A stretch of DNA of 37,539 nt from Curtobacterium sp. HSID17257. Lineage in GTDB: Bacteria > Actinomycetota > Actinomycetes > Actinomycetales > Microbacteriaceae. A program made the position numbers and the translations under genes. The notes under the pieces were generated by a model, which was given only the letters and a program-made list of their open reading frames with translations, had not been told where the DNA came from and did no database searches. The DNA is taken from contig NZ_RBLU01000024.1 in the NCBI RefSeq assembly GCF_003989515.1, forward strand, positions 1 to 37,539. Direction: 5' to 3'. This document shows, piece by piece, positions 1 through 37,539 of this stretch. Each line of letters begins with the position of its first letter. The first letter of the stretch is position 1.

Positions 1-723
1 CTCCAGCCCCGGCAGCGCGTGGAGCGCGTGCCAGTCGAGCAGGCCCTGCAGGTCGAACGGCGGACGGGCCGGGAGGTGCACGTGCAGCCAGCCGTCGTCG
101 GCCGACGCCGGGCCGTCCGCCCGCCGGGCGCGGAGCTCGGAGGGGGTGAGGGCGAAGACCTCGCGGACGGTGTCGTTGAACTGCCGCACGCTCGAGAACC
201 CGGACGCGAACGCCACGTCGGCCACCGGTAGGTCCGACGAGGTCAGCAGCGTCCGCGCGGTCTGCGCACGGTGCGCCCGGCTGAGGGCCTTCGGTCCGGC
301 CCCGAGCTCCTCGGTCAGGATGCGGTTCAGCTGCCGCTCGGAGTAGCCGACGCGGGCGGCGAGGCCGGGCACCCCCTCGCGTTCGACGACGCCGTCGAGG
401 ACGAGGCGGACGGCGCGGCCGGCGACGTCCTCGCGGAGGTCCCACTCCGGGCTGCCCGGCGTCGCCTCGGGCAGACAGCGCTTGCAGGCGCGGAAGCCGG
501 CGAGGTGCGCGGCGGCGCTGGTGCGGTAGAAGGTGACGCCCTCGGCGCGCGGGGTCCGGGCGGGGCAGCTCGGGCGGCAGTAGATGCCGGTGGAGTGCAC
601 GGCGGTGACGAACTGGCCGTCGAACCGCGCGTCGCGGGAGGCGACGGCGCGGTGACGCTCGGCGTGCAGCTCTGCGGGCTGCGCGTCGGGCTGCGGCTCC
701 GTGTGCGGTGCGGGGATCGTCAC
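1..723 (-). CDS. Ada/AlkA-type DNA repair regulator, C-terminus outside window
   Basis: The product starts at GTG (721-723) and stays open to the window edge, giving 241 residues. Residues about 20-95 form the Ada zinc domain, with the four cysteines C49, C53, C80 and C83 in the motifs YCRPSCPAR and CKRC. In Ada one of these cysteines accepts methyl groups from DNA phosphotriesters. Residues about 110-190 are an AraC-type double helix-turn-helix ([11 protein letters not shown], then [15 protein letters not shown]). The last about 35 residues ([20 protein letters not shown]) match the N-terminal domain of AlkA 3-methyladenine glycosylase. The architecture therefore predicts an Ada-AlkA fusion that senses alkylation damage and removes damaged bases. 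The glycosylase catalytic domain lies outside the window. The start is supported by a -10-like CAGGCT six bases upstream. Confidence 0.9.
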
Positions 724-735
724 GCCGTCAGCCTG
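724..735 (-). promoter_or_regulatory. Leaderless -10 for the Ada/AlkA gene
   Basis: CAGGCT on the minus strand, six bases before the GTG start. No Shine-Dalgarno sequence lies at the usual distance. This matches the spacing seen at many starts in this window. Confidence 0.45.
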
Positions 736-810
736 GCACGCACCCCCGACGGTCGCTGGCGGGAATCGGACACGGCAGTGGGGGCGGCGGGGCCGGCCGG
801 GAGGCGCGAC

Positions 811-823
811 TACCGTGGGCGCC
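811..823 (+). promoter_or_regulatory. Leaderless -10 for the MOSC gene
   Basis: TACCGT at 811-816, then seven bases, then GTG at 824. An in-frame GTG at 815 lies inside the hexamer and is the less likely start. Confidence 0.5.
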
Positions 824-1387
824 GTGCCCTCCGTCGACCCCGTGGCCGGCCCCGGCGACCTGCCCTTCCGCACCGACGTCGAGGTCGCGATGCTGCTCGT
901 CTCCCCGCGCCACCGGTACGAGGGGCGTCCGGCGGACGGTGCGCTGCCCGCCGAGGGTCCGGAGCTGCGCGACCGGATCGACCTCCGGGCGGGGCTCGGC
1001 ATCGTGGGGGACCGCTACTTCGCCGCACGGGCGCACGTCCACGCCACCGTGACCGTGATCGGGCTCGAGGGACTCGACGCCGTGGGCGAAGCGGTGGGCG
1101 CTGCGATCGACCCCGCGGCGACCCGGCGGAACGTGTACCTGCGCGGCGCCGACGTCGAGGCGCTCCGGGGCGAGCCGTTCTCGCTCGAGAGCCCGGGCTC
1201 CGGCGGCCCGGTGCGCTTCCGGGGGTACCGGCCGGCGAACCCGTGCGCGTGGATGGACCACGAGGTGGCACCGGGTGCCTTCCGGGCGATGCGGGGACGC
1301 GGCGGGGTGCGCTGCGACCCGGAGTCCGACGGTGTGCTCGCCCTCGGCCCCGCGGTGCTCCGCACGGCACGGCCGGTCGCACTCTGA
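824..1387 (+). CDS. MOSC domain protein
   Basis: 187 residues from GTG 824. The pattern of a MOSC (molybdenum cofactor sulfurase C-terminal) domain is visible: an early '[11 protein letters not shown]' strand, 'GDRYFAAR', the '[11 protein letters not shown]' segment typical of the family (N[VI]x[LV]xG), and the family cysteine in '[10 protein letters not shown]'. Stand-alone MOSC proteins are thought to handle sulfur or molybdenum cofactor chemistry, but most, including this one, have no assigned substrate. It is divergent from the Ada gene, with 100 bases between them, and is followed by a palindromic repeat. The sequence supports the family but not a specific function. Confidence 0.85.
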
Positions 1388-1424
1388 CGGCGTCGGCCCC
1401 GTCCCGCCCGTTCCGCCCGTCCCG

Positions 1425-1494
1425 CGAAACGCAACGTGGGCGGCACCTCGCAGCGATGGAGCGCTGCGACGTACCGCCCAGGTTGTGTGGTGCG
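1425..1494. repeat. REP-like palindromic repeat, copy A
   Basis: The left arm ends in AACGCAACGTGGGCGG and the right arm begins CCGCCCAGGTTG, an imperfect complement. An inner perfect 8-bp stem (TCGCAGCG at 1448-1455, CGCTGCGA at 1462-1469) encloses a six-base loop. A second copy sits at 6858-6928. This copy lies between the convergent MOSC and DJ-1 genes, so it may also terminate transcription. Confidence 0.8.
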
Positions 1495-1501
1495 AGCGGG
1501 G

Positions 1502-2047
1502 TCAGGCGGTGAGTGCCTGCTCGATCGCGTCGACGAAGGCGGGCAGGTCGTCGGGGTTGCGCGACGTGATCAGGCCGCCGTCGACCTGGACCTCCTGGTC
1601 GACCCACTCGGCGCCGGCGTTGCGCACGTCGGTCTGCAGCGAGGGGAACGAGGTGATGGTCTTGCCCTGCAGCACACCGGCCTCGATGAGGGTCCACGGG
1701 CCGTGGCAGATCGCGGCGACGGGCTTGCCCGCCTCGGCGAAGGCCTTCACGAGTGCGACCGCGTCCGAGTCCTGGCGGATGGTGTCGGCGTTGATGGTGC
1801 CACCGGGGACGACCAGTGCGTCGTAGTCGCCTGCACCGCTGACACTGCCGATGGTGGTGTCGACGGACACCGACTTGCCCGGGTCCTTGTCGCCGACGAG
1901 GGTCTCGATCGAACCGGACTCCTGCGCCGCCACCGTGACGTCGGCACCGCGCTCGCGGAGCTGGTCGGTGGGGACGACGATCTCGTCCTGCTCCACGCCG
2001 TAGTTCGTCGCGATGACGAGGATCTTCTTGCCGTCGAGGGCTGCCAT
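1502..2047 (-). CDS. DJ-1/PfpI family protein
   Basis: 181 residues from ATG, with a good Shine-Dalgarno (GGAAGGAG) seven bases upstream. This is a single-domain DJ-1/PfpI class I glutamine-amidotransferase-like fold: 'KKILVIATNYGVEQDE' at the N-terminus with the conserved acidic residue near E19, 'DALVVPGG', and the nucleophile elbow 'AAICHGPWTL' with C114 and H115. Members of the YhbO/PfpI branch act as glyoxalase III-type, deglycase-like or chaperone enzymes in stress, and the true activity is debated. Cytoplasmic, no signal peptide. It is expressed from its own leadered transcript, unlike several neighbours. Confidence 0.9.
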   Translation of the reverse strand: MAALDGKKILVIATNYGVEQDEIVVPTDQLRERGADVTVAAQESGSIETLVGDKDPGKSVSVDTTIGSVSGAGDYDALVVPGGTINADTIRQDSDAVALVKAFAEAGKPVAAICHGPWTLIEAGVLQGKTITSFPSLQTDVRNAGAEWVDQEVQVDGGLITSRNPDDLPAFVDAIEQALTA

Positions 2048-2136
2048 GGTCGCTCCTTCCGCTGCCGGGGGTCTCCCGGCGCGACGACCACGGTCGTCCG
2101 CTCGCCCTGGGGACGTTCGCAGTCCGGAGCCGACGT

Positions 2137-2790
2137 TCAGCCCCGGATGCGGAAAGCGGACCCTTCGCGGACGACCTCGATGCCGTCGTACCCCGCGATG
2201 CGCGGCAGGCCCTCGGTGACCGGTCCCTCGAGCGCCCCGACGACGACGGTCGTCGCCCCGGAGGCGACGGCGGCCTCGACACCGGCGGGAGCGTCCTCGA
2301 ACGCCAGGCAGCGCTCGGCGGGCACCCCGAGCAGGGCGGCGCCGCGCAGGTAGCCCTCGGGGTGCGGCTTGCTCCGCTCGGCGTCCTCGGACGGCACGAG
2401 CGCCTCGGGCACGGGGACGCCCGCGGCGGTCATCCGCTCCACCGCGAGCGCCCGCGGAGCACTCGTGACGAGGGCGACGGGCACGCCGGCGTCGAGCAGG
2501 CGGCGCACGAACGCCGCCGCTCCCGGCACCTCGACGATGCCCTCGGTGTACCCGATCTCGGCGGCGATCATCGTCTCGACGATGGCCCGCTGCTCGTCCG
2601 GGGACAGGTGCGGCAGGAAGCGCTGCACGGTGTCGATCGTCTGGCGGCCGTGCGAGAAGCCGAGGATCTCGGCGGGATCGATGCCGTGCTCCGCCCCGAA
2701 GCGGCTCCAGGCGTCCTCGACCACGGCGGTCGAGTCGACGAGCGTCCCGTCCATGTCGAACAGCACCCCGGACACCACGACGTCGATCAC
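2137..2790 (-). CDS. HAD-superfamily phosphatase (sugar-phosphatase-like)
   Basis: 217 residues from GTG 2790. HAD motif I is 'LFDMDGTLVDS' (nucleophile D12, acid/base D14), motif II is 'ALVTSAP', motif III is around 'KPHPEGYL' and motif IV is 'CLAFEDAPAGVEAA'. The helical cap between motifs I and II is the type seen in subfamily IA enzymes such as sugar-phosphate and 2-deoxyglucose-6-phosphate phosphatases. The substrate cannot be read from the sequence. The start is fixed by TAGGGT seven bases upstream, which suggests a leaderless mRNA. Confidence 0.88.
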   Translation of the reverse strand: MIDVVVSGVLFDMDGTLVDSTAVVEDAWSRFGAEHGIDPAEILGFSHGRQTIDTVQRFLPHLSPDEQRAIVETMIAAEIGYTEGIVEVPGAAAFVRRLLDAGVPVALVTSAPRALAVERMTAAGVPVPEALVPSEDAERSKPHPEGYLRGAALLGVPAERCLAFEDAPAGVEAAVASGATTVVVGALEGPVTEGLPRIAGYDGIEVVREGSAFRIRG

Positions 2791-2803
2791 GCGTCCGACC
2801 CTA
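2791..2803 (-). promoter_or_regulatory. Leaderless -10 for the HAD phosphatase
   Basis: TAGGGT on the minus strand (2798-2803), seven bases before GTG 2788-2790. No Shine-Dalgarno sequence is present. Confidence 0.5.
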
Positions 2804-2828
2804 GCCGCTACCGGTCACCCGATCGCCG

Positions 2829-2898
2829 CGAGTCTCGCGCTCAGCGACCGTTCTCGCGCCGATGCGCGCGAGAACGGTCGCCCAGCCCGAGTCTCGCG
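2829..2898. repeat. 38-base palindrome flanked by 11-bp direct repeats
   Basis: A perfect 16-bp stem (2844-2859 with 2866-2881; arm begins GCGACCGTTCTCG) has a six-base loop. The same 11-mer, CGAGTCTCGCG, stands on both sides at 2829-2839 and 2888-2898. It lies between the end of the RibD-C/folP/folE operon and the HAD gene start, so it can act as the operon terminator. The flanking repeats give it a small insertion-like structure. Confidence 0.75.
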
Positions 2899-2901
2899 TC
2901 C

Positions 2902-2933
2902 CGACGGCCCGACGGCCCGACGGCCCGACGGCC
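2902..2933. repeat. 8-bp tandem repeat, four copies
   Basis: Four perfect copies of CGACGGCC lie immediately after the stop codon of the RibD-C reductase. This is a possible slippage site with no obvious function. Confidence 0.85.
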
Positions 2934-2935
2934 CG

Positions 2936-3682
2936 CTACCGGTCGCGCACCCACCTCGTCAACAGCACGCCCCCGTCGCCGAGCAGCACGTGCGCGGGCC
3001 GCATGCGCCGCAGCTCCGGCGAGGACCCGGTCGCGATCCGGGGCCCCTCCCCGCCCTCGAGCGTCGGGTCGACCGTCAGCGTCAGCTCGTCCACCGCGTC
3101 GGCCGCCACGAGCGCCCCGAGGAACGACGGACCACCTTCGCAGTGGATGCGGTCGAGCCCACGCGACGCGAGCGCCGAGCGCACCGCACCGACGTCGACA
3201 GAAGCGGAGCCGCACTCCACCACGTCGGCGACGTCCGCGAGAGCCCGCCCCGACGAGGACGACGCCCCGGACCCGGACGTCAGCACGATCGGCCGCACCG
3301 GTGCCTCGGTGAACACCCGCGACCCCGCGTCCATCGACCCGGAGTTCGTGACGATCGCGAACACCGGGTGGTCGGACATCCCGTGCTCTCGGCGCCACGC
3401 CACGTCCTCGTCGTGCAGCACCATCGGCCCGTACTCCTCGTCGCGCACGGTGCCCGCGGCGACGAGCACCACGTCGGCGACCCGTCGGAGCAGGTCGAAG
3501 ACCCGCAGGTCGTCGTCGCCGCCGAGCGAGGCGGTGCGACCCGACGCGGATGCCGAGCCGTCGAGCGTCGCGACGAAGTTCACCCGCAGCCAGGACCCCT
3601 CGGGCACGTCCGCGGTGTACAGGTCGAGCAGGTCGTCGTCGGACAGGTCCGCGATCGACGTCGGCAGGGAGGGGCTGTTCAC
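2936..3682 (-). CDS. RibD C-terminal domain reductase (pyrimidine/pterin reductase family)
   Basis: 248 residues from GTG. This is a stand-alone RibD-C (dihydrofolate-reductase-like) domain: 'VNFVATLDGSASASGRTASLGG' is the substrate/cofactor loop, 'VLVAAGTVRDEEYGP' follows, and 'IHCEGGPSFLGALVAADAVDELTLTVDP' is the NADPH-binding and core signature. Family members reduce the ribosylamino-pyrimidine intermediate in riboflavin synthesis or related pteridines with NADPH. The start overlaps the stop of the upstream folP-like gene by four bases (GTGA), so the two are translationally coupled. Its place behind folE and folP homologues suggests that it acts on a pterin or pyrimidine made by them. No deaminase domain is attached, so this is not a full RibD. 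Confidence 0.85.
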   Translation of the reverse strand: MNSPSLPTSIADLSDDDLLDLYTADVPEGSWLRVNFVATLDGSASASGRTASLGGDDDLRVFDLLRRVADVVLVAAGTVRDEEYGPMVLHDEDVAWRREHGMSDHPVFAIVTNSGSMDAGSRVFTEAPVRPIVLTSGSGASSSSGRALADVADVVECGSASVDVGAVRSALASRGLDRIHCEGGPSFLGALVAADAVDELTLTVDPTLEGGEGPRIATGSSPELRRMRPAHVLLGDGGVLLTRWVRDR

Positions 3683-4617
3683 GTGTTGTGCCTCGCTTCC
3701 ACGGGTTCGCGCCAGCCGAGGACCGCCTCGACCATGCGCATGGCGTCGACGCTCTCGACGACGTCGTGCATGCGGACGATCCGGGCGCCGAGCATCGCGC
3801 TGACCGTGGCCGCGGCGAGCGATCCCGACAAGCGAGCACCGCGCGGACGTCCGAGGGACTCCCCCACGAAGTCCTTGTTCGACACCGCTGCGAGCACCGG
3901 GAACCCGAGCGCGACGACCTCGGGCAGACGTCGGGTGAGCTCGAGCGTGTGCACGGTGTTCTTGTTGAGGTCGTGCCCGGGGTCGACGATGATCCGCGAC
4001 TCGGGGATGCCCGCGGCGAGCGCCCGGTCGACCCGTTCGCGCAGGAAGTCCACGACCGAGACGGTCACGTCGTCGTACGTCGGGGGCGTCGGCAGCTCCT
4101 GGCGCGGCGGTGCGGTCGAGTGTGTGATGACGATGGTCGCGTCGGAGTCGGCGACGACGGACGCCATCCGCGGGTCGGACAGTCCGGTGGTGTCGTTGAC
4201 GACGCTGGCCCCGGCGGCGATCGTCGCCGCAGCGACCTCGGGCCGGAAGGTGTCGACCGAGATGACGACGTCGGACTGCTCGGCGAGCTGGGCCACGACC
4301 GGCAGCACCCGGTCGATCTCGTCGTCGGCGGACAGCTCCGGCCCCGGCGCGAACTTCACCCCGCCGATGTCGACCCAGTCGGCGCCCTGGTCGGCAGCGC
4401 GGACGGCGGCCTCGACAGCCCGGTCGAGCGCGAAGGTCGCGCCCTTGTCGTGGAACGAGTCGGGCGTGCGGTTCACGATCGCCATCACGGCGATGCGGCG
4501 GTCGAAGTCGAAGGTGCGACGCCCGATCGTGCGGACCGGGTCGCGCAGGTCCGGCACGACCCAGCCGGGTGCGGGTGGCACGGCCTGGAGGCCCGTGGTC
4601 GGCTGCTCGCTCGTCAT
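3679..4617 (-). CDS. folP: Dihydropteroate synthase homologue, FolP2-like
   Basis: 312 residues from ATG. A TIM-barrel pterin-binding enzyme: 'IAVMAIVNRTPDSFHDKGATF', 'GADWVDIGGVKFAPG', 'VISVDTFRPEVA', 'SVVNDTTG', 'IIVDPGHDLNKNT', 'FPVLAAVSNKDF'. True DHPS usually has NVTPDSFSDGG in the first loop and D-IGGxSTRPG in the second. Here these read NRTPDSFHDKG and DIGGVKFAPG, like mycobacterial FolP2, a paralogue reported to lack normal DHPS activity. Catalysis of dihydropteroate formation from para-aminobenzoate is therefore uncertain. ATGA overlap with folE upstream and GTGA overlap with the RibD-C reductase downstream make a tight three-gene operon. folB and folK, the usual partners, are missing. 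Confidence 0.85.
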   Translation of the reverse strand: MTSEQPTTGLQAVPPAPGWVVPDLRDPVRTIGRRTFDFDRRIAVMAIVNRTPDSFHDKGATFALDRAVEAAVRAADQGADWVDIGGVKFAPGPELSADDEIDRVLPVVAQLAEQSDVVISVDTFRPEVAAATIAAGASVVNDTTGLSDPRMASVVADSDATIVITHSTAPPRQELPTPPTYDDVTVSVVDFLRERVDRALAAGIPESRIIVDPGHDLNKNTVHTLELTRRLPEVVALGFPVLAAVSNKDFVGESLGRPRGARLSGSLAAATVSAMLGARIVRMHDVVESVDAMRMVEAVLGWREPVEARHNT

Positions 4618-5219
4618 GCGTCCGCCCCGTGGTCGGCACCGGCACCGGCACCGATGAGCGCGATCGCCTCGGCCCGCCCCGCCGCGTCGGCCAGGGAGCC
4701 GGTCGCCGCGACGGTCACCGTCGACGAGCCCGACTGCCGTTCGCCGCGGGCGGTCACGCACTGGTGCGTGGCGTCGAGCACGACGAGCACGCCGTCGGCG
4801 TCGAGCCCCTCGGTGACGGCTGCGGCGACCTGCTCGCCGAGCCGCTCCTGCAGCTGCGGCCGCGAGGCCACGGCGTCGAGCACACGGGACAGGGTCCCGA
4901 GCCCGATGAGCTGCTCCCCGGGCGCGTAGGCCAGGTGGGCGACCCCGATGAAGGGCAGCAGGTGGTGCTCGCACATCGAGCGGAAGCGGACGTCCCGCAC
5001 GACCACGAGCTGCCCGCGCTCACCGTCCTCGGAGTGCACGGCGCCGGAGCGTGCGATCGCGGTGGCGTCGACCCCCATGCCGGCGAAGAACTCGGCGTAC
5101 GAGTCCGCGACGCGTGCCGGGGTCCGTTCGAGCTCGGGGCGGTCGGGGTCGTCGCCGACGGCGAGGAGGAGCTCACGCACGGCGGCTTCGACCCGCGCGC
5201 GGTCCAGACGTTCGTTCAC
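4614..5219 (-). CDS. folE: GTP cyclohydrolase I, divergent
   Basis: 201 residues from GTG 5217-5219 (VNERLDRARVEAAV). It would convert GTP to dihydroneopterin triphosphate. The family core is clear: 'DRPELERTPARVADSYAEFF', zinc ligands in 'RFRSMCEHHLLPFIGVAHLAYAPG' and in 'HQC', and 'LSRVLDAVASRPQLQERL'. The C-terminal signature is unusual: the usual H-x-C-M-x-x-RG-V-x-K/xPG region reads HQCVTARGERQSGSS. The metal ligands remain, but the catalytic loop differs from housekeeping FolE. A possible GTG five codons upstream (5232-5234) is less likely because TTGGAT sits exactly six bases before the chosen start. First gene of the operon with the folP-like and RibD-C genes. Confidence 0.88.
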   Translation of the reverse strand: MNERLDRARVEAAVRELLLAVGDDPDRPELERTPARVADSYAEFFAGMGVDATAIARSGAVHSEDGERGQLVVVRDVRFRSMCEHHLLPFIGVAHLAYAPGEQLIGLGTLSRVLDAVASRPQLQERLGEQVAAAVTEGLDADGVLVVLDATHQCVTARGERQSGSSTVTVAATGSLADAAGRAEAIALIGAGAGADHGADA

Positions 5220-5231
5220 GCACTCATCCAA
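5220..5231 (-). promoter_or_regulatory. Leaderless -10 for folE operon
   Basis: TTGGAT on the minus strand (5226-5231), six bases before GTG 5217-5219. It decides the start between this GTG and the one 15 bases upstream. Confidence 0.4.
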
Positions 5232-5355
5232 CACCGTCGGATGGCCGCAGAACGCGGCCGCCTGCCGGACGCGCCGTACCCCGCGGTGGCGGGTCGCGCC
5301 TCCCGTTCGTCAGCACGGGCGTGCCAGGGCGACGCGCCGTGCTCCCAGCGTTCTG

Positions 5356-5367
5356 TAAACTCGTTCG
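5356..5367 (+). promoter_or_regulatory. Leaderless -10 for the NCS2 permease
   Basis: TAAACT at 5356-5361, six bases, then GTG 5368. This is one of the strongest -10 matches in the window. No Shine-Dalgarno sequence is present. Confidence 0.6.
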
Positions 5368-6840
5368 GTGAGCGCCCAGCAGACCGACACCCCGCCCCGG
5401 AACCGCTTCGCATCCGGCCTCGACCGCTTCTTCTCGATCACGCAACGCGGATCGAGCATCCCCCGAGAGATCCGTGGTGGTCTCGTCTCCTTCGTGACGA
5501 TGGCGTACATCGTCATCCTCAACCCGCTGATCCTCGGTGGGTTCAGCCAGGACCAGGCCCCGCAGGACGTCCTCGGTGGCTGGTTGCAGAACGCGCAGGT
5601 CGCCGCCGCGACCGGCCTCGTCGCCGGTGTGATGACGATCGCGATGGGCCTCGTCGCGAACCTGCCGTTCGGCATCGCCGCGGGCCTCGGGATCAACTCG
5701 TTCCTCGCCGTGAGCGTCGTGCACCAGGTCACCTGGGCCGAGGCGATGGGCCTCGTCGTCGTCAACGGCGTGGTGATCGTGATCCTGGCGCTGACCGGCA
5801 TCCGGACGATGATCTTCACGGCCGTGCCCGCGCAGCTCAAGGCCGCGATCACCGTCGGCATCGGTCTGTTCATCGCGTTCATCGGCCTGGTCGACTCCGG
5901 GTTCGTCCGCACCACGAAGAACGCCTCGCCGCCGCTGCAGCTCGGTGAGGACGGCTCCGTCGCGGCCCTGCCGACGATCGTGTTCCTGATCGGCCTGGTC
6001 GTCATCGGGACGCTCATGGCCCGCAAGGTCAAGGGCGCGCTGCTCATCGGCATCGTCGGCACGACGATCGTCGCGATCATCCTGCAGGCGATCTTCACGG
6101 TCCCCACCTCGGTCGACTCCCCCACCGGCTGGAACCTCAACGCCCCCGGCCTGCCGAACGCCCTCTTCGCCCTGCCGGACCTGTCGCTCGTCGGGCACGC
6201 CGACGTCTTCGGTGCCTTCACCCGCATCGGCCCGGTCGCCGCGTCGATGCTCGTCTTCACCCTGGTCTTCACGAACTTCTTCGACGCGATGGGCACGATG
6301 ACCGGTCTCGCGAAGGCCGCCGGTGTCGCGAAGCCCGACGGCACCTTCCCCCGCCTGAAGTCGGCGCTCGTCGTCGAGGGTGTCGGTGCCATCGCCGGTG
6401 GCGGTGCCTCGGTGTCGTCGAACACCGTCTTCATCGACTCCGCGTCGGGCATCGGCGAGGGCGCCCGCACGGGCATGGCCTCGGTCGTGACCGGTCTGCT
6501 GTTCCTGGCGTCGATGTTCCTCACGCCGCTCACCCAGGTCGTCCCGCTCGAGGTCGCTGCCGCCGGACTCGTCGTCGTCGGTGCCCTCATGGTCGCGCAG
6601 GTCGCGGACATCTCCTGGACGGATTTCGGCTCGGCACTGCCGGCGTTCCTGACGATCGTCGTGATGCCGCTGACCTACTCGATCGCGAACGGCATCGGCG
6701 CCGGCTTCATCAGCTGGGTGCTCATCAAGCTGCTGTCCGGCCGCGGCCGCGAGGTCTCGTGGCTCCTCTACGTCGTCGCCGCGGGCTTCCTGCTGTACTT
6801 CGCGCGCGGGCCGCTCGAGGCGCTGCTCGGCGTCGGGTAG
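5368..6840 (+). CDS. NCS2 family purine/xanthine permease (AzgA/GhxP-like)
   Basis: 490 residues with about 12-14 hydrophobic segments. It begins with 'FFSITQRGSSIPREIRGGLVSFVTMAYIVILNP', the AzgA-branch N-terminus, and carries 'FGIAAGLGINSFLAV' (TM3 substrate-site region) and 'FTNFFDAMGTMTGLAKAAG' (the conserved FDxxGT motif). 'GGGASVSSNTVFIDSASGIGEGARTG' is the TM10 signature. AzgA/PurP/GhxP-type proteins import adenine, guanine or hypoxanthine with protons across the inner membrane. Divergent from the FolE operon, so a purine importer and a GTP-consuming enzyme share an intergenic region. Substrate within purines is not resolved. Confidence 0.92.
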   Translation: MSAQQTDTPPRNRFASGLDRFFSITQRGSSIPREIRGGLVSFVTMAYIVILNPLILGGFSQDQAPQDVLGGWLQNAQVAAATGLVAGVMTIAMGLVANLPFGIAAGLGINSFLAVSVVHQVTWAEAMGLVVVNGVVIVILALTGIRTMIFTAVPAQLKAAITVGIGLFIAFIGLVDSGFVRTTKNASPPLQLGEDGSVAALPTIVFLIGLVVIGTLMARKVKGALLIGIVGTTIVAIILQAIFTVPTSVDSPTGWNLNAPGLPNALFALPDLSLVGHADVFGAFTRIGPVAASMLVFTLVFTNFFDAMGTMTGLAKAAGVAKPDGTFPRLKSALVVEGVGAIAGGGASVSSNTVFIDSASGIGEGARTGMASVVTGLLFLASMFLTPLTQVVPLEVAAAGLVVVGALMVAQVADISWTDFGSALPAFLTIVVMPLTYSIANGIGAGFISWVLIKLLSGRGREVSWLLYVVAAGFLLYFARGPLEALLGVG

Positions 6841-6857
6841 CGCGTCCGCCGCTTTCC

Positions 6858-6928
6858 GCAAGACGCAACGTGGGCGGTTCTTCGCAGCGACATTCCGCTG
6901 CGAGGGGCCGCCCACGTTGCGTTTCGCG
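6858..6928. repeat. REP-like palindromic repeat, copy B
   Basis: Same design as the element at 1425-1494: outer arms GACGCAACGTGGGCGG and CCGCCCACGTTGCGTTTC, inner 8-bp stem TCGCAGCG/CGCTGCGA (6882-6889, 6896-6903) with a six-base loop. It lies 17 bases after the permease stop and 37 bases before the stop of the convergent gene, and is a good bidirectional terminator candidate. Confidence 0.85.
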
Positions 6929-6965
6929 AGAGCGCGTCCGGCTCCTCCGGCCGGGAGGCGCTGGG

Positions 6966-7445
6966 TCAGTCCCGCAGGTCGGCCGGCTTGGCCTCGTGGC
7001 GGCGTCGGCCCGGGGTGCGCCGGTCCTCCTTCATGCTCGCCTCGTACAGGTGGCGCTTGCCGCCGACGAGCTGGTCGCGGGCGGTCTGCTCGAGCTCCTT
7101 GGCGAGGGCGTAGTAGTTGTCGTCGTAGTCCTCGACGATCTGGAACGTCCAGCGTCCGTCGATGACGTTGCGCCCGACCAGCTCGGTGTCGATCCGCTCG
7201 GCGAGTTCGGTGTGCCCGGCCTTCCGGAGCTGCTCGACGGCCTCGCCGAGGTTGAGGTCAGCGGTCCCCGTCAGCCGGTGGAACCCGTACAGCAGGCCAC
7301 GCGCGTGCTCGAGCACCTCGAGCGCGGCCGACAGCGTGCCGAGGGCCTCGACCGTCGCCTCGGACACCCCCTCGGGCACCACGTGTGCGTCGTCCGGTCC
7401 CTGTCCGTCGGCTGCCTGGCCGTCTGCGTTGCGCTCGTCCGTCAT
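6966..7445 (-). CDS. Conserved hypothetical protein
   Basis: 159 residues from ATG with a Shine-Dalgarno (GAGGAG) close upstream. The first 25 residues are acidic and low complexity. Residues about 28-130 look like a helical domain with 'LEVLEHARGLLYGFHRLTGTADL', 'GHTELAERIDTELVGRNVIDGRWTFQIVEDYDDNYY' and 'RDQLVGGKRHLYEASMK', followed by a basic tail (GRRRHEAKP). Cytoplasmic, no signal peptide or membrane segment. I recognise it as the kind of hypothetical protein common in actinobacteria but cannot assign a function. Codon use is normal for the window. Confidence 0.8.
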   Translation of the reverse strand: MTDERNADGQAADGQGPDDAHVVPEGVSEATVEALGTLSAALEVLEHARGLLYGFHRLTGTADLNLGEAVEQLRKAGHTELAERIDTELVGRNVIDGRWTFQIVEDYDDNYYALAKELEQTARDQLVGGKRHLYEASMKEDRRTPGRRRHEAKPADLRD

Positions 7446-7557
7446 GCTCCTCGTCTACCGGAGCGTTGCTCGGGTCGCTCCGAGCAAGTGCGGGACCGCT
7501 ACTTCGTCGTTCGGGTGGTGCGGTCATGCTCGTGTTCGACCCGCTCGCGCACAACGA

Positions 7558-7599
7558 GAAGCACGTCGCGCCAGGAAACTCCGTGGCGCGACGTGCTTC
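7558..7599. terminator. Perfect 16-bp stem hairpin
   Basis: Arms 7558-7573 and 7584-7599 (GAAGCACGTCGCGCCA and its complement) enclose the loop GGAAACTCCG. It lies 32 bases past the MFS gene stop and upstream of the hypothetical gene, so terminating the arsR-MFS operon is the simplest role. There is no clear U-tract. The unusual stem length and loop may mark a dispersed palindromic element. Confidence 0.65.
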
Positions 7600-7631
7600 C
7601 GGTGGTGCGGCGTGACGACGACCCCGCCGGG

Positions 7632-8903
7632 CTACGGCACCGGCACCGTCGGCCGCGTCGCAGGCGTGTCGGCGGCAGCCGTCCGCCGCTCCATGAGCCG
7701 CCACGACCCGCCGAGCAACGGCGACAGCGTGACGACCGTGTAGACCACCGCCACGATCCCGAACGTCCCCGTCACCCCGATGCCGTCCGCCGCGATGCCG
7801 CCGAAGAGTCCGCCGAGCGGGATGCCCGCCCACGACCCAGCGGACAGGAGCCCGAACACGCGGGCCCGCATGTGCGACGGGATGCGCTCGAGCTCGACGG
7901 CTCCGAGGATCGGGTTGAGCGCGCCCGCCGCGAAGCCGGACAGCACGCACGCGCCGAGCACCCACGGCAGCCCGAGACCGAGCGCCGGCACCACGAGCGA
8001 CGGTCCCCCGGCCAGCACGAAGCACACCACGAACGTGATCCGTCGGGGTACCCGGTGCGCCACGTAGCCGAACGCGAGCGACCCGAGGAACGCCGCACCG
8101 CCGAAGGTCCCGCTGACGATCCCGAGCGACTGCGCGCCGTCGAGCACCCGGTCGGCGTAGAGCGGGAGCAGCGCAGTCGAGCGGGCCGCGTCGAGCAGGT
8201 TCGTCACGAGGACGAGCGCGATCACGAGCCGGAAGAGCGGGTCGCGCACGCAGAAGCGCAGGCCGGCGCCGAGGTCGCGCCAGTACCCGGCCGACGCCTC
8301 GGCTGGCACTGCGTCCGGTTCCGGGTGCACCGTCACGCCCCGCAGCGTGAGGGCAGCGAGCACCGCTGCCGCCCCGAACACGGCGGCGGTCACGGCCAGT
8401 GCGGGCAACGGCCCGACGGCGCCCACGAGCAGTCCCGCCGCGGGGGCGCCGAGCAGCACCGAGAAGCGGACCGACGCCTCGAAGTGCCCGACGGCGCGTT
8501 CGAGCGGGATCCCCGCCGCCGTCGCGAGTCCCGGCAGGAGCACCCGCCGGCCGGACTCCCCCGGGGTGTCGAACAGGCCGCCGAGGAACACGAGCACGAG
8601 CAGCGCCCAGGCCGGCAGCCCGACGGTCCACGCCAGGAGCGGGATCGCGACGAGCGTCGCGGCGCTGACCAGGTCGGACGCCACGCTCGACCGGACGAAG
8701 CCGAAGCGCTCGACGAGCACGCCGCCGAAGGCTCCGCCGAGCACGATCGGGACCGTCGCCGCGAAGGCCGCGATGCCGACGTCCGTCGCCGACCCGCCGC
8801 GCGAGAGCACCACGAACGGCACCGCGATCGTCGTCGCGACGTTGCCCGTCCGCGAGACGACCTGCACCGCGAGCAGGGACCGCAGCCGCCAGTGCGCGTT
8901 CAC
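7632..8903 (-). CDS. MFS transporter, probable drug/metabolite exporter
   Basis: 423 residues from GTG, overlapping the ArsR-type gene stop by four bases (GTGA). About 10-12 hydrophobic segments are visible. The MFS motif is present as 'GGVLVERFGFVRSSVASDLVSAATL' in loop 2-3, and 'GTFGGAAFLGSLAFGYVAHRVPRR' is its repeat in the second half. The pattern is that of the enterobactin-exporter-like or macrolide-exporter-like MFS branch (MFS_3/DHA3). Coupling to a regulator that may respond to a small molecule suggests inducible export. The substrate is unknown. Confidence 0.88.
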   Translation of the reverse strand: MNAHWRLRSLLAVQVVSRTGNVATTIAVPFVVLSRGGSATDVGIAAFAATVPIVLGGAFGGVLVERFGFVRSSVASDLVSAATLVAIPLLAWTVGLPAWALLVLVFLGGLFDTPGESGRRVLLPGLATAAGIPLERAVGHFEASVRFSVLLGAPAAGLLVGAVGPLPALAVTAAVFGAAAVLAALTLRGVTVHPEPDAVPAEASAGYWRDLGAGLRFCVRDPLFRLVIALVLVTNLLDAARSTALLPLYADRVLDGAQSLGIVSGTFGGAAFLGSLAFGYVAHRVPRRITFVVCFVLAGGPSLVVPALGLGLPWVLGACVLSGFAAGALNPILGAVELERIPSHMRARVFGLLSAGSWAGIPLGGLFGGIAADGIGVTGTFGIVAVVYTVVTLSPLLGGSWRLMERRTAAADTPATRPTVPVP

Positions 8904-9472
8904 GGGCGCGCCGAGCGGTAGCTCTGGACGACCGCGGTGACCCGCTCGGAACCGTCGCCGGGTTCGTGCTCGGCGCTCCGCGCCTCCCACCGGTCGAGGA
9001 CGCCCTGCAGCTCCGACCCGAGGGCACGGAGCTCGTCGACCGTCAGCCGGAGGGTCCGGTCGCCGCTGTTCGACGCCGCTACCCACTCGCGCCCGAAGGC
9101 CGGGACGTGGTCGAGGAACGCCGTGTACTCGTCGGCGTACGCCTGCGCGACGGTCCGGTCGAGCGCGGTGCCGGCGACCATCCGGTCGGGGTCGTCGAAG
9201 CCGTCCGCGAGGTCCCACGACGTGTGCTGCGCGACCGCCCGCCACCAGCGCTCCCGTCGGTCGGTGCCGAGCTCGGGTGCCGGCTCGATGAAGCCGGCGT
9301 CGGCCAGGCGCTTGCAGTGGTAGCTGATCGTCCCCGGCGCCTCGTCGACCTGGTCGCCGAGCATCGCCGCGGTCTGCGGGCCACCGGTCCGCAGCAGCCC
9401 GACGAGCCGCAGCCGGGTGGGGTGGGAGAGCGCGCGCATCTGCGCCGCGTCGTCGAGTCGCTGCACGTCCAT
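8900..9472 (-). CDS. ArsR-family winged-helix transcription regulator
   Basis: 190 residues from ATG 9470-9472. Residues about 5-85 are the winged helix: 'QMRALSHPTRLRLVGLLRTGGPQTAAMLGDQVDEAPGTISYHCKRLADAGFIEPAP'. A longer C-terminal part (residues 86-190) has 'RWWRAVAQHTSW' and helices, as in ArsR proteins that regulate exporters. No metal-binding cysteine pair is seen, so metal sensing is unlikely. The MFS gene overlaps its stop. Three evenly spaced palindromic boxes over its own promoter (9486-9521) suggest autoregulation. Leaderless start with TATGGT six bases upstream. Confidence 0.9.
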   Translation of the reverse strand: MDVQRLDDAAQMRALSHPTRLRLVGLLRTGGPQTAAMLGDQVDEAPGTISYHCKRLADAGFIEPAPELGTDRRERWWRAVAQHTSWDLADGFDDPDRMVAGTALDRTVAQAYADEYTAFLDHVPAFGREWVAASNSGDRTLRLTVDELRALGSELQGVLDRWEARSAEHEPGDGSERVTAVVQSYRSARP

Positions 9473-9521
9473 GGCTCGACCATAGATGCACAAGACTTCT
9501 TGCGCAACGCCCCTTGCGCAA
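9473..9521 (-). promoter_or_regulatory. arsR-MFS promoter with three operator boxes
   Basis: On the minus strand: -35 TTGCGC (9502-9507), 17 bases, -10 TATGGT (9479-9484), six bases, ATG. Three octamers lie with an exact 14-bp period: TTGCGCAA at 9514-9521, TTGCGCAA at 9500-9507 and TTGTGCAT at 9486-9493. They cover the -35 and the spacer, as expected for repression. Confidence 0.65.
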
Positions 9522-9571
9522 TGGTCGTCGCGGATCGGCCGGGAGGCTCGCCCCACCGCCGCCGAGCAGGC

Positions 9572-9583
9572 TACGGTTCCGAC
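9572..9583 (+). promoter_or_regulatory. Leaderless -10 for the DUF1697 gene
   Basis: TACGGT at 9572-9577, six bases, then ATG 9584. Confidence 0.5.
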
Positions 9584-10099
9584 ATGGCCAGGTGGGTCGC
9601 GCTGCTGCGCGGGGTGAACGTCAACGGGATCACGATCCGGAACGCCGACCTGGCGTCGCTGTTCGCGGACCTCGGGTACGCCGACGTGCGGACGGTCCTC
9701 GCCTCGGGCAACGTCGTGTTCAGCGCGCCGGGCGACGGGGCGGACGTGAAGACCAGGATCGAGCAGGGCCTGCGGGACCGGTTCGGGTACGACGCCTGGA
9801 TCGTCCTCGTGCCGCACGACCGCCTCGCCGCGGTCGTCGACACCTTCCCCTTCGACTCCGCTCCGGATCGTCACGACTACGTCGTCTTCGGTTCCGACGA
9901 CACCGCACTCGCCGACCTGGTCGCCGACCTCGACACCGACGACGCCGTCGAGCGCGTGACCCGAGGGGACGGTGTCGTCTACTGGTCCTGCCCCAAGGGG
10001 TCGAGCACCGACACCGCGCTCGCGAAGCGGGCCGCCGCCGCACGCTTCAAGCGCTCGACGACGACCCGCAACACGAACACCCTGCGCAAGCTGCTCTGA
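9584..10099 (+). CDS. DUF1697 family protein
   Basis: 171 residues. The DUF1697 hallmark 'WVALLRGVNVNG' opens the protein, followed by 'LASLFADLGYADVRTVLASGNVVFSAPG', 'RFGYDAWIVLVPHDRLAAVVDTFPF' and the C-terminal 'TTTRNTNTLRKLL', which is also conserved in the family. The biochemical function of the family is not established. It is divergent from the arsR-MFS pair, with the arsR operator between them, so the two promoters could influence each other. Confidence 0.92.
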   Translation: MARWVALLRGVNVNGITIRNADLASLFADLGYADVRTVLASGNVVFSAPGDGADVKTRIEQGLRDRFGYDAWIVLVPHDRLAAVVDTFPFDSAPDRHDYVVFGSDDTALADLVADLDTDDAVERVTRGDGVVYWSCPKGSSTDTALAKRAAAARFKRSTTTRNTNTLRKLL

Positions 10100-10114
10100 G
10101 CTGCGCGAGGGGCG

Positions 10115-10882
10115 TCAGGACTGCGCCGGCTGCCCGTTGCTCGCGGTCGTCCCACCGTCGACCGGCAGCACCGCACCCGTGATGTAGGACGCCGCGTCGC
10201 TGGCCAGGAACAGCACCGCGGCGGCGACCTCCTCCGAACGCCCACCGCGACCGAGCGAGACGCGCTCCGCGAACTCGTGCTGGAGCTCCTCGTCCTCGGC
10301 CTGCTGCTGGGTCATGTCCGTCCAGATGAGCCCGGGCGCGACGGCGTTCACGCGGACGCCGAACTGCCCGTTGTCGAGCGCGGCGGCCTTCGTGAAGTTC
10401 GAGACCCCGCCCTTCGCGGCGTTGTACGGGCTCATCCGCCAGTCCGCGTCCATGCCCGACACGGACGACGTGTTCACGATCGACCCCGTCGTCTCCCGCA
10501 GGAACGGCAGCGCTGCCCGCGTGCCGTAGAACACGCTCGACAGGTCCGTCTCGATGACCCGGTGCCACTCGTCCGGCTCGATGTCGGTGATGTCACCCGA
10601 GGTGAACGTGCCGGCGTTGTTCACGAGCACGTCGATGCGGTCCCACCGGTCCACCGCGTCGGACACGATCGTCTCCCACGCGGCCGGGTCGGCCACGTCC
10701 GCCTGCAGCGCGACCGCACGGCCGGTCGGCAGGCTGTCGGCGACGGCACGGACCTTGTCCTCGACGCTGTCGACGAGCAGCACGTCCGCGCCCTCGTCGA
10801 CGAACGCCCGCGCGGTCGCCTCACCGATGCCGGACCCGGCTCCGGTGACGATCGCGACCTTGCCCTCGAACCGCTTGCCCAT
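10115..10882 (-). CDS. Short-chain dehydrogenase/reductase (SDR)
   Basis: 255 residues from ATG with Shine-Dalgarno AGGAG eight bases upstream. Rossmann motif 'VTGAGSGIGEATA' near residue 13, 'NNAGTF' at about residue 90, catalytic serine in 'NTSSVSG', and catalytic Y-x3-K in 'SPYNAAKGG'. The C-terminal 'SYITGAVLPVDGGTTA' is the classical SDR signature. An NAD(P)-dependent oxidoreductase acting on an unknown alcohol or ketone. It stands downstream of the GH65 gene on the same strand but is separated by 159 bases and a hairpin, so it is probably a separate transcript. Confidence 0.9.
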   Translation of the reverse strand: MGKRFEGKVAIVTGAGSGIGEATARAFVDEGADVLLVDSVEDKVRAVADSLPTGRAVALQADVADPAAWETIVSDAVDRWDRIDVLVNNAGTFTSGDITDIEPDEWHRVIETDLSSVFYGTRAALPFLRETTGSIVNTSSVSGMDADWRMSPYNAAKGGVSNFTKAAALDNGQFGVRVNAVAPGLIWTDMTQQQAEDEELQHEFAERVSLGRGGRSEEVAAAVLFLASDAASYITGAVLPVDGGTTASNGQPAQS

Positions 10883-10993
10883 GTGTGTCTCCTCTCGATG
10901 CACTGCTCGTGCCGCAGGAGACGCCGTCGGCCCGGGGGCACGGACGACCACGCTGCCCGCCTCCGGCTGGACGCGTGTGCAGGCGGAACAGGA

Positions 10994-11030
10994 GGAGGCG
11001 CGGCACGGGGCGGACCCGCACCGCGCCTCC
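10994..11030 (-). terminator. Hairpin after GH65 gene
   Basis: Arms GGAGGCGCGG (10994-11003) and CCGCGCCTCC (11021-11030). It lies 12 bases past the GH65 stop. The same GGAGGC/GCCTCC arm design recurs at 15944-15975 and 35371-35413. Confidence 0.6.
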
Positions 11031-11041
11031 GGGCCGGACCG

Positions 11042-13552
11042 TCAGGCGGTGGTCTCGTCCACGTCCAGCCCGCGGTCGAGCGAGATCATCGGGATCGACG
11101 CGGTGATGACGGACCCGTCCGCCCGGAGCGTCCCCTGGATGTCGCTCGTGGTCGGCGCGTGCCCGCTCATCCGCGGGCCGTGGTGGGCCAGCGGCACGAC
11201 CGTCGGCGCCCCCGCGGTGACGTCCCACTGCTGGTTGTGCACCCACGCGGTGAAGCCGTCGCCGGTCTCCACCGTGAAGGTCATCGTGTCCTCTTCGAGG
11301 TCGATCCGGACGCGCGAGCCGTGCACCTGGATGCGGTAGGTCAGGCGCTCCCAGTCCTTCGGCAGCCGCGGGTTGAAGGTCATCCGGCCGCCGTGGTCGC
11401 GCATGCCGCCGAAGCCGTTCACGAGCGCACCCCAGATGCCGCCCGTCGACGCGATGTGCACGCCGTCCGCGGTGTTGCCGTGCAGGTCGGCGAGGTCGAC
11501 GTAGAGCGCCGTCAGGAAGTACTGCGCCGCCAGGTCGTGGTACCCGACCTCCGCCGCCATGATCGACTGCACCACGGCGGACAGCGTCGAGTCCCCGGTC
11601 GTCAGGGCGTCGTAGTAGTCGAAGTCGCGACGCTTCTCGGCCGCCGTGAACTCGTGGCCCTGCAGGAACAGCGCGAGCACCACGTCGGCCTGCTTGAGCA
11701 CCTGGAACCGGTAGATCACCAGCGGGTGGTAGTGCAGCAGCAGCGGTCGCTTCGACTCGGGGGTGTTCTCGAGGTCCCACAGTTCCTTGTCGAGGAACTG
11801 GGCGTCCTGCGGGTGGATGCCGCGGTGCGGGTCGAAGGGGATCTCCATCGACTCGGCGGCGTGCTCCCACTCGGTGACCTCGTCGTCGACCAGCCCGGTG
11901 CGGCGGACCATGCGGCCGTACTCCTCGGGGTCGTCGGTCGCGAGCTGCCGGCAGGCGTTCACCGCGAACCACAGGTTCGCCCGTGCCATCACGTTCGTGT
12001 AGAGGTTGTCGTCGACGACCGTCGTGTACTCGTCGGGACCGGTGACGCCGTCGATGTGGAACTTCTTGTCGCCGTTCGAGCGCCAGAACCCCAGGTCGGA
12101 CCACAGGCGGGCGGTCTCGACCAGGATGTCGATGGCCCCGCGCTTCAGGAAGTCGGTGTCACCGGAGGCCCGCACGTACTGCATGAGCGCATGCGCGATG
12201 TCCGCGTCGATGTGGTACTGCGCGGTACCGGCCGCGTAGTACGCCGACGACTCCTCGCCGTTGATCGTCCGCCACGGGAAGAGGGCTCCGCGCTGGTTCA
12301 GCTCGCGCGCCCGCGACCGGGCGGCGTCGAGCATGTTGTAGCGGAAGCGCAGCGCGTTCCGCGCGACGATCGGCGCCGTGTACGACAGGAACGGCAGGAC
12401 GTAGATCTCCATGTCCCAGAAGTAGTGACCGCCGTACCCGGAGCCCGTGACGCCCTTCGCCGCGATGCCGTGCCCGTCGGTGCGGGCGGTGGCCTGGGCG
12501 AGCATGAACAGGTTCCACCGGACCGCCTGCTGGATCGCGGGCTGCCCCGGGATCTCGACGTCGCTGCGCGTCCAGTAGTCGTCCATCCACGCGCGCTGCT
12601 TGGCGAAGGTCTCCTCGACCGTCTCGGCGCGAGCACGGTCGAGCGTCCGCTCGCAGCGGTCGGCGAGTTCCCGCGCCGGCACCCCGCGGGACGTGTGGTA
12701 GACCATGTGCTTCACGAGCCGGATCGGCACCCCGGCACGGGCCTGCACGCGGTAGACGTGCTTCGCGAGGTCGTCCTCGATCGACGACGCCTCGTCCCAG
12801 GAGTTCTCGGTCTCCAGGTGGTGCTCGACCCCGACGCAGATCGTCATGCCCGAGCTCGACGCCTGGTAGCCGAGGAGCGACCGGCCGCCTGTGCTGCGCT
12901 TGAGCTTCGGCTCGAGCACCCGCTCGGTGAACGCCTCGGCCTTGCGCGGGTCGAAGGCGTTCGCCGCGGCGCGCATGCCCGCGTGGTACTCGTCCTGCAC
13001 GTCCTGCCGGTTGAGGATCTGGCTCGACAGCAGGATCGAGGCGTCCCCGTCGAGCACGGTGACCTCGTAGTCGATGACGGCCAGGTGCCGGTCGGTGAAC
13101 GAGACCAGCCGGCGGGCCCGGATGAGCACCCGCTTGCCGGACGGCGTCGACCACTCGGTCTCGCGGTACAGGTACCCACCGCGGAACTCGAGCCGTCGGG
13201 TGTGCCGGAGGATGTCGGCCTCGGCCAGCACCAGCGGCTCGTCGTCGACGTACAACCGGATGACCTTGGCGTCGGGGGCGTTGATGATCGTCTGCCCGGT
13301 CTTGGCGAAGCCGAAGGCGTCCTCGGCGTGCCGGATCGGCCAGGTCTCGTGGAAGCCGTTGACGTACGTGCCGTACTGCACGCCGCCGCGGCCCTCGTCG
13401 AGGTTGCCGCGCAGGCCGAGGTAGCCGTTGCCGACCGCGAAGTTCGTCTCCGCGACGCCCTGCTCGTCCGGCGCGTACTCGGTCTCGACGAGTGCCCACT
13501 CGTCGACCGGGTAGCGGACGCGGTCGAGGGGGTCGGAGGTGATGGGGTTCAT
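11042..13552 (-). CDS. Glycoside hydrolase family 65 disaccharide phosphorylase
   Basis: 836 residues from ATG. N-terminal beta-sandwich (about 1-280; 'ETNFAVGNGYLGLRGNLDEG'), a linker, then an (alpha/alpha)6 barrel with 'GHYFWDMEIYVLPF', 'RGALFPWRTINGEES' and the acid residue E508 in 'DGVTGPDEYTTVVDDN'. Phosphate-binding residues are expected in 'VHIASTGGIWGALVNGFGG'. GH65 phosphorylases split trehalose, maltose, kojibiose or nigerose with phosphate to give glucose and beta-glucose-1-phosphate. The neighbouring beta-phosphoglucomutase gene, 82 bases upstream on the same strand, supports phosphorolysis rather than hydrolysis. Which disaccharide is used cannot be decided from the sequence alone. 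Confidence 0.93.
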   Translation of the reverse strand: MNPITSDPLDRVRYPVDEWALVETEYAPDEQGVAETNFAVGNGYLGLRGNLDEGRGGVQYGTYVNGFHETWPIRHAEDAFGFAKTGQTIINAPDAKVIRLYVDDEPLVLAEADILRHTRRLEFRGGYLYRETEWSTPSGKRVLIRARRLVSFTDRHLAVIDYEVTVLDGDASILLSSQILNRQDVQDEYHAGMRAAANAFDPRKAEAFTERVLEPKLKRSTGGRSLLGYQASSSGMTICVGVEHHLETENSWDEASSIEDDLAKHVYRVQARAGVPIRLVKHMVYHTSRGVPARELADRCERTLDRARAETVEETFAKQRAWMDDYWTRSDVEIPGQPAIQQAVRWNLFMLAQATARTDGHGIAAKGVTGSGYGGHYFWDMEIYVLPFLSYTAPIVARNALRFRYNMLDAARSRARELNQRGALFPWRTINGEESSAYYAAGTAQYHIDADIAHALMQYVRASGDTDFLKRGAIDILVETARLWSDLGFWRSNGDKKFHIDGVTGPDEYTTVVDDNLYTNVMARANLWFAVNACRQLATDDPEEYGRMVRRTGLVDDEVTEWEHAAESMEIPFDPHRGIHPQDAQFLDKELWDLENTPESKRPLLLHYHPLVIYRFQVLKQADVVLALFLQGHEFTAAEKRRDFDYYDALTTGDSTLSAVVQSIMAAEVGYHDLAAQYFLTALYVDLADLHGNTADGVHIASTGGIWGALVNGFGGMRDHGGRMTFNPRLPKDWERLTYRIQVHGSRVRIDLEEDTMTFTVETGDGFTAWVHNQQWDVTAGAPTVVPLAHHGPRMSGHAPTTSDIQGTLRADGSVITASIPMISLDRGLDVDETTA

Positions 13553-13634
13553 GGCGTGTGCTCCGTGGGAGGGAGGAGTCGTGCGGTGGTCGGACGGTCT
13601 GGCCACGCCGTCGGGGCCGTTCCGGGTGGGGGGA

Positions 13635-14396
13635 CTAGCTGGTGCGCGGGGCCGGGAGCTGGTCGACGAGTTCGGCGAGGTCGCGCACGACCACGTCGGC
13701 CCCGTGCTCGCGCAGCGCGTCGGCACCGGCACCGCGGTCGACGCCGACGACGAGCCCGAAGGCGCCGTTCCGGCCGGCCTCGACCCCGCTCGTGGCGTCC
13801 TCGACGACGACGCACTCGGCCGGGGCGAGCCCGAAGCGTCCGGCGGCGTCGAGGTAGGTGTCCGGCGCGGGCTTGCCGGCCAGGCCGTCCTGGCGCGCGA
13901 CGAGCCCGTCGACGACGACCGGGAAGTGGTCGAGGATGCCCGCCGTGCGCAGCACCTGCGTCGCGTTCGCCGAGCTCGACACGACGGCGACCTGCATGCC
14001 GGCGGCGATCGCGGCGACGAGGAACCGGAGCGAACCCGGGTACGGCTCGACGCCGTGCTCGGTCAGCTCGGCCGTGAACTCGGCGTTCTTCCGGTTGCCG
14101 AGCGCGCACACGGTGTCGCTGCCCGGGGCGTCGTCCGGCGAGCCCTGCGGGAGCTCGATGTCCCGGGACGTGAGCAGCGACCGCACGCCGTCGTAGCGCG
14201 GCTTGCCGTCGATGTGGTCGAAGTAGTCCTGCTCGCTGTACGGCGCGACACCGCGGTCCGCCAGGAACGGCGTGAACAGGCGACTCCACGCGCGCATGTG
14301 CACGTCGGCGGTGGGCGTCAGCACACCGTCCAGGTCGAACAGGAGTGCCCGCGTGTCGGCGAGTCGTGCGGGCGTGCGCCGGTCCGGCATCGTCAT
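13635..14396 (-). CDS. Beta-phosphoglucomutase family HAD enzyme
   Basis: 253 residues from the first ATG of an ATG-ACG-ATG start, with Shine-Dalgarno GAGGA six bases upstream. HAD motif I 'LLFDLDGVLTPTADVHMRAW' has D21 and D23. The TP-TA-xxH-xxAW pattern is that of beta-phosphoglucomutases. Motif II is 'VAVVSSSANATQVL', motif III 'GKPAPDTYL' and motif IV 'CVVVEDATSGVEAG'. The cap domain (about 35-130) is longer than in typical beta-PGMs. It would convert the beta-glucose-1-phosphate made by the downstream GH65 enzyme to glucose-6-phosphate. The two genes form a likely operon. Confidence 0.9.
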   Translation of the reverse strand: MTMPDRRTPARLADTRALLFDLDGVLTPTADVHMRAWSRLFTPFLADRGVAPYSEQDYFDHIDGKPRYDGVRSLLTSRDIELPQGSPDDAPGSDTVCALGNRKNAEFTAELTEHGVEPYPGSLRFLVAAIAAGMQVAVVSSSANATQVLRTAGILDHFPVVVDGLVARQDGLAGKPAPDTYLDAAGRFGLAPAECVVVEDATSGVEAGRNGAFGLVVGVDRGAGADALREHGADVVVRDLAELVDQLPAPRTS

Positions 14397-14562
14397 CGGA
14401 GTTCCTCTGGTCTCGGTGGTCGGTTCGGCTCCGATCGAGTCTAGGACCGCCTCGGCCCGGACGCTCAGGCTCGGGAGAACCTGTGTCGACCGCGCCGAGC
14501 GGACCTTCCGAGAGGGCTCGGGCCACTCCGCGTCGATGGTGGGCGCGACGGAAGGCACCACC

Positions 14563-15918
14563 ATGACCAGCGACACCAGCGCTCCCCCGCAGCACGGCTC
14601 GGGCTCGAAGCTCAAGCAGGCGATCACCGGCCCGCTCCTGTTCCTCTTCATCCTCGGCGACGTGCTCGGCGCCGGCATCTACGCCCTCATGGGCACCCTG
14701 TCGAAGGACGTCGGTGGCGCGCTCTGGGCACCGCTGGTCCTCGCGCTGCTCCTGGCACTGCTGACCGCGGGCTCGTACGCCGAGCTGGTGACGAAGTACC
14801 CGAAGGCCGGTGGCGCCGCGGTGTTCGCCGAACGGGCGTACAAGACGCCGATCGTGTCGTTCCTCGTGGGCTTCAGCATGCTCGCCGCCGGGGTCACGAG
14901 CGCCGCCGGCCTGTCCCTGGCGTTCGCGGGCGACTACCTCGGCACGTTCGTGGACCTGCCGCCGGTGCCGACGGCGATCGTGTTCCTCGCGCTCATCGCC
15001 TGCCTGAACGCCCGCGGCATCTCGGACTCCCTGAAGAGCAACGTCGTCATGACGATCATCGAGGTCTCCGGCCTGGTCATCGTCATCGTCGTGGTCGCGA
15101 TCATGCTCGGCGGCGGAGGCGGCGACGTCTCGCGCGTCGGTGCCTTCCCCGCCGAGGCGAACCCAGCACTCGCGACCCTGAGCGCCGCGATCGTCGCCTA
15201 CTACTCGTTCGTCGGGTTCGAGACCTCGGCGAACATCGCGGAGGAGGTCCGCGAGCCCCGCCGCGTCTACCCCCGCGCACTCTTCGGCGCCCTGGCCACC
15301 GCCGGCGTCGTCTACGTGCTCGTCGCGCTCGCGAGCTCGATCGCCCTGCCCGCCTCGGAGCTGTCCGACTCGAGCGGCCCGCTGCTGGCCGTCGTCTCGG
15401 CGACCGGCGTCCCGATCCCCGACTGGGTGTTCAGCATCATCGCCCTCGTCGCCGTCGCGAACGGTGCCCTCCTCACGATGATCATGGCGAGCCGCGTCAC
15501 GTACGGCATGGCGGAGCAGCGGCTCCTGCCCGCCCTGCTCGCGAAGGTCCTGCCGAACCGGAAGACCCCGTGGGTCGCCATCGTCGCCACGACGGTCGTC
15601 GCGATGGCCCTCACGCTGGTCGGCGACGTCGGCACGCTCGCCGAGACCGTCGTGCTCCTGCTGCTCTTCGTGTTCATCAGCACGAACGTGGGCGTGCTGG
15701 TGCTACGGAAGGACCACGTCGAACACGACCACTTCCGGGTGTGGACGTGGGTGCCCGTGCTCGGCGTCGCGTCCTGCGTCCTGCTGCTCACCCAGCAGAG
15801 CGGCCAGGTCTGGCTCTACGCCGCCCTGCTGCTGGCCGTCGGCGTGGTGCTGTACTTCGTCGCCCGCGCGACGGGCCGCCGAACCGGACGCGACCACGAG
15901 GCGGGTCGCATCCACTGA
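14563..15918 (+). CDS. APC-family amino acid permease
   Basis: 451 residues from ATG 14563, chosen for the GGAAGG Shine-Dalgarno seven bases upstream. About 12 membrane segments. APC superfamily signatures: 'GPLLFLFILGDVLGAGIYALMGTLSKDVGG' in TM1 (the G-x-G-I unwound segment), 'AELVTKYPKAGGAAVFAERAY' and 'AYYSFVGFETSANIAEEVREPRRVYPRAL' in TM6 and the following loop. These indicate a cationic or neutral amino acid permease. Divergent from the GH65/beta-PGM operon; a link to sugar metabolism is not implied. A terminator-like hairpin follows. Confidence 0.9.
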   Translation: MTSDTSAPPQHGSGSKLKQAITGPLLFLFILGDVLGAGIYALMGTLSKDVGGALWAPLVLALLLALLTAGSYAELVTKYPKAGGAAVFAERAYKTPIVSFLVGFSMLAAGVTSAAGLSLAFAGDYLGTFVDLPPVPTAIVFLALIACLNARGISDSLKSNVVMTIIEVSGLVIVIVVVAIMLGGGGGDVSRVGAFPAEANPALATLSAAIVAYYSFVGFETSANIAEEVREPRRVYPRALFGALATAGVVYVLVALASSIALPASELSDSSGPLLAVVSATGVPIPDWVFSIIALVAVANGALLTMIMASRVTYGMAEQRLLPALLAKVLPNRKTPWVAIVATTVVAMALTLVGDVGTLAETVVLLLLFVFISTNVGVLVLRKDHVEHDHFRVWTWVPVLGVASCVLLLTQQSGQVWLYAALLLAVGVVLYFVARATGRRTGRDHEAGRIH

Positions 15919-15943
15919 CCGCTCCCCGACCAGCTGACGGACC

Positions 15944-15975
15944 GGAGGCTCGGTGCCGGCTGGCACCGGGCCTCC
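15944..15975. terminator. Hairpin after APC permease
   Basis: GGAGGC-two bases-GGTGCC pairs with GGCACC-two bases-GCCTCC around a four-base loop. It sits between convergent genes (permease + and alpha/beta hydrolase -) and can serve both. Confidence 0.7.
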
Positions 15976-15994
15976 AGGCCGTCGTGTGGTCGCG

Positions 15995-16717
15995 TCAGCC
16001 CAGGGTGCGCACCCAGTCCTGGACGGCCGCGCTGATCTGCGCCCGCGCGTCCTCGCGCGAGATCGTCGCCGAGCGGTCGCCGGGCTGGTCGCCGTAGGCG
16101 CCGAAGTCGGCGTGGTTCACCCCCGCGATCTCGACCATCCGCGCCGTGGAGGGGAGCTCGTCGCGGGCGGCGGCGACCTTCTCCGGCGTCGAGAGGCCGT
16201 CACGGGAGCCGGAGACGCTGAGGACCTGGACGGCCGAGCGCGCGATGTCGTTCGCGCAGTAGCTGCCGAGCAGCAGCAGACCCTCCGCGTCCTTCGCGAG
16301 CTGGCACGCGCGGACCCCGCCGAGCGAGTGGCCACCGACCGCCCAGGAGCGGACTCCGGGGGCGTGCGCCTCGAAGGTCGACAGCGGGCGGGTGTCGAAG
16401 AACGCCAGGTTGAGCGTCGGCTTCGTGATGACGACGGTGGTGCCCGAGGCGACGACCTGCCGGAAGGTCGCCAGGTACGCGTACGGGTCGACCTTCGCGC
16501 CCGGGATGAAGACGATCCCCCTGCCGTCGTCGGCGCCGGTCGGGGTCATCACCACGCTGTCACCGGCGTCGCGCACGGCCACGCGGTCGTCGCGCCAGAC
16601 CTGCAGTGCAGCGCTCCTGGTGCCCTGCATGACGATGTTCGCGTACACGAGGAACACCACCGCGAGCAGCACCACCACGGTGACGACCCAGGCGGTCCAG
16701 CGGAGTGCACGGTTCAC
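15995..16717 (-). CDS. Membrane-anchored alpha/beta hydrolase
   Basis: 240 residues from GTG with Shine-Dalgarno AGGAGG seven bases upstream. The N-terminus has one hydrophobic helix (about residues 8-28: 'TAWVVTVVVLLAVVFLVY'), so the enzyme is probably anchored with the catalytic domain outside. Nucleophile elbow 'VGGHSLGGVRAC', acid region 'VSGSRDGLS' and histidine in 'VNHADFGAYG'. This is the compact alpha/beta hydrolase fold of the PF12695 type. The start overlaps the stop of the upstream GNAT-methyltransferase gene by three bases in a GTGA context. Substrate unknown. Confidence 0.87.
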   Translation of the reverse strand: MNRALRWTAWVVTVVVLLAVVFLVYANIVMQGTRSAALQVWRDDRVAVRDAGDSVVMTPTGADDGRGIVFIPGAKVDPYAYLATFRQVVASGTTVVITKPTLNLAFFDTRPLSTFEAHAPGVRSWAVGGHSLGGVRACQLAKDAEGLLLLGSYCANDIARSAVQVLSVSGSRDGLSTPEKVAAARDELPSTARMVEIAGVNHADFGAYGDQPGDRSATISREDARAQISAAVQDWVRTLG

Positions 16718-17829
16718 GATCGGTCCTCCTCGTCCGGTCCGTCCTCCTCGGGCCGACGGGCCGTCACGGTCAACCAGCGCTCCTCGGCGCCGGGGCGGGT
16801 GGTCTCCCGCACGTCGACGGCCACCCACCCGGCGCCCGTGACGGCACCGGCGAGGGCGTCCTCGTCCCAGTAGGTGAACCAGCGGGGGTCGTCGAGCTTC
16901 CGGTCGCTCCAGCCGTCGCCCTGGCCGTCGCCGTCGCCGCGCTTCACCGTCGCCGCGAGCACCCCGCCGGGGCGGACCGCGCGTCGGGCACGCTCGAGCA
17001 CCGTGCCGGTGTCCGACCGCGGGACGTGCAGCAGCACGGCGTTCGCGAAGACGGCGTCGTACGGACCGCCCCAGCCGTCACGGCGGACGTCGAGCACCCG
17101 GGCGTCGTGCCCGGCGGCGCGGAGGCGGTCGACGAACGCGACGCTGCCGTCGGTGCGGTCGACACGCAGCCCCGCCGACTCGAGGGCGTCTGCGTCCCGA
17201 CCCGTGCCCGAGCCGAGTTCCAGGACGTGCGCGCGCTCGGGCACGAGGGCGAGCAGGTCGTCGACGAGCCCCGCGCGGTGGTCGTCGGTCCGCTCCGTGT
17301 AGCGGTCCGCACCGCGCTCGTAGGCGAGGAGCGTGCGCTCGGCGGTGAGGTCGCGGCGCATCACGGTCTCGTGCCGCCCGTCCGGGAGCCGGTCGCCGGG
17401 GGTGTCCGTCGCGGTGAACCCGATGCGTTCGTACGCCCGGCGGGCGCGGTCGTTGTCGGGCACGACGGAGAGCTCGAGGTGCGCGACCCCCTGCGCGACG
17501 AGCACGCGGGCGACCTCGTCGACCAGGAGCGCGACGAGCCCTCGTCCACGGGCGTCCGGCGCGACCCACATCGAGATCAGTTCGGCCAGCGCGGGGTCGT
17601 CCGCGTCGGGGACCCCGCTCGCCATCCCCACGACGACGTCGTCCTCGACCGCGAGCAGGTCGACCGCTCCCGGCAGCGACAACCGTGTCCGCCACCGGTG
17701 TTCCGGGGCGTCCTGCCAGTCCTCGAGGCGGGAGCCGAACGCCTGGGGCGCGTCGGTGAGGGCGGCGAGGCGGACGGGGCGCCAGACGTCCCAGTCCTCG
17801 GCGGTCACCCGGCGCAGTGCGATCGTCAC
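16714..17829 (-). CDS. GNAT acetyltransferase fused to SAM methyltransferase
   Basis: 371 residues from GTG 17827-17829. Residues about 1-160 are a GNAT N-acetyltransferase domain: 'MWVAPDARGRGLVALLVDEVARV' is the acetyl-CoA binding motif A (R/Q-x-x-G-x-G/A) and 'ELSVVPDNDRARRAYERIGF' is motif B. Residues about 170-340 are a class I methyltransferase: 'HVLELGSGTGRDADALESAGLRVDRTD' is motif I with the SAM-binding G-x-G, and 'YDAVFANAVLLHVPRSD' is motif IV. The acetyl and methyl acceptors are unknown. Two enzymes normally found apart are joined here; the reading frame shows no stop between them. Leaderless start with TACCGT six bases upstream. Confidence 0.88.
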   Translation of the reverse strand: MTIALRRVTAEDWDVWRPVRLAALTDAPQAFGSRLEDWQDAPEHRWRTRLSLPGAVDLLAVEDDVVVGMASGVPDADDPALAELISMWVAPDARGRGLVALLVDEVARVLVAQGVAHLELSVVPDNDRARRAYERIGFTATDTPGDRLPDGRHETVMRRDLTAERTLLAYERGADRYTERTDDHRAGLVDDLLALVPERAHVLELGSGTGRDADALESAGLRVDRTDGSVAFVDRLRAAGHDARVLDVRRDGWGGPYDAVFANAVLLHVPRSDTGTVLERARRAVRPGGVLAATVKRGDGDGQGDGWSDRKLDDPRWFTYWDEDALAGAVTGAGWVAVDVRETTRPGAEERWLTVTARRPEEDGPDEEDRS

Positions 17830-17841
17830 GGCTCGACGGTA
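17830..17841 (-). promoter_or_regulatory. Leaderless -10 for the GNAT-methyltransferase gene
   Basis: TACCGT on the minus strand (17836-17841), six bases before GTG. Confidence 0.5.
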
Positions 17842-17880
17842 CCGCCCGGTCCTGTCCTCGGGACGCGGACCGGCGTCGGC

Positions 17881-18402
17881 TCAGCGAGCGGCACGGACCG
17901 GCACGTCGGTCGCCGACGACAGCGGCCAACGCCGGTCGAGCCACGGGCTGAGCACGGAGTCGAGCAGGAACCGTCCGGCCAGCCGCCCGACCGCCCAGTA
18001 CGCCCCGACGAGCAGGAACACCAGCGGGGACCACACGTGCAGGACGAGGAGCAGGACCGTGACGATCCCGAAGGCGACCCCGATCGCGGAGTACAGCGAC
18101 CAGAACCCGCCGACGAACCGGTCACGCGCGGCCTGCTCCGACGCAGCTGCAGCCGCTGCGGCCTCGGTCCGCTCGTCGAGCCCGCGCACACCCGGCTCAA
18201 GCTCCGCGAGGTCGTCCTGCGCGAAGAGCTCGCGCACCGGCACCTCGAGCGCCCGGGCGATCGCGGACAGGGTCTCGAGGCTCGCGTCGCTCCCGCCCTC
18301 GAGTCGTTGCACGGTCCGCACGGCCACGCCGCTCGTCTCGGCCAGGCGTTCCTGGGTCCAGCCACGCTCGCGTCGGAGGGTGGCGATCCGCATCTCGTTC
18401 AT
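17881..18402 (-). CDS. XRE-family regulator with C-terminal membrane segments
   Basis: 173 residues. Residues about 3-60 are a Cro/CI-type helix-turn-helix: 'RIATLRRERGWTQERLAETSGVAVRTVQRLEGG'. Residues 70-95 are an alanine-rich linker. Residues 96-150 hold two hydrophobic helices ('SAIGVAFGIVTVLLLVLHVW', 'PLVFLLVGAYWAVGRL'), similar to the 2TM domain found attached to XRE proteins. A membrane-held DNA-binding regulator is the likely picture. Leaderless start with TAGGCT seven bases upstream. It sits beside kdpE on the same strand but is not known as a Kdp regulator. Confidence 0.85.
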   Translation of the reverse strand: MNEMRIATLRRERGWTQERLAETSGVAVRTVQRLEGGSDASLETLSAIARALEVPVRELFAQDDLAELEPGVRGLDERTEAAAAAAASEQAARDRFVGGFWSLYSAIGVAFGIVTVLLLVLHVWSPLVFLLVGAYWAVGRLAGRFLLDSVLSPWLDRRWPLSSATDVPVRAAR

Positions 18403-18415
18403 GGTGCCGAGCCTA
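18403..18415 (-). promoter_or_regulatory. Leaderless -10 for the XRE gene
   Basis: TAGGCT on the minus strand (18410-18415), seven bases before ATG 18400-18402. Confidence 0.5.
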
Positions 18416-18484
18416 GGAACGACGGGGGCGACAGCACCACGACACGGACACGACAGCCTCCCGCCACCCGCCCGACACGGCCCG

Positions 18485-19186
18485 TCACGCCCCGCTCGGG
18501 TCGAACCGGTACCCCATGCCCGACTCCGTCACGAGGAACCGGGGGTGCGACGGCTCGGGCTCGAGCTTCCGCCGCAGCTGCGCCATGTAGAGCCGCAGGT
18601 ACCCGGAGTCGTTGCCGTGCGTCGGACCCCACACCTCGGTCAGGAGCATCTCGCGGGTCATCAGTCGGCCGGGGTTGGTGACGAGGACCTCGAGCAGGCG
18701 CCACTCGGTCGGGGTGAGCCGGATCGCCGGCCCGGTCGGCGGCGTGACCTGCTTGGCGACGAGGTCCACCACGAGGTCGCCGATCGTCACCGTCGGCGTC
18801 ACGCCCGCGCTCGCCGCCGCCGTCGCCTGCCGCCGACCGAGCGCACGGAGCCGGGCGAGCAGCTCGTCCATCTGGAACGGCTTCGTCACGTAGTCGTCCG
18901 CCCCGGCGTCGAGCGCGTCGACCTTGTCCGACGAGTCGGTCCGGCCGGAGAGCACGAGCACGGGCACCTGCGACCAGGCGCGGATGCCGTCGAGCACCCC
19001 GATGCCGTCGAGCCGGGGCATGCCGAGGTCGAGCATCACGATGTCCGGGCGCTCGGTGATCACCGCGTCGATCGCGGCCCGGCCGTCCCGGGCGGTGACG
19101 ACGTCGTACCCGCGGGCGGCGAGCGTGACGGACAGCGCCCGGACGAGCTGCGCGTCGTCGTCGGCGATGAGGACCTTCGTGCTCAC
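18485..19186 (-). CDS. kdpE: KdpE potassium response regulator
   Basis: 233 residues from GTG. Receiver domain about 1-120 with acidic pocket 'IADDDAQL', phospho-acceptor D53 in 'IVMLDLGMP', and the lysine in 'VTKPFQMDELL'. Residues about 135-230 are an OmpR-type winged helix: 'IRLTPTEWRLLEVLVTNPGRLMTREMLLTEVWG' and 'NDSGYLRLYMAQLRRKLE'. The 'LTPTEW..L' and 'VWG' patterns are typical of KdpE. The start overlaps the kdpD stop by four bases (GTGA). KdpE would activate kdpFABC at low potassium or high osmolarity; candidate binding repeats lie at 27369-27397. Confidence 0.95.
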   Translation of the reverse strand: MSTKVLIADDDAQLVRALSVTLAARGYDVVTARDGRAAIDAVITERPDIVMLDLGMPRLDGIGVLDGIRAWSQVPVLVLSGRTDSSDKVDALDAGADDYVTKPFQMDELLARLRALGRRQATAAASAGVTPTVTIGDLVVDLVAKQVTPPTGPAIRLTPTEWRLLEVLVTNPGRLMTREMLLTEVWGPTHGNDSGYLRLYMAQLRRKLEPEPSHPRFLVTESGMGYRFDPSGA

Positions 19187-21675
19187 TTGACATCCACTCC
19201 CAGGTGTCCGGCGATCGGCAGCCGCACGACGACGGTGAGCCCGCCGCCCGGGGTGTCGTCGACCTCGATCGTGCCGCCCATGCCCTCGGTGAAGCCGCGC
19301 GCGAGCGCCAGTCCGAGGCCGAGACCGGTCTCGTTGTCGGTGTCGCCGAGCCGCTGGAAGGGCTGGAACACCTCGTCGCGTCGGTCCTCGGGGATGCCGG
19401 GGCCGCGGTCGGCGACGCGGAGCTCGACCCCGCCGCCGAAGGCGCTCGCCGCGATGCGGACGCGCGTGCCCTCCGGCGCGTAGCGGCTGGCGTTGGCGAG
19501 CAGGTTCACCACGACGCGCTGCAGCAGTCCGGGGTCGGCGAGGACGGGCGGCAGGTCGGCGGGCAGGTCGAGGTCGACGTCGTCCGGGCCGAGCTCGAGC
19601 TCGTCGAGTGCGGGGGCGACGACCGTCTCGAGCGCGGTGGGCAGCGGGGTGACGGCGAGGACCCCGGCCTGCACGCGGCTGACGTCGAGCAGGTCTGCCA
19701 GCAGGACCGCCAGCTGACGGAGGCTCTCGTCGGCGGTGGTGAGCAGTGCCTCCCGGTCGGACGGCGAGAGCTGGATGTCGGAGGCGTGCAGGGTCTGCAC
19801 GGCGGCGGAGGCTGCCGCGATCGGTCGGCGCACGTCGTGCCCGACGGCAGCGAGGATGGCGCTCCGGACGCGGTCGGCGGCGGCGATCCGCTCCGCGTCG
19901 ACCGCGGTGCGGGTGAGCCGCCGGTGCTCGACCGCGGCGTCGAGCTGCTGCTCGACGACGCGCAGCAGTCGGCGCTGGGTCGGGTCGTCGGGTGCGCCTG
20001 CGAACTCGAGGACGGCTCCGGACGGGAGGCTCGTGGTCGCGTCCGGCCCGTCGGCGAACGTCCCGGACGTGGCCGGGACCTCGTCGCCCTGCCGGATGCG
20101 CACGCCGGTGAAGCCGAAGGCCTCGCGGGTGCGGTCGAGCAGTGCCTGCAGGGCATCGTCACCGCGGAGCACGCTGCCCGCGATCCCGACCAGGAGCCCC
20201 GACTCGGCCGCTGCCCGACGTGCCGCACGGCTGCGACGGGCGGACCGGTCGACCACGAAGCTGACCAGCACGGCGCTGATCACGTACATGACGAGTGCCA
20301 CCAGGTGCCACGGCTGCTGGACGGTGACCATGTAGAGGGGTTGCACGAAGAAGTAGTCGAGGCTCAGCCCGGACAGCACCGCGGTGAAGACCGCCGGCCA
20401 CATGCCTCCGGTCAGCGCGACGACGAGCACGAGCAGCTGGTACGACAGCACGTCGACCGTGATCGAGTCGGGGTCGCTGCCGAGCGACAGCAGCCAGGTC
20501 AGCAGCGGTCCGAGCAGCAGCGAGACCGCGAACGCGGCGGCGATCCGCCCGCGGGACAGGCTGCCACCGAGCTTCGGCAGGGCGAACCCGCCGCCGGCGC
20601 GCTCGTGCGTGACCACGTGCACGTCGATGTCGCCCGACTCGCGGACCACCGTGTTGCCGATGCCCGGACCGGTGAGCGCTGCGGCGAGCCTGCTCCGTCG
20701 ACTGACACCGATCACGATCTGCGTGGCGTCGACCGACTTCGCGAACCGCACGAGGGTGGACGGGACGTCGTCCCCGACGACCTGGTGGTACGTCCCGCCG
20801 AGCTGCTCGAGCAGGGTGCGCTGCTTGCCGAGCGCCCCGGGGTGCCGTTCGCGCAGGCCGTCGTTCGTCGTGACGTGGACGGCTGCCAGTTCACCGCCGG
20901 CGCTGCGGGCGGCGATGCGGGCACCGCGGCGGAGCAGTGTCTCGCCCTCGGGGCCGCCGGTGAGCGCGACGAGCACGCGCTCCCGGGTCTCCCACCGGTG
21001 GTCGATGCCGTGCTCGGCGCGGTAGGCCTTGAGCGCGTCGTCGACCTCGTCGGCGAGCCAGAGCAGGGCGATCTCACGGAGTGCGGTGAGGTTGCCCAGC
21101 CGGAAGTAGTTCGAGAGTGCGGCGTCGATGCGGGCGGCCGGGTAGACCAGCCCGTCCGAGAGCCGCTCGCGCAGGGACGCCGGGGACAGGTCGACGACCT
21201 CGATCTGGTCGGCGGCGCGGACCACGGCGTCGGGGACGGTCTCGCGCTGCACGGTCCCGGTGATCTCCCGCACGACGTCACCGAGGGACTGCATGTGCTG
21301 GATGTTCACCGTCGAGATGACGCTGATGCCGGCGGCGAGGAGCACCTCGACGTCCTGCCAGCGCTTCCCGTTCGGGCTGCCCGGGGCGTTCGTGTGGGCG
21401 AGCTCGTCGACGAGGGCGACGTCGGGGGCCCGTGCCACGACCGCGTCGAGGTCCATGTCGTCGAGCGCGACGCCGCGGTGCTCGACGACCCGGCGGGGCA
21501 CGAGCTCGAGGCCGTCGACCAGGGCTGCGGTGGCGGCACGCTCGTGGGTCTCGACGACGGCGACCACGACGTCCCGGCCCTCGGCGCGGAGGCGGTGGCC
21601 CTCCTCGAGCATCGTGTAGGTCTTGCCGACACCCGGAGCGGCGCCGAGCAGCACCCGGAGTTTCCCGCGCTTCAC
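19183..21675 (-). CDS. kdpD: KdpD potassium sensor histidine kinase
   Basis: 830 residues from GTG 21673-21675, with Shine-Dalgarno AGAGGA seven bases upstream. The frame is open further upstream, but the family N-terminus is the basic stretch directly before 'LRVLLGAAPGVGKTYTMLEEG' (Walker A), which fixes this start. Order of domains: KdpD N-terminal domain (1-210), a UspA-like domain (about 235-360), four membrane helices of the DUF4118 type (about 385-490), a GAF-like region, HisKA with phospho-acceptor H613 in 'AVGHDVRRPIAA', and HATPase ('NLLANASRYAPEG', 'DRGPGIPED', 'GLGLGLALARGF'). The H-box reads HDVRRPI rather than the commoner HDLRTPL. Confidence 0.95.
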   Translation of the reverse strand: MKRGKLRVLLGAAPGVGKTYTMLEEGHRLRAEGRDVVVAVVETHERAATAALVDGLELVPRRVVEHRGVALDDMDLDAVVARAPDVALVDELAHTNAPGSPNGKRWQDVEVLLAAGISVISTVNIQHMQSLGDVVREITGTVQRETVPDAVVRAADQIEVVDLSPASLRERLSDGLVYPAARIDAALSNYFRLGNLTALREIALLWLADEVDDALKAYRAEHGIDHRWETRERVLVALTGGPEGETLLRRGARIAARSAGGELAAVHVTTNDGLRERHPGALGKQRTLLEQLGGTYHQVVGDDVPSTLVRFAKSVDATQIVIGVSRRSRLAAALTGPGIGNTVVRESGDIDVHVVTHERAGGGFALPKLGGSLSRGRIAAAFAVSLLLGPLLTWLLSLGSDPDSITVDVLSYQLLVLVVALTGGMWPAVFTAVLSGLSLDYFFVQPLYMVTVQQPWHLVALVMYVISAVLVSFVVDRSARRSRAARRAAAESGLLVGIAGSVLRGDDALQALLDRTREAFGFTGVRIRQGDEVPATSGTFADGPDATTSLPSGAVLEFAGAPDDPTQRRLLRVVEQQLDAAVEHRRLTRTAVDAERIAAADRVRSAILAAVGHDVRRPIAAASAAVQTLHASDIQLSPSDREALLTTADESLRQLAVLLADLLDVSRVQAGVLAVTPLPTALETVVAPALDELELGPDDVDLDLPADLPPVLADPGLLQRVVVNLLANASRYAPEGTRVRIAASAFGGGVELRVADRGPGIPEDRRDEVFQPFQRLGDTDNETGLGLGLALARGFTEGMGGTIEVDDTPGGGLTVVVRLPIAGHLGVDVK

Positions 21676-21699
21676 GTGCTCATCCTCTCGCGCGGGAGG

Positions 21700-21728
21700 T
21701 TGCCCTGCCACCGATCCACTGATATTCT
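21700..21728 (+). promoter_or_regulatory. Promoter for structured RNA and Abi gene
   Basis: -35 TTGCCC (21700-21705), 17 bases, -10 TATTCT (21723-21728). The predicted start is near 21735, directly at the first strong RNA stem. The match is good by sigma-70/HrdB-type consensus. Confidence 0.5.
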
Positions 21729-21747
21729 GATGACACGCACCCACCAA
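21719..21747 (-). promoter_or_regulatory. Candidate kdpDE promoter
   Basis: On the minus strand, -35 TTGGTG (21742-21747), 17 bases, -10 TATCAG (21719-21724), giving a leader of about 37 bases before kdpD. Its -10 overlaps the -10 of the opposite promoter by two bases, so only one can be occupied at a time. Confidence 0.35.
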
Positions 21748-21905
21748 GGCTCGAGCTTCGGCTTCCTCAAACCGGGTGGGACCTCCCGCCCCGCGTCCTC
21801 CACGGACGCGGGGCGGCGTACTTCCTCGCTGACGTTCGTTCCCCACGCTGTAGTTGCTGTCGGCTCGCCCGAGATCTCACGACCAGTCGATCTCGGAGCC
21901 GCCCC
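21735..21905 (+). ncRNA. Candidate structured ncRNA upstream of the Abi gene
   Basis: Three good hairpins in about 170 bases. First, CCCACC (21740-21745) pairs with GGTGGG (21775-21780) and encloses a second stem closed by a UUCG tetraloop (GAGC-UUCG-GCUU, extended by AGG/CCU across a three-base bulge). Second, a perfect 12-bp stem (21787-21798 with 21804-21815; arm CGCCCCGCGTCC) with a five-base loop. Third, CCGAGATC (21869-21876) with GATCTCGG (21889-21896), extended by CGGC/GCCG; its right arm contains the GGAG that serves the Abi gene. A promoter precedes it. Abi_2 (abiF) genes are known to be accompanied by a structured RNA motif described as abiF RNA; whether this is a member needs a covariance search. 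It could instead be a structured 5' leader. Confidence 0.5.
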
Positions 21906-22670
21906 GTGCAGCAGACACCGGTGAGCATGTCGCGTCACCGCTCGGTGCAGTTCCGCCGAGCGCTCGTCGAGTACGACCTCGAGCCTTCCGACGATGCGGT
22001 GCTCCGCGCGCACGCCTTCGACAGCTCCGTCCGATCCGCTGCGATGGCGCTGACGGAGCAGGTCGAGATCGCGCTGCGAGGCCGGCTCGACGTCGCGGTC
22101 GAGGCACGCGTCGGTGTGCGCTGGTACCTGTCGCCGAGCACGTTCGGCGCCGACTTCGACCACGCTGCCTTCCGCGCAGTCGCCCGACGGGTCCTCGACC
22201 GATCGCTCGAGCCCGCCGTCCGGTCGGCATGGCAGGGCGGCCGCTTCGAGCGCATCCCGTTCGGCATGCTCGCTGAGGAACTCAGCTTCGGGGATCTCGT
22301 GCGCCTCGCGAGCGGTGTCGGTCCGACCCCACGCGCCGAGATCGCAGCAGGGTTCCGAGTGCCGACGTCGACGCTCCGCTCGACCCTGCTGCACGTGAAC
22401 CACGTCCGCAACTGCTGCGCCCACCACGTGCGACTGTGGGGTCGTCGACTCCGGGTGCCACCGCCGACCTTCCGGTCGCCGCTGGAGCTCCTCCGCCGGC
22501 TCGACGGGTTGCCGAAGCGCTCGCCCGCGCACTCGATCGAGTTGCTCGCGTACCTCGCCGAGACGACCGGACCCTGCGACCGTCACACCGCCGCCCTCCG
22601 CCGGCTGCTCGACGAGCACGACGACCTGGTCGACGGGCTCGGCGGGCGACCGACCTGGGCGAGGGCGTGA
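21906..22670 (+). CDS. Abi_2 (AbiD/AbiF-type) HEPN protein, short N-terminus
   Basis: 254 residues from GTG 21906, preceded by GGAG seven bases upstream; GTG 21921 and ATG 21927 are alternative starts. Family signatures in order: 'FDSSVRSAAMALTEQVEIALRGRL' (39-61), 'RWYLSPSTF' (72-80), 'PFGMLAEELSFGDLVRL' (118-134, the P-x-W-x-x-x-E-x-x-SFG block with F for W) and 'HVRNCCAHHVRLWGR' (166-180). R168-N-x3-H173 is the Rx4-6H motif of HEPN ribonucleases. Abi_2 proteins mediate abortive phage infection, probably by cutting RNA. The first about 60 family residues (RGL...YYRLSGY block) are missing or unrecognisable; no other frame upstream supplies them. It sits on the opposite strand between kdpC and kdpD, an unusual place that suggests insertion. 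Confidence 0.85.
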   Translation: MQQTPVSMSRHRSVQFRRALVEYDLEPSDDAVLRAHAFDSSVRSAAMALTEQVEIALRGRLDVAVEARVGVRWYLSPSTFGADFDHAAFRAVARRVLDRSLEPAVRSAWQGGRFERIPFGMLAEELSFGDLVRLASGVGPTPRAEIAAGFRVPTSTLRSTLLHVNHVRNCCAHHVRLWGRRLRVPPPTFRSPLELLRRLDGLPKRSPAHSIELLAYLAETTGPCDRHTAALRRLLDEHDDLVDGLGGRPTWARA

Positions 22671-22678
22671 CAGCACGG

Positions 22679-23284
22679 TCAGGCCGACTTCGCCAGGGCC
22701 AGGTTCAGCTCGAGGACGTTCACGACCGGCTCGCCGAGGAACCCGGCCTGCCGGGACTCGGTGTGCTGCTCGACGAGCTCCCGGACGGCGTCGGTCGACA
22801 GTCCGCGGGCCTCGGCCACCCGGGCCACCTGCTGCGACGCGTACTCCGGGCTGATGTCCGGGTCGAGGCCGGAGCCCGAGGCCGTGACCGCGTCGGCGGG
22901 CACCTCGGCAGCGCTGACCCCGTCGGCCTCCGCCACGGCGGCCCGGCGCTCCTCGATGCTCTTCAGCAGGTCGGGGTTGTTCGGCCCGAGGTTCGAGCCG
23001 GACGAGGCGTTCGCGTCGTAGCCGTCCTCGCCCGCGGCACTCGGACGCGACTGGAACCAGCGGTCGGCGTCCTTCCCCGAGAAGGACTGCCCGATCAGGG
23101 ACGAGCCGACGACCTTCCCGGACGAGTCGGTGACCATCGAGCCGTTCGCCTGGTCGTGGAAGGCCGCCTGGCCGACGCCCCACACCGCGAGTGGGTAGGC
23201 GACGCCGAGCACGACGGTGGCGAGCAGGGCGAGGCGCACGGCCACACCGGTGGAGCGGAAGAAGGAACGTGATGAGGAAGCCAT
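22679..23284 (-). CDS. kdpC: KdpC subunit of the K+-transporting ATPase
   Basis: 201 residues from ATG. One N-terminal membrane helix (about 14-36: 'GVAVRLALLATVVLGVAYPLAVW'), then the external domain with 'GSLIGQSFSGKDADRWFQSRPSAAG', 'SGSNLGPNNPDLL', 'VPADAVTASGSGLDPDISPEYASQQVARVA' and 'LGEPVVNVLELNLAL', all KdpC hallmarks. It helps couple KdpA and KdpB. It starts three bases after the kdpB stop. Its stop lies only eight bases from the stop of the convergent Abi gene, with no terminator between them. Confidence 0.96.
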   Translation of the reverse strand: MASSSRSFFRSTGVAVRLALLATVVLGVAYPLAVWGVGQAAFHDQANGSMVTDSSGKVVGSSLIGQSFSGKDADRWFQSRPSAAGEDGYDANASSGSNLGPNNPDLLKSIEERRAAVAEADGVSAAEVPADAVTASGSGLDPDISPEYASQQVARVAEARGLSTDAVRELVEQHTESRQAGFLGEPVVNVLELNLALAKSA

Positions 23285-23287
23285 GGT

Positions 23288-25414
23288 CTAGAACCCCGGG
23301 ATGAGACCGACCACGAGGTCGATCGCCTTGATGCCGATGAAGGGGACGATGACGCCGCCGAGCCCGTAGACGAGCAGGTTGCGTCCGAGGACGGACGACG
23401 CCGAGGCCGCGCGGTACTTGACGCCGCGCAGCGACAGCGGGATGAGCGCCACGATGACGAGCGCGTTGAACACGACGGCCGACAGGATCGCGGACGACGG
23501 GCTGTGCAGCCCCATGATGTTCAGCGCCGCCAGGCCGGGGAACGCCGCCTGGAACATCGCCGGGATGATCGCGAAGTACTTCGCGACGTCGTTGGCGATC
23601 GAGAACGTGGTGAGCGCCCCGCGGGTGATGAGCAGCTGCTTGCCGATCCGGACGACGTCGATGAGCTTCGTCGGGTCGGAGTCGAGGTCGACCATGTTGC
23701 CGGCCTCCTTCGCAGCGGTGGTGCCGGTGTTCATCGCGACGCCGACGTCGGCCTGCGCCAGGGTGGGGGCGTCGTTCGTGCCGTCACCCGTCATCGCGAC
23801 GAGGTTCCCGCCCTCCTGCTCCTTGCGGATGTAGGCGAGCTTGTCCTCGGGCGTGGCCTCGGCGAGGAAGTCGTCGACGCCGGCCTCGGCGGCGATCGCG
23901 GCTGCCGTGCGCGGGTTGTCACCGGTGATCATCACCGTACGGATGCCCATCGACCGCAGCTCCGCGAAGCGCTCGGCCATGCCGTCCTTCACGACGTCCT
24001 TCAGGTGCACGACGCCGAGCAGGGCGACCGTTCCCGAGGCCGAGCGGCGTCCGACGACGAGCGGTGTGCCGCCCTGGTCGGAGATCTCGGCGACCGCGGT
24101 GTCGATCGCGGCGACGACGGCGGCGTCGGTCGACCCCGCCCAGTCGAGCACGGCGGCCGCTGCGCCCTTGCGGATCTGCGACCCGTCGGCCAGGTCGAGC
24201 CCGGACATGCGGGTCTGTGCCGTGAAGGGCACCTCGACCGCACCCGTCGGGGTGCCCGGCGTGATGCCGTCCTGCTCGGCGAGCGTGACGATCGAGCGCC
24301 CCTCGGGGGTGCTGTCCGCGGCGCTCGACAGGGCGGCGGCCTCCATCAGCGTCGCGACGGTGACGCCCGGGACGGGCACCACCCGCGAGGCCTGGCGGTT
24401 GCCGTACGTGATCGTGCCGGTCTTGTCGAGCAGCAGCGTCGTGATGTCCCCGGCGGCCTCGACCGCACGGCCGGACATCGCCAGCACGTTGTGCTGCACG
24501 AGCCGGTCCATGCCGGCGATGCCGATCGCGGAGAGCAGCGCGCCGATGGTGGTCGGGATGAGGCAGACGAGCAGCGCGATGAGCACCGGCACGCTGACGG
24601 TCGCCCCGACGAGCCCCGCGATCGGCTGCATCGTCAGGCAGACGATGACGAAGACGATCGAGAGCGACGCGAGCAGGATGTTCAGTGCGATCTCGTTCGG
24701 CGTCTTCTGCCGCGCCGCACCCTCGACGAGGCGGATCATCCGGTCGATGAAGGTCTCGCCGGGGGTCGAGGTGATGCGGACCACGATGCGGTCGGACAGC
24801 ACCCTGGTGCCACCGGTGACGGCGCTCCGGTCGCCGCCGGACTCGCGGATGACGGGTGCCGACTCGCCGGTGACCGCCGACTCGTCGACGCTGGCGATGC
24901 CCTCGACGACGTCGCCGTCACCGGGGATCACCTCGCCCGCGACGACCACCACGACGTCACCCTTCGCGAGGTCGACCGAGGCGACCTCCTCGGTGTCGTT
25001 CGCCAGGGCGGCAGCGTCGGACGCGTCCCACCGGAGCACCCGGCGGGCGCTGGTCGTGGAGCGGGTCTTCCGCAGGGTGTCGGCCTGCGCCTTGCCGCGG
25101 CCCTCGGCGACGGCCTCGGCCAGGTTGGCGAAGACGACGGTGAGCCAGAGCCACACCGCGATCGCGGCGGTGAACACCGACGGCTCGACGAACGCGGTCA
25201 CGGTGGTGAGCGCGGCGCCGACCTCGACGATGAACATGACGGGGTTGCGCCACATCAGGCGCGGATCGAGCTTGCGGAGCGCGCCGGGGAGGCCCGCCGC
25301 CAGCTGTCGGGGTCCGAAGGCGGACGATCGGGTGACCGGCCGGGAGGCACTGGTCGCCTCCGCCTCGGCGGTCGCGGTGGTCGTGGTGTCATGTGTCATC
25401 GATGCGGCTTTCAT
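23288..25414 (-). CDS. kdpB: KdpB P-type ATPase subunit
   Basis: 708 residues from ATG, overlapping the kdpA stop by four bases (ATGA). The N-terminal about 35 residues are threonine/alanine-rich and variable. The family parts are '[24 protein letters not shown]', the actuator motif '[13 protein letters not shown]', phosphorylated D330 in '[14 protein letters not shown]', the KdpB nucleotide-binding segment, and the hinge '[25 protein letters not shown]'. It hydrolyses ATP and drives K+ uptake through KdpA. Length and motifs are complete. Confidence 0.97.
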
Positions 25415-27096
25415 CGTGCGAGCGCTTCGGCGAGGGGTCCCAGGGCGAGGACCGGGAAGTAGGTGAGGGCGGTGACGATCACGGCGACGGCGCCGAGCAG
25501 GCCGACGAACAGCGGCCGGTGCGTCGGCAGGGTGCCGACGGTCGCGGGCACCTTGTCCTGTGCGGCGAGGGACCCGGCGAGCGCCAGGACGAGCGCGATC
25601 GGGATGAACCGACCGAGCAGCATCACGACGCCGAGCGCGGAGTTCATCCACGTCGTGTTCGCGGTGAGTCCACCGAACGCCGAGCCGTTGTTGTTGGCGC
25701 CCGACGTGAAGGCGTAGAGCAGTTCGGACAGCCCGTGGTTGCCGGGGTTGAAGATGCTCGTGCCGAGGACCTGCTCGCGGACGCCCGGGATCACCAGGGA
25801 CAGTCCGGTGCCCAGCAGCACCAGCGTCGGCGTGACGAGGATGTACAGCGCGGCGAAGGTCATCTCGCGGGCGCGGATCTTCTTGCCGAGGTACTCCGGG
25901 GTCCGGCCGACGAGCAGTCCACCGATGAACACCGTGATCACGGCGAGCACGAGCATGCCGTACAGGCCGGAGCCGACGCCGCCGGGGCTGATCTCGCCGA
26001 GCATCATGTTGAGGAGCGCCATCATGCCGCCGATCGGCGTGAAGCTGTCGAACATGCCGTTGACCGCGCCGGTCGACGTGGCGGTCGAGGTCGTGCCGAA
26101 GAGCGTCGTGCCGAGGATCCCGAAGCGCATCTCCTTGCCCTCCAGCGCCGCACCGGCCGCCTGCGTGGCGCTGCCGCCGCCGGCGAGCTCCGCGATCGAC
26201 ATCACCGAGAGCGACACGAGGAAGATCGCGCCCATGACCGCGAGGATCGCGTACCCCTGACGGTCGTCGCCGACGAGCCGCCCGAACGTACGGGGCAGCG
26301 AGAACGGGATGACGAGCATGAGGAAGACCTCGACGAGGTTCGTCCACGCCTGCGGGTTCTCGAACGGGTGCGCCGAGTTCGCGTTGAAGTACCCGCCGCC
26401 GTTCGTGCCGAGCTCCTTGATCGCCTCCTGCGACGCGACGAAGCCGTCGGGGATGTGCTGGGTGCCACCCGCGAGCGTGGTGATGTCCGTGCCGCTGCCC
26501 CACGACTGCACGACGCCGCCGGCGACGAGGACGATCGCGAAGACGAAGGCGCCGGGGAGCAGCAGCCGGCCGGTGCCGCGGACGACGTCGACCCACACGT
26601 TGCCGAGCGTGCCGCTCTTCCGACGCGCGAACCCGCGCACCAGCGCCACGGCGACCGCCAGTCCGACCGCGGCGGACAGGAAGTTCTGCACCGCCAGGCC
26701 CGCCATCTGCGCGGAGTAGCCGACGGTCGCCTCGGGCGAGTACGACTGCCAGTTGGTGTTCGCGACGAAGGACGCGGCGGTGTTGAACGCGAGCGACGGA
26801 CCGACGTTCGGCAACCCGAGGTCGCCGGGCAGCACGACCTGGATGCGCTGCAGCAGGTAGACGAGCAGCACGCCGACGGCGCTGAAGAGCAGCACGCCGC
26901 GCAGGTACGCCGGCCAGGACTGCTCGGCGTCGGGGTCGACACCGATCACGCGGTAGACGCCGCGCTCGATGCGGGCGTGCTTCGTGGGTGTGTAGACACG
27001 CGCCATCCAGTCGCCGACCGGGCGGTACGCGACCACCAGGAGCAGGACGAGGGTGGCGACCTGGGCGATCCCGGCCCAGGTGTCGGCAGCGCTCAT
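25411..27096 (-). CDS. kdpA: KdpA potassium-translocating subunit
   Basis: 561 residues from ATG 27094-27096; the frame extends further upstream but the family start and the overlap with kdpF fix this codon. About ten membrane helices. Selectivity-filter repeats: '[16 protein letters not shown]', '[18 protein letters not shown]', '[14 protein letters not shown]' and '[13 protein letters not shown]'. These line the K+ path of the KdpFABC complex in the inner membrane. The kdpF stop and the kdpA start share one base (TGATG). Confidence 0.97.
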
Positions 27097-27185
27097 CAGA
27101 ACCGCTCCGGGTGCACGAGCGCCCACACGAGGTAGACGACCGAGGCGATGCCGAGGACGGCGGCGGCGATGGTGACGACGATCAC
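27096..27185 (-). CDS. kdpF: KdpF subunit
   Basis: 29 residues from GTG, a single hydrophobic helix starting [12 protein letters not shown] and ending with the family tail ALVHPERF. KdpF stabilises the KdpABC complex in the membrane. Shine-Dalgarno GGAG is present six to seven bases upstream. The start overlaps the stop of the small ORF at 27182-27265 by four bases. Confidence 0.9.
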
Positions 27186-27265
27186 AGCCGCTCCACCCCC
27201 TTGGCGATGAGTGCCACGACACCGAACACGGCGAGGACACCGGCGACGACGAAGACGTCGAACAC
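27182..27265 (-). CDS. Small membrane peptide coupled to kdpF
   Basis: 27 codons from GTG 27263-27265, with Shine-Dalgarno GGAG six bases upstream and a GTGA overlap with kdpF. The peptide begins [15 protein letters not shown] and ends [10 protein letters not shown]: one membrane helix of about 20 residues followed by a basic, amphipathic end. Its size and position are like KdpF itself. It may be an extra small subunit or a leader that couples translation to the operon. I recall short peptides of this kind ahead of kdpF in other actinobacteria, but no function. Confidence 0.7.
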
Positions 27266-27310
27266 GAAGGACTCCGTTGGTTGCTGCGGGTCCGACGCCG
27301 GGCGGCGCGG

Positions 27311-27332
27311 ACCGCACCACGTGTGGTGCGGT
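27311..27332. promoter_or_regulatory. 22-bp near-perfect palindrome in kdp leader
   Basis: ACCGCACCAC, two bases (GT), then its exact complement GTGGTGCGGT. With only two bases between the arms it fits a dimeric regulator operator better than an RNA hairpin. It lies about 45-65 bases upstream of the first kdp start. Confidence 0.5.
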
Positions 27333-27345
27333 ACCGATGCTGGAT

Positions 27346-27368
27346 CCGGCCGTGTGCCTCCAGGCCGG
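27346..27368 (-). terminator. Weak hairpin after WYL regulator
   Basis: CCGGCC and GGCCGG arms around an 11-base loop, 46-68 bases past the stop of the WYL regulator gene. It could end that transcript, but it also lies between the kdp repeats and the kdp genes. Confidence 0.3.
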
Positions 27369-27397
27369 TCCTAACGCAATCCTGACGGCGTCCTGAC
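27369..27397 (-). promoter_or_regulatory. Three 11-bp-phased direct repeats, candidate KdpE operator
   Basis: On the plus strand TCCTAAC (27369), TCCTGAC (27380) and TCCTGAC (27391); on the kdp strand GTCAGGA, GTCAGGA and GTTAGGA. A spacing of exactly 11 bp is typical for tandem OmpR-family response-regulator sites, and KdpE is in that family. A fourth CCCTAAC lies about two turns further on (27412). Confidence 0.5.
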
Positions 27398-27413
27398 GGA
27401 CGCGTGCACCGCC

Positions 27414-28361
27414 CTAACGGAGCGCTGCTGTCCCGAGGCGCTCCGCCGCCCGCTGGACAGCAGCCCGCAGTTCGTCCGGCCCCTCGACCACGAACGGCAC
27501 CGTCAGTCCGGCGACCGCGCCGGCGAGCCCGTCCCACGACCAGGACCCGAGCGTCAGCGGCCGTCGCCCGTTCTCCGTCCGGCCGAGCGCGGCGTCCTCG
27601 GGCAGGAACGGGACGATCCGCGCGGCGTCGGCAGCGCTGAGTGAGACGGTGCCCCTGCACGGCCACGCGTCGTCGTGGTCGGAGCCCTTGAACCGGGCCG
27701 ACACGAACGCCGCCGCGTCCTCGCCGGGTACGGGTCGCGGCGCGAACGGCAACCGGGTGCGCATCCGCGGGGCGATCCGGTCGACGCGGTACGTGCGCCA
27801 GTCCTCGTGCTCGGGGTCCCAGGCCAGCAGGTACCACCGGCCGTACCGGGCGACGACCGCGTGCGGCTCGACGCGGTGCGGGGTGTCCCGCTCGCCGTAC
27901 CCGAAGCGCAGGACCTCGCGCCGGTGCACCGCCTCGCTGACGGCCACCAGCACGTCGGGGTCGACGCGCGGGCCGGACGACCCGACGACGGCGTCCACCA
28001 GGTCGACGCGTTGCCGGAGCCGGTCGGGCATCACCTGCCGGACCGTCGCCAGCGCTCGGACGGCGGACTCGGCGATGTCGGCCCCGGAGGCCGGGGCGAC
28101 CGCGAGCGCGAGCGCGATCGCCACGGCCTGGTCGTCGTCGAACAGCAGCGGCGGCAGGTCCGATCCGGCGGCGAGGCGGTAGCCGCCGGCCGGTCCGCGG
28201 ACCGAGTCGATGCGGTAGCCGAGCTCACGGAGTCGATCGACGTCACGACGGAGCGTCCGGGGGCTGACGGTCAGGCGGCCGGCGAGCTCGTCGCCCGTCC
28301 ACTCACGGTGCACCTGCAGCAGCGAGAGCAGGGCGAGCATGCGCGAGGAGGGGCCGGCCAT
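27414..28361 (-). CDS. WYL-domain transcription regulator (YafY type)
   Basis: 315 residues from ATG. Residues 1-60 are a DeoR-like helix-turn-helix ('[41 protein letters not shown]'), residues about 130-215 form the WYL domain ('[50 protein letters not shown]', where WYL is visible in 'GRWYLLAW') and the rest is the WCX C-terminal extension. WYL proteins sense small ligands or nucleic acids and control nearby genes. The divergent VOC gene and the palindrome between them suggest that this is its target. The kdp promoter region follows its stop. Confidence 0.92.
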
Positions 28362-28422
28362 GCCACCATCCTCGTCCGAGAAGCGGTCACGATCTGACCG
28401 CAACGCCCGTGACACTCGACCC
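28362..28422. promoter_or_regulatory. Shared control region of WYL regulator and VOC gene
   Basis: GCGGTCA (28383-28389), five bases, TGACCGC (28395-28401) forms a perfect 7-5-7 palindrome. GAGGAT stands six bases before the WYL start and GACACT six bases before the VOC start, so both genes are probably leaderless with the palindrome between their promoters. Confidence 0.6.
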
Positions 28423-28842
28423 ATGAGCATCGAGACCACAACCCACATCAACTTCGACGGACAGGCACGCGAGGCCCTGGACTTCTGGGCGTCCGCGTTC
28501 GGCGGCACCGTCACCGCCGCGACGTACGGCCAGATGGGCGCGTCCCAGGACCCCGCCTGGGCGGACCGCATCGTCTTCGGCCAGGTCGCGACCGACGCCG
28601 GCTTCCGCATCATGGCGTTCGACGTCTGGCCGGACCAGCCGTACGACCAGGGCGCGAACGCCTTCTACGTCTTCGTGCACGGCGACGACGCCGACGAGGT
28701 CACCCGCTACTGGGAGGCACTGTCCGACGGTGCCGAGGTGCGACAGCCCCTCGCCCCGTCGCCGTGGGCCCCGCTCGCCGGACAGCTCCGCGACCGGTTC
28801 GGCGTCGTGTGGCAGTTCGACGTCGCGGCGCCGCAGGGCTGA
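28423..28842 (+). CDS. VOC family protein (PhnB/3-demethylubiquinone-like glyoxalase fold)
   Basis: 139 residues. One VOC unit: 'THINFDGQAREALDFWASAFGGTVTAATYGQMG' at the start and 'ANAFYVFVHGDDADEVTRYWEALSDGAEVRQPLAPSPWAPLAGQLRDRFGVVWQFDV' at the end. The PSPWAPLAGQLRDRFGVVW block is characteristic of PhnB-like proteins. The substrate is not known. Divergent from a WYL regulator with a shared palindrome, so it may be its regulated gene. Its end is convergent with the RlmA-type gene and only four bases lie between the stops. Confidence 0.9.
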   Translation: MSIETTTHINFDGQAREALDFWASAFGGTVTAATYGQMGASQDPAWADRIVFGQVATDAGFRIMAFDVWPDQPYDQGANAFYVFVHGDDADEVTRYWEALSDGAEVRQPLAPSPWAPLAGQLRDRFGVVWQFDVAAPQG

Positions 28843-28846
28843 GCCC

Positions 28847-29743
28847 TCAGCACGTGGGCGGTCCGGCGACCGTCCACGTGCTGACCGTCACGGCGGCCGT
28901 CACGGTCGTCGGGGCGAACACCCTGCCCGGGTCGACGTGGTGGTGGCTCGGGCCCATGTGCACGACGTCGTGCACGTCCGCCGCGGACAGGTCCATCGTC
29001 CAGGTCAGGTCCTCGGACGACCGCAGCGCGAAGGTCGGCTCGAGCGAGTCCCGCAGCCGCCGCTCCTTCTCCGGGTCGACGGCGATGGTCGCCTCGGCCA
29101 GCTCCGCGAGGTGCCCGGTCCGCGGCGTCACCACGGCGAGCACGCCCGCCGGGTGCAGCACCCGGGCGTACTCCCGCTGGTTGCGCGGGGCGAAGACGTC
29201 CAGCACGACGGCCGCCGCGTCGTCGACGACCGGGAGGCGCTCGGTGACGTCCCCGACGACCGCTCCCGCCCGCGGGTGGACGCGGGCCGCCCGTCGGATC
29301 GCGACCGCGGACAGGTCCAGCGCGACCCCGAGGCGGGCAGTGACGGCGCCTGCCGGAGGCGAGTCGGGCCTCCCGTCCGGCGCGGTCGCGTCCGATGCGG
29401 TCTCGTCCGGTCCGTCCGCATCCAGCACGTGCGCCAGGTACGTGCCCGGGCCGGAGCCGACGTCGAGCACGACGCCCGGCGCCTCGGTCGCTGCGACCAC
29501 CGCGGCGAGCGCCCGCTCGACCGGCGCGTAGTGCCCGCGACCGAGGAACCGGATCCGCGCGTCGACCATCTCCGGGGTGTCCGCGGTCAGGGCGCGACGC
29601 TTCGCGGGCAGGAGCGTGAGGTGGCCCTGCTTCGCCTCGTCGAACCGGTGTCCGGTGGCGCAGCCGACCTGCCCGCCGTCGACACGGACGAGGGGCTCGG
29701 CGCAGACGGGGCAGGCGAGCACGGGGAGCAGGTCGTCGCGCAC
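28847..29743 (-). CDS. RlmA-type 23S rRNA (guanine-N1) methyltransferase
   Basis: 298 residues from GTG 29741-29743. A zinc finger opens the protein, with C10, C13, C28 and H32 in 'LACPVCAEPLVRVDGGQVGCATGHRFDEAKQGHLTLL', the RlmA signature, followed by 'DTPEMVDARIRFLGRGHYAPVERAL'. SAM motif I is 'VVLDVGSGPGTYLAHVL', and 'AAAVVLDVFAPRNQREYARVLHPAGVLAVVTP' is the post-motif. RlmA(I)/RlmA(II) methylate G745 or G748 in helix 35 of 23S rRNA; RlmA(II) confers tylosin resistance. Which position is used here cannot be read. A long insert (about residues 112-130) is rich in acidic residues and proline. Leaderless. Confidence 0.88.
   Translation of the reverse strand: MRDDLLPVLACPVCAEPLVRVDGGQVGCATGHRFDEAKQGHLTLLPAKRRALTADTPEMVDARIRFLGRGHYAPVERALAAVVAATEAPGVVLDVGSGPGTYLAHVLDADGPDETASDATAPDGRPDSPPAGAVTARLGVALDLSAVAIRRAARVHPRAGAVVGDVTERLPVVDDAAAVVLDVFAPRNQREYARVLHPAGVLAVVTPRTGHLAELAEATIAVDPEKERRLRDSLEPTFALRSSEDLTWTMDLSAADVHDVVHMGPSHHHVDPGRVFAPTTVTAAVTVSTWTVAGPPTC
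28848..28883. terminator. Hairpin over the end of the RlmA-type gene
   Basis: CAGCACGTGG (28848-28857) pairs with CCACGTGCTG (28874-28883). It overlaps the last codons of the minus-strand gene and lies just past the plus-strand VOC stop, so it may terminate the VOC transcript. Confidence 0.5.
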
Positions 29744-29777
29744 CGTCCCAGCGTACGGGCGTCGGTAGCCTGGCCGG
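29744..29777. promoter_or_regulatory. Compact divergent leaderless promoter pair
   Basis: 34 bases between two start codons hold TACGCT (minus strand, 29750-29755; six bases before GTG) and TAGCCT (plus strand, 29766-29771; six bases before ATG). Any -35 elements must lie inside the opposite gene. Confidence 0.6.
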
Positions 29778-30533
29778 ATGGCACTGGAGCAGCTCTTCGG
29801 CCTCGACGGACGTCGTGCACTGGTCACCGGGGGCAGTTCCGGCATCGGTCGGGCGATCGCGCTCGCCCTCGCGGACGCGGGCGCCCACGTGGTGGTCGCG
29901 GCGCGCACGCGGGACGCGATCGACGAGAACGTTGCGACGATCACCACCGGCGGCGGGTCCGCCGTCGGCGTCGTCGCGGACCTGTCGACCCGGTCGGGAG
30001 CCCACGCGCTCGCGGACGCCGTCGGCGAGGTGGACGTCCTCGTCAACTCGGCCGGCATCAACCTGCGGCCGCCGATGCCCGACCTCGACGAGGGCACGTG
30101 GGACGCGACGATGGCCGTCAACCTCGACGCACCCTTCGTGCTCGGTCAGCGGCTCGCGCCCGGCATGGCCGCACGGGGGTACGGCCGCATCATCGGCATC
30201 AGCTCCCAGCAGGCGCACCGCCCCTTCGCTGCGAGCGGCGCGTACGGGGTGTCGAAGGCCGGCCTGGAGGCACTGGCGCGCTCCCAGGCGGAGGCCTGGT
30301 CGGGCAGCGGGGTCACCTCGAACGTCCTGGTCCCCGGCTTCGTGCAGACCGCGCTCAACAGGCGGCTGTCCGCCGACCCGGAGCGGGTCGCCGCGCTCGC
30401 CGCGCGCACGCTCGTCGGGCGCAACGGCGAGCCGTCGGACTTCGCGGCCGCGGCGGTGTTCCTGGCCGGACCGGGCTCCGCGTACGTCACGGGCCAGTCG
30501 ATCGCGGTCGACGGCGGCTTCTCGGTGCACTGA
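29778..30533 (+). CDS. Short-chain dehydrogenase/reductase (SDR)
   Basis: 251 residues from ATG. 'LDGRRALVTGGSSGIGRAIALALADAGAHVVV' is the NAD(P) motif, 'VLVNSAGINLRPP' follows, the catalytic serine is in 'GISSQQAHRP', and Y-x3-K is 'AYGVSKAG'. 'YVTGQSIAVDGGFSVH' closes it. It resembles gluconate/2-deoxygluconate dehydrogenase-type SDRs ('FGLDGRRALVTGGSSGIG'), but the substrate is unknown. Divergent from the RlmA-type gene. It ends 69 bases before the next gene on the same strand, which has its own promoter. Confidence 0.92.
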   Translation: MALEQLFGLDGRRALVTGGSSGIGRAIALALADAGAHVVVAARTRDAIDENVATITTGGGSAVGVVADLSTRSGAHALADAVGEVDVLVNSAGINLRPPMPDLDEGTWDATMAVNLDAPFVLGQRLAPGMAARGYGRIIGISSQQAHRPFAASGAYGVSKAGLEALARSQAEAWSGSGVTSNVLVPGFVQTALNRRLSADPERVAALAARTLVGRNGEPSDFAAAAVFLAGPGSAYVTGQSIAVDGGFSVH

Positions 30534-30590
30534 CGCCCGTGCACTGACCGCCGTGCGGCGGGCCGACGGTGGAAGCCGAGGTGTGCTCGG

Positions 30591-30602
30591 TAGCGTCGGT
30601 GC
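30591..30602 (+). promoter_or_regulatory. Leaderless -10 for the maltokinase-cap-like gene
   Basis: TAGCGT at 30591-30596, six bases, then ATG 30603. Confidence 0.5.
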
Positions 30603-31214
30603 ATGGCCGTCATCCACCGCGCAGAACTCCGACCGTCCAAGGCCGAGGCCCTCGCCGCCTGGCTGCCCGCGCAGCCGTGGAGCGGACTCACCGCCGGTGC
30701 CGCCGTCGAGGTCGTCACCCGCTTCCGGTTCGACGACCCCGAGGGCGAGGTCGGCGTCGAGGAGATCATCGTGCGGACGCCCGAGGGACGGCTCCTGCAC
30801 ACGCCGCTGACCTACCGCGGCGCTCCGCTCGACGGCGCCCGGGGCTCCCTGGTGTGCGAGATGCACCACTCCGTGCTCGGGCAGCGCTGGGTGTACGACG
30901 CCGTCGCGGACCCGGTGTACGCCGACGTCCTGCGTCGCGCGATCGCCACCGGCGGGCACGAGGCGGAGCTCGAGCGCGCCGACGGCTCCGGACGGCTCGA
31001 CAAGGAGGGCACGGCGGTCGGCAGCGGATCGGCGCCGGACTCCCCCACGGTGACGTCGGTCGCGGCCAGCACCGACGGGACCGAGACGACGGTGCGCACG
31101 GGTCACGGCGACCTCGTCGTGCTGCGGGTGATCGGTCTCCCCGTGCCGGACGGCGAGACACTGACCGCGACCTGGGGCGACCGCTCGGTCGTCGTCGCGG
31201 TGCTGCCCGCCTGA
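30603..31214 (+). CDS. Maltokinase N-terminal cap-like protein
   Basis: 203 residues. The opening 'AVIHRAELRPSKAEALAAWLPAQPWSG' and 'VTRFRFDDPEGEVGVEEIIVRTPEGRLLHTPLTYRGAPL' correspond to the N-terminal cap domain of actinobacterial maltokinases (Mak_N_cap), and 'CEMHHSVLGQRWVYDAVADPVY' is a conserved continuation. The kinase domain is absent: no phosphate-binding or catalytic loops are present and the gene ends at residue 203. Small stand-alone proteins like this exist in corynebacteria and relatives (CG0192-type) with no known role. It may bind sugar or a partner kinase elsewhere. Confidence 0.75.
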   Translation: MAVIHRAELRPSKAEALAAWLPAQPWSGLTAGAAVEVVTRFRFDDPEGEVGVEEIIVRTPEGRLLHTPLTYRGAPLDGARGSLVCEMHHSVLGQRWVYDAVADPVYADVLRRAIATGGHEAELERADGSGRLDKEGTAVGSGSAPDSPTVTSVAASTDGTETTVRTGHGDLVVLRVIGLPVPDGETLTATWGDRSVVVAVLPA

Positions 31215-31274
31215 CGGACGCCGCCCGGCCCCTCGAGGACGTGCCCCGTCCGGGGGACTCGGAGCTTCCGGGCG

Positions 31275-31286
31275 TCTGATTGCAAT
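31275..31286 (+). promoter_or_regulatory. Leaderless -10 for the PPTase gene
   Basis: TCTGAT at 31275-31280, six bases, then GTG 31287. Weaker than the others. An out-of-frame ATG two bases before the GTG is not used because its frame does not encode the enzyme. Confidence 0.35.
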
Positions 31287-31946
31287 GTGCAACTTCGAGG
31301 CGGGACCGACTGGGTGGGGCTGCTCCCCGCCGCGGTGGTCACCGCTGCCGTCGACCACGACCTGAGCGGCCCGCTCGCCGACGACGAACGCGCGGCGATC
31401 GCCCGTGCCGTCCCGTCGCGGCGTGCCGAGTTCCGCACCGGCCGCCTGCTCGCCCGCCTTGCCCTGACGGCGATCGGCACCCCGGTGACGGCACTGCCCG
31501 TGGGCCGGAGCGGGGCTCCCCGCTGGCCCGACGGCGTGGTCGGCACGATCACCCACTGCCCCGGCGTGCGCGCCTGCGCCGTCGCCCGGCGCGACGAGCA
31601 CGCCGGCATCGGCATCGATGCCACGCCTGCACGTCCCCTGCCGCCGGGAGTGCTCCGACGCGTCGCCGACGTCGCGGACGACCGTGTCGCACGAGGTCTC
31701 GCCGCGCTCCGGCGAACCGGTGTTGAGAGTCCGGACAGCGTCCTGCTCGCCGCGACCGAGGCCGTCGCCAAGGCCCGCTCGACCGCGCACGACGGCTGGT
31801 TCGGCATCGACGGCGCCCACGTGGAGCTGCGCCCGGACGGGACCTTCACGGCGAGCGCGCGTCGCGGCCCGGCGTTCGCGGCGACGGGACGGTGGGCAGT
31901 TGACCGGGGGACGGCGCGTGCGGGCATCGTGCTCGCCGCGCGCTGA
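31287..31946 (+). CDS. 4'-Phosphopantetheinyl transferase
   Basis: 219 residues from GTG. Sfp/EntD-type signatures: 'RRAEFRTGRLLARLAL', 'PVGRSGAPRWPDGVVGTITHCPGVRACAVARRDEHAGIGIDATP' with the metal-binding region (GIDA), and 'LAATEAVAKARSTAHDGWFG', the E-x-x-x-KA block with the catalytic glutamate and lysine. It transfers phosphopantetheine from CoA to a carrier serine. The carrier is most likely S622 of the carboxylic acid reductase encoded 47 bases downstream in the same direction, and the two form an operon. Confidence 0.87.
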   Translation: MQLRGGTDWVGLLPAAVVTAAVDHDLSGPLADDERAAIARAVPSRRAEFRTGRLLARLALTAIGTPVTALPVGRSGAPRWPDGVVGTITHCPGVRACAVARRDEHAGIGIDATPARPLPPGVLRRVADVADDRVARGLAALRRTGVESPDSVLLAATEAVAKARSTAHDGWFGIDGAHVELRPDGTFTASARRGPAFAATGRWAVDRGTARAGIVLAAR

Positions 31947-31993
31947 GACGCCGCGCGCGGGGGCGCGTCGGACGAACGAGGAAGGGAACCACC

Positions 31994-34900
31994 ATGGTGC
32001 AGCAGGACGAGGACACCTCCGTCGAGGCGGTGTTCGACCGGTACGCCGACCGAACGGCGCTCCGACAGCGGGACGGCGACGTCGTCACCGACACGAGCTT
32101 CCGGGAGCTCCGCGACCGTGCGCGGGCCCTCGCGGCGGTGCTCGGCGAGACCGTGGCCCCGGGTGACCGGATCGCGGTGCTCGGTCCCCCGAGCGCCGAC
32201 GTCGTGACCCTCGAGCTCGCGTGCTCGGTGCTCGGCGCGGTGAGCGTGCCGCTGCAGACGAGTGCGCCCGTCGAGCAGCTCCGTGCGATCGTCGACGAGA
32301 CGACGCCGGTGTGGCTGGGCGTCACCGCCGACCAGGCAGCGACGGCCCGGGCGGTCACCGACGCGGCAGCAGCCGAGGTCCGCACCGTCCTGCTCGACAC
32401 GGCGGGTGCGGCCGGCGGCGCGACCGGTGCCGAGGGCACCGACGATGCGGCAGCGCTGCCGACGCTCGCCGACCTGGTGGCGCGGGGCCGCGACCGGCCG
32501 CAGCCGACCCCGTGGCGACCGGCACCCGACGAGGACCCCCTCGCCCTGCTGCTGTACACCTCGGGCAGCACCGGGACCCCGAAGGGCGCGATGTACACGC
32601 GGTCCATGGTCGAGCGGCTCTGGCACGCACTGCCGCCGGACCACCCGGGCGCGGTGACCGTCGGCTACGCCTACCTGCCGCTGAGCCACCTGACCGGTCG
32701 CGCCGCGCTGCTCGCCACGCTCGGTCGCGGCGGCACCGTGGCGCTCGCGACCTCGACCGACCTGTCGGCCCTGTTCGAGGACCTCCGGGTCTACGCGCCG
32801 ACCGAGCTCGTCCTCGTCCCGCGGATCGCCGAGATGGTCCGCCAGGAGGGCGCCCGCGAGGAGCAGCGACGACTCACCGCCGGCGCGACCGGAGCCGCTG
32901 GCGCGACCGACGCCGCGGCCGTGCGTGCACAGGTGCAGGACGACCTCCGGACGCGTGCCTTCGGCGGTCGCGTCCGGCAGGCCGTGTGCGCCAGCGCCCC
33001 GCTCACGCCCGAGCTCCGCACGTACCTCGAGGCGTGCCTCGGCGTCCCGCTGCACGACCTGTACGGCTCGACCGAGGCGGGCAGCATCCTGCGCGACGGC
33101 GTGGTGCAGCAGCCGCCGGTCACCGAGCACAAGCTCGTCGACGTCCCCGAGCTCGGCTACCGCACCACCGACCGACCGCACCCGCGGGGCGAGCTGCTCG
33201 TGCGGAGCACCGCGGTGATCCCCGGGTACTTCCGTCGCCCGGACGTCACCGCCGCGGTGTTCGACGAGGACGGGTTCTACCGGACCGGCGACGTGATGGC
33301 GCAGACCGGTCCGGACACGTACGAGTACCTCGACCGTCGGAACAACGTCATCAAGCTCTCGCAGGGCGAGTTCGTCGCGGTCTCCGCACTCGAGGCGACC
33401 TACGGTGGGACGCCGGAGGTCCGGCAGATCGCCCTGCACGGGGACAGCAGGCACGCGTTCCTCGTCGCGGTCGTCGTGCCCGTCGACCCGGAGGCCACGG
33501 AGGGCGACCTGCTCGCCGCCCTGCAGCGCACCGCCCGCGCGCACGGGCTCGCCCCGTACGAGGTGCCCCGAGCGATCGTCGTCGAACCGGACCCCTTCAC
33601 GGTCGACAACGGCATGCTCTCCGATGCCCGCAAGCTCCTCCGTCCCCGGGTCACCGCCCGCTACGGGGACCGGTTCGCCGCGCTCTACGACGCGGCCGCC
33701 GAGCAGCAGAGCGGCACCCTCGTCGCCACGCTGCGCGAGCACGTCGGCGACGAACCGACCGTCGACACGGTCGTCCGTGCCGCCCGTGACCTGCTGGGCG
33801 CCGAGGTCAGCACGGCAGCCGCGTCGGCCGCGCGGTTCTCGGACCTCGGCGGTGACTCACTGTCGGCCCTGACGTTCTCCGGGGTCCTCGAGGACGTCTT
33901 CGAGACCGAGGTGCCCGTCGGCGTCATCACCGACCCGACGAACGACCTCGCCGCCGTAGCCGCGTACGTCGAGCGATCGGCCACCGACGACCGCCCGACC
34001 GTCGCCCGCGTGCACGGCGCGGACCCGGCGGTGCTGCGCGCGTCGGACCTGCGGGTGGACCGCCTGCTCGGCGCGGTCCCCGAGCCGGTCGCACGCGCGC
34101 CCCGCACCACCCCGGACGGGCCCCGCACCGTCCTGCTCAGCGGCGCGAACGGCTACCTCGGCCGCTTCACCGCGATGGACTGGCTCGAACGGCTCGCACC
34201 GGTCGGCGGCACGCTGGTCTGCGTCGTGCGCGGCTCGGACGACGCCGCTGCCCGTCGTCGACTGGACGCCGCGTTCGCGGCCGATCCCGCGTTCGCCGAC
34301 CGGTTCGCCGAGCTCTCGGGGGCGCTCGAGGTGGTCGCGGGCGACGTCAGCGAGCGCCTGCTCGGCCTCGAGGAACCGCGGTGGGAGGACCTCGCCACAC
34401 GGGTGGACCTCGTCGCGCACGCCGCCGCCCTGGTGAACCACGTCCTGCCGTACTCCGCACTGTTCGGGCCCAACGTCGTCGGCACCGCCGAGGTTGTCCG
34501 ACTCGCGATCGCCGCCGGGAGCGTCCCCGTCACCTTCGTGTCGAGCGTCGCGGTCGCCGGCGGAGCCCGCCCGAGCGCGTCCGAGGACGTCGCCCCCGAC
34601 GCCCCCGCGGCACTCGACGAACGGGCCGACATCCGGTCGACGATCCCCGAGTGGACGGTCGCCGACGAGTACGCGAACGGTTACGGCGCGAGCAAGTGGG
34701 CGAGCGAGGTGCTGCTCCGCGAGGCGCACGAGCAGCACGGGGTCCCGGTCGCGGTGTTCCGCTCCGACATGGTCCTGGCGCACCCGCGCTGGCGCGGCCA
34801 GGTGAACCTGCCGGACGTGTTCACGCGCCTGGTCTGGAGCGTGCTCGCGACCGGGCTGGCACCCGGGTCCTTCGTGCAGCGGACCCCGGACGGCCGGGTG

Positions 34901-35365
34901 CAGCGGTCGCACTACGACGGCCTGCCCGCCGACTTCACGGCCGCAGCGATCGACGCCATCGGCGCGTCCGTGGTCGACGGTCACCGGACGTTCAACGTCG
35001 TCAACCCGCACGACGACGGTGTCTCGCTCGACACCTTCGTCGACTGGCTGGTCGAGGACGGGCACGCGATCGAACGCATCGAGGACCACGCCGAGTGGGT
35101 CGACCGGTTCCGGTCGGCGCTCGAGGCGCTGCCGGACGAGGACCGCGCGCGCTCCGTGCTCCCGCTGCTGCACGCCTTCGCGGTGCCGGAGGCTCCGCAC
35201 GCCGGGTCCGCGATCCCCGCCGACGCGTTCACGGCGGCCGTGCGGGCGGTGCGCCCGCTCGGGTCGCCGGACGTCCCGTCGCTCGACCACGCGCTCATCA
35301 CCAAGGTGGCGGACGACCTGACGTTCCTCGGCCTGCTCGGCCCGGTCGCGTCGCCCACGCGCTGA
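31994..35365 (+). CDS. Carboxylic acid reductase (CAR)
   Basis: 1123 residues from ATG, with Shine-Dalgarno AGGAAGGG upstream. Domains: adenylation (about 1-560: 'LLYTSGSTGTPKGAMYT', 'YGSTEAG', 'DRRNNVIKLSQGEFVAVSALE'), carrier (about 570-650; phosphopantetheine S622 in 'DLGGDSLSAL') and reductase (about 700-1120: 'VLLSGANGYLGRFTAMDWLERL' for NADPH, 'FVSSVAVAGG', 'NGYGASKWASEVLL' with the Y-x3-K). It activates a carboxylate with ATP, loads it as thioester and reduces it to an aldehyde. It is about 50 residues shorter at the N-terminus than Nocardia CAR (1174 residues). The substrate range is not predictable. A double hairpin follows the gene. Confidence 0.92.
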   Translation: MVQQDEDTSVEAVFDRYADRTALRQRDGDVVTDTSFRELRDRARALAAVLGETVAPGDRIAVLGPPSADVVTLELACSVLGAVSVPLQTSAPVEQLRAIVDETTPVWLGVTADQAATARAVTDAAAAEVRTVLLDTAGAAGGATGAEGTDDAAALPTLADLVARGRDRPQPTPWRPAPDEDPLALLLYTSGSTGTPKGAMYTRSMVERLWHALPPDHPGAVTVGYAYLPLSHLTGRAALLATLGRGGTVALATSTDLSALFEDLRVYAPTELVLVPRIAEMVRQEGAREEQRRLTAGATGAAGATDAAAVRAQVQDDLRTRAFGGRVRQAVCASAPLTPELRTYLEACLGVPLHDLYGSTEAGSILRDGVVQQPPVTEHKLVDVPELGYRTTDRPHPRGELLVRSTAVIPGYFRRPDVTAAVFDEDGFYRTGDVMAQTGPDTYEYLDRRNNVIKLSQGEFVAVSALEATYGGTPEVRQIALHGDSRHAFLVAVVVPVDPEATEGDLLAALQRTARAHGLAPYEVPRAIVVEPDPFTVDNGMLSDARKLLRPRVTARYGDRFAALYDAAAEQQSGTLVATLREHVGDEPTVDTVVRAARDLLGAEVSTAAASAARFSDLGGDSLSALTFSGVLEDVFETEVPVGVITDPTNDLAAVAAYVERSATDDRPTVARVHGADPAVLRASDLRVDRLLGAVPEPVARAPRTTPDGPRTVLLSGANGYLGRFTAMDWLERLAPVGGTLVCVVRGSDDAAARRRLDAAFAADPAFADRFAELSGALEVVAGDVSERLLGLEEPRWEDLATRVDLVAHAAALVNHVLPYSALFGPNVVGTAEVVRLAIAAGSVPVTFVSSVAVAGGARPSASEDVAPDAPAALDERADIRSTIPEWTVADEYANGYGASKWASEVLLREAHEQHGVPVAVFRSDMVLAHPRWRGQVNLPDVFTRLVWSVLATGLAPGSFVQRTPDGRVQRSHYDGLPADFTAAAIDAIGASVVDGHRTFNVVNPHDDGVSLDTFVDWLVEDGHAIERIEDHAEWVDRFRSALEALPDEDRARSVLPLLHAFAVPEAPHAGSAIPADAFTAAVRAVRPLGSPDVPSLDHALITKVADDLTFLGLLGPVASPTR

Positions 35366-35370
35366 GCACC

Positions 35371-35413
35371 GGACGGGAGGCTCGGTGCCGGTCCGACACC
35401 GCGCCTCCCGTCC
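35371..35413. terminator. Strong hairpin after CAR gene
   Basis: An 11-bp stem (GGACGGGAGGC with GCCTCCCGTCC) is topped by GGTG/CACC. It starts six bases after the CAR stop. Same arm design as the hairpins at 10994 and 15944. Confidence 0.75.
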
Positions 35414-35435
35414 GTCACCCGCTCACGCCGGACGC

Positions 35436-35470
35436 CCCTGCCGGGCCCGCCCCGACGGGCACCGGCAGGG
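35436..35470. terminator. Second hairpin between CAR and aldo/keto reductase
   Basis: CCCTGCCGG-GCCCG pairs with CGGGC-A-CCGGCAGGG, a 14-bp stem with one bulged base and a six-base loop. It lies upstream of the next gene's promoter, so it is either a backup terminator or an operator. Confidence 0.55.
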
Positions 35471-35496
35471 CCTGTCTGCGCACGGCGAGCTGCTGG

Positions 35497-35509
35497 CAGG
35501 ATCGAGCAC
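35497..35509 (+). promoter_or_regulatory. Leaderless -10 for the aldo/keto reductase
   Basis: CAGGAT at 35497-35502, seven bases, then GTG 35510. Confidence 0.4.
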
Positions 35510-36448
35510 GTGAAGACACTGGAGTTGCCACAGACCGACCTCACCGCGTCCGACGTCGTCGTCGGCCTCATGCGGATCAACGACATGAGCGACGAGGACA
35601 TCCGCGAGCTCTACACCGCCTCGCGCGACGCGGGCGTCACGATGTTCGACCACGCCGCCGTGTACGGGGTCTGGCACGGGTGCGAGCAGCGCTTCGGGTC
35701 GGCCGTCACCCTGTCGCCGTCCGAGCGTGCCGCGATCCAGCTGCAGACCAAGGTCGGCATCCGCCCGACGCCGGACGGCGCGTACTTCGACTTCTCGTAC
35801 GAGCACATCATCGAGTCCGTGCACGAATCGCTCGAGGCACTGCGCACCGACTACGTCGACGTGCTGCTCCTGCACCGCCCCGACGCGCTCGTGGAGCCCG
35901 AGGAGGTCGCCCGCGCGTTCGACGAGCTGCACGCCGCCGGCAAGGTGCACCACTTCGGGGTCTCGAACCACACACCGGGTCAGGTCGAGCTGCTCAAGCG
36001 GTCCGTGCGGCAGCCGCTCGCGTTCAACCAGGTACAGCTGAGCATCACGCACGCCAACGTCATCACCCAGGGACTGACGGCGAACATGGCCGGTCTCGAC
36101 CAGTCGATCGACCGCGACAACGACATCCTCAACCACGCACGCCTGAACGACGTGACGCTGCAGGCGTGGTCGCCGTTCCAGAAGGGCTTCTTCGACGGCG
36201 TCTTCCTCGGCGACCGCGAGCAGTACGCCGAGCTGAACGACGTGCTCGAGGAGCTCGCGTCGGCGCACGGCGTGACCCCGACCGGCATCGCGGTGGCGTG
36301 GATCACCCGCCACCCCGCGCACTTCCAGGTCGTCCTCGGCACGACGAACCCGCAGCGCGTGCGGGACTCGGCCGCGGGCTCGGACGTCGAGCTCTCGCGC
36401 GAGGAGTGGTACCGCGTCCTGACGGCGGCGGGGCACACCGTCCCCTGA
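35510..36448 (+). CDS. Aldo/keto reductase (YdhF-like)
   Basis: 312 residues from GTG. AKR catalytic residues D47, Y52, K81 and H122 are in 'FDHAAVYG', 'LQTKVGI' and 'LLLHRPDALVEPEEVARAFDELHAAGKVHHFGVSNH'. 'LQAWSPFQKGFF' and 'VLGTTNPQRV' (NADPH-binding tail) complete the barrel. YdhF-type enzymes reduce aldehydes or ketones with NADPH; the physiological substrate is unclear. Standing after CAR, it could reduce aldehydes that CAR produces to alcohols, although it has its own promoter and this link is inference. Confidence 0.92.
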   Translation: MKTLELPQTDLTASDVVVGLMRINDMSDEDIRELYTASRDAGVTMFDHAAVYGVWHGCEQRFGSAVTLSPSERAAIQLQTKVGIRPTPDGAYFDFSYEHIIESVHESLEALRTDYVDVLLLHRPDALVEPEEVARAFDELHAAGKVHHFGVSNHTPGQVELLKRSVRQPLAFNQVQLSITHANVITQGLTANMAGLDQSIDRDNDILNHARLNDVTLQAWSPFQKGFFDGVFLGDREQYAELNDVLEELASAHGVTPTGIAVAWITRHPAHFQVVLGTTNPQRVRDSAAGSDVELSREEWYRVLTAAGHTVP

Positions 36449-36460
36449 CCGGGGATCGGG

Positions 36461-36489
36461 GCGGCCGGGCCGGGTTCCGGCCCGACCGC
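36461..36489. terminator. Bidirectional terminator hairpin
   Basis: A long GC stem (GCGG-mismatch-CGGGCCGG against CCGGCCCG-mismatch-CCGC) with a three-base loop sits 12 bases after the AKR stop and six bases before the end of the convergent small gene. Confidence 0.7.
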
Positions 36490-36495
36490 CGAGGG

Positions 36496-36699
36496 TCAGT
36501 CGTCGGCGGTCGGGGCGCTCGGCACGCGGACGTCGACGGGTGACACCCGGGTCGGGTCGGCCGATGCTCCGCCCACGACGCCGAACGAGATGCCGAGCTC
36601 GGCGGCGGAGTCCTCGTCGAGCTCGAGCCCGTCCTCGGTGGCCTGGTCCTCTGGGATGGCGCGACCCTTCGACGGGTCCCACGCGTTCGCGAACGACAT
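36496..36699 (-). CDS. Small acidic hypothetical protein
   Basis: 67 residues from ATG: starts MSFANAWDPSKGRAIPEDQ, has an acidic middle (LELDEDSAAELGIS) and a proline-rich end. No signal peptide or membrane helix. The codon use (almost all G/C third positions) supports a real gene. No clear Shine-Dalgarno sequence or leaderless -10 is visible, so the start is uncertain. I do not recognise the family. The next small acidic protein is encoded 57 bases upstream on the same strand, so they may be co-transcribed. Confidence 0.6.
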   Translation of the reverse strand: MSFANAWDPSKGRAIPEDQATEDGLELDEDSAAELGISFGVVGGASADPTRVSPVDVRVPSAPTADD

Positions 36700-36756
36700 G
36701 CGGACGAGCTTGCCGCCCGCGGCTGGCAGCGAGGTGTCAGGCCTCGACGGTGTCCG

Positions 36757-36996
36757 TCAGAGGTCGTCGGGGTGCAGCCGGTCGCCCGCCTCGGGTCGGC
36801 GGAAGACCGGGCCACCGCCGGCCTCGTCCTCGTCCTCGTGCGGGGCGGGTGAGACCGACGGGTCGACCGAGTCGGGGCCGACGTCGGCGCCGCGGTCCTC
36901 CTCGGTCTCGGTCTGGTCGCTCCCGTCCACGGGGAGGTCGGCTCCGAGCTGGTCGGCACCGGGCTGCTGCGGATCGAACGGTGTGCTCATCGACAT
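36757..36996 (-). CDS. Small acidic, disordered hypothetical protein
   Basis: 79 residues from the first ATG (MSMSTPFDPQQPG...); a second ATG two codons later is possible. Asp, Glu, Gly and Pro dominate (TETEEDRGADVGPDSVD, HEDEDEAGGG), so it is probably disordered. A GGGAG lies about 11 bases upstream of the first ATG. Codon use is like that of its neighbours. No family recognised. Confidence 0.6.
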   Translation of the reverse strand: MSMSTPFDPQQPGADQLGADLPVDGSDQTETEEDRGADVGPDSVDPSVSPAPHEDEDEAGGGPVFRRPEAGDRLHPDDL

Positions 36997-37088
36997 GACC
37001 CGAGCGTGCTCCCGGTCGGTGGAGGCGCGGTGGACGATGTCCGCCCACCGCGTCCCGCACCGGACTCGGGTACCCGGCCGCGAACGGG

Positions 37089-37539
37089 TCAGCCCCGGCC
37101 GGGACCCTTCGCCGGCCCCTCGGTGAGCGACCCGACCGTGGTGTCGACCGTCGTGTCCGCCGCGCCGGCCCCCTTGCCCTTGCCGCTGTTGCTCCCGGGA
37201 CCGTTGCCGTTGCCGTTGCCGTTGCCGCTGGTGCCCTGACCGCCCTGAGGTGCCTCGACGGGGTTCGACGCCGGGCCGCCCGGCTGGGGACCGACGGTCG
37301 GGTCGTCGGCGGGCTGGCTCGGTTCCTCCGCGGGCTCGCTCGGCTGCTGCTCCTGGCTGGGCTGCTGCTCGGGCTGACTCGGCTCCTGCTCGGGCTCGCT
37401 CGGCTGCTGCTCCTGGCTCGGCTGCTGGTCCGGCTCGCTCGTCTGCTGTTCCGTCGGTGACGAGGATCCGGTCGGCGCCGGAGCGGGGTCGTCCCCGCCG
37501 CCCAGGGCGAAGAGCGCGACGCCGATGCCGGCCAGCACG
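37089..37539 (-). CDS. Membrane-anchored low-complexity protein, N-terminus outside window
   Basis: About 150 residues are visible; the window edge cuts the gene at or upstream of codon GTG-CTG-GCC, so the true start is unknown. The first visible part (LAGIGVALFALGGG) looks like a membrane helix. It is followed by a long extracellular-type stretch of repeated QQPSQEQQPSEPEQEPSQ units (about residues 28-78), then a GN/GS-rich segment and a TTVDTTVG tail. The architecture suggests a cell-surface stalk or a regulated envelope protein. Function cannot be assigned. Confidence 0.7.
   Translation of the reverse strand, partial: VLAGIGVALFALGGGDDPAPAPTGSSSPTEQQTSEPDQQPSQEQQPSEPEQEPSQPEQQPSQEQQPSEPAEEPSQPADDPTVGPQPGGPASNPVEAPQGGQGTSGNGNGNGNGPGSNSGKGKGAGAADTTVDTTVGSLTEGPAKGPGRG
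37201..37230. repeat. Hexanucleotide tandem repeat inside the low-complexity gene
   Basis: CCGTTG repeated four times exactly plus one variant copy, encoding alternating Gly-Asn. Prone to length change without frameshift, since the unit is six bases. Confidence 0.85.

Follow-up and report, generated by a model that had tools for sequence, protein, structure and literature searches.

AbiF proteins paired with a structured RNA work as type III-like toxin-antitoxin systems, according to the accessible parts of two papers (PMC12373285, PMC12737573). The original prediction called the pairing of an Abi effector with an RNA a recognised but poorly understood arrangement; more is known of it than that. 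One system so described is that of C. difficile, where, in the accessible text of PMC12373285, AbiF is toxic, its RNA neutralises it both in cis and in trans, changes at R202/H207 abolish the toxicity, and transcription starts 168 nt upstream of the gene. The same source names Bacillota and Pseudomonadota as the main carriers of AbiF, and the strings "Actinobact", "Actinomycet" and "kdp" are absent from its main text. AbiF toxins with their guard RNAs have also been proposed as the ancestors of Cas13 (PMC12165695 and PMC12737573, accessible parts). A search of one literature collection returned no paper joining the kdp operon with abortive infection and none joining Curtobacterium with an Abi family protein.

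Here, we analyse a stretch of 37,539 nucleotides from Curtobacterium sp. HSID17257 (the window), in which an AbiF gene with a long structured leader lies between two genes of the kdp operon. We consider it likely that this locus is a chromosomal AbiF-type toxin-antitoxin or abortive-infection module, in which the RNA restrains a HEPN RNase toxin. The genes concerned are as follows:

19183-21675, minus strand: kdpD (Pfam KdpD), the divergent, head-to-head neighbour of abiF; the GTG start at about 21675 was chosen by reading the sequence
21906-22670, plus strand: abiF/abiD (Abi_2) gene, GTG start, 254 aa, HEPN motif R168-N-x3-H173
22679-23284, minus strand: kdpC (Pfam KdpC), the convergent, tail-to-tail neighbour; 8 nt separate its stop from that of abiF

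Farther along the window, a large open reading frame (31994-35365) has AMP-binding, carrier and NAD_binding_4 domains, which suggest something like a carboxylic acid reductase.

The original prediction placed an Abi_2 gene with this motif between kdpC and kdpD on the opposite strand, and its sequence and coordinates check out: the Abi_2 domain scores 69.7 bits against a cut-off of 25.6, and the HEPN residues read R168 N169 C C A H173, an intact catalytic R-(polar)-x3-H motif. R168, N169, A172 and H173 are invariant in 16/16 aligned AbiF proteins and in 27/27 closer ones. A Foldseek search with a structural model of the protein gave a sole significant match, PbAbiF bound to its own RNA (PDB 8vz6), which VIA-align also ranks first, so that the predicted fold is that of a solved AbiF. 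The N-terminus is short, as had been noticed from the sequence: the first 27 positions of the Pfam Abi_2 profile are left uncovered by the match, which starts at 28, and the model aligns to 8vz6 from residue 30 onward. By analogy with studied AbiF proteins, the product is probably an RNA-cutting defence toxin, a HEPN RNase.

Upstream of the gene, the following features were identified:

21700-21728, plus strand: promoter, -35 TTGCCC (21700-21705), 17-nt spacer and -10 TATTCT (21723-21728), read from the sequence
21740-21781, plus strand: abiF-type RNA, with P1 (21740-21745/21775-21780), P2 (21747-21749/21765-21767) and apical P3 (21753-21756/21761-21764)
21786-21816, plus strand: second, G+C-rich hairpin, 13 bp with a 5-nt loop and a pyrimidine-rich tail, terminator-like, from the fold
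21847-21876, plus strand: leader box GCTGTAGTTGCTGTCGGCTCGCCCGAGATC, 30 nt, from conservation across the leaders of the group
21869-21896, plus strand: RBS hairpin CCGAGATC/GATCTCGG, its 3′ arm overlapping the Shine-Dalgarno GGAG (21895-21898), from the fold

A leader of about 170 nt with three hairpins, one of them capped by UUCG, had been expected, and all three are present (21740-21780, 21786-21816 and 21869-21896), with UUCG at 21757-21760; in addition, conserved elements cover the leader as far as the start codon, and the leader box is one that the prediction did not name. The leader (21734-21920, 187 nt) folds with a z-score of -3.64, and 0/200 shuffles folded equally well. The promoter, also part of the prediction, is present, and TTGnnn-17-TATnnT is kept in 10/10 intact loci, window included, although a scan of the window for strict sigma-70 consensus does not list the TTGCCC-17-TATTCT pair. 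By analogy, transcription would start at about 21736. The leader was also considered as a coding region or small upstream reading frame, and this was rejected. The abiF frame is open through the leader in 9/10 intact loci (not in G037), but starts in frame upstream of the usual one are absent or inconsistent, and the leader box lies in different frames in G037 and G049.

The first hairpin begins 11 nt after the -10 element and includes a UUCG loop on P3 and a conserved CAAA strand. A search of the window against Rfam at the gathering threshold gave no match, and a relaxed search (E up to 10, 401 bases, all 4227 families) listed the abiF family RF03085 at 21740-21781 with 20.5 bits, against a gathering cut-off of 37, and an E-value of 0.33. 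The same search also proposed NEAT1_3, sR32 and P4 for the leader; these score far under their cut-offs and were discarded. The architecture of RF03085 is there, namely a closing stem, a short inner stem, a single-stranded CAAA side and an AbiF gene downstream, and the match is in register over the closing stem, a bulged A, the inner stem and the CUCAAA strand. In contrast to RF03085, the inner stem is AGG/CCU and the loop is longer and structured, and the apical helix GAGC/GCUU, which bears the UUCG loop in the window, is absent from the consensus displayed by Rfam. Because the score is under the gathering cut-off, we do not file this RNA as RF03085 but regard it as a divergent subtype of abiF-type RNA. 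The 13 pairs of P1-P3, anchored by hand-written patterns, are standard in 143/143 cells over 11 sequences of the genus. There are also compensatory changes: 8 sequences have A-U and 3 have G-C as the fourth pair of P1, and two P3 pairs are swapped in G049. The abiF RNA proposed originally is thus borne out by a covariance match below the gathering threshold together with this pairing. RNAs of the same subtype are found upstream of the AbiF genes at L027, L121 and L129, and the Rfam lists for these three loci contain no abiF match.

The second hairpin is present in 9/11 leaders, with covarying arms. In the two leaders that lack it (G041 and G037), TTTT directly follows the abiF motif; the comparison suggests that the second hairpin took over the terminator role, and it would set the 3′ end of a small RNA. 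It has no proper T-run, and a strict terminator scan of the window lists none. The RBS hairpin, one arm of which is the 3′ part of the leader box, is lost from the same two leaders and has no covariation support because its arms are nearly invariant. The box itself, whose instances were found by a pattern fixing most positions, has a mean pairwise identity of 96.7% over 9/10 intact loci, G041 being left out as it lacks the box. The 120 nt around the HEPN codons average 75%, and since their best 31-nt stretch reaches 89%, the box stands out only moderately. Among 398 family genomes (10 of this genus), exact matches to the box occur only in G000, G020 and G034, and the two matches with 2 mismatches elsewhere are no more than a reversed control gives. 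Pairing of the box with other parts of the leader was sought, and single folds give unconserved pairings only.

A long leader, a second hairpin, a hairpin over the Shine-Dalgarno sequence and a conserved box resemble mRNA regulation, so that the leader might be conceived to work in cis alone, attenuating abiF mRNA and switching its ribosome-binding site, rather than as a free RNA antitoxin. We consider this unlikely: the abiF motif covaries and resembles the AbiF-binding RNAs of an Rfam family, the C. difficile RNA works in trans (PMC12373285, accessible text), and in one genome, G034, the RNA persists without the gene.

This RNA and the toxin gene occur together. The RNA pattern occurs in 11/66 genus genomes, one copy each; 10 copies precede AbiF, and the remaining one is at the G034 relic. 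Conversely, all 10 Curtobacterium loci of the window's group, window included, have an abiF-type RNA upstream of AbiF. Among these 10 intact loci, that of G010 has an AbiF frame broken in two; G010 is counted as a module carrier, with both AbiF and kdpC fragmented, and the stated completeness of its genome is 65%. Second copies of the RNA or the box were looked for in the window's genome, G000, which has a single match for each. In another genome, G048, the C-terminal part of AbiF is closest to that of G054 (84%; L066, L064, L055 and L074 compared) and the second hairpin of its leader resembles those of G018 and G020; these sequences hint at recombination inside the module.

G034 has no AbiF match and has kept, at the kdpC-kdpD junction, the RNA (L070:4251-4292, leader downstream), both further leader hairpins, the box and the start codon; its -10 reads TGTGTT. 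Retention of the RNA with loss of the toxin fits a toxin-antitoxin reading, in which the toxin would do the harm and would be the part to go; it is a single case and not proof, and a random deletion could have produced it. This toxin-less relic, the patchy occurrence of the module and the existence of plasmid relatives, all below 60% identity, might also be taken to mean that the locus is a decaying remnant of a mobile element without present function. An open frame, invariant catalytic residues, a covarying RNA and a promoter conserved in 10/10 loci make this highly improbable. A phage origin was considered as well; 50,697 phage records contain one weak relative.

How the module is placed was followed across the genus. 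KdpC is found in 64/66 genomes (no match in G017 and G022), and the loci of the 63 besides the window's were examined with it. The gap between kdpD and kdpC could be measured in 63 of these 64 genomes, G027 being left out because of a contig end. The uninterrupted junction that the original prediction proposed to look for in relatives is found in 53 of them, with a gap of at most 140 bases, and the other 10 have gaps of 778-919 bases. All 10 occupied junctions hold AbiF; nine of these genes belong to the group of the window, and there is a divergent one in G024 (L086, about 10136-10837, minus strand), which has an unrelated leader. There is a second site on the other side of the operon, between kdpA and, usually, a WYL regulator. 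It is occupied by a group-2 AbiF in 11 genomes and by a group-1 AbiF in G049, both sites being filled in G054; in G043 and G044 it shows a weak Abi_2 match of 63 bits, which lies on the strand of kdp, and other small genes occupy it in some genomes. In total, 21 of the 38 AbiF genes found with the window protein in 66 genus genomes (39 match rows, one gene being split) flank kdp at these two sites.

When the two main states are mapped on a quick tree of kdpBA from 63 genomes, one changes 6 times (7 if the relic is counted) and the other 9 times, and therefore the modules come and go at kdp. The family presents a different picture: AbiF (E up to 1e-8) is found in 37/219 genomes, 34 of them outside the genus, and 18 of these 34 also have kdpC. 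None of the 18 has AbiF within 50 kb of kdpC, with the two genes on different contigs, where closeness is possible, in 7; they share a contig in 11, the nearest pair being 52 kb apart (G147). A family-wide link to kdp was rejected on this count. The location had been called unusual, which is right in comparison with other genera and has to be qualified for Curtobacterium; since AbiF genes recur there, the kdp position is a genus-level habit rather than a single accident. Empty kdpC-kdpD junctions contain an inverted repeat of at least 8 bases in 45/48 cases, against 23% for sequences shuffled by single letters, and the repeats (L034-L096) differ in sequence. This count left out the occupied sites, G027, G034 and four genomes (G044, G051, G043 and G002) in which, as in the occupied G024, the script found no kdpD start; with G034 included it is 46/49. 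Most simply, the module has been swapped in and out at this site, probably through recombination between the conserved genes on either side.

AbiF genes elsewhere in the genus and family have RNAs of other shapes. A hairpin, GATCRGCCCGCTCGCC..GGCTCGGGCYGAT followed by a T-run (type B), is found with a promoter-like element upstream of 11 group-2 AbiF genes at kdp, at L017 and at nine family loci, L105-L113 (in all L012-L022, L031 and L105-L113; for example, L014:1216-1248). Its pattern is present in 12/66 genus genomes and is nearly invariant there; elsewhere a G-C pair changes to A-U, and 2/9 of the L105-L113 loci vary in the middle of the hairpin. A third type (C), GACCGGTTCCGC..GTCCAGGGCCGGTC, precedes other AbiF genes at L023-L026 and L122-L124 (for example, L025:1273-1309). 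Rfam lists contain no match at either hairpin. More generally, a hairpin with a T-rich tail lies upstream in 45/48 AbiF loci outside the window's group, against 28% after shuffling by single letters, in a count in which some loci are near-identical and the script picked an unintended hairpin at L024 and L121. AbiF covariance models of Zilberzwige-Tal et al. are mentioned in PMC12804078 (accessible part), and they may already cover types B and C.

Does the position mean that AbiF is functionally tied to Kdp? Read-through from kdpFABC would run antisense to the module, and potassium stress, or potassium loss caused by phage, would shift the toxin-antitoxin balance. It is in keeping with this idea that 21/38 genus AbiF genes flank kdp, that different AbiF lineages lie at both flanks, that each of the 10 occupied junctions holds AbiF, and that in the window the abiF and kdpC stops, 8 nt apart, are too close to fit the hairpin that empty junctions usually have (the repeat in 45/48 against 23% when shuffled). 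The patchy presence with 6 (7) and 9 changes on the tree and the 18 other-genus genomes in which no such tie is seen speak against it, and no antisense would arise at the second site, where AbiF and kdpA diverge; we regard the tie as quite unlikely. Very doubtful, in our view, is a broader version, in which kdp is a dedicated docking place for several AbiF lineages and is wired to the modules, with the leader box as a control element and type B as an undescribed RNA family at the other flank. Phage entry would then cause potassium loss, potassium loss would induce kdp, and read-through antisense to the abiF RNA would free the toxin.

The preferred reading, an RNA-restrained toxin module, can be outlined as follows. 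The promoter at 21700-21728 alone would start transcription at about 21736, and the majority of transcripts would end at the second hairpin. The abiF hairpin of the resulting short RNA would bind AbiF and block the HEPN RNase site. Read-through transcripts, damped further by the RBS hairpin, would yield little toxin. As long as the RNA is in excess the RNase would stay blocked; when phage infection or another stress upsets the RNA supply and the RNA is lost, freed AbiF dimers would cut cellular RNA and growth would stop. The gene, its motif and fold, the covarying RNA structure, the conserved promoter and the patchy presence come from this analysis; start site, RNA-protein binding, toxicity, termination and defence are borrowed from studied AbiF systems and would apply by analogy. 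Several observations count against the scheme: the missed RF03085 cut-off, the single abiF motif, the lack of a proper T-run after the second hairpin, the 2/11 leaders without the second and RBS hairpins, the leader box, which lies outside its explanation, and the split AbiF frame of G010.

Taken together, the set shows, within a single bacterial family, a guard RNA whose shape changes together with the toxin, offers RNA types missed by Rfam and includes, in G034, a natural case of an RNA outliving its toxin. The repeated settling at kdp leads to a testable question: does a housekeeping stress operon serve as a switch, or does it only give a defence gene somewhere safe to settle?

Among known systems, AbiFCd-RCd22 of C. 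difficile, as described in the accessible text of PMC12373285, shares with the window one promoter, the order of RNA then toxin, a hairpin between RNA and gene, and about 170 nt from the start site (inferred in the window) to the start codon; it has two abiF motifs and lies in a prophage lysis module, whereas the window has one motif at a kdp locus. In type III toxin-antitoxin systems the RNA is encoded upstream of the toxin with a terminator in between; the window has this order and a hairpin at that place, which the strict terminator scan does not list. Tandem antitoxin repeats are absent, each of the 11 carrier genomes having one RNA pattern match, and therefore we say that the module works like type III and do not file it as classical type III. 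PADLOC AbiD (PDLC02344) matches the window AbiF at E 8.5e-23 over positions 60-222 of 277, leaving the N-terminal part unmatched. PbAbiF-AbiFr (PDB 8vz6; Zilberzwige-Tal et al., Cell 2025, as cited in the accessible parts of PMC12373285 and PMC12737573) was compared by protein alone: the window AbiF is 19% identical and about 30 residues shorter N-terminally. The kind of module is thus already known. Compared with published AbiF systems, that of the window has an extra apical helix, a separate terminator-like hairpin, a conserved leader box, an RBS hairpin and a shortened N-terminus, and it is the divergent RNA subtype, these extra leader elements, the shortened protein and the genus-specific kdp habit that look new.
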